Below are positions 1-30,448 of a stretch of DNA of 30,448 nucleotides, piece after piece (the first letter of the stretch is position 1; the number at the start of each line of letters is the position of its first letter). Position numbers and translations under genes: made by a program. Location of the stretch: positions 1 through 30,448 of the IMG/VR virus record IMGVR_UViG_3300008735_000069. The stretch is one strand, 5' to 3'. This DNA is from a virus. The notes below the pieces were generated by a model. That model saw only the letters and a program-made list of their open reading frames with translations. It did not search any database and was not told where the DNA came from.

Positions 1-1677
1 TCTATTAAATTTCAAATTTCTAATGTTGAAACTTCCGTTTCTTCGTTTCCTCAATTTACATTAAGTATTCGTAATGCGAATGATGATGATCGGCGTCCGG
101 AAATTTTAGAATCGTATGCTAATATAAGTCTTGATCCTAATGAACCTAACTATATCGCAAGAGCGATTGGGGATCGTAGAGTAACTTATGACTTAACGCA
201 AGATCCGCCTGAGTTGCTTTTTGATGGTGACTATCCCAATAAGTCTAAGTTGGTAAGAGTCGAAATGAATACCGGTGGATATCCCGATGACTCTAGGCCC
301 GCGGGTTTTAGAGGTGTTGGTTCTATTCTTGCACAAACAGGTGGTCCTGCGCAGGGAATTGAACTCTCGGCCGGTTTATCTGGTGGTTTGACAGCTACAG
401 TCGCTTCATTACCTACGGTGACTAACCAAGTTCGTGACGGTGTTGTTGATAAGGTCAAGGTGATGGGTATTAACTTTGCATCGCCTGGTGTTAGTGATAG
501 ACTTAAGAAGACGGTTACTTCGGCTTCGGGTAGTACTACTGCTGATAATGGTATGTTATTCCTTTCCACTACTGGTGAATTGGGTGTTACGGGTGAAAAC
601 GTAGAAGATGATACTCCGGTAACGCCTGCAGATTTTACAGTTGTTAACATGGTTAGCTCTAACTCTGGTAACTTCGTTAATTCTTCTACACGCCGTTGTC
701 AAGGTTTGGAAGACAATGAAGCGCTGAAGTTTGTTGCCCCTGTGTTTAGTGGTTGGGATGGTTACGATCCTCGTAGTAATATGTTGACCATTCAAGATAC
801 GGGTACTGTTTCGGGTGATTTTGATGTAGCAAGAAAAACATTAGCTAATCCCGAAGAGGTTGAGTTTAATCTGTTGGCCGTTCCTGGTATTACTTCTTCC
901 GGCGCTGGCACACCGATTAATAACTTCCTTAATATGGTTGAGCAACGTGCTGATTCTTTCTTACTCATTGACTTAGCTAATTCTACTGCGACTGGTTCTG
1001 GTTTGGGCTTATCGGTTAGTAACGCGCAAGATCAAGCTGGTAAGTTTGATTCTAGTTACGGCGCTACTTATTATCCGTGGGTTAGAATTAATGATAGTGA
1101 AAATAATCGTCTTGTTTGGGTACCGCCTTCGGTAGAAATCATGGGTGCATATGCATTCAATGATAGAGTGGGTCAACCTTGGTTCGCACCGGCTGGCTTT
1201 AATCGTGGTGGTTTGGAAAGAGTATTGGAAGTTAGAAGAAGATTGACACAGACACAACGTGATAATCTTTACAATAACACTCCAGGCGTTAATCCTATCG
1301 CTACATTCCCAGGCCAAGGTATTGTTATCTTTGGTCAGAAGACGCTACAGAAGAAGCAATCTGTATTGGATAGAGTGAATGTTCGTAGAATGATGTTGAC
1401 GGTTAGAAAGACAATCTCTAGAATGTCTCGTAACTTCGTCTTTGAAGCTAATAACGCAGCTACAAGAAGTGCATTGTTGAACATGGTTAATAACTATCTT
1501 GGTTCGGTTCAAGCGGCCAATGGTATTAACGAGTTCAGAGCTTCTATTGCTGAAGGCGCTGATTTAGTGGACAGAAATGTTATCAAGGGTAAGATTTTCC
1601 TCAAGCCGACATCGGTTGCTGAAATTATTATCTTTGACTTTACACTTACTCCGCAGGGTGCATCGTTTAGTGAGTAA
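1..1677 (+). CDS. Contractile tail sheath protein (T4 gp18-like), 5' end missing
   Basis: This is the outer tail cylinder that contracts to drive the tube into the host. The frame is open from base 1, so the gene begins before the window; the ATG at 214 is internal. 558 residues are visible, against about 659 for T4 gp18. The first residues read FTLSIRNANDDDRRPEIL, then SLDPNEPNYIARAIGD, a typical conserved N-terminal sheath stretch. The C-terminal half carries the usual sheath signature: QPWFAPAGFNRGGL, then FPGQGIVIFGQKTLQ, then DRVNVRRMMLTVRKTI. The middle (roughly visible residues 90-330) is less conserved and is where sheath proteins carry surface-exposed insertions. It is followed by a strong hairpin and then the tube gene, the usual sheath-tube order. 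The family call is secure; the missing start is certain. Confidence 0.96.
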   Translation, partial: SIKFQISNVETSVSSFPQFTLSIRNANDDDRRPEILESYANISLDPNEPNYIARAIGDRRVTYDLTQDPPELLFDGDYPNKSKLVRVEMNTGGYPDDSRPAGFRGVGSILAQTGGPAQGIELSAGLSGGLTATVASLPTVTNQVRDGVVDKVKVMGINFASPGVSDRLKKTVTSASGSTTADNGMLFLSTTGELGVTGENVEDDTPVTPADFTVVNMVSSNSGNFVNSSTRRCQGLEDNEALKFVAPVFSGWDGYDPRSNMLTIQDTGTVSGDFDVARKTLANPEEVEFNLLAVPGITSSGAGTPINNFLNMVEQRADSFLLIDLANSTATGSGLGLSVSNAQDQAGKFDSSYGATYYPWVRINDSENNRLVWVPPSVEIMGAYAFNDRVGQPWFAPAGFNRGGLERVLEVRRRLTQTQRDNLYNNTPGVNPIATFPGQGIVIFGQKTLQKKQSVLDRVNVRRMMLTVRKTISRMSRNFVFEANNAATRSALLNMVNNYLGSVQAANGINEFRASIAEGADLVDRNVIKGKIFLKPTSVAEIIIFDFTLTPQGASFSE

Positions 1678-1686
1678 TTAAATTAA

Positions 1687-1720
1687 GTGTGGGGAGGAAA
1701 ACAAAATTTCTTCCCTACAC
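1687..1720 (+). terminator. Strong hairpin after the sheath gene, terminator-like
   Basis: A 14-bp stem (1687-1700 with 1707-1720, two G-U pairs) closes a 6-base loop ACAAAA. It starts 9 bases after the sheath stop codon. It is followed by ATATTTATCTTA, not a clean T-run, so it could be an intrinsic terminator of reduced strength, an attenuator, or a 3'-end stabiliser that lets sheath and tube mRNA levels differ. Confidence 0.6.
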
Positions 1721-1728
1721 ATATTTAT
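1721..1728 (+). promoter_or_regulatory. ATATTTAT box between sheath and tube genes
   Basis: ATATTTAT directly follows the hairpin and lies about 40 bases before the tube start. Similar boxes lie in the other four larger gaps of the window. A role as part of a phage late promoter is a guess; the exact T4 late -10 (TATAAATA) is not present here in the + orientation. Confidence 0.25.
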
Positions 1729-1767
1729 CTTAGGAACAATTATTTCTGAGATTAATGGAGAATTAGA

Positions 1768-2262
1768 ATGGCTGAAGTTAGACCCGTAAATCAGATGCTT
1801 GCGGATACTTTTGAACCCAAACGAAGTAATAGGTGGTTTTTTGAATTTGCTGAAGATGTCATTCCGCAGTTTGTAGCGAAAACATTTGCGCGTCCTACTT
1901 TTACTCAAGACGCTGTTGTTATTGATTATATTAATAGCAAGAGATATTTAGCTGGTAAGTTTGAGTGGGGTACGGTGGCGATGACGCTTCACGATCCTAT
2001 TGCACCTTCGGCTTCGCAGAAAGTTATGGAGTGGGCGAGGTTAGCTCACGAAACAATTTCTGGTCGTGATGGGTATGCGGCTTTTTATAAGAAGGATTTT
2101 TCTTTGAAGCTGATGGACCCCGTTGGTGTTACAGTTGAACAGTGGGATATTAAGGGCGCTTATATTACAGATGCCGATTTTGGCGGTTTGGATTACACAA
2201 GTGGTGAGCCGGTAGAAATTTCTCTTACGGTTCGTCCCGATGAGTGCATTCTGAGATACTAA
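1768..2262 (+). CDS. Tail tube protein (T4 gp19-like)
   Basis: This is the inner tube subunit that forms the DNA channel inside the sheath. At 164 residues it matches T4 gp19 (163). Recognisable family segments are residues around 45-70 (FTQDAVVIDYINSKRYLAG followed by KFEWGTVAMTLHDPI), the following APSASQKVMEWARL, and the C-terminal half LKLMDPVGVTVEQWDIKGA followed by FGGLDYTSGEPVEISLTVRP. The start is supported by ATGGAG at 1755-1760, seven bases before the ATG. It lies directly after the sheath gene, the standard order, and is separated from it by a hairpin. Nothing looks truncated. Confidence 0.96.
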   Translation: MAEVRPVNQMLADTFEPKRSNRWFFEFAEDVIPQFVAKTFARPTFTQDAVVIDYINSKRYLAGKFEWGTVAMTLHDPIAPSASQKVMEWARLAHETISGRDGYAAFYKKDFSLKLMDPVGVTVEQWDIKGAYITDADFGGLDYTSGEPVEISLTVRPDECILRY

Positions 2263-2300
2263 GACTTGTAGTTTATTTATAACTGATAGTTTATTAAAAT

Positions 2301-2324
2301 TTCTTGTAACTATACAAGAAGGAG
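2301..2324 (+). promoter_or_regulatory. Hairpin abutting the ribosome binding site of the assembly gene
   Basis: TTCTTGTA (2301-2308) pairs perfectly with TACAAGAA (2313-2320) around a 4-base loop. The next bases are the GGAG ribosome binding site (2321-2324), nine bases before the ATG at 2334. Such placement could modulate translation. The T-rich run after GGAG also allows a weak terminator reading. Confidence 0.35.
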
Positions 2325-2333
2325 TTTTATTTT

Positions 2334-3248
2334 ATGGCTGAACAAAATAAAGCCACTGTTGAGTTTGAAAATGACGAAGCAGTTGCTGAAGAAATACGTA
2401 CAGACATAAACCCGCAAGATATCGTTCAGAACCCTTCTGAGTATGCCGAACAAATGGCTGCTCAGAGAGGCTCTGAGATTGATAAGATGGCGGGTTTTAC
2501 TGTACCTCGCGATTATGTAATTCTACCCTCTAAGGGTAGAGTTTATTCAGTTGAATCTCCCCTATATAATATGGAAGAAATTGAAGTTAGGCATCTTACT
2601 GCTGCCGATGAAGATATTTTGACCTCTAGAGCTTTATTAAGAAGCGGAAAAGCTATTGACACTTTATTAGATAATGTAATAATTAATAAAAGTATTAGGT
2701 CCGAAGAATTAGTTTCAGGTGATAAGAATGCTATTATGACTTTTTTGAGAATAACGGGGTATGGTCCCGAATATAATATTGAGATTTCTTGTCCGGGCTG
2801 TGGTGAAGATTCTAAGGCTGAATTTGATCTTACCCAACTTAATATGAATATGTTAGATGTAAATCCAGTTGGCGAAGGGCTAAATAGGTTTGAATTTAAG
2901 ATGCCTTCGGGAACCATTATTCATTTTAAATTTCTCACAAGTAAAGAAGAAAAGATCATTTCTGATGAACAAGATAGAATTAAGAAGATGACTAATTCTC
3001 CTTTGGATCATAATATTACATTGCGATTACAGCATCAACTTATTTCCATAGATGGTAATGAAGACCCAACATATATTCAAAACTATATTAATGTAATGAA
3101 TGTTAGAGATTCCCGTGCATTTAGAAAATATTTTGATGAAGTTGAACCAGATGTTATTATGAAACAGAAGTTTACATGCGCTTTATGCGGCCATGGCGAG
3201 GAGGTGGACATACCGGTTACGGTAGACTTCTTTTGGCCTGACGACTAG
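2334..3248 (+). CDS. Baseplate/tail assembly protein (T4_baseplate, gp26/gp51-like), upstream frame
   Basis: The 304-residue product lies between the tube and tape-measure genes, where contractile-tail phages keep their tape-measure chaperone or hub-assembly gene. The N-terminal 55 residues are acidic and probably flexible. The folded part begins near FTVPRDYVILPSKGRVY and continues with EIEVRHLTAADEDILTSR, which resembles the T4 gp26/gp51-type baseplate family. Two CxxC pairs, C153/C156 (SCPGCGE) and C282/C285 (TCALCGHGEE), look like the two halves of one zinc ribbon. The frame stops at TAG 3246-3248, but a conserved-looking reading frame continues at once in the +1 frame to 3474. The GGAG site at 2321 supports the start. 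The exact T4 equivalent (gp26 or gp51) is not certain. Confidence 0.7.
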   Translation: MAEQNKATVEFENDEAVAEEIRTDINPQDIVQNPSEYAEQMAAQRGSEIDKMAGFTVPRDYVILPSKGRVYSVESPLYNMEEIEVRHLTAADEDILTSRALLRSGKAIDTLLDNVIINKSIRSEELVSGDKNAIMTFLRITGYGPEYNIEISCPGCGEDSKAEFDLTQLNMNMLDVNPVGEGLNRFEFKMPSGTIIHFKFLTSKEEKIISDEQDRIKKMTNSPLDHNITLRLQHQLISIDGNEDPTYIQNYINVMNVRDSRAFRKYFDEVEPDVIMKQKFTCALCGHGEEVDIPVTVDFFWPDD

Positions 3249-3474
3249 TCATAAAGATTATATTTGGGAAGAAGTTTTTGTTTGTGTTTATCATGGTCAT
3301 TTAACTTTTGTGGATGCATACAATATGCCCATTCATCGGCGTAAATGGTGGATAAGACAAATTAATGATATAGCTGATAAACAACAACGCCAACAAAACG
3401 AAGTAGTAAGAATGCCAAAGGCCGCACAAACTGGCGCTTCCTCATCATTGAGGGCTAGAGCAGTTGGTCGTTAA
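3226..3474 (+). CDS. Downstream frame of the assembly gene, probably made by +1 frameshift
   Basis: This frame is open from just after a stop at 3223-3225 to TAA at 3472-3474 and overlaps the end of the upstream gene by 23 bases. It has no ATG until 3325, yet protein-like sequence begins well before that: HKDYIWEEVFVCVYHGHLTF, then VDAYNMPIHRRKWWIRQIND, then a Gln/Arg-rich tail. The pattern 'DAYNMP..RRKWWI' is like the helical domain in the second frame of many tail assembly chaperones. UUU-U at 3231-3234 allows the P-site tRNA to slip forward one base just before the upstream stop, giving a fusion of 300 + 79 = 379 residues. The alternatives are a CTG start at 3238, a GTG at 3310, or the ATG at 3325, which would leave only 49 residues. 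Translation by frameshift is inference; the open frame is direct. Confidence 0.7.
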   Translation, partial: TSFGLTTSHKDYIWEEVFVCVYHGHLTFVDAYNMPIHRRKWWIRQINDIADKQQRQQNEVVRMPKAAQTGASSSLRARAVGR

Positions 3475-3480
3475 ATATTG

Positions 3481-3510
3481 TCCCTTCACTTAATTTTTAA
3501 AGTGAAGGGA
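3481..3510 (+). terminator. Hairpin after the assembly gene, terminator-like
   Basis: TCCCTTCACTT (3481-3491) pairs perfectly with AAGTGAAGGGA (3500-3510), an 11-bp stem with an 8-base loop, starting 6 bases after the stop at 3474. TATTTATTTATG follows, so there is no uninterrupted T-run. It sits before the small basic gene and the tape measure and may reduce read-through into them. Confidence 0.6.
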
Positions 3511-3543
3511 TATTTATTTATGTAGCAACCTATATGGAGAAAA

Positions 3544-3846
3544 ATGATGAAGAAAAATAAAACAAATGAGGGTACTGGCGGCTATTATGATGTACCTTTT
3601 GATGAGCCAGAAAGCGGTTTAAAACAAATGGCTAAAGGCGCATTAATGGGTCTTGGTGTTGTTGGAGCTATTAGTTGGTTAGAGAAACATGGTGACACTT
3701 TACATGATAAACGCAATAAAGAAGAATTAAAAAAAGTAAAAAAGAGTTTAAAGGGGTATAAGTTTTCCAAAGCTCAATTAGATAAAAAAAATAAAGAAGG
3801 TATGAAATTAAAAGATGTACTTTCTAAGCTTTGGATGGGTAACTAA
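3544..3846 (+). CDS. Small basic protein of unknown function before the tape measure
   Basis: The 100-residue product is not recognised. The first 25 residues are polar. Residues 26-46 hold a Gly/Ala-rich, moderately hydrophobic stretch (QMAKGALMGLGVVGAISWLE) that could be an amphipathic helix or a weak membrane segment. The rest is strongly Lys-rich and looks helical (KKVKKSLKGYKFSK and so on). Two ATG codons are adjacent at 3544 and 3547; GGAG at 3535-3538 favours the first. It ends 13 bases before the tape measure, so it is probably co-translated with it. Position and charge suggest a tail-assembly partner or a minor internal tail protein, but that is inference only. Confidence 0.6.
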   Translation: MMKKNKTNEGTGGYYDVPFDEPESGLKQMAKGALMGLGVVGAISWLEKHGDTLHDKRNKEELKKVKKSLKGYKFSKAQLDKKNKEGMKLKDVLSKLWMGN

Positions 3847-3859
3847 ATAGAGATTTTGA

Positions 3860-6800
3860 ATGGCTGATGATATTGCCTCACAATTAGAAGGTGCAGTTGA
3901 ATCTTTAGGAAGATTTAGAGATAGTCTTGAAGATAGCAACATTAGAATGGGTAATGCCTCTTCTATTGAAGCCAAAATAAATAAACTTGAAGTTGATAAA
4001 CTAAACCTTCTGCAAAAGGCGAATAAAGCGGAAGGTAAGCGTCTAAAAGATCTCGGTAAGGGTATGGGTGCTGCGGTAAAGGGTATGGGTGCGCTTGCTA
4101 AGAAATTAGGTATTGTTGGTGGTATATTAACAGCTTTCCAAGGTTTTGTTAATGTAGTATTAAAGGCTAATAAACACGCTGCATTAATGTCTAAATTAAT
4201 GGGCGACACCCGACAAGCTACCGATGGACTCCGAAAACAAGCCACTAATGTAGCTAGCGAATTTTATGCGATGGGTATGACTCTCGCAGATTCGGTTAAA
4301 TCTGCAGCTGCACTTGCTCAAGAATTTGGTCAAGCCTCCAGAGTTAGCGATCAAATGATAAAACAAGTTGGCCAAATGAATAAAGCGTTTGGGGTTTCTG
4401 TTCAAGAAGGCGCTAATTTTGAAGAGTCATTAGAGAGAGCTAGGGTTAATAGTCAAGAGATATTAGACTCTATAATTAAAACTGGTACTGTTGCCGGTGG
4501 TAATCTTGGTGTAGCGATGAGAGATGTGGTAAAAAACTCTCAAATGATTCCTCTTTATACTCAACGAGGTTTGGATAATTTTACAAGTATGGTTACGACA
4601 GCTACCACTTTGGGTACGAGCATAGATAAAATAGCTGCTGTTGGTGAAAGTTTTATTGATGTAAATGATGTAGCAGAAAATATCAATCAAACTGCTCAAG
4701 TTTTAGGGCAAGGATTTGCTGATGCTTTGCCATCAGTGATGAAAATGGTAGAGATGAGTAATAACTTTCAAGATGTAGAGTTAATGGATGCGGTTGCCAA
4801 GGCCGCGGCCGGACAATTAGAAGTAACTGATAAGGGGTTGCAAATTACCCGTATAGAGCTTCAGCGATTATCTAAACATTTTGGTGGAGATCAAGAATTA
4901 GCCCGAAGGGCGGTTATGAATGCTGCTTATCGTGAAGAATTGATAGAAAAAAGCATTTATAATCAGCAGCAAATTGAAGATATGAGCGCGGCTGAGTTAG
5001 AGGCTAGAAACGATATTACGCGTAACATTCTAAAAGAGCATAAAATAAAGGGGGATTTAATAACATTAAGTCGGAAGACGGAACAGGTGACCGCGAAAAC
5101 AAAAATGTCTGAAGATCAGATTACAGCCGAAATCGAAAAAAGATACCAAAAACGAATAGCCTCCGAAAAAACAATGGAGGACATTATAGCAGACTCTATG
5201 ACGGTTATGCAAAAGCTTGAAAAATTAATGAATCAAATAATAGCCCCATTAGAAGATGCTATCTCTGAAGTTTTTAACGAAGCTTTCATTAAGGATATGG
5301 AAGATTCATTAAAGGTCGTTGGTGAAACATTAAAAAATATCTTTACGATTGACACCAATGCAATAGGTAGAACAATGGAAGAGGATGCAAAGAAAACCGG
5401 TGGAAGTGGTTTTGGTGCTGGACTTCAAGCTATTGCTGATCAAATATCTACTCGGTTCGCGGCGGCTTTTAATATTACGAATGATGGAAAAGTTATAACA
5501 AGTTTTGGTGGGTTAATGGATTATGGGGCTGCAAAATTTATTGCGTATATGGAAGATAAAACCGAAGTTTTGGGTAATATATTTGCTAAAATAATGCGGT
5601 CTGCATGGAAACAGATTGTGGGTCCAGGTGGCATTGGCACTGGCGGCATGGAGCTGCCCGAAATGCCCGAAGCTTCGCCAGCGAAACCTCCCGACAAAGA
5701 AGGTTATAACACAATTCAAGTAGGTAATCAATGGATACAAGTGCCCAAAACAGATATATCGGAAGGAGTTACAGTAACAGCTCCGGAAGGTGGTTTCAAG
5801 GCCAAAGGTTGGGCGGGTGGCGCACATAGAGCTATCGTTGGTGAAGCAGGTGCAGAAGTTGGTATAACAAGAAATGCGTTAAGAGAGTTAGCTTCTGCTG
5901 GAATACCAGGATATGCGAATGGTGGAACCTTTGTTTCTGATTTAATTACTAATCGTGAAGGATTAACTCAAGCCACGGGAAGTGGAGTAGCGCGCGATCA
6001 AAGACAACAAGCGGCTGATGCCGCAGGCGAAGCATACAGAAACAGAATTAGAACCCATGAACAAGATTTTCTTAATATACCTAGAGACATACATGATGTA
6101 TGGGGCCGTTCAGCCAAAGAATTTTTTATTACTTACCCTGCTGTTGTTGACGAAGCGATTGGTACTGCTTTTAGACAAGCTGGACCGGTGGCTGAAGGTC
6201 TTTACAATTCGGTATTTTCGGGATTTCAAGCTTACTCTAGGGCAGAATTGTCGGGGGCAAGTCCCGCTGCTGCTAGAAGATTGATGTATCAACATATGGC
6301 TGCGGAAGGATTAAAGAAGAATGGTATTATAGACCAAAGCTTAAAAAAGATGACAGCCATGCAAGCTGATTTACTTAAAGAAGGTAGGAAACAAAATATA
6401 TTAACTCAAGGCGGTAATGCATTATTAGGTGGAATTAAGGGTGGTTTGGCTGCAGCTGCGGGAGTTATTGCGGCTGGTGGATCACGCGAGCAAGCTCAAG
6501 AAATGGCTAAGAGAGGGTTGATTGGTGGAATAATAAAGGATGTTACTGGCCAATTTGGTCAAGCTGATGAAGGTTTCTTAAGTACTATGAATGTTTTAGG
6601 AATGTTAACCGGCTCAACACCGATGCCTCCATACGCTGGTAAAGATGCTGGCGCTATGATAGCCACTGCTTTAAGTAGAACAGAACAAACTTTTCAAGCG
6701 CAGGGTAGGGGATTGGGTTGGGGTGGTGCTAATGCGCAAGGTCGTGTTTATAATTCTCCACACTTAGCTATGGTTGGTGAAGGTAGTCAAAATGAAATAA

Positions 6801-7852
6801 TTGTACCTACTGAAAGAATACGAAAAGGATTGCCGATTAATGCTGGTGTAGCGAGGGAGTTAGCGTCTATTGGAGTTCCAGGATATTTTACAGGTGGATT
6901 TTTTAGCAGTGATCCAAATGCTAATAAATGGGGTAGTACACAAGGAATGGTTGGTTTTGGCGGCAAATATGCTGGTGGAAGCGATTGGGCTGGTAGTCGT
7001 GGTGGTGCCGCCATACATAATGTTAAAACGGGTGCGGGGACTAGTTTAGCTACGGCAGGTTTATCATTCGCACAATCTTATATGCAACATGGCGATGCCG
7101 GACTGGCTACGGGTCAAGCACTTGGTGCTGGTCTTGGAATGGCTGCTTCTGCAGCTCTCACACCTTTCCTTGGTCCTTTCGCCCCATTAGCTGGTGGTTT
7201 AATTGGATCTTTTGTAGGAAATAAGTTAGGTGGAATGTTGGCTTATAAACCCGATTATAAGGGGGCAAGATCAAGAGCAATTAAAAATTTAGAACAGCAT
7301 GTAATGACAAAAGGTAAGTTTATGCACGGTGCGCCTCCTGGTATATCAAGTCAAATTACTCAAGCTATAGCAGGTAAAGGTGGAAAATATCCAAGCGAAA
7401 AGGCGATGAAAAATTTAGTGAGCGAAGTGAGTAACAATCCCGTTCTTGCGTATGGTTTTGGCCCTGACACTCCAGCTACTTTACTTCTTTCTTTACTTTC
7501 GGGTAATTTAGATAATACTGCTGAAGAAACTCAAGCCTACGCTAAATTTAATAGAGCTTTTTATGGCGCAACACCAATGGCTAAAGGTGGTATTGTTACT
7601 AAACCCACTAATGCTATTGTTGGTGAAGCTGGTCCCGAAGCTGTTATTCCATTAGATCAACATAGCGGTTATGCCAGTAGACAACAAATGCAAGATCAAA
7701 AAGATATTATTGGTGAATTAAGAAAACAGAACCAACAGATGGGAATGTTTATTAAAAACATGGGCGATGCTAAGACGGTTCTTCAAGTTGACGGTAGACA
7801 ACTAGCAGAAACAGTTGGTCAAAATATGTATGATATCAACACTGGAATGTAG
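3860..7852 (+). CDS. Tail tape measure protein
   Basis: The 1330-residue protein sets tail length and occupies the tube lumen before DNA ejection. The evidence is its size, long helical stretches, position after the assembly chaperone, Gly/Ala-rich hydrophobic segments (about residues 76-115, 848-874 and 1079-1132) and the typical tape-measure signature near the C-terminus, GGIVTKPTNAIVGEAGPEAV (residues about 1243-1262). Related versions of that signature occur twice more, at residues 651-691 and 967-1015. A short tandem duplication (KGMGA twice) is near residue 70. T4 gp29 has 590 residues, so this is a much longer protein. The ATG at 3860 has only a weak ribosome site (AGAGATTTTGA); no better start is near. 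Family call is secure; the roles of individual segments are not. Confidence 0.93.
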   Translation: MADDIASQLEGAVESLGRFRDSLEDSNIRMGNASSIEAKINKLEVDKLNLLQKANKAEGKRLKDLGKGMGAAVKGMGALAKKLGIVGGILTAFQGFVNVVLKANKHAALMSKLMGDTRQATDGLRKQATNVASEFYAMGMTLADSVKSAAALAQEFGQASRVSDQMIKQVGQMNKAFGVSVQEGANFEESLERARVNSQEILDSIIKTGTVAGGNLGVAMRDVVKNSQMIPLYTQRGLDNFTSMVTTATTLGTSIDKIAAVGESFIDVNDVAENINQTAQVLGQGFADALPSVMKMVEMSNNFQDVELMDAVAKAAAGQLEVTDKGLQITRIELQRLSKHFGGDQELARRAVMNAAYREELIEKSIYNQQQIEDMSAAELEARNDITRNILKEHKIKGDLITLSRKTEQVTAKTKMSEDQITAEIEKRYQKRIASEKTMEDIIADSMTVMQKLEKLMNQIIAPLEDAISEVFNEAFIKDMEDSLKVVGETLKNIFTIDTNAIGRTMEEDAKKTGGSGFGAGLQAIADQISTRFAAAFNITNDGKVITSFGGLMDYGAAKFIAYMEDKTEVLGNIFAKIMRSAWKQIVGPGGIGTGGMELPEMPEASPAKPPDKEGYNTIQVGNQWIQVPKTDISEGVTVTAPEGGFKAKGWAGGAHRAIVGEAGAEVGITRNALRELASAGIPGYANGGTFVSDLITNREGLTQATGSGVARDQRQQAADAAGEAYRNRIRTHEQDFLNIPRDIHDVWGRSAKEFFITYPAVVDEAIGTAFRQAGPVAEGLYNSVFSGFQAYSRAELSGASPAAARRLMYQHMAAEGLKKNGIIDQSLKKMTAMQADLLKEGRKQNILTQGGNALLGGIKGGLAAAAGVIAAGGSREQAQEMAKRGLIGGIIKDVTGQFGQADEGFLSTMNVLGMLTGSTPMPPYAGKDAGAMIATALSRTEQTFQAQGRGLGWGGANAQGRVYNSPHLAMVGEGSQNEIIVPTERIRKGLPINAGVARELASIGVPGYFTGGFFSSDPNANKWGSTQGMVGFGGKYAGGSDWAGSRGGAAIHNVKTGAGTSLATAGLSFAQSYMQHGDAGLATGQALGAGLGMAASAALTPFLGPFAPLAGGLIGSFVGNKLGGMLAYKPDYKGARSRAIKNLEQHVMTKGKFMHGAPPGISSQITQAIAGKGGKYPSEKAMKNLVSEVSNNPVLAYGFGPDTPATLLLSLLSGNLDNTAEETQAYAKFNRAFYGATPMAKGGIVTKPTNAIVGEAGPEAVIPLDQHSGYASRQQMQDQKDIIGELRKQNQQMGMFIKNMGDAKTVLQVDGRQLAETVGQNMYDINTGM

Positions 7853-7861
7853 AGATAATTA

Positions 7862-10027
7862 ATGGCAACTACAAGAGAACAAATAGATAGTAGAGGAAGA
7901 AATTTATTACAACTATTAGTAGAAAACGAAGATGCTTTATCTAATGTAATGAATCCTTCTTCTAAAGGTCAAAATACATACAAAGGACCAAGACCGGATG
8001 ACCCTGTTGAAATACTTTATCCAAGATCTAAATCAAATGTTGGTAGTGAAGTTAATGAGTATACAGCTTATTTTTTACGTGAATTTAATTTAGATGGATT
8101 GGGTACTGACTGGTATGGTGCTGGTCGCGACACAGAATCGGGTAGCGATGGTGTGCTTACTCAAGTAGAGCATGATAGAGGTGCGAGTGAAAATGTAGCC
8201 TTACAAGGGGCTGCCACTGATAGGTTTGAAGGCAAGCAACATGATCAGCCCTTTCAGCCAAATCAAAGATATACGAGTAACGGTAATTCGCGAGCGGATT
8301 TTATGAAGTTAAAAGGTCGTAAATCATTAATGACTTTGTATTGGGAAATGAGAGGCGCTTTTGTAAACAATGATAATAAAGGGTATTTTTCTGCACAAAG
8401 TCAAGATAGCGAAAATAAAACTTTTACTAATCGCTACACGGAAGGACATAATAGTTATGATAGTCAGTTTTACATTAATACTCAACAAGTTTATTTCCCA
8501 CCGGCCACCGATGATGATTTAAGGGCAAGTGCGCAACAGCTATATAATTTGGGCCAGCCGTTAGGGTCCGATTATTCTGTGGTTAATGCGTTGATAGAGA
8601 AAGGTAAACAAATCGCGGTTGATTGGTTTACTAATTTAGCAGATGAAGCGGCTATAGCTAATGATCAAGGCTTAATGTTTCATTATATGAATTTAGCTGG
8701 TCAAATAATTGCACCGGCACAAAGAGTTTCACAACTGTTTAGGCCTGGATGGGAACGCCCTAATTTACCTAGAAGAGAAATACAGCCACTTACTGAAGTA
8801 TTAGAACAGAATATATTGCTTCCACCAAGTGATGGTATGTTGAATGTAGGTGGTGCTAATGATGATGGCGCTTCTATGTCATCTACTTTTGGAGAACTTT
8901 ACTTAAGTAATAGAGCTGCTCAATCTGGTTATGGCGGTAGATTTAAAAAAGGAACAATAGCTGGTACTGGTATTAATGATTTACAAGAACCATTAAGAGA
9001 TTTAGATGGCGAATTATTAGAAAGTGGTAGTCAAGTTACTGTGCCTTTTACATACGCTGATGATGCTGAAAGATTAAGTCATTTTAAAAAAATGGCCGGT
9101 TTTACAACTAACGGTTTTAATGTACAATCTAATCATAGCGCTCAAGAACCTGCGGTAGTTGATATTCACCGAACCACTGCTCCGGACAATGTAACAAGAG
9201 ATGGGACTTATAGAAGTAATGCGCAAGAAGTGATAGGGATGGGCGAAGGTCAATATTTTCCTTTTACTTTTTCTACGGTAAATAAAAAAAATAATAGAAT
9301 GCAAGTTTGTGCATTACAAGCTACAATGCAAAGCCTAAGTGAATCTTATACGCCAACATGGCAGTCTAAACATTTTTTTGGAAGAAGCGAACAGGTTCAT
9401 ACTTATACTTTTACGGATAGAACTATTGATTTATCTTTTGTTATTTTTGCTGACTCTATGAGACAATTACAAAATGTTTATGAAAGAGTTTTGTGGTTGG
9501 CTCAACAATGTTATCCAGACTATAGTACTGAAGATCGTATTGGCAGTGGGCCTATAATAGCTATGAGGGTTGGCGATTTATTTCAATATAAATCGGGATT
9601 TATAAGAAGTTTAGCTTATGATTGGAGTTTTTTAGGTCCAGGCGGCAAATGGGAGTTAACACAAGGTATGAGAATGCCACAAGCTTGTAATGTAACTATG
9701 TCTTATCAAATTATACATGAAAAAGTTCCCGATAGGGATTATGATTTTTATGGTGGGCCAGCTGGTGGATTAGCCGCTGGAGTTAAGAGTCAAAGAAAAA
9801 TATCATGGAACGATATTGAGTTAGATGTGGCCGATATTGAGGCTGTAGATGATCAGAGATATATACCGGCCGGTACTGTTTATGATGGAACAGAGGGTCC
9901 GAATATTGGTGAAAGAGTTTACTTAAATCATATTGAAAACACTAATTCTGCAAGATTTGATACTTCAATAATACCCGCTGAAGATGCAATAGATCAATTT
10001 ACAGGTGAGCGTTCTGTAGTTACATAG
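7862..10027 (+). CDS. Tube-initiator-like baseplate protein (gp48/gp54 position)
   Basis: A 721-residue structural protein directly after the tape measure. The recognisable part is residues about 490-632: TWQSKHFFGRSEQVHTYTFT, then RTIDLSFVIFADSMRQLQN, then a YPDY turn, GPIIAMRVGDLFQYKSGF, and IIHEKVPDRDYDFYGG. This arrangement is typical of the baseplate-top protein on which the tail tube starts in many myoviruses, where a 'GD' strand and an 'IHEK.P' strand close a tube-like beta fold. The first 490 residues are polar and not recognised, far longer than T4 gp54 (320) or gp48 (364). The next gene is LysM/gp53-like, the common order. The role as tube initiator is an inference from fold signature and place; a distal tail structural protein is the safe fallback. 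Confidence 0.65.
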   Translation: MATTREQIDSRGRNLLQLLVENEDALSNVMNPSSKGQNTYKGPRPDDPVEILYPRSKSNVGSEVNEYTAYFLREFNLDGLGTDWYGAGRDTESGSDGVLTQVEHDRGASENVALQGAATDRFEGKQHDQPFQPNQRYTSNGNSRADFMKLKGRKSLMTLYWEMRGAFVNNDNKGYFSAQSQDSENKTFTNRYTEGHNSYDSQFYINTQQVYFPPATDDDLRASAQQLYNLGQPLGSDYSVVNALIEKGKQIAVDWFTNLADEAAIANDQGLMFHYMNLAGQIIAPAQRVSQLFRPGWERPNLPRREIQPLTEVLEQNILLPPSDGMLNVGGANDDGASMSSTFGELYLSNRAAQSGYGGRFKKGTIAGTGINDLQEPLRDLDGELLESGSQVTVPFTYADDAERLSHFKKMAGFTTNGFNVQSNHSAQEPAVVDIHRTTAPDNVTRDGTYRSNAQEVIGMGEGQYFPFTFSTVNKKNNRMQVCALQATMQSLSESYTPTWQSKHFFGRSEQVHTYTFTDRTIDLSFVIFADSMRQLQNVYERVLWLAQQCYPDYSTEDRIGSGPIIAMRVGDLFQYKSGFIRSLAYDWSFLGPGGKWELTQGMRMPQACNVTMSYQIIHEKVPDRDYDFYGGPAGGLAAGVKSQRKISWNDIELDVADIEAVDDQRYIPAGTVYDGTEGPNIGERVYLNHIENTNSARFDTSIIPAEDAIDQFTGERSVVT

Positions 10028-10036
10028 GATATATAT

Positions 10037-10357
10037 ATGGCTATTTCAAGATATAATAAATTTTCACAAGTAAGATCTAACTCTAAAGACCCATATAGGC
10101 TAGAAACATTCCCGTCTATCAGTTCTGAAGAGCTGGACAATGTACCTCATAACGTAGTTATGTGGAAAGAAACTGATCGAATGGATGCAATGGCAGAAGA
10201 TTTGTTGGGCGATGCTCGTTATTGGTGGATCATATGCTTGATGAATGATTTAGTAAATCCTTTTTCTTATAAATTATTACCTGGCACTCTTATAAAAATA
10301 CCGCATGATGCTACGGTGGTGTCAAATTTAATTAAAAGAAAACAAGAAGGTAAATAA
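10037..10357 (+). CDS. Baseplate wedge protein with LysM-like fold (T4 gp53-like)
   Basis: This 106-residue protein has the conserved gp53-type stretch at residues 49-95: MDAMAEDLLGDARYWWIICL followed by NDLVNPFSYKLLPGTLIKIP. In the family this is a LysM-like alpha/beta fold that joins neighbouring wedges to the central hub in the baseplate and is not used for peptidoglycan binding. T4 gp53 has 196 residues; this shorter form with little beyond the LysM-like core is common in other myoviruses. The start is nine bases after the previous stop, with AGGATATAT as a weak ribosome site. Its stop codon overlaps the next start (TAATG, 10355-10359), so translation is probably coupled to the giant hub gene. 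Confidence 0.8.
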   Translation: MAISRYNKFSQVRSNSKDPYRLETFPSISSEELDNVPHNVVMWKETDRMDAMAEDLLGDARYWWIICLMNDLVNPFSYKLLPGTLIKIPHDATVVSNLIKRKQEGK

Positions 10358-13300
10358 TGAATGTAGTTAAGCCTAAAGAATTATCTCCGGTAGGTGGAAG
10401 TTTAGGTTTTGGTGCGCCTGACCCTAAACAAGATGTTATAGATGGGTGGAATTGGAAAACAACAAACGCTAATACACCAGAAATAGATGGTCTTGTGCCT
10501 TTTGTGCAATTAATTGGACTTTATAATGAAGAAGAAATTAATCGTTTAGTAGATACAGACATTAATTGGCAAGACGATGCGCGTACCGTTGTTTTTGTTG
10601 AAAATGGTGAAGAGCAAGATTTAAGTAGTGTCGCTATTGAGGAAAGTGGTTATCAAGGCCAAGTTAAAACTAATATTGCCGAAGAACAAAGAGAATATTT
10701 TGATAAAGAGTTAAGAAGTAAGTTTGTTGGCGTAACGGTATTAGACGAAACTAAAAGAGATGATAGTGTCGTTACTCCTGGTATTATATTAGCTACTAAC
10801 GCCTCTCAGGCAGGTAATGAAGCATATCAGTATTATTCGGGTACAGGTATACCTAAAGATGCTGGTGGATTAGGTATAAGTGATTTACAAATAGAAACAG
10901 GCACTAAAGATTTTATGAATCGCCGGTATAAATTAAGATTAACTGTTACTGATCCTCAAGCTTTAAATAATGAGCCACAATATTTAAAACTTACTACACT
11001 ACAAGCTCAATTTTTAATTATTCATGGTTGGTCTAATCCACAATCAATGGCTGGTTGGCCTGGCGATGCACCACCGCAGGTAGAGGCACCGACAGCAGCT
11101 TGGCCTAATGGAAAAATGTTAGTTGATTTAACACAACAAAATACAGGTGGCGCATGGGGTGCTGCAGTAGTGGCCTTGACAATGTTTGATTTCGCCTTTA
11201 ATGAAGTAGGTCAATTGGAAGCAAGTTTTACTTTTATGCCGCGAGAAATAAGTTTTTTGGCTACCTACAGGATACCTGTAATTGCGGAATCTTCTTTAAG
11301 ATTATTGGGTACCGGCGAAAAACAAGAACCTTCTAATGCTGAAGATCCTTATAGTTCTCCAAGCATATTTGCGGGATTATCAACAGGATTATTGTCTGTG
11401 GCCGGAGAGTTTGGAAAAAATTTAGCTGACGTTATTGCTGAAGAACAGGCGGCTTACGCTAACAAAAATGACAACATTAAAGGGCTGTTTGATTTATTAG
11501 ACGATACTCCGGCCAATTCTGCTATAGATACTTTAAGGGATTGGTCAGAACAAGCAAGTGAATGGAGTGGTAATTTAAGTGCCTTAATTGAAAGACAACA
11601 AGAACAAGAAAGTAGATATAGATTTCCTTATGCTGGGCCTGGTATAAGAACTTATGAAAAAATAAAAAGGTCAGTACCGGACCCAAATTATTCGGGAGAA
11701 TCAAGCACTGATAATGCTGATTCTATGACAACTGTAACAGAACATAAAACGCGTTTGTCTTATTATTATTTGGGTTGGATATTGGAAGCTGTGCGCTTTG
11801 GTATGTGGGATTTAAATAAAAATAAAGTTAGGCGAGGTGAAACCCCTTTTAATGTTAGATTTAGATATATGCCTATACCTCCCGAATCAAATTCTTATTT
11901 TAATTTATCGTTTCAAGAGACATTAAGGTCTGGTTTAGTTCCTAACACTTCATCTTATGTACAAGAAGCAGTTAAAAAATTATTAAGTGATTGCTTTCCA
12001 GGTTTAAATCTTTATGACCCTATGAAAGAAGAGATGGATTGTCCGGCAGATTTGGTTCGTTCAAGACCAATGACAGAGTGGGATTTAAACGAAGGATGGC
12101 CAGCTGCATGGGAAAAGACCAAAAGCACTCTTAGTGATTCTTTTAAGAATATAGACGGCTCATGGGAGTTTAAATATTTTAGACCGGAGCAATTAGGGCG
12201 TTATGCAATTATTGGACGACTTGGTGAAGGTGAGTTTGCCCCTAATGTATGGGACACTAAAACAAGAGAAGAAAAAATTGCCTTTATTGAGTCTGGTGAT
12301 TGGCGTAGATCGTTAGTAGTAGATCCACAAGAGGGTGGTTATTTGAGAATAATGCACCCCGATTATGAATATCAAATATTATATACAATGCGTGTGCCAG
12401 TTGAAGGTTGGTGGATTCGCTCGGCAGGTAGTGGAGATCTCCCAACCGATGTGGCCGATGCTGGTAAGGCTTCAAAGAAGAAAAGCGCGCAGAGTGGCCA
12501 GGCGCACGCGGTTGCCCTTGCAGTACTATCCCCGAACTCGACTGCAGCCGGTCGCGCTTCAAATGTAACTGTTGAAACAGCAGAACATATAATTGGCGAT
12601 GAATGGGCGTTTTTGGGAACATCGGATAAACGATTTGGGGAACAGTATAGTAATATACAAGAGCAAACGCTGCGTACAGGATATAGTTATAATCAAGTAT
12701 TAGCTGAACAGGCCGCGGCTACACCTTTCGCAACAGCCGAACAAAAAGAGTCGGCTGCTGGAACGATGATGTCGCCCATAGCATATATATATTCAAAATA
12801 TAATAATTTTTTTGTAGGTGATATTAGCGCTACTCCCGAATATGGTCTTTTTTCTCCCGCATCTTCAGCAAGATATTATTCCGGAGAATATGTAGCTCTT
12901 CAAAGACGATGGTATAACAAGCATCGTGAATATATGTCTCAACTTTTTGAAAATATAATAAGAAGTAGAATTGAAGTTGCAATGGAGCAAGGTCAAACAA
13001 TAGCCGATATAGCTGATGAACCTGTTGATTTGGCTTGGTTAACTGGTAAGAAATATCATACGTCTGCTGGCGCTGACTTAAGAAGAGCTGGAGTAGCAGG
13101 CGGCGCATTTCCGAGTTTTGATGATAGTTGGTGGAACGGACCCCAATCAATAATACAAGCAGAATCGACATGGAGTGTTGAGTATATTAAAAATGAGGGT
13201 CATAAGTTAATAGTTGAATCACAACAAGAGTTGATGAGTGATTTAGATGAAAAAATTGAAGATGCTGAAGAGGTGTTAAATACATTTACTGCATCTAGGA

Positions 13301-16300
13301 GCAATAGAGGAAACACATATTTGATGGAAACATCACTATCTCAAATTCAATATGCTGATAGAAATAGATTTGGGTCGTTAAATACTTTGTTTAATGCTGA
13401 AGATTTAAGATCTGGTGCCTTACGAGGTGCTGAAGGTATATCAGCGGAATTAGAGTTTTGGAAATCACGATTAAGTATCGTATTGTCTGAGTTATATAAC
13501 AATGATATAATAAGTTTTACAACCCAAAGTCAAGGTGCTGGACCTCCTAACCTTACTCATGCTGGTCAATTAGCACCGCCCGATGGTGTTCCCTCAAATC
13601 GTGGTGATGCAACGATAAGAACGATGATACCGGATGCCTCACAGATTGATATACTTAGTTTTAAAAATATAAAAATAGAAAATGGGTATAATACCCCTAT
13701 GTTTGATACTAAAAGTGGAGGTTATGAGCCAGTTGATTTTGATCTTTTTTTTCAAATGGCCGATGCGGGGGGCGACTTCCAAGGTTTATATAATGAAGGA
13801 ATACGAAGATATGTAGTAACAACATTTGATGAAGAAAATATAACTTTAAATTTGGAAAATATTAATAGAATAGGTAATATGGGTCTTTCAGAAATGGAAA
13901 TGGAATATGATTTATGGCCCAATAAATCTTATCTACAATATATGTTTATGGCTACTATGACACCAATAGCACCCGTACAAATAAACAATATGCTCAATAA
14001 TATACCTATAATTTATTCTGATAGGTATTGGTCTGCTGAAGCCTTACTAATAGCAGCTAAAAATGATAGAGGTATTATGCAAACCTTAACTCAAGCGCGC
14101 CATATGTTGTGGAATCATATAAAAAGACAACGGCGTTTGGTTAGGAGGTATTTAGAAAAAATACAAGAATTGCTTGAGACACAAAACTCTTCTGGTGTAT
14201 CTTTACAATTAATGCGAGATACTCTTGATGATTTAAGAGGTAGGAAAATAATATTAGAAAGAAGTCTTGCAGCTTTTGATAATGAAGTTGCTCGTGGCCC
14301 TTTTGAAACTACAAGCCCTTATGCTACACCAGTGGTGTTAGATAAAGGAGGAGGTAGGTCAGTTGAATTAGGGTCATTAGTTGCTCAACAATACGAACAA
14401 AGATTTAGAGTGAGAGAGGTTAATGGCGCTAATGATATACATAATTATGGACCACCGGCCGGTGGATTATCTTATATTGATCCGCAAGAAAGAAATTGGG
14501 GTTGGTGGGGTGATCAAGAGTTCGGGCCAATTATAGCAGACGCGGAGGGAGTTTTAAATCCTAACGATAGTAGAGTAGCTCAACAAAACAGGGTTAGAGA
14601 TACAGAAGCTAAGGCAAATTATGGAGATTGGAATGCTCCCGTATCTATTTTAGATGTGGAAGCGATGAGAGAAAAATTAGAATATGAATGGAATGGGGAA
14701 ACATATCTTGTAAGACATGATGATATTAACACTTATACACTTGGGGGAAAGGCACCCACACATGGCAATGGTGTGCCATTTGGGTTAATTAGTGAATCGG
14801 CTTTGCTTAATGGCCATGTTTCTATTTTACCACAAACCAAAGTAATAGATTTAGTTAGGGCTGGGTTTGTTAATACCGATCTTATAAAAGAATTATTGCT
14901 TTATCGTTATGGTTGGGATAATATTGGATTTATGGGTAATGCAGGGGAATATGCCGATCCAAGTGAAGAAGATTTGATTTTTTCCAAAATTATTAGGGGG
15001 TTTTGGCCTTCAATAATATATAGTGATTTTTACGATTTCAAAAATAAAACAGCCGAAGAAAGGGTCGCTAACGCCGTACTTACTCCGTTGGAATATGTAG
15101 ATCAAGATTTAGATTTTGTTGGTCCTGCATATTGGCAAGCTGAGAATGAAAATACTTTTTCAGTTGTTGGTCACAGTGATTATGCTTATTTAAGAAACGC
15201 TCAATGGGAAACTCCCGAGGATATGAGTACATGGATTAAAATAGCTCATCATTGGGGTATCTTTGCGGCTGTCGGGTCGCGACAGGATGTATTGTACCCC
15301 TCTTCTTTAGGATATAGAATAGGAGAAAACCGACACCTCTCTGCAATACCTATAGCGGCAACGAGACAGCTTGTTAATATTAAAAGCAGAAAAGATATTA
15401 CTAAGGTAGCTGTGGGTGGTTATTCAAATAATCCGGATTGGGCTGACGTACCTAACGAGATAAGTGCAACAGAAAACAATTTTGATACGACCGGTCGCCC
15501 ACGCCTTGTGGATGGAGGTGTTAGTTATCCATATGGTGCGCCAGGTGTTAACACTGGCAGTTTAACTGCGGTAAGAGGGTCTTTCATAAAAGGTTGGCCG
15601 GATGATGATGTCTATGCGGATAGAACAGAAAATATGAAAAACTCTGCCCCTACCATTCATTCTATATTAGATTCATTACCTCCAGAATTTGAAAGAGGGT
15701 TTCTTACTTCAACAAAAAACGCTAATCCAAATTTTGCTGGTGGACCCGAAATGAACGGTCCTTTGGCGGAGTTTATTTATAAGTATTTAATTTATTTGCT
15801 TCCCCAAGGTAGAAGAATAGGTCATCATCCGAATTATGATGCTGATGGTAATTCTTTAAGTCAGTACAGGCGAAAAGTTAGAGATGTTACTTATGGCGAT
15901 TTATTTGATGAAGTTATGAGTCGCATGACTACAATGGCTGATTTTACAAATCAAACTATACAAAATGTAGCTGAAATACCTATCAAAAGAGAAGTTATTG
16001 ATAATTTATTGAATAGAAAAAACGCCAATATGTCATTATTAAATTTTATTCAACAAGTTATGTCGCCTAACTCTATAGGGCTAGCTGGAAATGTTCAAAT
16101 AGGGGCGAGAAATATAAATGGAATAGTAGAGCTTTTCCCTGCCACTATTTCTTATAAAGGTAAAGTAACTGATATATTTAAAAACCAAGCTATAGCTGAT
16201 GATAATAACAAGCCACCGGAAGATCAATTATCGTTTGATTATAAAAGAAAAAATTCTTTGATTCAATCTATAGATATGAGTTCTAAAATGGACCCTGCTG

Positions 16301-16836
16301 CATTTCTTACTTATCAAAATTCTTCGGATCTCTTAAGGGGTCGCGATTATAATGTATTAAAATTACTATCATATGAAGGTGTAGCTGAAGATTTTAAAGA
16401 ATTTTTAGATGGAACCGCTAATGTAGATAATGCTGGAGAAAATTATAGTGGTGTTATAACATATGGCGCAGGCAACAAAATTAAAATAGATAAAGCAAGA
16501 TTTGATAAAGTACCTACTGGTATTATAGATTCTTTTATATCTCAAGATCCGGAAAGATGGGCTAAGATAACAGCTATGATGCAGGGGAATAATAATTTTA
16601 CAACTGAACTGTTAGCCTTTTATATGAGGGCTGTTACATTAACAATACATGGAATGACTAATATCCAACCCTTTAATTTGGTAAATGTAAGAGGGGTGCT
16701 ACCGGCCTTGGAGGGTGTTTATATAGTAACTAACCTTACTGAAAAAGTTACACCCACTGAATTTCAAACTATTTTGGAAGGAAAGTTACTTAAAAGAAAA
16801 AGGTTAGTGCCAGGCGGTAGAGATGTTTTTATATAA
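10357..16836 (+). CDS. Giant baseplate hub-like structural protein (2159 residues)
   Basis: The largest gene of the window. The N-terminal part has a hub-like stretch at residues about 191-228 (YKLRLTVTDPQAL, then LTTLQAQFLIIHGWSNP). The last 120 residues end as central hub proteins of contractile tails often do: LTIHGMTNIQPFNLVNVRG, then LEGVYIVTNLTEKVTPTEFQ and ILEGKLLKRKR. Between these ends lie some 1500 residues I do not recognise, with alternating Trp/Tyr-rich beta-like and charged helical parts (for example residues 1240-1310, RHMLWNHIKRQRRLVRRYLE). A GC-rich Ala/Ser/Lys linker lies at residues about 689-735. No lysozyme or peptidase signature is evident. It starts inside the stop of the gp53-like gene and is followed by the sigma gene. 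T4 gp27, the usual hub, has 391 residues. Virion role is confident; the hub assignment is moderate. Confidence 0.72.
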   Translation: MNVVKPKELSPVGGSLGFGAPDPKQDVIDGWNWKTTNANTPEIDGLVPFVQLIGLYNEEEINRLVDTDINWQDDARTVVFVENGEEQDLSSVAIEESGYQGQVKTNIAEEQREYFDKELRSKFVGVTVLDETKRDDSVVTPGIILATNASQAGNEAYQYYSGTGIPKDAGGLGISDLQIETGTKDFMNRRYKLRLTVTDPQALNNEPQYLKLTTLQAQFLIIHGWSNPQSMAGWPGDAPPQVEAPTAAWPNGKMLVDLTQQNTGGAWGAAVVALTMFDFAFNEVGQLEASFTFMPREISFLATYRIPVIAESSLRLLGTGEKQEPSNAEDPYSSPSIFAGLSTGLLSVAGEFGKNLADVIAEEQAAYANKNDNIKGLFDLLDDTPANSAIDTLRDWSEQASEWSGNLSALIERQQEQESRYRFPYAGPGIRTYEKIKRSVPDPNYSGESSTDNADSMTTVTEHKTRLSYYYLGWILEAVRFGMWDLNKNKVRRGETPFNVRFRYMPIPPESNSYFNLSFQETLRSGLVPNTSSYVQEAVKKLLSDCFPGLNLYDPMKEEMDCPADLVRSRPMTEWDLNEGWPAAWEKTKSTLSDSFKNIDGSWEFKYFRPEQLGRYAIIGRLGEGEFAPNVWDTKTREEKIAFIESGDWRRSLVVDPQEGGYLRIMHPDYEYQILYTMRVPVEGWWIRSAGSGDLPTDVADAGKASKKKSAQSGQAHAVALAVLSPNSTAAGRASNVTVETAEHIIGDEWAFLGTSDKRFGEQYSNIQEQTLRTGYSYNQVLAEQAAATPFATAEQKESAAGTMMSPIAYIYSKYNNFFVGDISATPEYGLFSPASSARYYSGEYVALQRRWYNKHREYMSQLFENIIRSRIEVAMEQGQTIADIADEPVDLAWLTGKKYHTSAGADLRRAGVAGGAFPSFDDSWWNGPQSIIQAESTWSVEYIKNEGHKLIVESQQELMSDLDEKIEDAEEVLNTFTASRSNRGNTYLMETSLSQIQYADRNRFGSLNTLFNAEDLRSGALRGAEGISAELEFWKSRLSIVLSELYNNDIISFTTQSQGAGPPNLTHAGQLAPPDGVPSNRGDATIRTMIPDASQIDILSFKNIKIENGYNTPMFDTKSGGYEPVDFDLFFQMADAGGDFQGLYNEGIRRYVVTTFDEENITLNLENINRIGNMGLSEMEMEYDLWPNKSYLQYMFMATMTPIAPVQINNMLNNIPIIYSDRYWSAEALLIAAKNDRGIMQTLTQARHMLWNHIKRQRRLVRRYLEKIQELLETQNSSGVSLQLMRDTLDDLRGRKIILERSLAAFDNEVARGPFETTSPYATPVVLDKGGGRSVELGSLVAQQYEQRFRVREVNGANDIHNYGPPAGGLSYIDPQERNWGWWGDQEFGPIIADAEGVLNPNDSRVAQQNRVRDTEAKANYGDWNAPVSILDVEAMREKLEYEWNGETYLVRHDDINTYTLGGKAPTHGNGVPFGLISESALLNGHVSILPQTKVIDLVRAGFVNTDLIKELLLYRYGWDNIGFMGNAGEYADPSEEDLIFSKIIRGFWPSIIYSDFYDFKNKTAEERVANAVLTPLEYVDQDLDFVGPAYWQAENENTFSVVGHSDYAYLRNAQWETPEDMSTWIKIAHHWGIFAAVGSRQDVLYPSSLGYRIGENRHLSAIPIAATRQLVNIKSRKDITKVAVGGYSNNPDWADVPNEISATENNFDTTGRPRLVDGGVSYPYGAPGVNTGSLTAVRGSFIKGWPDDDVYADRTENMKNSAPTIHSILDSLPPEFERGFLTSTKNANPNFAGGPEMNGPLAEFIYKYLIYLLPQGRRIGHHPNYDADGNSLSQYRRKVRDVTYGDLFDEVMSRMTTMADFTNQTIQNVAEIPIKREVIDNLLNRKNANMSLLNFIQQVMSPNSIGLAGNVQIGARNINGIVELFPATISYKGKVTDIFKNQAIADDNNKPPEDQLSFDYKRKNSLIQSIDMSSKMDPAAFLTYQNSSDLLRGRDYNVLKLLSYEGVAEDFKEFLDGTANVDNAGENYSGVITYGAGNKIKIDKARFDKVPTGIIDSFISQDPERWAKITAMMQGNNNFTTELLAFYMRAVTLTIHGMTNIQPFNLVNVRGVLPALEGVYIVTNLTEKVTPTEFQTILEGKLLKRKRLVPGGRDVFI
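12421..12560 (+). other. GC-rich patch inside the giant hub gene
   Basis: By hand count this 140-base stretch is about 60% G+C, while the 60 bases before and 40 after are about 33-37%. It encodes a low-complexity Ala/Ser/Lys/Gly-rich segment that reads like a linker, and the frame stays open across it. A recently acquired or rapidly evolving insertion is a reasonable inference. Confidence 0.7.
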
Positions 16837-16874
16837 TTATTATTATTTATTAAAATAAAATGTTACTATATCTT

Positions 16875-16880
16875 AAAGGA
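16875..16880 (+). promoter_or_regulatory. Ribosome binding site AAAGGA of the sigma factor gene
   Basis: AAAGGA lies five bases before the ATG at 16886 and fixes the start. The 49-base gap before it is nearly all A and T and contains TTATTTAT (16843-16850), so a separate promoter for the sigma gene is possible. I see no hairpin there. Confidence 0.55.
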
Positions 16881-16885
16881 TAAAT

Positions 16886-17539
16886 ATGAAATATTGGGGC
16901 GAAGATCAAGAATACGCTGTTGTTGAGTTTAATACTAACGCAGACATGGATGAGAAGCATAAAGTTTTTGTAGACGTAATAGAGCCAGCCTTTCGCAAAC
17001 TTGTAGAAAACATTTACTATACTTATAATTTTAATAAAATATTGTGGGATAGAGAACAGATTGAGCATGAAGTAATGACCCATCTGTATGAAAAGTTAAG
17101 CAAGTTTGACATTTCTAAAAACAAAAAATCTTTTTCTTATTTTGGAACCATCACAAAAAATTGGATGATACAGCGATGTAATGCTGATAAGAATAAAAGA
17201 TTTATTGATGATGACAATCAAGATATTATTGTGCAGAATATTAGTATTCATGCCTATGAAGAAGATGAGGTGGGGCGACACAATGAAGAATTTATAAATG
17301 AAATCATTGGTGACTTTGATGATTGGGACGCAAAAGAAAATTATACAAGAGATGATTTCGCTGTTTTAGAAATAGTTAATGATATACTCAAAAACTATGA
17401 GCGATTTAATATTTATAATAAGAAACAACTTTATGTCTATATTAGAGAGGCAACAGATTTGCCGAGTCGTAAAATAACCAAGTCGTTAAAGAAAATAAAA
17501 TTGGATTATTTTAATGTTAAAGAAGATTTTATAGGTTAA
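16886..17539 (+). CDS. Late-transcription sigma factor, T4 gp55-like
   Basis: The 217-residue protein resembles phage sigma factors that redirect host RNA polymerase to late promoters. Residues 56-105 form a sigma region 2-like segment: DREQIEHEVMTHLYEKLSKF, then DISKNKKSFSYFGTITKNWM, then IQRCNADKNKR. The 'FD..K.K.FSYF..I.KN..I.R' order is the hallmark shared with T4 gp55. An acidic spacer follows (about 106-160). Residues about 180-204 (KQLYVYIREATDLPSRKITK and on) look like a helix-turn-helix, which T4 gp55 (185 residues) lacks. The C-terminus, LDYFNVKEDFIG, is acidic-hydrophobic, like the sliding-clamp-binding tail of gp55. It is placed between hub and spike genes, unlike T4 gene 55. AAAGGA supports the start. 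The sigma-like nature is fairly sure; the late role comes from the family. Confidence 0.75.
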   Translation: MKYWGEDQEYAVVEFNTNADMDEKHKVFVDVIEPAFRKLVENIYYTYNFNKILWDREQIEHEVMTHLYEKLSKFDISKNKKSFSYFGTITKNWMIQRCNADKNKRFIDDDNQDIIVQNISIHAYEEDEVGRHNEEFINEIIGDFDDWDAKENYTRDDFAVLEIVNDILKNYERFNIYNKKQLYVYIREATDLPSRKITKSLKKIKLDYFNVKEDFIG

Positions 17540-17540
17540 G

Positions 17541-17720
17541 ATGGGGCAAGATAAATTAAAGGAAAATGCCGAAAGATATGTTGAGTTATTATCTTCTTAT
17601 CAAGACTATATGGTGGCTATGGAGCAAGTAGTTAAGAAAGTTGTAGAAACAAGAAAAGAGTTAGTTTTTTTAGAAGGTGAGTTAAAAAAAGATGGAGCTA
17701 CAATAAAAGACGTAGGGTAA
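17541..17720 (+). CDS. Small helical protein of unknown function
   Basis: This 59-residue frame starts one base after the sigma stop and ends six bases before the spike gene, which fits a real, translationally coupled gene. The protein begins MGQDKLKENAERYVELLSSY and continues with a Val/Lys/Glu-rich heptad-like region (MEQVVKKVVETRKELVFLEG), so a single long helix or short coiled coil is likely. There is no Cys and no obvious catalytic motif. It has no strong ribosome site of its own and may depend on termination of the sigma gene. It could be a small baseplate assembly factor or a partner of the sigma factor; neither is shown. Confidence 0.65.
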   Translation: MGQDKLKENAERYVELLSSYQDYMVAMEQVVKKVVETRKELVFLEGELKKDGATIKDVG

Positions 17721-17726
17721 TATAAA

Positions 17727-19325
17727 ATGGCACGAAGAGGTGGGGAACCATTACAACAAGAGTTTAATAGAGGGTATGATTTTATTCTCAACACTTACGG
17801 CTCTGCTCAAAATACTATGCCAGATAAAAATACTATTTTTTTATTAGGACATGGTATTGTTATAGATATTGATTTTAATATTACTAAAAATTATAAAATG
17901 GCTGCTGGCCAACCTCCATTTAGCATATATGCTAAGATTATAGGGGAGGATTTAGATATAAATAGGCCCGATTTAGAAGTGGAACAAATATATTATTCTC
18001 CATTATTGCCTATACATAATTTATCAATTCCGGAAATTGGTGAAGAAATTATTATAATGAGAGAAAATAATGTAATTGGATCAAAAGGATATTATTTTGG
18101 AAGAGTAGCAAACACTGCTACTTTAAATTATTATCCGGCGCGTGAATATATGGACAATGTTAATTCTGCAGCTGTTTCGCCTGAATTTAAATATGGATTT
18201 TCTTTTGATGTAAATGAACTTAGAAGTCGTAAAATTGATCAAATGCCTAGTGATAACATTGAATCCATATCTATTCCAGTAACTTTTGGTGATGTAGTTC
18301 AACAAGGCCGGACCCAAAGCTATATAAGGCACTCTTTTAATAAGAATAATAAAAAAGGTGTTTTAGAACAAGGGCTGCGATTACAACAACAAAATATTGC
18401 GACTAATATAAATAATGATATTTTTTTTAATGATGATTTAAATACAACTCCTAGTTATGATCCAAGTATTGGTCAAACTGCAACTAAATCTATTCATTTT
18501 GTTGATACATCTATAAAAAGATTGGGTAATTATGGGTTAGCATCTACTTTGCCTCAACAACCATTTCAAGACAATCTTGATAGTGATGTGGAAAGATCTA
18601 TGATTGCTAATGTAGCAGATGAAATATATAATATCTCTAGCTCTAATATTGATCCTAATTTATATAGGCAAGTTTTAGGTGAAAAATTAATATCTCATCA
18701 AAAAGAAACAAGTGCGTTAATTAATACTATGCTAAATGGATTAACAGGGTTGGCTGAAACTGTAGGTGTTCTTTTAGATGCATTTGTTGACCACGAACAT
18801 GCATTACCAAAAATAGAATTAAATTTAGAAAAAAGCATTACTGCTGCTGATAGATATGTGGTTCCTGCAAGATATGAACAACAGCCGCCGCAAAAAATTA
18901 CTGTTCCATCGCGGCGAGTAAGAGTTAGAACAGGATATGATATGAAAAGACGGCGCGCTATTTATATTAATGTTAATATGCCGGGCTTTCAAAGAGAAGT
19001 AGAAAGGCCGCCTAAGTTAGTGCGCCCAGCGCGTACACGCGTTAGACATAAAACTCATAAGATTAATTTTGAAGCCATTATTGGCGGCGAAGAAAATCCA
19101 AGATTTACCGCACCTATACAAACTGATGAGCCAACGAGCGAAGAGACTAATCAAGTATTTGGGAGTGTCAACACAACAACAAAGACACAAGTGGGGTTAA
19201 AAACAGAAAGGGTTGATCAATCTTCGGAAGAACTAATTGAGTTATTTAATCGTCAAAAAGATCAGTTAAACATGATATTTAATAAGGCAACAGATTTTTT
19301 AAGTAAGAATCAATTTATAAATTAG
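17727..19325 (+). CDS. Baseplate central spike/hub protein with OB-fold (gp5-like, no lysozyme seen)
   Basis: A 532-residue structural protein just before the gp25-like gene. Residues about 89-127 (YYSPLLPIHNLSIPEIGEEI, then NNVIGSKGYYFGRV) match the OB-fold of gp5/gpV-type spike proteins, where a 'P.IGE.V' strand is followed by 'G.YY.G.V'. Residues about 317-371 form a helical segment (GEKLISHQKETSALINTMLN followed by LLDAFVDHEHALPK) as seen in OB-fold baseplate proteins of other myoviruses. Residues about 392-450 are Arg-rich. I see neither the lysozyme domain of T4 gp5 nor a clear repeated beta-helix needle, so the tip or enzyme may be another gene. The ATG has a poor ribosome site (GGTAATATAAA). 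Structural role sure; precise spike role moderate. Confidence 0.68.
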   Translation: MARRGGEPLQQEFNRGYDFILNTYGSAQNTMPDKNTIFLLGHGIVIDIDFNITKNYKMAAGQPPFSIYAKIIGEDLDINRPDLEVEQIYYSPLLPIHNLSIPEIGEEIIIMRENNVIGSKGYYFGRVANTATLNYYPAREYMDNVNSAAVSPEFKYGFSFDVNELRSRKIDQMPSDNIESISIPVTFGDVVQQGRTQSYIRHSFNKNNKKGVLEQGLRLQQQNIATNINNDIFFNDDLNTTPSYDPSIGQTATKSIHFVDTSIKRLGNYGLASTLPQQPFQDNLDSDVERSMIANVADEIYNISSSNIDPNLYRQVLGEKLISHQKETSALINTMLNGLTGLAETVGVLLDAFVDHEHALPKIELNLEKSITAADRYVVPARYEQQPPQKITVPSRRVRVRTGYDMKRRRAIYINVNMPGFQREVERPPKLVRPARTRVRHKTHKINFEAIIGGEENPRFTAPIQTDEPTSEETNQVFGSVNTTTKTQVGLKTERVDQSSEELIELFNRQKDQLNMIFNKATDFLSKNQFIN

Positions 19326-19336
19326 AGAGTGTAAAA

Positions 19337-19870
19337 ATGCCACAATCAGCCGAAAATTTTGGTGGTAAACCAGCAATAACAGATCCTTTTTATCCGGATG
19401 GGTATACATCAACTGATCAAGATAGGCGTAGACTTATAGCGCAGAAAGAAAAATATGCACCAGCGGTTGGGTCTATTAATTTTAAATTCCCTTTGAAGTC
19501 GGTTAATAGAGGATTTTTCCAAGGTAACACTACTACTATAACAGCAGTTAGAGAAGATATAAAAACCTTATTAATGACCGTCAAAGGCGAAAGAGTAATG
19601 AATAAAAATATGGGTACTAATATTCCTGTATTAGCTGGTCAATTATTTGAACCTATTAGACAAGTTGAGTTATTAGAAAAAATTAAAATGGAAATAAATA
19701 ATGCAATCGAAACTTATTTACCTTTTATAAAGTTACAAAATGTGAATCTTACAACGAGTGAAGACGATCCAAGTTTAACTGTAAATCAGGTAAGGGTTTC
19801 TATGGCTTATATTATAAAAGACCAACAAGCTATGGCTGATAAAATTACTTTTACAGTAACATCTACATAG
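19337..19870 (+). CDS. Baseplate wedge protein gp25-like
   Basis: The 177-residue protein contains the gp25/W domain. The core starts with INFKFPLKSVNRGFFQGN and AVREDIKTLLMTVKGERVMN, then the conserved GTNIPVLAGQLFEP followed by the helix LLEKIKMEINNAIETYLPFI and a final beta sheet. In the family this domain primes sheath polymerisation at the baseplate and packs against gp6 and gp53 in the wedge. T4 gp25 has 132 residues; the extra 45 are an N-terminal extension (to about residue 48). GAGAG at 19324-19328 precedes the start by eight bases. It lies directly before the gp6-like gene, as in many contractile systems. Confidence 0.92.
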   Translation: MPQSAENFGGKPAITDPFYPDGYTSTDQDRRRLIAQKEKYAPAVGSINFKFPLKSVNRGFFQGNTTTITAVREDIKTLLMTVKGERVMNKNMGTNIPVLAGQLFEPIRQVELLEKIKMEINNAIETYLPFIKLQNVNLTTSEDDPSLTVNQVRVSMAYIIKDQQAMADKITFTVTST

Positions 19871-19879
19871 AGAAAAAAT

Positions 19880-21739
19880 ATGCCAACACAAAGTTTAAAT
19901 AGAGATATTAATTATTTATCTAAAGATTTTGATTCCATAAAGGATGACTTGATAGATTATGTCAAACGTCATTTTCCAAATGATTGGCGTGATTTTAATG
20001 ATGCATCGGGAGGTATGGCTATATTAGATATGATGGCCTATATTGGAGATGTCTTAAGTTTTAATATTGATAGGCAAGTAAATGAAGCTTATATTAATAG
20101 AGCAGTAGAGGTTAAAAACATAGTTTCCTTAGCCGAAAATTTTGGATATCGGCCGAAAAATAACACTCCAGCTATTGTTAATTTATCAGTTAGTGCTGAT
20201 TTTACTACTTCTACTTCGGGAAATGAATTATGTAAATTGAAAAAAGGTGCAAAAGTTTTTACAAATTATGAACCAGTCGTCCCATTTGAGATTTTAACAG
20301 ACGTTGATTTTTCTCAACCAGACCATAGAGTAGTTAATCCCGATAATGGAGGAACTACTACAGTATCTATTTCTAGTGTTTCTGCAGCTGCCGGTGTGAC
20401 GAAAACTTTTTCTTACAAAGTAAATGATGCAATTAAGTTTTTGAAAGTTACGTTGCCCGATAAAAATGTTAATGAAGTTGTATCCGTTTCAGCAATTGAT
20501 GGTGCTCAATATTACCAAGTAGATTCATTGGCTAAAGATACAATTTTTATAGGAGATATAAATGGGGATGCATCCACTTCTGGAGATGCGGTTTATATAT
20601 TAAAAATAAAAAGAGTACCGAAAAGATATACTGTTGAATTAGAACCTAATGGATTAACTTCAATAAGATTTGGTTCGGGTATTATGAATGAGGCTGACAG
20701 TGAAATAATACCTAACCCTAATGATTTTGTTTTGCCGCCATCATTAAGAGGGTCGCCTTCTGGTTTTGCTCCAGCAGCTATTCAATCTACCAATTTTTTA
20801 AAAACCAATTCATTAGGAGTTGCACCTAGAGACACCACTGTTGTAATTACATATAGGCAAGGCGGCGGTGTTAATGGAAATGTTGGCCCTAATTCTATTA
20901 CAAGGTTTGTAGAAAAAGAAATACAATTTATTACTCCTAATTTTTCTAATGATAATGCTGACAAATCTCGTACGATATTTGAAAGTATTGCTTGTAATAA
21001 TGCATATCAAGCAAGTGGTGGTGAAGAAGGCGAAAGTATTTCTTCTATAAAGATAAATGCTATAAATAATATGTCTTCTCAATTAAGATGTATTACATTA
21101 CAAGATTATCAAGTAAGAATAATGTCAATGCCATCACAGTTCGGAAGTGTTTTCAGGAGTTTTGCAAGAAAAGATCCTACAAATAATTTGGGAGTAGAGT
21201 TATTTTTAGTTACAAGAAACTCTGTTGGCCAACTAACAACTCCAAATAATGTTATAATTAATAATGTAGAGAAATATATACAGCAATTTAGATCCTTTTC
21301 TGATAGTGTAAAATTTAATGCGGGGCGAATAGTTAATATAGCAATAGAATTTGTTATTGTTCCATCTCAAGACGCTAATTTTGCTGAAGCATTGATAGAT
21401 ACAATATTATTATTACAACGACAATTTGATACATCAAGAACAAATTTTAATGATTCAATAATTACATCAGAAATAATTGCTCTTATTCAATCGCAAAAAT
21501 CAGTTTTATCAGTATCAGAGTTTAAAATTATAAATAGAACAGGTACAGTAGATGGAAGAAACTATTCTAGTGTCGCCTATAATATAAATGCTAATACATC
21601 TTCGGGTATATTAAAATTTGGGCAACGAGATGTATGGGAATTAAAATATCCTAATTTTGATATCGTAGGTAGAAGTGCTGATCAATCAACAGCCGCAGCT
21701 CAAGGTGTTGCCGGTGGCAGCGCTGGCGGCGGATATTAA
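19880..21739 (+). CDS. Baseplate wedge protein gp6-like (baseplate J family)
   Basis: This 619-residue protein is the main wedge component that forms the ring around the hub; T4 gp6 has 660. The N-terminus is typical: LNRDINYLSKDFDSIKDDLI, then FNDASGGMAILDMMAYIGDV, then SFNIDRQVNEAYINRAVE. A beta-rich middle follows. The baseplate-J-like part with LQDYQVRIMSMPSQFGSVF and a C-terminal gp6-like domain (YIQQFRSFSDSVKFNAGRIV) completes the family order. The last 20 residues are Ala/Gly-rich and may be disordered. It starts nine bases after the gp25-like stop (AGAG upstream) and ends 12 bases before the next gene. The assignment is strong. Confidence 0.92.
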   Translation: MPTQSLNRDINYLSKDFDSIKDDLIDYVKRHFPNDWRDFNDASGGMAILDMMAYIGDVLSFNIDRQVNEAYINRAVEVKNIVSLAENFGYRPKNNTPAIVNLSVSADFTTSTSGNELCKLKKGAKVFTNYEPVVPFEILTDVDFSQPDHRVVNPDNGGTTTVSISSVSAAAGVTKTFSYKVNDAIKFLKVTLPDKNVNEVVSVSAIDGAQYYQVDSLAKDTIFIGDINGDASTSGDAVYILKIKRVPKRYTVELEPNGLTSIRFGSGIMNEADSEIIPNPNDFVLPPSLRGSPSGFAPAAIQSTNFLKTNSLGVAPRDTTVVITYRQGGGVNGNVGPNSITRFVEKEIQFITPNFSNDNADKSRTIFESIACNNAYQASGGEEGESISSIKINAINNMSSQLRCITLQDYQVRIMSMPSQFGSVFRSFARKDPTNNLGVELFLVTRNSVGQLTTPNNVIINNVEKYIQQFRSFSDSVKFNAGRIVNIAIEFVIVPSQDANFAEALIDTILLLQRQFDTSRTNFNDSIITSEIIALIQSQKSVLSVSEFKIINRTGTVDGRNYSSVAYNINANTSSGILKFGQRDVWELKYPNFDIVGRSADQSTAAAQGVAGGSAGGGY

Positions 21740-21751
21740 TGAGAGAATAAA

Positions 21752-23359
21752 ATGAGCTACGCAAGAGCGTTTTCAAAAATAGATACTTGGATTACGGAAT
21801 ATTCTACAACTGCTAATTTTGGATTAACACCTGTATTAGAAGTTTGGAACAAAATTAATGATCGCCGTGACGATAGAAAAGAATGGGCAAGAATGTTGAT
21901 GAAGTTTGGCCTTACTTCTTTAAGTGCCGGTATTGTAAGCACAGGTAAGTATCCGGACCCAAGAACAGACTCTACTGTATCTGCATATATTTATATGTTT
22001 AATACACCATCTACGGATACGGTACCGGAAAATTTTGAAATATGGAACTTTCCTCTTACATCTAATTGGATCGAAGGTCGTGGTTTAGATAATGATAACT
22101 TTAGTAATACGGGATTTGCGAACGCTCTATCAGCTACAAATTTAGTACCGTGGAAAACTGCCAGTAATGCTGGTCAAACCGGTGCGAATAATTATGTAGG
22201 ATATGCTACTAAAGTTTATGATTCTAACTCTGGCTCATGTAGCTTTGCTAACGGTGAAGAAAATCTTAAAATAGATGTAACAGATTATTTTAAAGCTTAT
22301 CTTAATTATTCCACAGGAACAACTATTGCTAACGGTGGTTCTGCTGATCATGGTTTTCTTTTGAGAATGTCGGACGCACAAGAATGTAAAGACGCTACTG
22401 AAGCTACTGCTGCTGGAGTAGCTAATTCAGTCTCGGCTGAAAACTTTTATTCTAAGAAATTTTATAGTAGAGAAACAAATACACAAAAAACGCCTTACTT
22501 ACAGCTAGAATGGCCCGGCGCTATTAAAGATGACAGAAGTAATATAAAGTTTTCTAAATCAGGTTTGTTGTTTTATTATAGTGTTGTTGACGGTGCCTTA
22601 ACTGATTTAAATGGGACCGGCCCATTTCCTGGTCATGTAACATTAAGTGCTGATGGTAATACCACAGTAGCGGGTAGCACTGGAATCGCATCGGGTATTG
22701 CTGTTACAGCTGGTCGTCACTCAAAAGGAATTTATAAAGTTAATGTTGGAGATGCTGGAACTGAAACTGCTGCTGCTGGTTTAACAGGAATAAATATTGG
22801 GGTTTCTGCAGCTACTTCTTTTACTGATAGTTGGACAGTTACTACGGCTGGTGAATACAGAACTGATTCATTTAATTTTAGTTGCATATTACCTACATCG
22901 GGCCATAGTAATTATACAACGTCTAATTATCAAATTACACTTAGCAATCTTACTCCTAAATTTCAGCCGGGAACTACCCAACGAATACGAGTTAATATTA
23001 AAGATAGAACTACTGCTTTAAAAAGTGTTACGGGTAGCAGTACTGCTCAAAACAATTATGTTGTTAAGTCGGGTAAGATTCAAATTAGAGAAAAATATAC
23101 AGACGATATTGAAATACAAAACTTTGATATTTCTTACGATTCTCAAGGAAATTTCTTTGACTTAGATACTAATCTTTTATATGTAGGTATACCATATAAA
23201 GTATATATGCAATTAGATGTGCGTGGGGATACTTTCTATTATGATTTTCCGGATAGATGGGATTTTGTGGTAGGTGAATCTTATGATACTGAGGACACTA
23301 ACCCATCTTCTATGGCAAAACGAACCCGAGATGCTAATTATGACTATGGTCTTCTATAG
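21752..23359 (+). CDS. Baseplate-associated structural protein with DNRLRE-like N-terminus
   Basis: The 535-residue protein follows gp6. Its first 60 residues, KIDTWITEYSTTANFGLTPV then LEVWNKI and an Arg-rich helix, resemble DNRLRE domains, beta-sandwich modules whose opening reads 'D..I....P..N.G....L.V'. The stretch ENFYSKKFYSRETNTQKTPY then LQLEWPG looks like a strand pair often found in such phage structural proteins. The later half is Thr/Ser/Gly-rich and beta-like, ending with VYMQLDVRGDTFYYDFPDRW. No enzyme motif is seen. Position suggests the outer wedge or a connector to the fibres (roughly where gp7, gp8 or gp10 lie in T4), but I see no specific T4 match. GAGAG at 21741-21745 precedes the start. 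Confidence 0.62.
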   Translation: MSYARAFSKIDTWITEYSTTANFGLTPVLEVWNKINDRRDDRKEWARMLMKFGLTSLSAGIVSTGKYPDPRTDSTVSAYIYMFNTPSTDTVPENFEIWNFPLTSNWIEGRGLDNDNFSNTGFANALSATNLVPWKTASNAGQTGANNYVGYATKVYDSNSGSCSFANGEENLKIDVTDYFKAYLNYSTGTTIANGGSADHGFLLRMSDAQECKDATEATAAGVANSVSAENFYSKKFYSRETNTQKTPYLQLEWPGAIKDDRSNIKFSKSGLLFYYSVVDGALTDLNGTGPFPGHVTLSADGNTTVAGSTGIASGIAVTAGRHSKGIYKVNVGDAGTETAAAGLTGINIGVSAATSFTDSWTVTTAGEYRTDSFNFSCILPTSGHSNYTTSNYQITLSNLTPKFQPGTTQRIRVNIKDRTTALKSVTGSSTAQNNYVVKSGKIQIREKYTDDIEIQNFDISYDSQGNFFDLDTNLLYVGIPYKVYMQLDVRGDTFYYDFPDRWDFVVGESYDTEDTNPSSMAKRTRDANYDYGLL

Positions 23360-23369
23360 GAAAAAATAA

Positions 23370-26300
23370 ATGGCAGATTCCGGATATTCATATGATACAT
23401 TAGTAGCTTCACTTTCCGCAATTGGCACCTCTAGTGGTTCGCTTATAAGTCGTAGCGTTACGGGTAATAGAAATAAAGTATTACCTCTTGTTGATTATGG
23501 TGATTTTTCCCAACATATATTTTTTGGTGATGCTATTCGTAAATTTAACACTTCTTATGATAGAATAATTGCTGATTATCCTATTGGCGCTAGCGGTACA
23601 GATACAGCGGCCTTATGTGCTGAAAATATTTTTAAAGTAGATGAATTTAAGAAAAAATCTACAGGATTTGATTTATGGCTGTTAAATAAGTTAGGAATAA
23701 CAGGATCTAGTTCTGCGGATATAAATGCCAGCCCTAACGCAACAGTTAATGCTACTAATCAAGATGGCGATTTAGTTCCTTTAATCTTTATTGATAGAGG
23801 ATTAAGTAATAGTTTAACAGGGTCGCAAACTGGAGTAGTAGATTCAATCTCTGCCCGAGCAGTTAATTTTGAAGAAGAGAATATAAATGTTGTTGATAGA
23901 ACAGCTGGTACTGCAGAATACATAACTCTTGACACTAGTTCAGATGGATTAAAAAGGTCTGCTGTAAGAAAGGCTTTTGTTGAAATACCATCTACTGCTG
24001 AAACAACTATAACTAGAGGTCCGGAGTTGAAAAATATGTTACCTAATATATTATTTATGGGTGATGAAGATCAAATTTTAGAAAAAATGTTAGCGGCTAT
24101 AGGGGATGAGTTAGATGAGTTAAAAGTTTTTATTGATCAAATATCTAATGTTAAAAGAATAAGTTATGACAAATATAATAGAGTTCCTAATAAGTTTTTA
24201 CCTATTTTAGCTGAAGAGTTTGGTATTAAATTATTTGGAATGGCTACTAATAGTGATTTTCAAAAATATTTAACCGAATCCACTTCTGGCTCAACTAGAC
24301 AAGAAATAACTTATGATATTTGGAATAAAATTCTTAACAACATTCAATTTCTTTTAAAAGCTAAAGGAACAAAGGCTGCAGCAGAAGCTATAAGTAGAAT
24401 ATATGGTGTTGATCACAATTTTGTTAATTACAATGAATATTCTGCTTTTCATAAGCCGGATGCCATTCGTATTACTGAAGAAGTTGACATACCTGCGTTT
24501 TATACTTCTGGTGATGCGTTCATTCAAACAACTTCGGACGCTACTACTGGGTCAGCATTAGTTTTTGACTTTCCCGCTTCTACTAATTTTACTTTACAGA
24601 TGCGTGTTTCAGCAACGGCTGATCACTCTTCTATGACCTTATTAAAGCATCCGTTATATATTATTGATATGGATGCTAGTGGGCGGGCAGCTTTTAAATC
24701 TACTACAACAGCTTCCATGTCAGCTATTACTGATTTAACTTCTATGTCGGGCTGGATTAAAGGTGGCGGAAGTGCAAATAATTTTGTAAATGTAGTAGCA
24801 TCTCGTTCTGGTGATACATTAAAGATATGGACGATGGCCTTATCGGGTTCTCCAACAGGTGGGCATGATGTGGTTGTGTATTCGTCAGGCTCTACCGCTC
24901 ATTATGATGTAGCAAGAATTAATTTTTCTTCTACGGGTGGTGTTGGAACCAACTCTGTGGGTGGAACTAATTATTCACAATTCCCCGCTTATTTTCCGGC
25001 ATCTGGTTCATTTACGGGATATATGCATGAAGTTAGAGCTTGGCATGATGTAGCTTTACAAGATGAAGATTTATTTGAACAAACGAGAAATTTTGAATCA
25101 GTTTCTTTTCAAAATTCTACAGGGTCGGTTAATACGGTAGGCATAACTAATAAAGCTAATTTTTCAAGCCTATCGGGTCATTATAAATTAAGAGAAAATG
25201 TTGTTTTAACTGGTTCCGCAGCTTCTTATAATTTTATTGTCGATTCTACAACCGCTGGAAATACAGCGCATCCCGTTTCGTTTGGTGGATTAACCGGAAA
25301 ACATTATAGGGTTTTTGATAATCAAAAGAAATTATCAAGATTTTCACCAGTAGGGTTCGCTACTGATAATGATAAAATTACACAAGGAAGCAATACTGAT
25401 AGAATAGTTGATACAGGTTATGTTAGTTATGCGCTTAGCCCTATTAATGTCTTAAATAATAGTATTAGAAATTTTTATCAAGACTTAGATATTGCTGGCA
25501 CAATGGGTGATCCTGAAGATTTATTTAGAAAAGAATATACTGGTCCTTTTGTTGAACAATGGCATGACATAACAGCACAAATGGGATTAGCTCCATCAGC
25601 TACATTTGCTACTCAATCTTCTACCTCATGGGATCGAATAAGAAGTGGTGGAGGTGTTTTAGGTAGTAGTGTAAGTGGCGCAAGCGGCGACACCACTAGC
25701 GTAACTGATCTTAACACTTTCGTTAAAGCTTTATCTAATTTTAACGATACTTTTGGGGGTATTTTTACCTTTATTAAGCAGTTTATACCTGCTAAGACTG
25801 GTACGGTAGCTGAAGGTGTATTCATTGAAAATCACCTCTTAGAGCGCCCAAAAATGAGAAGAACTTTTGGGTTGAGAGAATCAACTGGTACTGGTTATGT
25901 TGGCGCACCTACTATGTCTGGAGATCGTGGCATCATCTCTTATGATGAAGGTAAAACTCCAAACAATCAAGTACCTAGTTTGATTGATATGTCAGTTACG
26001 GCATTTACTGTTAATAATCATTATAGTCCAGCCAATCTTTCTACCCAAGGAAGTAATAGCGCAAATGATTCTACACTAATAGCGTCTGCCGCTACTACCG
26101 CTGATTTTCAAGGATATCAATATCAAGGTGGGCTACAAGAATTTCTAGATAATAGCGTTACGACAGTAAGAAATGTATCTTCTTTAAGTGTTCAAAGCTC
26201 TACAAACGTGCCGAGATTTTTACCCACACGAATAGGTAGAGCATTGCCATTAACAATAAAACCTTCAGCAGCTGCTTTAGCTACAGTAGAATTAACTACA

Positions 26301-26801
26301 GACGCGTTGTTAATTTCACCAACTGCTGCTCCAATTTCAGCTAATATTGGTGCGGTTATTAAAGGTAGTGCGAGAATGTTAGCAAGAGGTAATACTTTTA
26401 AAACAGAGATGCCAGCATTAAGGTTTGACTTTCCCACATCTGGTAATGGTGATAATTATTTTGAAGCTACAATAGGGAATATAGCGGAAGGTAGAGGCAG
26501 AACAATAAAAGAAAAAGATGTAAGCTTTACTACTAATTTAGAAACAGGCGATGTTGAGTTTGAATTAAGACTTTCAGACGGGATTAGATCATTAACCGCT
26601 ATTGATGTAGCTCGTAACATAACTCAAAATGTGGTTGATATAACTGTGTCAGGTTCAATAGGTATTGTACCTATACGCATAACTAATCTTTTTAATAATG
26701 AAACAACGATATTTAGAGTAGGGATTAATTCTGATTCTCTTAAGGATACGGACCTTATTAGACAAATTCAAGAACAAGGTGGCACAACATTACAATCTTA
26801 A
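23370..26801 (+). CDS. Baseplate wedge protein, tail protein I/gp7-like, with LamG-like domain
   Basis: This 1143-residue protein begins with wedge-like sequence. Residues about 224-355 carry LPNILFMGDEDQILEKMLAA, ILAEEFGIKLFG, and IWNKILNNIQFLLKAKGTKA followed by AISRIYGVDHNFVNYNEYSA. That helix pattern with 'KGT..A' is found in P2 gpI-type and T4 gp7-type baseplate proteins. A LamG-like beta sandwich fits residues about 378-580, ending in GYMHEVRAWHDVALQDEDLF, the usual final LamG strand and turn. The rest holds a linker with LLERPKMRRTF and a C-terminal beta-rich part (about 940-1143) with no clear match. The LamG part may bind surface glycans or only decorate the baseplate. The start is supported by AGGAAAA at 23358-23364. 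Confidence 0.75.
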   Translation: MADSGYSYDTLVASLSAIGTSSGSLISRSVTGNRNKVLPLVDYGDFSQHIFFGDAIRKFNTSYDRIIADYPIGASGTDTAALCAENIFKVDEFKKKSTGFDLWLLNKLGITGSSSADINASPNATVNATNQDGDLVPLIFIDRGLSNSLTGSQTGVVDSISARAVNFEEENINVVDRTAGTAEYITLDTSSDGLKRSAVRKAFVEIPSTAETTITRGPELKNMLPNILFMGDEDQILEKMLAAIGDELDELKVFIDQISNVKRISYDKYNRVPNKFLPILAEEFGIKLFGMATNSDFQKYLTESTSGSTRQEITYDIWNKILNNIQFLLKAKGTKAAAEAISRIYGVDHNFVNYNEYSAFHKPDAIRITEEVDIPAFYTSGDAFIQTTSDATTGSALVFDFPASTNFTLQMRVSATADHSSMTLLKHPLYIIDMDASGRAAFKSTTTASMSAITDLTSMSGWIKGGGSANNFVNVVASRSGDTLKIWTMALSGSPTGGHDVVVYSSGSTAHYDVARINFSSTGGVGTNSVGGTNYSQFPAYFPASGSFTGYMHEVRAWHDVALQDEDLFEQTRNFESVSFQNSTGSVNTVGITNKANFSSLSGHYKLRENVVLTGSAASYNFIVDSTTAGNTAHPVSFGGLTGKHYRVFDNQKKLSRFSPVGFATDNDKITQGSNTDRIVDTGYVSYALSPINVLNNSIRNFYQDLDIAGTMGDPEDLFRKEYTGPFVEQWHDITAQMGLAPSATFATQSSTSWDRIRSGGGVLGSSVSGASGDTTSVTDLNTFVKALSNFNDTFGGIFTFIKQFIPAKTGTVAEGVFIENHLLERPKMRRTFGLRESTGTGYVGAPTMSGDRGIISYDEGKTPNNQVPSLIDMSVTAFTVNNHYSPANLSTQGSNSANDSTLIASAATTADFQGYQYQGGLQEFLDNSVTTVRNVSSLSVQSSTNVPRFLPTRIGRALPLTIKPSAAALATVELTTDALLISPTAAPISANIGAVIKGSARMLARGNTFKTEMPALRFDFPTSGNGDNYFEATIGNIAEGRGRTIKEKDVSFTTNLETGDVEFELRLSDGIRSLTAIDVARNITQNVVDITVSGSIGIVPIRITNLFNNETTIFRVGINSDSLKDTDLIRQIQEQGGTTLQS

Positions 26802-26803
26802 AT

Positions 26804-26809
26804 GGAGGA
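26804..26809 (+). promoter_or_regulatory. Strong ribosome binding site GGAGGA before the methyltransferase-like gene
   Basis: GGAGGA lies eight bases before the ATG at 26818 and is the fullest Shine-Dalgarno match in the window; most neighbouring starts have only AGAG-like or A-rich sites. It suggests independent and efficient initiation. Confidence 0.7.
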
Positions 26810-26817
26810 ATAGGTAA

Positions 26818-27345
26818 ATGAATTATCTTAATCGTTTCAAGCAAATATCAGATGAAGCAGCAGAAGCTCTACAGGGTTTGGTTAGTGATATGATAAACAA
26901 AAACACAACTAATATTTTAGAGGTAGGTACTTATGCTGGTCAAGCAACTTTAAGGTTAGCTGTGGCGGCCTCTAAATTTCCATCAGTAAGGGTCATTTCA
27001 ATTGATGAAAACTATGATTCTTTTAGCCCTACTGCTGAAGAGTCATTAAAGGCAAGTAATCTTTTTAATACATCGGTAGAATTTGGTGAGTTGGATAGAC
27101 GTTTTGAAAAGAATATTATGGAAGCTAATATTATTTACATTGATAGGTATCATAATAAGATTGATGAAAAAATGGAACTTATTAAGAAGCACATTATTGT
27201 TCCTACAAAAGTTATTTTTAGAAACCCTAAAAACTCTAGTGACTTTCCATTTGAAGTTACTGAGGTTGCACCGGAAGTAAAGCCAAGAGCAAGAAAGAAA
27301 GCTCCAACAACTGAAACAAAAGAAACCAAAAAGGAAACTACATAA
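26818..27345 (+). CDS. SAM-dependent methyltransferase-like protein with Lys-rich tail
   Basis: The 175-residue protein has class I methyltransferase marks: motif I at residues 33-45 (ILEVGTYAGQATL, an E-x-G-x-x-x-G loop), an acidic residue ending the second strand (VISIDE, D63), and residues 104-115 (NIIYIDRYHNKI) that resemble the 'IFIDGDHSYE' strand of Methyltransf_24-type enzymes. The fold seems cut short: after about residue 135 only one strand (PTKVIFRNP) is seen. The last 25 residues are Lys/Thr/Glu-rich and probably disordered. Substrate and activity are unknown; a structural protein that kept the Rossmann core, or a modifier of glycans or proteins, are both possible. It sits between the gp7/gpI-like gene and a virion protein, with its own strong ribosome site. 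Confidence 0.6.
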   Translation: MNYLNRFKQISDEAAEALQGLVSDMINKNTTNILEVGTYAGQATLRLAVAASKFPSVRVISIDENYDSFSPTAEESLKASNLFNTSVEFGELDRRFEKNIMEANIIYIDRYHNKIDEKMELIKKHIIVPTKVIFRNPKNSSDFPFEVTEVAPEVKPRARKKAPTTETKETKKETT

Positions 27346-27353
27346 ATATTTAT
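27342..27353 (+). promoter_or_regulatory. Candidate late promoter, ATAAATATTTAT palindrome
   Basis: A perfect 12-base palindrome overlapping the stop codon (27343-27345) and lying 53 bases before the next ATG. The left half, CATAAATA, differs by one base from the T4 late -10 TATAAATA. ATATTTAT recurs at 27375-27382 in the same 61-base gap. With a gp55-like sigma in the window, a late promoter for the following structural gene is reasonable but unproven. Confidence 0.35.
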
Positions 27354-27406
27354 ATAGGATTTATCTTGGTATATATATTTATTAAGATTAAATAAAGGAA
27401 AAGAAT

Positions 27407-27979
27407 ATGGCATTTTTAGATAGCTCTACAGCTGTAATAGACGCGATACTTACACGAAAAGGTAGAGAATTACTTGCGCGAAATGATGGTAGTTTTCAAG
27501 TTACTAAGTTTGCTTTTGGTGATGATGAAATTAATTATCAATTGTATGATGCTACTAAAGCTACAGACCAAGATGCGGATATTTTAAATTTGCCAGTTTT
27601 GGAGCCTGTATCTAATGAGAATGTAGCTTTACTTTATAGATTAATTACTTTACCCAAAGGTAGTTTAAAGATTGCAAATTTACAAGTTTCTCCTACTTCG
27701 GGCACAGTGGATTATGGTACTGATTTAATTATTGATGTTTCTACTGATAATGGAGAAGATAGTCAAGGTTATGCAGCTACAGTTAGAGATACGGATATTG
27801 GTGTTTTGACAAATACTACCGCCACACCTAATCAAAATGGCCAAGGTACATTTACTATAAGAACCGGAGCTAACGCAGGCGGTAAGTCTGGTCAAACAAT
27901 AGTAGATATTACAGGTATTAATAGTGGTGCGAGAAAAGAATTTACTTTAACGGTAAGTGCTTCTGGCGCTGCAGCGTAA
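27407..27979 (+). CDS. Virion structural protein with C-terminal Ig-like domain
   Basis: The 190-residue protein begins MAFLDSSTAVIDAILTRKGR, then ELLARNDGSFQVTKFAFGDD and EINYQL, an N-terminus I know from virion proteins of many myoviruses (jumbo and marine phages among them), where it occurs near the baseplate or fibre genes. Residues about 83-187 are beta-rich with Thr/Gly repeats (LQVSPTSGTVDYGTDLIIDV to the final EFTLTVSASG) and look like a bacterial Ig-like domain of the kind often found on phage surfaces and thought to give weak attachment to carbohydrates. It is preceded by a 61-base gap with promoter-like boxes and has an AAAGGA site at 27394-27399. The exact location in the virion is not known. 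Confidence 0.7.
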   Translation: MAFLDSSTAVIDAILTRKGRELLARNDGSFQVTKFAFGDDEINYQLYDATKATDQDADILNLPVLEPVSNENVALLYRLITLPKGSLKIANLQVSPTSGTVDYGTDLIIDVSTDNGEDSQGYAATVRDTDIGVLTNTTATPNQNGQGTFTIRTGANAGGKSGQTIVDITGINSGARKEFTLTVSASGAAA

Positions 27980-27990
27980 GGAAATAAATA

Positions 27991-28866
27991 ATGTCTATAA
28001 ATAATTATGATTTAGGTCGCGATGTAATCAATACTGAAGTATTGACCAAGACTAACTATGAAATTACGTCTGCTACTGCAGCGCAAGAAAGAAATATTAA
28101 TTCTTTTGTAATGGAAGCTACGTCTACTGGTTTTTTAGTTAATGCAAAAGGAACCACTACAAGTACCCCCTTAAGTGCAGCTTTTCGTAATATTTCAAAT
28201 TATTTCTTTTCTTCTTCTGCGGCTAATAGGATTCCAGTGTCTCAAAATAATGTTGCAACAACGGGTATTTCAAGAGTTATTACTGTTGGTAGAACTACAG
28301 TTGATGATGCAATTTTATCAGGTAGTGTAACTGGTACGTTTTCTTTTGGCACACAAGCTGATAAGGTTATTATTGATCAACCAGAACAATCTATTTCGGG
28401 CGCTGTTGGTCGTAAAGGTGATCTAGTAGAAAAAGCAGATACTACTAATATTGTAGGGACGGTTTTTTATGATAGTGGCACAATGATATTTCATGGTGGC
28501 GATTATTCTAGAGATACAAACTTTTTGATAGATTCGTCTTCGGGGTTTGTGTTTGGACCTGGCGCTACTGCTGGTAATGTAGCGATTAATAATTTGAGCT
28601 TTATTAGCTTGAATATGTTAAAGAGAAGTGTATTCTTTACAAGAGCATTTAATCAAGAGTTTAATTATTCTAACAATCCAACTGCAATTGCAAACGCTTC
28701 TTTAGGTTCGATCTCTTCTAACTTAACAGGCAATCCAACATCCTTTATTACTACTGTTGGTTTATATAATGCTGATAATGAGCTATTGGCTGTAGCTAAA
28801 ACCGCTCCACCCGTAAAGAAGGATTTTGATACTGAAAAAGTATTCGCAGTAAGGTTGCAGTATTAA
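27991..28866 (+). CDS. Virion structural protein, conserved myovirus family of unknown role
   Basis: The 291-residue protein has a recognisable C-terminus, ARAFNQEFNYSNNPT-like sequence (FTRAFNQEFNYSNNPTAI), then FITTVGLYNADNELLAVAKT and APPVKKDFDTEKVFAVRL. This ending is common to a virion protein family of large myoviruses, usually next to genes like the preceding one. The first half is Thr/Ser/Asn-rich and less conserved, with GGDYSRDTNFLID in the middle. The start at 27991 has AAGGA at 27978-27982. The pairing of this protein with the preceding gene suggests that both belong to one baseplate or fibre substructure. No enzyme signature is seen. Confidence 0.68.
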   Translation: MSINNYDLGRDVINTEVLTKTNYEITSATAAQERNINSFVMEATSTGFLVNAKGTTTSTPLSAAFRNISNYFFSSSAANRIPVSQNNVATTGISRVITVGRTTVDDAILSGSVTGTFSFGTQADKVIIDQPEQSISGAVGRKGDLVEKADTTNIVGTVFYDSGTMIFHGGDYSRDTNFLIDSSSGFVFGPGATAGNVAINNLSFISLNMLKRSVFFTRAFNQEFNYSNNPTAIANASLGSISSNLTGNPTSFITTVGLYNADNELLAVAKTAPPVKKDFDTEKVFAVRLQY

Positions 28867-28880
28867 GAAAATAAAATGAA

Positions 28881-30448
28881 ATGGCATATAAAGCATTCGC
28901 AGAAAACGAAATCAATCCTCGGCCATTTGTTGAGGAACAAACCATATCTATATCAGAAGATAGTCCCTGCGCGAGCCATGTCCATCTACTTACAGGAATT
29001 AGATCGTTAGGTAAAATAAATGTTTTTAAATTGGGTACCAATCCTGCGTTTAATGAGGTAGATTCAAAAGAAATAAAGTATAAGTGGGGTTTTGATAATA
29101 ATGTATTGGAAGGTCAGTCTCTTACTGCTCAAATAACTACTGGTGTATTTTTAAGTTCTTCGGATCAAACTTATAGAGCTTCTACTAATTCTAATTCTCG
29201 CACTTCAAGTCAAGATCTTTTTAGATACGCTCAAGGGTACTTGTATCGAAACGATAATGACTATAATAGCACTACGGCCCTAGTAAGTTCATCTTCGGCT
29301 GATACTAAAGTTTCTGTGTTAAGACAAATCAATATAAGAAAAGATATATATCATTCTTCTTTTAAGTCTGCGGCTTTTAAAATGCAGATTAATAACTCCA
29401 ACACATCATTAACCGCTGCTGTTGACGGTGCCTCCTCTAACGCTAAATATACCACTATTGCTTCGGGTATTTTTGGTTCTGAAACTCCAAATGTTTCGGG
29501 GTATACTACAGCTTTAGATTTGAAAAATCCATTTGGTGGCGAAGAAGGCACTGGCCGTAAATCATTCTTTGGTGTAAGTGTTACTGCTGCTTTAGGTAAT
29601 GTTTTTGATACAAGAAATGGTCAAGGTTATACAGCAGGCAATAATTTAGATAGCATAAGAGAAGCTTGCACTATTGAAACTATTATCAGACCCATGAAGT
29701 CTGACTCCGTACTTTATTTTCGTAGATTAGCAAGTAGTCAAGATACGTTGACTAAAAATAAGTTTATGAAAATGGAGCTTACAAGGTCTGCTGATAATAG
29801 AGAGCCAGCTTTTAGATTTTATATTAGAGATGCTGATACAGGAGCTTCGTTTTCTGAAGATTTTGCACAACCCGATGTACAAGCTTCTGGTTTGTTTGTA
29901 CCTGCTGATGTTGGTATAGATTTATTTGATGGTGACTTTCATCATGTAGTGGTTTCATGGGATATTAATGAAATAGAGGACCCCACCAATAATGCTTCAG
30001 CAGATCGAGGGGCTGGTGTAGTGATGGGCTATATAGATGGTTATAAACTATCAAATAAAGAACAAGTGTTTCCGCGTTTGATGGGCGCAGATGCAGCTGG
30101 TGGCCCTACTGTTCAAGCTAATATGATAGATCAAAGAATACCTATTAAACAAACGGCCTTGTATACGACAGGTATTATAAATGCTCCAACTGGAAATAAT
30201 GTTTATATTGGAGCATCTAATTTTAATAGAAATGACGAAGTAAGAACTGGTGATTGGGGGCCGATAGCTGATCAATATGATTCGCAATTAGAGGGATTGT
30301 ATGATGGTCAAGTAGCGCATGTAAGAGTGTGGAATCAACGATTGTTAGATGGAACCACTGGATTTAAAGATGGAGTAGGAAAACTCATTAACCTTAACCC
30401 CACTGATGCACAATCTAACGGTTCTAATCCTTTAGGTGTAAGTTTCAC
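28881..30448 (+). CDS. LamG-like fibre or baseplate protein, 3' end beyond the window
   Basis: A frame starting at ATG 28881 (MAYKAFAENEINPRPFVEEQ) stays open to the right edge: 522 codons with no stop. The first 250 residues are Ser/Thr/Asn-rich. From about residue 260 a LamG/concanavalin-like sandwich is visible: ACTIETIIRPMKSDSVLYF, then FDGDFHHVVVSWDINE, then GYIDGYKLSN and NNVYIGASNFNR, ending in LYDGQVAHVRVWNQRL. The 'HHV.VSW' strand and the final 'G.V.HVRVW' strand are typical. An earlier ATG at 28876 is in another frame. The ribosome site is weak (AAGAAAATAAAATGAA). It is the second LamG-like domain of the window, so this end of the cluster looks like surface-binding parts. Receptor binding is inference. 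Confidence 0.75.
   Translation, partial: MAYKAFAENEINPRPFVEEQTISISEDSPCASHVHLLTGIRSLGKINVFKLGTNPAFNEVDSKEIKYKWGFDNNVLEGQSLTAQITTGVFLSSSDQTYRASTNSNSRTSSQDLFRYAQGYLYRNDNDYNSTTALVSSSSADTKVSVLRQINIRKDIYHSSFKSAAFKMQINNSNTSLTAAVDGASSNAKYTTIASGIFGSETPNVSGYTTALDLKNPFGGEEGTGRKSFFGVSVTAALGNVFDTRNGQGYTAGNNLDSIREACTIETIIRPMKSDSVLYFRRLASSQDTLTKNKFMKMELTRSADNREPAFRFYIRDADTGASFSEDFAQPDVQASGLFVPADVGIDLFDGDFHHVVVSWDINEIEDPTNNASADRGAGVVMGYIDGYKLSNKEQVFPRLMGADAAGGPTVQANMIDQRIPIKQTALYTTGIINAPTGNNVYIGASNFNRNDEVRTGDWGPIADQYDSQLEGLYDGQVAHVRVWNQRLLDGTTGFKDGVGKLINLNPTDAQSNGSNPLGVSF

Follow-up and report, generated by a model that had tools for sequence, protein, structure and literature searches.

A conserved YUU_UGG_C site in a phage tail gene very probably yields two proteins by +1 frameshifting

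The window, a 30,448-nucleotide stretch of viral DNA, carries in succession genes for a tail sheath, a tail tube, a G-type protein with an overlapping second frame, a small open reading frame (ORF) and a tape-measure-like protein (Table 1), which is the gene order of G/GT genes. The two-frame gene falls between those for the tube and the tape measure; the latter is recognised by its position, its length and weak similarity to the tape measure of immuto (E 0.008) and to the correspondingly placed protein of Mel-JY01 (E 2e-4). For the small ORF (3544-3846, 100 aa), located between T and the tape-measure-like gene, no family was found, nor does it resemble the correspondingly placed ORF of Mel-JY01. 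The window also encodes a weakly matching gp53-like baseplate wedge protein (10037-10357), a gp25-like baseplate wedge protein (19337-19870) and, among the tail genes, a protein with a weak match to sigma-70 region 2 (16886-17539, E 0.005), possibly a late sigma factor.

Table 1. Features of the two-frame gene and its surroundings in the window, with the T4 genes used for comparison.
Feature	Location	Strand	Basis or remark
Tail sheath	214..1677	+	phrog_23, E 5e-56
Tail tube	1768..2262	+	phrog_4542, E 1.5e-26
G-type protein, frame 0 product, 304 aa	2334..3248	+	ORF; PF12322 T4_baseplate / phrog_150
Putative frameshift fusion GT, 379 aa, base 3234 skipped	2334..3474 (join 2334-3233, 3235-3474)	+	deduced product
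Anti-SD hexamer GGAGGT inside the gene, starting 31 nt 5' of the P-site codon	3200..3205	+	candidate stimulator
+1-frame ORF; T domain read from 3232 to 3471 (FGLTTSHKDYIWEEVF...DAYNMPIHRRKWW...), stop 3472-3474	3226..3474	+	
+1 slip site: P-site UUU 3231-3233, A-site UGG 3234-3236, then C	3231..3237	+	sequence; kept in 100 relatives
Re-pairing codon at the slip, UUU	3232..3234	+	
Frame-0 stop TAG, ends the short product	3246..3248	+	sequence
Tape-measure-like protein, 1330 aa	3860..7852	+	position, length, weak matches
T4 gene 26	L113 3803-4429		gp26 without T domain
T4 gene 51	L113 4480-5229		gp51 with T domain in frame

The frame 0 product, G, passes the curated Pfam cut-off for PF12322 (50.1 bits against 24.5, E 3.6e-13) and matches the baseplate hub family phrog_150 in PHROG (E 3.2e-15). 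The +1 frame encodes a further domain, T; its first ATG lies deep within the conserved domain, with no ATG, GTG or TTG 5' of the domain in the window sequence. A sequence-only reading had placed the frame-0 stop at 3246-3248, the open +1 frame at 3226-3474 and a TTTT run at 3231-3234 followed by GGC, and had proposed that a programmed +1 shift at UUU_U joins a gp26/gp51-type (PF12322) protein to a tail-chaperone-like domain that begins before its first ATG. The coordinates and the place of the ATG hold, and the comparative evidence below agrees with the proposed shift.

T is under purifying selection, with a dN/dS of 0.16 between the window and L011, a 75% relative, and of 0.01-0.36 in the other computable pairs. 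The family DUF6760 (PF20546) was matched by 15 of 27 T members (best E 4.2e-5); the window T scores 14.7 bits against a curated cut-off of 27 and is therefore a distant relative only. This selection and family resemblance, together with a slip site that is near-invariant in 100 relatives, argue that the +1 domain is not a product of chance. PF20546 was not found in a search of two genomes and 14 control genomes, and was present in 3 of 297 genomes of one phylum. Relatives of the window protein were not found in plasmids.

AlphaFold models were made of G and of T separately. The T model (pLDDT 82) has three main helices, and a fold search of it against the PDB gave no match. The G model (pLDDT 87) matches the SP-15 hub and T4-like hub assembly proteins in BFVD. 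Against the PDB, a sequence search with G found no match, and the only more-than-trivial-probability match to the model among the 50 PDB matches listed was the HK97 tail assembly chaperone gp13 (2ob9_B; weak, probability 0.41, TM 0.47 on the target, E 1.4), a predicted likeness that is suggestive, not significant.

A tblastn search of annotated phages gave 19 records with a PF12322 relative, while a scan of viral contigs gave 80 loci kept of 598 matches and a scan of genome contigs 17. The YUU-site set (n = 100) comprises 98 loci from the scans, the close relatives and the window, together with Mel-JY01 and immuto; these counts do not represent independent events, the clade was sampled by PF12322 similarity, and in three of the loci (L010, L044 and L045) the contig ends within the +1 frame. 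The +1 frame carries T in all 100. Further, a related domain continues in the +1 frame past the stop in Mel-JY01, immuto, SP-15, GXN1, LR756508, LIS04, BRock and GiJojo. The second frame is conserved and joined to G by a conserved slip site: across the 100 relatives the site is near-invariant as YUU_UGG_C, and the stop follows 2-5 codons later in nearly all of them. The arrangement had earlier been called unusual for the gp26/gp51 family; within this gene family it is the rule.

The composition of the site points to the mechanism. The P-site codon is UUU in 88 loci, CUU in 12 and UUC in none, the codon 5' of it is either UUU (85 loci) or UUC (15), and the A-site codon is UGG in 97, although Trp is rare elsewhere in these genes (30 of 23,535 codons). 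UUC makes up 28% of their Phe codons, and its absence from the P site of 84 non-redundant loci has a nominal P of 2e-11, calculated from the genes' own codon use with phylogeny ignored. As UUC is synonymous in frame 0 yet never occupies the P site, re-pairing on UUU is the likely constraint. Both CUU_U and UUU_U are +1-prone sites in tests with the RF2 gene, and in E. coli UUU_U shifts less readily than CUU_U (PMC5009743). Re-pairing by the Phe tRNA at TTTT, as first proposed, fits the UUU loci; the site is broader in the relatives, where Leu-CUU works too.

The main alternative, to which we assign a slim chance, is that T is a separate protein made without frameshifting, from a non-AUG start or by re-initiation near the G stop. 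Such an arrangement has precedent in distant relatives, since T of L007 and L123 has its own ATG overlapping the G stop and one locus of an extracellular contractile injection system (eCIS), L205, has a separate DUF6760 ORF; the strong internal GGAGGT upstream would also suit it. An own start codon in homologues had been named as evidence that would speak against the shift, and it is conserved in no near relative. In the +1 frame, as far as 12 codons beyond the slip, 71 of the 100 loci have no ATG and 44 have none of ATG, GTG and TTG, and a conserved start codon for T was rejected. Were T started at Shine–Dalgarno (SD) distance from GGAGGT, translation would in about half of the loci run into a +1-frame stop ahead of T, such a stop lying at most 12 codons before the slip in 55 of 100 (TAG 3223-3225 in the window). 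Initiation would also leave the conserved P-site wobble base and the UGG codon unexplained.

Slightly less probable still is a real shift of another kind, namely transcriptional slippage on the T run or a -2 ribosomal shift. A run of seven T in 62 of the 84 non-redundant loci would favour either. However, the runs are only 3-4 T long in 21 of the 84, the window included, and in the CUU variants the P-site tRNA would be unable to re-pair at -2. Both were rejected as the main route on these grounds, and of the earlier wording '+1 (or -2)' the first part stands while the second is disfavoured by the CUU variants. Ribosomal +1 slippage is favoured over both because of these variants and the T runs broken by UUC. 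A -1 heptamer of the X_XXY_YYZ type, with its product in the -1 frame, does not describe the set, since every one of the 100 loci has T in the +1 frame. No downstream RNA structure is conspicuous, z being -0.3 to -0.8 in the region of the slip, as in controls. That a sequencing error or gene decay has split one ORF has a negligible chance: the window is a single contig, but two contigs (L008 and L009) are identical at the site, the 75% relative L011 and the 100 relatives keep the arrangement, and T is under purifying selection, so that an error, which the earlier reading had listed against itself, is refuted by the relatives.

Collectively, the gene order, the selection on T, the conserved slip site and upstream GGAGGT, and the ways in which other lineages join the two domains (below) make it highly likely that 2334-3474 encodes tail assembly chaperones of the G/GT type in a contractile-tailed phage, with GT made by a +1 slip, and two proteins very probably arise from this one gene by slippage at a fixed spot. 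Most ribosomes would end at 3246 and release G. In a smaller share of ribosomes, the peptidyl-tRNA on UUU 3231-3233, next to an A site occupied by the rare Trp codon UGG, would slip one base forward onto UUU 3232-3234 and reading would continue with GGC CUG..., giving GT with an extra helical, DUF6760-like T domain. The chaperone function is suggested by position and homology. If lambda is a guide, the tape measure would be coated by many copies of G and few of GT, T would recruit tube subunits, and both proteins would be absent from the finished virion.

The upstream GGAGGT is a real element with a candidate role only. An exact GGAGGT occurs within 45 nt 5' of the slip in 64 of the 100 loci (first G at -31 in 39 and at -25 in 21), so spaced that 25 or 19 nt separate it from the slip in most relatives (seen across L012-L107), and elsewhere in these genes only 6 times in 76,242 nt. 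Near the slip, 64 of 72 Glu-Val pairs are coded via GGAGGT, against 5 of 142 elsewhere. Further, codons -12 to -2 show an excess of G at the third position (z mostly about 3 to 12, 1.0 at -5; calibrated background maximum 2.8), and SD-like 4-mers occur near the slip in 29 of 100 loci against 3-15 in controls. The frameshift site of the RF2 gene (prfB), CUU_UGA_C, resembles the present one in its YUU_UGR_C slip, its +1 direction and its re-pairing on UUU. The RF2 gene has its SD some 3 nt away from the slip codon, whereas here the GGAGGT starts 31 or 25 nt upstream; the site also differs in having a sense codon, UGG, in the A site, with no release-factor autoregulation, and is thus not of the RF2 type. 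To our knowledge, GGAGGT at 19-25 nt fits no known +1 rule.

The locus shares with lambda G/GT two overlapping frames between the tube and tape measure genes and, very probably, a short product accompanied by a rarer one extended by programmed frameshifting (Xu, Hendrix and Duda 2004, cited in PMC5009743). It differs from lambda in shifting by +1 rather than -1, in its slip site YUU_UGG_C and in a G protein of PF12322, for which the tests done gave no significant similarity to lambda-type G. Tail genes of the archaeal myovirus HSTV-2 and of the Listeria phages PSA, A118 and A500 also use +1 frameshifting; in the Listeria phages the sites are CCC and the major tail protein is extended (PMC5009743).

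Other lineages join the same two domains differently. In kyanovirus-type cyanophages, including S-CAM8, the gp26-type genes (L121 and L125-L204) have the same G and T domains and a frameshift at the same FF point; unlike in the window, T is in the -1 frame, after the canonical -1 heptamer U_UUU_UUN, in 78 of 78 readable loci. SD-like 5-mers, often GGAGG, precede this heptamer by about 10 nt in roughly a third. Atu_ph07 likewise has T in the -1 frame, and it has a heptamer as well as an ATG. In the bacterial loci L206 and L207, identified as eCIS by the presence of a Pvc16_N gene, PF12322 and DUF6760 are fused in one frame, joined at SFF, and so meet at the same FF point as the slip.

In T4, gp26 matches G and gp51 matches G plus T; T4 differs from the window in having two separate genes, with T in frame with gp51, the two domains again meeting at the FF point, and no frameshift. 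Profile comparison of the gp26 and gp51 families gave 99.5% (E 2.9e-22), over gp51 columns 3-203 only, and no match was found between T and gp26. Cyanophage T matched the gp51 C-terminus (97.2%, E 3.5e-11; score 65.9, where 200 column shuffles reached at most 26.6) and window-type T (96.0%, E 4e-9; score 45.9 against a shuffle maximum of 18.9); the direct match of window-type T to gp51 was weak (23.4 against 21.3). These profiles suggest that T4 gp26 is probably G and gp51 probably GT, encoded as two separate genes. With somewhat less assurance than for the window gene itself, we favour a wider reading, in which PF12322 and DUF6760-like domains would be the G/GT pair in T4-type contractile tails generally, brought together by +1 or -1 frameshifting or in-frame fusion, or encoded as separate genes, depending on lineage; T4 would be no exception, its G (gp26) and GT (gp51) being paralogous, and the far-upstream GGAGGT would represent a novel type of cis element in +1 frameshifting.

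A 2016 review describes G/GT frameshifting as widely conserved in long-tailed phages, T4 excepted (PMC5009743), and gp51 of T4 is needed for assembly, absent from the particle and unclear in its role (PMC3004832). Should gp26 and gp51 prove to be G and GT, the T4 exception would disappear and the unclear role of gp51 would gain a testable explanation. Full-text searches of open-access papers gave no description of this frameshift or of this reading of gp26/gp51. With its unusual uniformity across a large environmental clade, the +1 site lends itself well as a natural system in which to study +1 slippage. As for existing annotation, the frameshift is unannotated in the S-CAM8 record examined, and the records of immuto, SP-15, BRock, GiJojo, S-CAM8 and LIS04 either omit T or annotate it truncated or from an internal start.

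Follow-up and report, generated by a model that had tools for sequence, protein, structure and literature searches.

Late transcription in phage T4 is tied to replication via the sliding clamp. The T4 late sigma factor, gp55, ends in a clamp-binding tail (SLDFLYEAND), and its gene lies in the early/replication region, as a first-pass annotation of the DNA analysed here had rightly stated; in phages Moby and S-CAM9, gp55 adjoins uvsW and gp47/46. The T4 gp55-dependent open complex with RNA polymerase has been solved (7d7c), its promoter-pocket residues include F86 and Y97 (PMC7892883), and the N-terminal segment of T4-related gp55 keeps aromatic residues at positions 10 and 23 (PMC2988020). Phage promoters upstream of a sigma gene have also been described (PMC4331800), the promoters of phiEco32 being single-element, and positive feedback has already been proposed for the sigma factor gp47 of phage 7-11 (PMC8948821), so that phage-sigma positive feedback is not new in principle.

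Here, we describe a gp55-family sigma gene in a window of 30,448 nt (the whole stretch of DNA that was analysed, a marine phage fragment from IMG/VR virus record IMGVR_UViG_3300008735_000069) and compare it with its relatives. Like 7-11 gp47 and phiEco32 gp36 (PMC8948821, PMC4331800), it is a phage sigma with a candidate phage-specific promoter before its own gene; those phages, however, form an unrelated group, and the sigma gene of 7-11 does not open a baseplate block but lies in the functional gene cluster. Much closer are gene 152 of the cultured Flavobacterium phage immuto (MW353176) and WWT39502.1 of Microcystis phage Mel-JY01, which belong to the same family (26-27% identity) and show the same order before gp25-gp6, but have a late-type TATTTAT after the sigma gene, have other upstream neighbours and are annotated as hypothetical. 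New are the family, the extra domain together with the apparent lack of clamp parts, and the switch of a promoter-like element between the two sides of the sigma gene. In the clade to which the window belongs (the window clade), the late sigma probably heads an operon that it transcribes itself, which would amount to positive feedback.

The sigma gene product

The gene (Table 1) has an ATG start, 217 codons and an AAAGGA ribosome site upstream, and its product is a gp55-family late sigma factor, a distant relative of that of T4, an identity on which PHROG, profile, decoy and structure results agree and which the first-pass annotation had proposed. The sole PHROG match is phrog_234 ('late sigma transcription factor', E 5.2e-6), whereas the Pfam Sigma70_r2 match is weak (E 0.005, under the curated cut-off); Sigma70_r2 is matched by 34 of 48 members of the family. 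An AlphaFold2 model of the protein aligned with 47 relatives (pLDDT 82) has a sigma region 2 fold, confirmed by the kind of structural comparison that the annotation had suggested: when Foldseek candidates were re-aligned with VIA, the best match was T4 gp55 (7d7c_F, Z 11.3, 115 residues, 4.4 A), which covers model residues 2-130, and the next-ranked matches are sigma factors. Foldseek's own E-values are non-significant, and the profile comparison therefore carries weight: in hhalign, the 48-member alignment matched nine T4-type gp55 sequences at 89% probability (E 2e-6, 104 columns), and reversed decoys, with one side flipped, reached 0.2-0.3%. A search of solved structures by sequence profile gave nothing useful.

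Besides the region 2 fold, the protein shares with T4 gp55 the N-terminal segment with its two aromatic positions (T4 Y10 and W23 align with Y3 and F15) and the equivalents of the pocket residues F86 and Y97 (F74 and Y85). Invariant in the family are Y3, Y85 and F86, Y3 and Y85 being present in all 48 members, and the family motif reads NKKALYIYIRE..D..TP.ITK..KKL. The positions of T4 H95 and T99 are F83 and G87 in the window protein and are not conserved with T4, from whose gp55 it further differs by an extra C-terminal helical domain and the lack of a clamp-binding motif.

Table 1. Features of the window around the sigma gene and at the other sites discussed.
Feature	Position	Strand	Basis
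TATTTATA (2274) and TTTATTAAAAT (2290) before hub gene at 2334	2274..2300	+	immuto hub homolog also with TATTTATA
TATTTATT element before ORF at 3544	3511..3518	+	
Gap before sigma, 49 nt, AT-rich; promoter candidate and ribosome site	16837..16885	+	conserved across clade
Late-promoter-like element TATTTATTAAAAT, core TTTATTAARAT from 16846	16844..16856	+	motif searches
gp55-family late sigma factor gene, 217 aa	16886..17539	+	phrog_234, hhalign, VIA vs 7d7c_F
Sigma region 2 domain, residues ~1-106; T4-equivalent Y3, F15, F74, Y85	16886..17203	+	hhalign columns, invariants
Extra C-terminal helical domain, residues 131-217, HTH-like, not in T4 gp55	17276..17536	+	AF2 alone
59-aa coiled-coil-like ORF, 1 nt after sigma	17541..17720	+	homologs in 29 clade loci
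532-aa ORF, no family match, clade-conserved	17727..19325	+	PHROG/Pfam searches
Baseplate wedge gp25	19337..19870	+	phrog_261 E 1e-13, PF04965 (GPW_gp25) E 2e-9
Baseplate wedge gp6	19880..21739	+	phrog_219 E 3e-24
TATTTATA (27347) and TATTTATTAAGAT (27376) before gene at 27407	27347..27388	+	immuto gene 163 also with TATTTATA

Gene order around the sigma gene

The annotation had placed all genes on one strand, with a 49-base AT-rich gap before the sigma gene, and both statements hold: all 20 non-overlapping ORFs of the window lie on the + strand, and the gap is there. It had also placed the gene between hub and spike genes; the baseplate cluster is real, but neither immediate neighbour has a profile match that would bear out its label. 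The 'baseplate hub' match (phrog_150) is the gene at 2334-3248, 14 kb upstream of sigma, and the first recognisable genes downstream of sigma are gp25 and then gp6. The upstream neighbour is a 2159-aa ORF (10357-16836) with no family match, whose C-terminal ends vary, and are partly non-homologous, among close relatives (the window and L002-L019); despite this varying 3' end, the 45 nt directly before sigma are conserved among close relatives.

The order sigma, small ORF, ..., gp25, gp6 recurs in 47 of the 50 relatives whose sequence is long enough to show it. With iterated profiles, and counting only loci with at least 5.5 kb downstream of sigma, gp25 followed by gp6 lies within 6 kb of sigma on the same strand in 13/13 loci of the window clade and 34/37 distant ones, the exceptions being L045, which is without gp25-gp6, and L048 and L090, in which the pair is further away. 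The sheath, tube, hub, o721 and gp53-like genes of the window have their immuto homologs at 147-156.5 kb, and its sigma, gp25, gp6, o535, o1143, o190 and o291 have theirs at 78-93 kb. Two blocks (sheath-to-gp53 and sigma-gp25-gp6) are thus separate in immuto and adjacent in the window, with sigma as the seam, which is why it appears to lie inside the baseplate cluster. What is conserved is that sigma opens the gp25-gp6 block, not that it is inserted into a baseplate cluster; the annotation's view of a sigma gene within the tail-baseplate cluster describes the window correctly and fails as a phage-specific trait, since this is the conserved head of the sigma...gp25-gp6 block. The T4-type gp55 genes, in contrast, lie among early or recombination genes.

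The small ORFs flanking sigma differ between lineages. An ORF of ~112-137 aa (GDATLIVPLIKEYLEIGVKNDEQLIKMATIIQR) directly follows sigma in most distant loci, in place of which the window clade has a coiled-coil-like ORF of 59-76 aa, and an ORF of ~88-106 aa with a DDEVGTFF..NLKEIQ-type ending directly precedes sigma in many distant loci.

Promoter-like elements and the proposed circuit

The two sides of the sigma gene differ between the window clade and the distant relatives. Within 45 nt after the sigma stop, TATTTAT is present at 68/72 distant loci, which are mutually related and so represent a lineage pattern and not 72 independent cases, and at 0/29 loci of the window clade, in which the next ORF starts 1 nt after sigma or overlaps it. 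In the 60 nt before sigma, TTTATTAARAT or TATTTAT is present in 16/20 loci of the window clade and 0/68 distant ones, counts that again follow lineages and not independent events. With TATTTAT placed after it, sigma in the distant relatives would stay outside the late operon.

Related elements occur elsewhere in the window. TTTATTAARAT, which was taken from the sigma gap first, so that its window count is post hoc, occurs three times on the + strand (0.23 expected under a Markov model), always in gaps, before the 2334, 16886 and 27407 genes; the sigma-gap and 27407-gap copies are found again in five other contigs, and the hub-gap copy in the only one of them to cover that gap. The motif TATTTAT[AT], derived from relatives and not from the window, has five copies in + gaps, where gap composition predicts 0.48, one in - gaps and four in + coding sequence. 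The gap of the tube gene has no such element, and the T4 late motif TATAAATA, in place of which TATTTATA/TTTATTAARAT is found here, gives no signal in the window (5 on +, 6 on -). In the hub-gene gap, the core is followed by GTAACTATA, which was considered as a shared -10 and rejected: G001, a relative, does not conserve it, and it belongs to an inverted repeat, CTTGTAACTATACAAG, which lies before the ribosome site of the hub gene (2334) and of which the G001 copy retains the outer stem only. Hairpin-like inverted repeats are also seen at 1680-1720 (sheath-tube gap) and at 3478-3515 (before the 3544 ORF), the latter directly before TATTTATT.

As in T4, immuto has the virion genes gp20 and gp23, which are T4-like, and single-block late elements. 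A TATTTAT-type site ([AG][AC]TATTTATAAWAAA), with no -33 element or second conserved block, precedes 19 late/structural gene starts, and leaders of the GTTGc-N20-TATATTTAGGTATCAATAATT type are found at 18/19 of the early genes sampled, both gene lists having been picked by reading gaps, so that these counts describe and do not test. Less exposed to this choice is the strand asymmetry of [AG][AC]TATTTATA in immuto, with 18 copies on + and 1 on -. The single-block TATTTATA-type element is presumed to be the immuto late promoter. It precedes the immuto homologs of the window's hub gene and of its 27407 gene (immuto gene 163), both of which have an element upstream in the window and in immuto. In a matrix trained on immuto late sites, window coding sites outscore gap sites and the sigma gap ranks ~14th; the element is thus somewhat different between the clades, and we claim similarity and shared gene positions of these sequences, not identity. 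The early region of immuto (L125) at 67-74 kb contains many small genes with the near-identical leader GTTGc-N20-TATATTTAGGTATCAATAATTAAAA.

From these distributions we infer that the motifs are late promoters and that the sigma reads them, although they could instead be ribosome-site context or another regulatory signal. In the proposed model, sigma would contact the host RNA polymerase through its region 2 domain and guide it to late promoters that are AT-rich and consist of a single block. Most of the group would make sigma separately, from its own bipartite element or by coupling to the preceding ORF, and sigma would then start the baseplate operon at TATTTAT. In the window clade, which lacks the site after sigma and has a related element before the gene, a single late operon would comprise sigma, the small ORF and the baseplate genes, and sigma would activate it in a positive feedback after a first supply via read-through or an unrecognised early promoter. 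The annotation had offered two readings of the gap: its feedback branch gains support at the level of sequence, in that the gap holds a promoter candidate like those before other structural-region genes, while an early host-type start finds none, as the region around the gap has 18 sigma-70-type matches and shuffles of it have 15.8 +/- 3.5, a chance-level count that a single true promoter would also fit.

In the alternative to be weighed most closely, which we regard as rather unlikely, the protein is a late sigma whose gene is expressed early or in the middle phase, whether transcripts run on into it from the tail block or start at a host-type promoter that escaped recognition; the element would then mainly serve the baseplate genes, and feedback would be minor. 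Any scheme needs a first supply of sigma, and distant relatives in the F group (L047-L111) have a dedicated bipartite element, TTTGGTTAYG-N13-TATATTG/TATAATG, ~50 nt before sigma and almost nowhere else in those loci; in immuto, sigma overlaps the preceding ORF, and in the window clade the core is followed by a conserved GTTACTATA that might act as an extended -10. Against these points stand the lack of a sigma-70-type excess and the spacing of 1 nt between sigma and the next ORF, by which a gap promoter for the baseplate genes would also transcribe sigma. We retain the self-transcribed late operon as the probable reading for the window clade.

The C-terminal domain, clamp partners and the family

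Modelled alone with AF2, the C-terminal domain gives a pLDDT of 92.6 and a pTM of 0.83, with four helices and an HTH-like look over ~87 residues. This confident prediction of an extra domain, and the fact that the entire protein can be aligned with sigma-E and AlgU, if with a high rmsd, would suit an ECF-type two-domain sigma that scores with gp55 by chance and reads bipartite promoters through a region 4-like domain of its own. Fold searches with the domain alone, however, returned weak HTH-type matches with no clear relative and no sigma region 4, and thus did not confirm a region 4 identity; the N-terminal segment shared with T4 gp55 (aromatic positions 10, 23) is without recognisable sigma-70 counterpart (PMC2988020), and the immuto late sites lack a -33 block, which together make an ECF-type protein improbable. 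It is more improbable still that the gene encodes no sigma but a baseplate structural protein or chaperone sharing the helical fold, for which its position among baseplate genes and the weak Pfam scores under cut-off could be cited, against the profile, structure and decoy results and the residues conserved at the T4 promoter pocket.

A conserved equivalent of the C-terminal clamp-binding motif is absent from 101 family members; the motif is likewise missing from the three cyanophage gp55 sequences in our alignment, and so does not define all gp55 members. No gp33 or gp45 is recognisable in the GenBank records of immuto, Mel-JY01 and LR756508, which may be another difference from T4: PF16805 (gp33) has no match in them, although divergent partners could escape, and PF02916 (gp45) has a single weak sub-cut-off match, in LR756508. 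The bacterial clamp (PF00712) was likewise not found in these records, all searched as deposited, with immuto and Mel-JY01 titled complete genome and LR756508 (484 kb) titled genome assembly. Their DNA polymerases are of family A in immuto and family B in Mel-JY01 and LR756508. While phrog_234 alone missed most members in the relatives' GenBank records, the family's own profile recovered just one per record; for the window, a 30-kb fragment, a second gp55 may lie outside the sequence. In T4, this profile has a weak match at 43.9-44.1 kb, outside gene 55. We tentatively entertain, as a possibility well short of even, a clamp-independent gp55 branch whose C-terminal domain would take over from gp33 and gp45; in one of its clades, the late promoter would have moved from behind to in front of sigma, turning a feed-forward switch into a self-amplifying one.

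The family comprises at least 568 loci in IMG/VR, mostly uncultured, and is represented in the phage collection by six records from three lineages, with the sigma annotated as hypothetical or not annotated. A paper on Baltic Flavobacterium phages that uses immuto's host strain does not mention a sigma factor, and the search, which covered open-access papers, turned up no other account of the family. It is a large gp55-type family with T4-like virion genes, and its member immuto, a cultured phage with a polymerase of family A and no clamp recognised, opens the timing of late genes without a clamp to experiment. The late element may serve to identify late genes across many metagenomic phages, and the family, with its putative promoter before or after sigma, sets two naturally occurring circuit designs side by side.
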